From positions 1 to 6,323 of the forward strand of contig RFHZ01000612.1 of the NCBI GenBank assembly GCA_003696125.1: 6,323 bases of DNA, read 5' to 3'. Source of the stretch: Nitrospinota bacterium (GTDB lineage Bacteria > Tectomicrobia > Entotheonellia > J063). The notes under the pieces are model-generated. The model searched no databases. It worked only from the letters and a program-made list of their open reading frames with translations, and was not told the origin of the DNA. A program made the position numbers and the translations under genes. Shown one piece after another: positions 1-6,323 of the stretch (its first letter is position 1; each line of letters opens with the position of its first letter).

Positions 1-1015
1 CTTCACGAGGCTTGGTGGAGAAGAACGGTTCAAATGCCCGCTGCTGGGTCTCTGCATCCATCCCCACACCGGTATCGGTGAGAGAGAGCACCGCATATCC
101 TGGAGCAGCGGGGAGATCAGGAGGAAACGGCCGGATGGCCTCTGCCGGTACCGTGGTCAGGCGTACGGTCAATACCCCTCCGGCCGGCATGGCCTCCTGG
201 GCATTCTGGACCAGATGGAGCAACACCTGCTGCAGGTATTCGCGATGTCCCTGTATCATGATATCATGAGGAGGGATCTCGGTCTGCAGGGTAATGGAGC
301 GAGGCAGGGAATGGGCCAGGAGACGGCACCCGTTGCGGATGACCTGGGTCAGGGAAAGGGGAGAAAGCTTTAGCTCGTCTAAAGGGGCAAACAGGAAGAG
401 CTGTCTGGCAATGTCTGCCCCGCGCAAAGCTGCCGAGGAGACGATATTCAAGTAGGGCAGGATCTGGGGGTTATTCCCCACCCGGATCTGGAGGAGCCCG
501 ACCGCATTCATGATCATGGTCAGCACATTGTTAAAGTCGTGTGCAATGCCGCTGGCCAGCCGGCGGATCGATTCCATCTTCTGCACGTGACAGAGCTGCT
601 TTTGCAGGCGCTGTCGCTCCTCTTCTGCCCGTTTACGCTCGATGGCATAGCGGATAGACCGTTCGAGCAGGGAGGCGTTGATCTGGCCCTTGACCAGATA
701 ATCGGCAGCCCCAGCCTGCATTCCGGCCATGTCCACCGCATAGCTCCCCTGGCCGGTCAGCAGGATTATCGGCCCCTCACACCCCTGTCTTTTGGCTTCC
801 TGTAACAACTCCAGTCCATTATGCTCTCCCAGGCGATAATCGAGCAGATAGACATCATGCCGGTTCTGGATCATCCACTCCAGCGCCTGGGCATAAGTCG
901 TCACCCAGTCCAGGATGAACCTCTGGGTTCCAACCTCTGCCAGCAGCTCTCGTGTCAGCAGATAGTCATCCTCATCGTCTTCTACCAGGAGGACGCGAAT
1001 AGGGAAAGGTTCCAT
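1..1015 (-). CDS. Receiver-histidine kinase hybrid protein (REC-HisKA-HATPase_c), C-terminus cut by window edge
   Basis: I translated this frame by hand: 338 residues from ATG at 1015 with no stop before the window edge. Residues 1-118 are a CheY-like receiver with acidic pocket E12/D13/D14, phospho-acceptor D59 (in YLLDYRLG), T87 and K109 (in DYLVKG). A short charged helix (about 119-145) leads into a HisKA domain with H159 in SGIAHDFNNVL, an NtrB-like H box. The ATPase domain follows with N box N271 (VQNAQEAM) and G1 box D314 (TDTGVG), then FEPFFSTK. The G2 box and end lie off the window. No membrane segment or PAS/GAF sensor is visible, so the receiver is probably the input and the protein is probably cytosolic. 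It starts 3 nt after the stop of the preceding response regulator, with GGAG inside that gene's last codons, so the two are probably translationally coupled. The kinase's target is unknown. Domain calls are firm; the pathway is not known. Confidence 0.93.
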   Translation of the reverse strand, partial: MEPFPIRVLLVEDDEDDYLLTRELLAEVGTQRFILDWVTTYAQALEWMIQNRHDVYLLDYRLGEHNGLELLQEAKRQGCEGPIILLTGQGSYAVDMAGMQAGAADYLVKGQINASLLERSIRYAIERKRAEEERQRLQKQLCHVQKMESIRRLASGIAHDFNNVLTMIMNAVGLLQIRVGNNPQILPYLNIVSSAALRGADIARQLFLFAPLDELKLSPLSLTQVIRNGCRLLAHSLPRSITLQTEIPPHDIMIQGHREYLQQVLLHLVQNAQEAMPAGGVLTVRLTTVPAEAIRPFPPDLPAAPGYAVLSLTDTGVGMDAETQQRAFEPFFSTKPRE

Positions 1016-1018
1016 CGT

Positions 1019-1477
1019 TCATTCTCCACACCACACCACGGGTATTTTGGCCATCTCAAACCAGTAAGCCCCCAGTCCCCGTATCATCTGGACGAGAGCA
1101 TTAAAGGTCACCGGCTTTACGATAAAGGAGTTTACTCCCAGGTCGTAAGAGCGATAGATATCCTCCTCTTCTTTCGAAGTGGTCAGCACCACGACCGGGA
1201 TGGGTCGTAGCCTCGGATCGGCTTTCATCTCCTTCAGCACCTCCCACCCATCCTTACGCGGCATGTTGAGGTCAAGCAGGATCAGGCCGGGGAGCGGCAT
1301 CTCGCGCAGGGCAGCATAAGGCCCCCGCCGGTACAGGTAGTCCATCACCGCCTCTCCATGCTCGACAATATGGAGAGGATGGCGCAGACCGCTCTCTTCC
1401 CAGGCCTCTGCTATCAACATGCGGTCGTCCGGATCATCTTCGGCCAGCAGCACAACCAGTGATGACTGTTTGCTCAT
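1019..1477 (-). CDS. Single-domain response regulator, Rcp1-like
   Basis: This 152-residue protein is a stand-alone CheY-like receiver with no output domain. The phosphorylation site is complete: E13/D14/D15 in LLAEDDPDD, phospho-acceptor D69 in LILLDLNMPRKDG, T99 in VVVLTTS and K121 in FIVKP. The long segment between the acidic pocket and D69 (residues about 50-63, YRRGPYAALREMPLPG) and the C-terminal GAYWFEM resemble cyanobacterial Rcp1 and related regulators. Those are known to take phosphate from phytochrome-type kinases whose H box resembles that of the kinase just upstream here. The start codon overlaps the kinase stop as ATGA, and only a weak purine-rich stretch (GAGAG) precedes it, so translation probably depends on coupling. 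The likely role is to accept phosphate from the upstream kinase and pass the signal by protein-protein contact. Family is sure; partner is inferred from gene order. Confidence 0.95.
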   Translation of the reverse strand: MSKQSSLVVLLAEDDPDDRMLIAEAWEESGLRHPLHIVEHGEAVMDYLYRRGPYAALREMPLPGLILLDLNMPRKDGWEVLKEMKADPRLRPIPVVVLTTSKEEEDIYRSYDLGVNSFIVKPVTFNALVQMIRGLGAYWFEMAKIPVVWCGE

Positions 1478-3033
1478 AAGCTCTCTCTACCCTGTTTGAC
1501 CGGTAAGGTCACGATAAAGGTAGCCCCCTGTCCAGGAGCGCTGTTTGCCGTGATGCTGCCCCCGTGTCGTTCCACGATTTTACGGCAGACGGCCAGGCCG
1601 ATGCCGGTTCCCCCATATTGATCGCGGCCATGGAGACGCTGAAAGGGCATGAAGATACGGTCAAGATACCTCTCATCAAAGCCGATGCCGTTGTCTTCGA
1701 TCCGCAGTTGGCACTGCTGCGCGGAGAGCTCTGCCCTGATTCTTACCACGGGTCGTTCCCCCTCTCGACGAAACTTCAAGGCATTACTGATCAGGTTTTG
1801 TAGCAACTGGTGCATCTGGGTCGGATCCGCCTCGATGACCGGTAGTTCCCCTGTTTCTACCCGTCCTCCTGTCTGCTCGATCTGCACCTCGAGATCGGAG
1901 AGGACGGCCTGGACGGTCTGGTTGAGATCGACCGGGGTGAACGGTTGCGCTTTGGTGGTGACCCGGGAGAAGGTAAGCAGATCGGTGATGAACATCTGCA
2001 TCCGGTGTGCGGCCCTCTGCATCCGCTCCAGGTAATCCCGTCCCTGGGCATCCAGCACCGGTCCGTATTTCATCTGCAGGCGATCCCCAAAGGCCTGGAT
2101 TTTGCGAAGCGGTTCCTGCAGATCATGGGAAGCCACGTAGGCAAAATCCTCCAGTTCCCGATTGCTACATTCCAGTCTGGTGACCAGCGTCTTCAACTCC
2201 TCTTCCATCGCCTTGCGTTCGGCAATCTCCAGTTCCAACTGCTTATTGGCCTGTACCAGGGCAGCCGTGCGTTCCTCTACACGCCGTTCCAGTTCATCAC
2301 GAGCCGCCTGTAAGGCCCGGTATTGGTCTTGGATGAGGTGGTCCGCATGCCTGACGATGAAAAAGAGCACCACGTAGAGGGAAGAGAGACAGAGAAGAAC
2401 CCCCAAAATCACCGTCTTTTGCGTCCTCGCCATCCTCTGCACCAGGGGAGTCACATCGCTGTACAGCTCCACCACCCCTTCGATCGGCCCGTCCTGTCCT
2501 CCACGTCGAATCGGGATATAGCTGGAGAGGACGTTCCGTTTTTCGATCGTCCCTTCGAAATCGTTCCGCTGGTTTCGATAGACCAGATAACCGGTCACCT
2601 TGCCGCTCCGGGCAGCCTGAAAGGCGGGGTTCTGGCTCTTATCCTCTCCGATCTGGCTGGCCTGGGTAGAGAAGACGGTTAAGCCATCCAGGTTGTAGAT
2701 CTTTACCCGGACCACGGAGAGTCCCTGCGTCAGAGAGAGGATCGCCTGGCGGAGCTGCTCTGTTTGGGGATGAGCCCGCAATTCGTCCCTGCTCAGGCCG
2801 GAGGCGGTATTGACAAAGGCGATGAACTGGGGCCAGAGCGAGTTGGTAAAGGCCTGGGTCAGGGTGACATTCTTGCTCTCCTCAACGGTGATGAGATGCG
2901 AGAACAGCACCTGGCGGTAGAAGATCCCCAAGGCGAGGGACACGACCAGGATGATGACCAGGCTGGTAAGAGAGAAATACCGTAGAAGTCGAAACCGCTG
3001 CTCTTGCATCTCGCATCCACACGGATGAGGCAA
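1474..3033 (-). CDS. Membrane-bound sensor histidine kinase (phytochrome-kinase-type catalytic core)
   Basis: 519 residues if started at TTG 3033. Two hydrophobic stretches, about residues 22-40 and 207-227, bracket a roughly 165-residue extracytoplasmic sensor region. That region contains IYNLDGLTVFSTQ and a late GVVELYSDVT segment, suggestive of a Cache/PDC-like fold; the ligand cannot be told. A charged coiled coil (about 235-295) leads to the HisKA helix with H303 in YVASHDLQEPLRK, the H-box type of cyanobacterial phytochrome kinases. The ATPase domain has N417 (LISNALKFR), D447 (EDNGIGF), the F box FMPFQRL and the G2 box GGTGIGLA (474-481). All catalytic boxes are intact, so autophosphorylation is expected. 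The residue four after the phospho-histidine is E307, not the Thr/Asn usual for phosphatase activity. It is the first gene of a three-gene operon and overlaps the response regulator by 4 nt. The start is uncertain: ATG at 3009 (MQEQRFRLL) is an in-frame alternative that removes 8 residues. Confidence 0.93.
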   Translation of the reverse strand: MPHPCGCEMQEQRFRLLRYFSLTSLVIILVVSLALGIFYRQVLFSHLITVEESKNVTLTQAFTNSLWPQFIAFVNTASGLSRDELRAHPQTEQLRQAILSLTQGLSVVRVKIYNLDGLTVFSTQASQIGEDKSQNPAFQAARSGKVTGYLVYRNQRNDFEGTIEKRNVLSSYIPIRRGGQDGPIEGVVELYSDVTPLVQRMARTQKTVILGVLLCLSSLYVVLFFIVRHADHLIQDQYRALQAARDELERRVEERTAALVQANKQLELEIAERKAMEEELKTLVTRLECSNRELEDFAYVASHDLQEPLRKIQAFGDRLQMKYGPVLDAQGRDYLERMQRAAHRMQMFITDLLTFSRVTTKAQPFTPVDLNQTVQAVLSDLEVQIEQTGGRVETGELPVIEADPTQMHQLLQNLISNALKFRREGERPVVRIRAELSAQQCQLRIEDNGIGFDERYLDRIFMPFQRLHGRDQYGGTGIGLAVCRKIVERHGGSITANSAPGQGATFIVTLPVKQGRESL

Positions 3034-3035
3034 AA

Positions 3036-3043
3036 ACCTCCTT
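3036..3043 (-). promoter_or_regulatory. Strong Shine-Dalgarno site of the sensor kinase, unusually close to its TTG start
   Basis: On the minus strand AAGGAGGT is an excellent match to the 16S rRNA 3' end. Only 3 nt separate its AAGGAGG core from the TTG at 3033, which is shorter than usual, while the next in-frame ATG (3009) is about 27 nt away. No in-frame ATG, GTG or other start sits at the ideal distance. The site favours TTG 3033 but does not settle it. An ATG at 3016 is out of frame with the kinase. Confidence 0.6.
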
Positions 3044-3071
3044 CATCTGTTCAGCCACCTCTCTATTTCTT

Positions 3072-3101
3072 ATTGTACTCAACTTTCATCAGAATCGGTA
3101 A
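3072..3101 (-). promoter_or_regulatory. Candidate sigma70-like promoter for the signalling operon
   Basis: Read on the minus strand, TACAAT (3077-3072) matches the -10 consensus at five of six positions. TTACCG (3101-3096) is a poor -35, matching three of six, with an 18-nt spacer. The local AT-rich patch in an otherwise GC-rich window supports a promoter. Transcription would start near 3065 and give a short leader before the kinase. The weak -35 leaves room for an activator or another sigma factor. Confidence 0.3.
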
Positions 3102-3111
3102 TGATCACCCC

Positions 3112-3140
3112 TTGCCTTTTCAGGCCTCAACAGGCAAAAT
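3112..3140 (+). promoter_or_regulatory. Candidate promoter of pdxA with overlapping dyad
   Basis: TTGCCT (3112-3117) and CAAAAT (3135-3140) are spaced by 17 nt and each match the sigma70 consensus at four of six positions. They lie upstream of the pdxA ribosome binding site. The -35 hexamer TTGCCT is inverted as AGGCAA at 3132-3137, overlapping the -10, with the palindrome AGGCCT (3122-3127) between them. The signals are weak and the assignment rests on position and spacing alone. Confidence 0.28.
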
Positions 3141-3197
3141 AGGCAGAAGAGCGTGGTATGTCTGTGAGGCCAGGACTTACGGAAGGAGGTAGAGAAC

Positions 3198-4196
3198 ATG
3201 CCAACCCAACGCCCAGATGTCGCCTGGGTCCTTGGTGACCCTGCCGGAATCGGAGCAGAGATCGTGGCCCAGAGCCTGGTCAATCCTGAACTGAGAGCGA
3301 TGTGCCGGCCGGTCATCGTCGGGCCCGGCTGGCTGCTGGAACGAGGGCTACGGATCGCCCAGGTTACCCAGCAGATCACCCCATGCCGGCCAGAGCAGCT
3401 TGCCCAGCTCCCGGCCGATGCCATCCCGCTCATCGATGCAGGATGGCCGTACCAGGAGATTCCGCTGGGAAAGGTCAGCAAGGCTGCCGGTTGTCTGGCC
3501 ATGCAGATGCTGCAGACCGGGATCACCCTGGCCCAAAAGGGGCTTGTTGCTGCCGTAGTCTACGCCCCTCTGAACAAGGAAGCCCTCAAACAGGCGGGCA
3601 ATCCGTACGGGGATGAACTGCGACTCATCGCCAGCTGGCTCCAGGAGAGCGAGGTGGGGGAGGTGAATGTGATGGACCAGCTCTTTACTACCCGCGTCAC
3701 CTCGCATGTCCCCCTGCGTGAGGTGGCTGCCCTGTTACACCCGGAACGTGTCCTCCAGGCCATCCGCCTGCTCCATCAAGTCCTCCTCCAGGCAAGGATA
3801 ACTCCTCCCCGCATCGGTGTGGCCGCGCTCAACCCGCATGGTGGGGAGCATGGACTCTTTGGTAACGAGGAGAGTGAGATAATCGCCCCGGCCATCGAGA
3901 GGGCACGGGAACTGGGGATCGATGCGCAGGGTCCCTTCCCGGCAGATACCATCTTTGTCCGGGCCCGACGGGGAGATTTCCAGGGGGTGGTGACCATGTA
4001 TCACGATCAGGGGCAGATCGCCATCAAGCTGCTCGGGTTTGAGCAGGGAGTAACTGTTTCCGGAGGGCTCTCCATCCCGGTGACCACTCCGGCTCATGGT
4101 ACCGCCTTCGATATCGTGGGAAAAGGGATAGCTCATCCCGGCGCTTTTCAGGCCGCAGCCCGTCTGGCTGCCCGCATGGCCGGCAGTACAGCCTGA
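3198..4196 (+). CDS. pdxA: PdxA-family NAD-dependent dehydrogenase, PdxA2-like and possibly not a vitamin B6 enzyme
   Basis: 332 residues, the usual PdxA length. ATG 3198 is fixed by AAGGAGGT at 3183-3190, 7 nt upstream. Family motifs run in order: GDPAGIGAE (13-21), APLNKEAL, SHVPLREV, LNPHGGE, YHDQGQIAIK and TPAHGTAFDI. The three metal ligands known from E. coli PdxA (H166, H211, H266) align with H170, H214 and H269, and K274 with K277. Classical PdxA is a cytosolic enzyme that oxidises 4-phosphohydroxy-L-threonine in pyridoxal phosphate synthesis. Here the GHTE substrate motif is replaced by GDEL (138-141), and the E. coli contacts N283 and R292 align with T286 and V295. The QGQIA and GVTV..GG..IP.TTPAHGTAFDI pattern resembles PdxA2, a branch that includes D-threonate and D-erythronate 4-phosphate dehydrogenases. 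No DUF1537 sugar-acid kinase or other pdx gene is in the window. The gene stands alone, converging on gspM with 9 nt between stops. Family is certain; substrate is open. Confidence 0.93.
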   Translation: MPTQRPDVAWVLGDPAGIGAEIVAQSLVNPELRAMCRPVIVGPGWLLERGLRIAQVTQQITPCRPEQLAQLPADAIPLIDAGWPYQEIPLGKVSKAAGCLAMQMLQTGITLAQKGLVAAVVYAPLNKEALKQAGNPYGDELRLIASWLQESEVGEVNVMDQLFTTRVTSHVPLREVAALLHPERVLQAIRLLHQVLLQARITPPRIGVAALNPHGGEHGLFGNEESEIIAPAIERARELGIDAQGPFPADTIFVRARRGDFQGVVTMYHDQGQIAIKLLGFEQGVTVSGGLSIPVTTPAHGTAFDIVGKGIAHPGAFQAAARLAARMAGSTA

Positions 4197-4205
4197 ACGG
4201 GCAGC
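4167..4205. terminator. Inverted repeat across the pdxA/gspM convergent junction, possible bidirectional terminator
   Basis: GCTGCCCG (4167-4174) is perfectly inverted as CGGGCAGC (4198-4205), with a 23-nt loop that itself holds a small GGC/GCC dyad (4182-4184 with 4191-4193). The left arm lies in the last pdxA codons, and the right arm fills the 9-nt gap and stops exactly at the gspM stop codon. No T-run follows on either strand, so this is not a textbook intrinsic terminator. It may instead stabilise both 3' ends. Confidence 0.35.
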
Positions 4206-4727
4206 TCATATCAGGTAGAAGGTGGAGACCTGGAAGGTGACGTCCAGGAGATTGCGGTTGCTGGAGCGGGGTTTGATATGGAGCCGGCGGATCTTGAGGA
4301 GGTGGGGGGAGCTCTCTATCTGGTAGAGGTACTGGATGAGCTGTTTGAGCGTGACCCCTTCCACTTTGAGCTCGACCGAGGATTCACGGTAGAACTCACT
4401 CGGTGTGGTCACCGATGGTTTCATATAGACGATGTTATTCTTGAGGCCGGAGCGGCGGGCCAGGTCTTCCAAAAAGGAGAAGATGGCAAAGTTCTTCTGC
4501 CGCTTTGACAGGCGGGCATTGATATCGTTTAAGACCTGCTGCTGGGCGCGATAGGTGTTCTGCAGCATCTTCATCTCCTGCAGCTCCTGCTCTGCAGCCT
4601 GAATGAGGCGGTCGAGAACCTGCATCCGCTCCATGGCCGGAGCCAGGACAAAGAGGTAGAAGAGCAGGGCGAGGATAACGATTCCTCCGCCTATGACCAT
4701 CATCTTCTCGCGGGGGGCAAGCTGCAT
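4206..4727 (-). CDS. gspM: Type II secretion system protein M (GspM/PilO-like)
   Basis: 173 residues, a normal length for GspM. The N-terminus is a short cytoplasmic stretch (MQLAPREK) followed by one transmembrane helix (about residues 9-28, rich in I, L, V and F). A heptad-like coiled coil follows (about 33-75, ELQEMK...QQVLNDINARL). The C-terminal periplasmic part (about 80-173) should adopt the ferredoxin-like fold shared by GspM and PilO, with the typical stretch LIQYLYQIESSPHLLKIRRLHIK. GspM binds GspL in the inner membrane and helps hold the secretion ATPase at the assembly platform. ATG 4727 is well supported by AGGAGG at 4733-4738, 5 nt upstream. gspL lies upstream on the same strand but 215 nt away, an unusual gap. 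No gspN follows; the operon ends here against pdxA. The fold could equally be named PilO; the GspL-type neighbour favours GspM. Confidence 0.88.
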   Translation of the reverse strand: MQLAPREKMMVIGGGIVILALLFYLFVLAPAMERMQVLDRLIQAAEQELQEMKMLQNTYRAQQQVLNDINARLSKRQKNFAIFSFLEDLARRSGLKNNIVYMKPSVTTPSEFYRESSVELKVEGVTLKQLIQYLYQIESSPHLLKIRRLHIKPRSSNRNLLDVTFQVSTFYLI

Positions 4728-4806
4728 ACCTTCCTCCTAAGTATCTATTCTCACCCTTTTGCACTTTGAGCCATCTTCAGGCCATGCGTGACCGGAAAAA
4801 CTTTTT

Positions 4807-4877
4807 ACCGCCGAGCCCGCAGAGAACGCCGGGATACATAAGCAAAAACGCTCTGCGGACTCGGCGTCCTCGGCGGT
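4807..4877. repeat. Head-to-head arrays of a 9-bp repeat forming an imperfect hairpin
   Basis: On the plus strand, 4807-4833 reads as three 9-mers: ACCGCCGAG, CCCGCAGAG, AACGCCGGG. On the minus strand, 4877-4851 reads ACCGCCGAG, GACGCCGAG, TCCGCAGAG. Both fit the consensus NNCGCMGAG except the terminal GGG of the third left unit. The 17-nt spacer 4834-4850 is AT-rich. The first units pair perfectly over 9 bp. Left unit 2 then pairs with right unit 3 at 8 of 9 positions, with right unit 2 bulged. The element occupies the middle of the gspL-gspM gap. It resembles the CGCAGAG-type intergenic repeats I recall from many environmental genomes; that likeness is from memory. Confidence 0.8.
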
Positions 4878-4942
4878 GTAAACTTGTAGACAGCGCGAAG
4901 TTCGTGGGGCAAAAAAGTGTTCAAACTGTTAGTCATACTTAC

Positions 4943-6323
4943 TTAAGACTTCTGCAGAATGATCAACAGCTTGAACTCGACGGTATCCTCATCCAGACCG
5001 ACCTTGGCATTGGTCACCTTGACACTCTCAAAATAGTCGGACGTCTCCAGGTTCTTCTTCAGATTGTCCACACTGTCAAAGGAGTCGGTCTTCCCGCTCA
5101 TGCTGATACTCTCCGTGCTGATGAGCAGATCGAAGACATCGACTTTGATGGTGGGAGGAATCTTCTCACTCAACTCCCGTAAGATCTCGAGGGAGGAGAG
5201 TTGCGCACCGGTAATCCCTCCAAAGGCTTTCAACTTGTTCTTCCCTTCCTGGATCTTCTGCTTTGCCTGCTGAATCGGGTCCACCACCCTGGTTTGGGGA
5301 AAGGTCTCCCGGAAGACGGCGTGGATCTGAGAGCGGATCTGCTGGTAGCGCTCCTCTTTCTGTCCCAGGCGATAGTAAAACGTCCCCAGGTGCAGGCCCA
5401 GGATCAGCAGCAGGACGATACCGGCAAAGATCAGGTGTCCTTTGATCTCCTCGTAGCTCTTGCGGAAGGAAAACTCCTCCTGGCGCAGGTTCATCCCCTG
5501 TGCCGACCGGTTCAGCCCGCGCAGGGCCAGCCCCAGTCCTACGGTGAAAGAGGAGGAGAGGGGTGGGATCTGGGGGAAGAGGGCGGTCAGGCGTTCCTCC
5601 TTCCCTATGCGATGTACCGGGACCTCAAAGTGCTGGGAGAAGAACTCGCTGATCCCAGGGGTACGGGCCCCTCCCCCGCTCAGCACAATGGCCTGGAGCT
5701 CTCTTTCCTCTCCTGCCCTGGCCATATAAGAGAAGAAGGTATACTCGAGCTCCTTGGCCAGGGTGGCCAGTGCCGTCTGGATCACGGCAAAGACTTCTGC
5801 CGTCTCTCCCTCGGTGAGCTTTTTCTCTTCTGCCTCGGCAAAGGAGAGGTGAAGCTTCTTCTGGATCGCTTCGGTGATGAAATTCCCCCCCTTAGAGATG
5901 CTACGGGCCAGGAGGAGTCTCTTCCCCTGTACCACCTTCAAGGTGGTCTTGCTCGCCCCCACGTTGACCAGCCCGACCACCTCCTCTCCCTTCTCTGAAG
6001 GGTAGAGGGCGAAGTAGGTATTCAGGTCGCCGAAGAGCTCCAGGTCCACGATCTCCGGCTCGATCCCTGCTTCTTGCAACAGGGAGAGGTGGTCGGCCAC
6101 CACTTCCTTGGAAACGGCGGCCACCAGTACTTTGGCTCCCCTCTCCTGGCGTTCCAATATGCAGAAATCGACGATCACCTCTTCCACCGGGTAGGGGATG
6201 TGGGGCTCGAGCTCGTAACGAATCACCTCGCGAATCTTCCGCTCGTCGCTGAAGGGGAGTTCCAGGGTACGCAGGATCACCGACTGGGCCGGAATGGCAG
6301 AGATGATCGTTCCGGCCTTGCTC
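4943..6323 (-). CDS. gspL: Type II secretion system protein L (GspL; PilM-like plus PilN-like), 5' end cut by window edge
   Basis: 459 residues are visible. The frame stays open to the window edge and reads SAIPAQSVILRTLELPFS, the conserved beginning of this family's second subdomain, so the GTG at 6280 is internal and the true start lies outside. The cytoplasmic part (to about fragment residue 290) is an actin-like ATPase fold as in PilM: LVNVGASKTTLKVV (phosphate loop region), RSISKGGNFITEAI and VLSGGGARTPGI (adenosine motif). One transmembrane helix lies at about 297-317 (HLIFAGIVLLLILGLHLG). A PilN-like coiled coil and periplasmic ferredoxin-like domain follow to the C-terminus (LEILRELSEKIPP, then SISMSGKTDSFDSVDNL). 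GspL recruits the GspE ATPase and pairs with GspM. A pilus PilM-PilN fusion is the alternative reading. The gene ends in TAA, then 215 nt separate it from gspM, so co-transcription is likely but not certain. Confidence 0.9.
   Translation of the reverse strand, partial: SKAGTIISAIPAQSVILRTLELPFSDERKIREVIRYELEPHIPYPVEEVIVDFCILERQERGAKVLVAAVSKEVVADHLSLLQEAGIEPEIVDLELFGDLNTYFALYPSEKGEEVVGLVNVGASKTTLKVVQGKRLLLARSISKGGNFITEAIQKKLHLSFAEAEEKKLTEGETAEVFAVIQTALATLAKELEYTFFSYMARAGEERELQAIVLSGGGARTPGISEFFSQHFEVPVHRIGKEERLTALFPQIPPLSSSFTVGLGLALRGLNRSAQGMNLRQEEFSFRKSYEEIKGHLIFAGIVLLLILGLHLGTFYYRLGQKEERYQQIRSQIHAVFRETFPQTRVVDPIQQAKQKIQEGKNKLKAFGGITGAQLSSLEILRELSEKIPPTIKVDVFDLLISTESISMSGKTDSFDSVDNLKKNLETSDYFESVKVTNAKVGLDEDTVEFKLLIILQKS

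Follow-up and report, generated by a model that had tools for sequence, protein, structure and literature searches.

MITEs that have 5'-TA termini are an established kind, with Correia, ERIC and RUP as examples (PMC2229807). RUP is presumably mobilised in trans by IS630-Spn1 (PMC2229807, PMC3049150). Effects on the messages that carry such elements are reported for two of them: ERIC is said to change transcript stability, and mRNA bearing Correia/NEMIS to be cut by RNase III (PMC2229807, PMC10969869). REPs are 20-40 bp long and carry a GTAG or CGTC tag (PMC3733652).

In this report, we describe an element that lies between gspL and gspM in a 6,323-nt stretch of DNA from a Nitrospinota bacterium (hereafter, the window). 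It belongs with Correia/NEMIS, ERIC and RUP among the MITEs: it is short (204 bp), has no transposase gene, occurs in about 33 copies that cover at least half of it, and is bounded by terminal inverted repeats (TIRs) that agree at 15 of 19 consensus positions.

Results

The most conspicuous part of the locus is a pair of mirrored arrays of a 9-nt unit. An alignment of the genome's copies places these arrays at the centre of the 204-bp element, which spans 4740-4943 and contains no genes. The features are:

4206..4727, minus strand: gspM (T2SSM/PilO)
4738..4739, no strand: left TA, presumed target-site duplication
4738..4756, plus strand: left terminal inverted repeat, TAAGTATCTATTCTCACC...
4740..4943, no strand: MITE body, 204 bp, the stretch conserved among 20 aligned near-full copies of the same genome
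4807..4833, plus strand: core hairpin, left arm of three 9-nt units, of which unit 3 is imperfect
4807-4815: left arm unit 1, ACCGCCGAG
4816-4824: left arm unit 2, CCCGCAGAG
4825-4833: left arm unit 3, AACGCCGGG
4834..4850, no strand: AT-rich 17-nt loop/spacer, ATACATAAGCAAAAACG
4851..4877, minus strand: core hairpin, right arm of three 9-nt units, CTCTGCGGA, CTCGGCGTC, CTCGGCGGT
4927..4945, minus strand: right terminal inverted repeat, TAAGTAAGTATGACTAACA
4944..4945, no strand: right TA, a presumed target-site duplication that doubles as bases 1 and 2 of the gspL stop codon
4943..6322, minus strand: gspL (PilM_2/T2SSL), running off the window edge

An earlier note on this DNA had described two facing triplets of NNCGCMGAG at 4807-4877. 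Its coordinates, 9-nt period, inversion and 17-nt spacer are correct; the third left unit, however, reads CGCCGGG and deviates from the consensus, leaving two exact units and one imperfect unit on the left versus three exact units on the right. The predicted fold does contain the bulge of one 9-mer between the arms that the note had proposed, and its energy is -39.4 kcal/mol, against -26.8 +/- 3.1 for shuffled sequences (z -4.07; equalled by 0 of 200 shuffles). Given this fold and the repeat copies, the inverted-array hairpin is more than a product of chance. As for the suggested growth and loss of units, the right arm is shorter by about one unit in 3 of the 20 near-full copies, which fits loss, but these three may descend from a single event. 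Pairing in the RNAalifold structure is retained in 311 of 319 cells; because most of the outer pairs never vary, this provides no evidence for selection on the structure. A search of the window against Rfam gave no match, and among the papers listed in a literature search by the letters of the motif, the only matches were primers and unrelated sequences.

The hairpin is one of many in its genome. The assembly searched is a MAG of 4.18 Mb in 990 contigs, and a search of it with the 96-bp hairpin gave about 40 matches (E<=0.0012), many of them more than 90% identical. With a 222-bp query, some 33 places cover at least half of the element, at identities of up to 96%. Several copies sit at contig ends, which is expected because repeats break assemblies. 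When the flanks are aligned, similarity among the copies reaches far past the hairpin on both sides and then ends at borders that copies from unrelated loci share. The MITE body has a GC content of 50%, versus 57.6% for the window. Its terminal inverted repeats (5'-TAAGTARCTATKACTMAC) are imperfect, and a degenerate pattern made from them is found 37 times in the genome, versus once for the reversed control. The left border is flanked by TA in 16 of the 20 near-full copies, the right border in fewer, and both borders in 8; in a single copy (L103) both borders are flanked by TG, which is what a 2-bp duplication would leave. The flanking TA might instead be the end of the TIR and not a duplication.

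No long ORF is visibly broken by any of the 20 near-full copies. Many of them have a gene within about 25 nt on one side or both, and several fall between co-directional genes, where genes are ORF-based calls rather than curated ones. Copy ends coincide with stop codons at two further loci (L089 and L101), and a related end lies beside a stop codon at L106. At one locus (G000:C590:25-318; L067, L104), a second, degenerate element begins immediately where a full copy ends on its right side.

The earlier note had called the arrays a dispersed repeat of REP/MITE type. MITE is apt, with about 33 copies in the genome, and REP is not, given the length of 204 bp, the TIRs and the TA flanks. In favour of a REP/BIME-type palindrome mobilised by a RAYT (Y1 transposase), the element is palindromic and intergenic, and the genome has one Y1_Tnp gene. 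The size and ends just named are unlike those of a REP, however; no GTAG or CGTC tag was noted in the element in a look that was not systematic; and neither arrays nor TIRs occur in the roughly 2.4-kb locus around the single RAYT-type gene. We thus regard membership in the REP/RAYT class as very unlikely. The Y1_Tnp gene itself is an isolated ORF of 350 codons (L143, G000:C887:556-882).

The junction looks quite different in relatives. All four of the genomes compared, which are of the same class and have gspL proteins 36-39% identical, show a 4-nt overlap of gspL and gspM, and a search of the same four for the element found it in none. ORF tables for G046, G047 and G039 likewise have the two genes overlapping or nearly touching. 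Judging from these comparisons of sequence, the element at gspL-gspM is an insertion. A stable hairpin between two co-directional genes could also be a local regulator that is conserved because it serves the gspLM operon, but its sequence recurs at dozens of unrelated loci and the element is missing from the four same-class genomes; this explanation is extremely improbable. Because the repeat is dispersed and distant relatives lack it at this position, the earlier note's preference for a dispersed repeat over a hairpin conserved at its site stands.

A gap of 215 bp separates gspL from gspM. The gspL stop codon, TAA (4945-4943), is made of TA and the first base of the element, and the Shine-Dalgarno-like GGAGG of gspM (4737-4733) lies directly outside the element; therefore, the C-terminus of gspL and the ribosome-binding site of gspM would have been spared. 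When the flanks are joined with one TA, gspL reads ...CAG AAG TCT TAG, followed by GAGGAAGGT and the ATG of gspM. In protein terms, gspL ends ...LQKS-TAG, and nine bases containing GAGG lead to the gspM start. This is an ordinary, canonical operon junction, whereas the in-frame TAG is lost if both TAs are kept. Among the profiles matching gspL, PilM_2 is best, followed by T2SSL and, weakly, PilN; by these matches, the operon could belong to a type II secretion system or to a type IV pilus.

We searched for a parent transposase using PF13358, PF01609 and Y1_Tnp, in a fragmented MAG from which repeated insertion sequences may have been lost. No match to the IS630-type DDE_3 domain (PF13358) was found in the assembly. 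A derivation from IS630/Tc1-mariner would call for an IS630-type transposase with the same TIR, and none was encountered. The sole match to PF01609 in the assembly, an IS5-like transposase fragment at a contig edge (L190, G000:C772:2-232), has no matching TIR nearby and was rejected as a parent. Outside the genome, the full element gave only a 32-bp match (E 0.7) against plasmids. The exact TIR pattern matched one Heimdallarchaeota MAG among GTDB contigs and one IMG/VR sequence, both of which look like chance for a 19-mer. The pattern has almost no matches in other GTDB species or in IMG/VR, in searches that may not have included records of the window's own genome, so the element family looks lineage-restricted.

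The core of the element has a wider distribution. Another family of this genome (family 2, 27 matches; L191-L217, e.g. G000:C192:4688-4803) has the same 9-nt-unit hairpin core between different ends, TTGACAATGTTA ... TAACATTGTCGAG. In one chimera (L205, G000:C105, about 5082-5218), the left part of family 1, that of the gspL-gspM element, is joined to a family-2 core. A gapped pattern applied to 386 genomes found inverted arrays in the element's own genome and in 5 of the 385 others (four other families) versus 0 matches for the reversed control; the pattern was written after related arrays had been observed in an overlapping set of genomes, and the count is descriptive rather than an independent test. 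In one of these genomes (G313), the arrays lie inside longer repeats whose outer sequence is unlike that of the gspL-gspM element; this is less clear in the others. Seven IMG/VR stretches or contigs (L218-L224) also have inverted CGCNGAG arrays.

Discussion

The repeat family, its common borders, the TIRs, the TA flanks, the tight gene spacing in relatives and the canonical joined junction, all of which are observed, point to one history. The gspL-gspM hairpin is very probably the centre of a non-autonomous MITE that entered the gspL stop codon, then a TAG, at its TA. The element would have been moved by a transposase that worked on its ends in trans and duplicated the TA, and the empty junction before insertion would read TCTTAGGAGGAAGGTATG. 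Both consensus ends begin with TAA, and on insertion into a stop-codon TA the stop would be rebuilt at once in either orientation; therefore, gspL would be left unchanged. What looked like a strange hairpin within a secretion operon thus becomes a clear example of how a mobile element can enter a stop codon harmlessly, because its ends begin with TAA.

The earlier note had suggested that the hairpin could set the level of gspM through mRNA processing or partial termination. Scans of 4600-5050 for terminators and sigma-70 promoters gave no match. An effect of the hairpin (about -39 kcal/mol) on gspM is plausible. Within the mRNA that spans gspL and gspM, a stem of this strength could weaken coupling, in that the transcribed hairpin would loosen the translational link between the two genes; alternatively, it could be cut by RNase III, as a double-strand RNase may do here by analogy with Correia/NEMIS. 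The insertion is probably one that is tolerated and not one selected to regulate gspM.

The recurrence of the core could reflect convergence, transfer, common descent or a shared binding protein. It raises the possibility that the hairpin of 9-nt units is a module in its own right, such as a protein-binding site, which several element families have captured, with the outer TIRs secondary. The common core of the two families, their chimera, and the arrays in other genomes and in IMG/VR are consistent with such a module; yet the motif is short and GC-rich, convergence through slippage and the forming of palindromes, or transfer between elements, could produce the same picture, and the spacing of the units varies from 9 to 10. 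We hold this explanation to be possible, if doubtful. The stronger proposal, that inverted CGCNGAG arrays of 9-nt period are a portable hairpin module of small, otherwise unrelated mobile elements in distant bacteria, bound by a widespread and undescribed protein, seems to us unlikely, and we know of no binding protein for the core. If the core truly recurs across unrelated families and distant lineages, it points to an undescribed shared recognition system.

We return to the reading that we prefer, a MITE inserted at the gspL stop codon. We know of no relation in sequence between the element and Correia/NEMIS. Correia/NEMIS elements of Neisseria are likewise small and intergenic, with TIRs, 5'-TA termini and long hairpins (PMC2229807, PMC10969869); the gspL-gspM element differs from them in having no promoter match. 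RUP of pneumococcus shares small size, TIRs and TA targets (PMC2229807, PMC3049150), but is 107 bp long rather than 204 bp, and no IS630-type DDE_3 domain was found in the assembly that carries our element. ERIC of enterobacteria is also intergenic with TA termini (PMC2229807, PMC10969869), and belongs to a 127-bp class, as against 204 bp here. An IHF site is a further feature of Correia/NEMIS, and an RNase E site of ERIC. Finally, BOX of pneumococcus differs in being assembled from modular boxes and in its variable size (67-637 bp), but resembles the gspL-gspM element in supplying the stop codons of neighbouring genes, which it does in 36 cases (PMC3049150).
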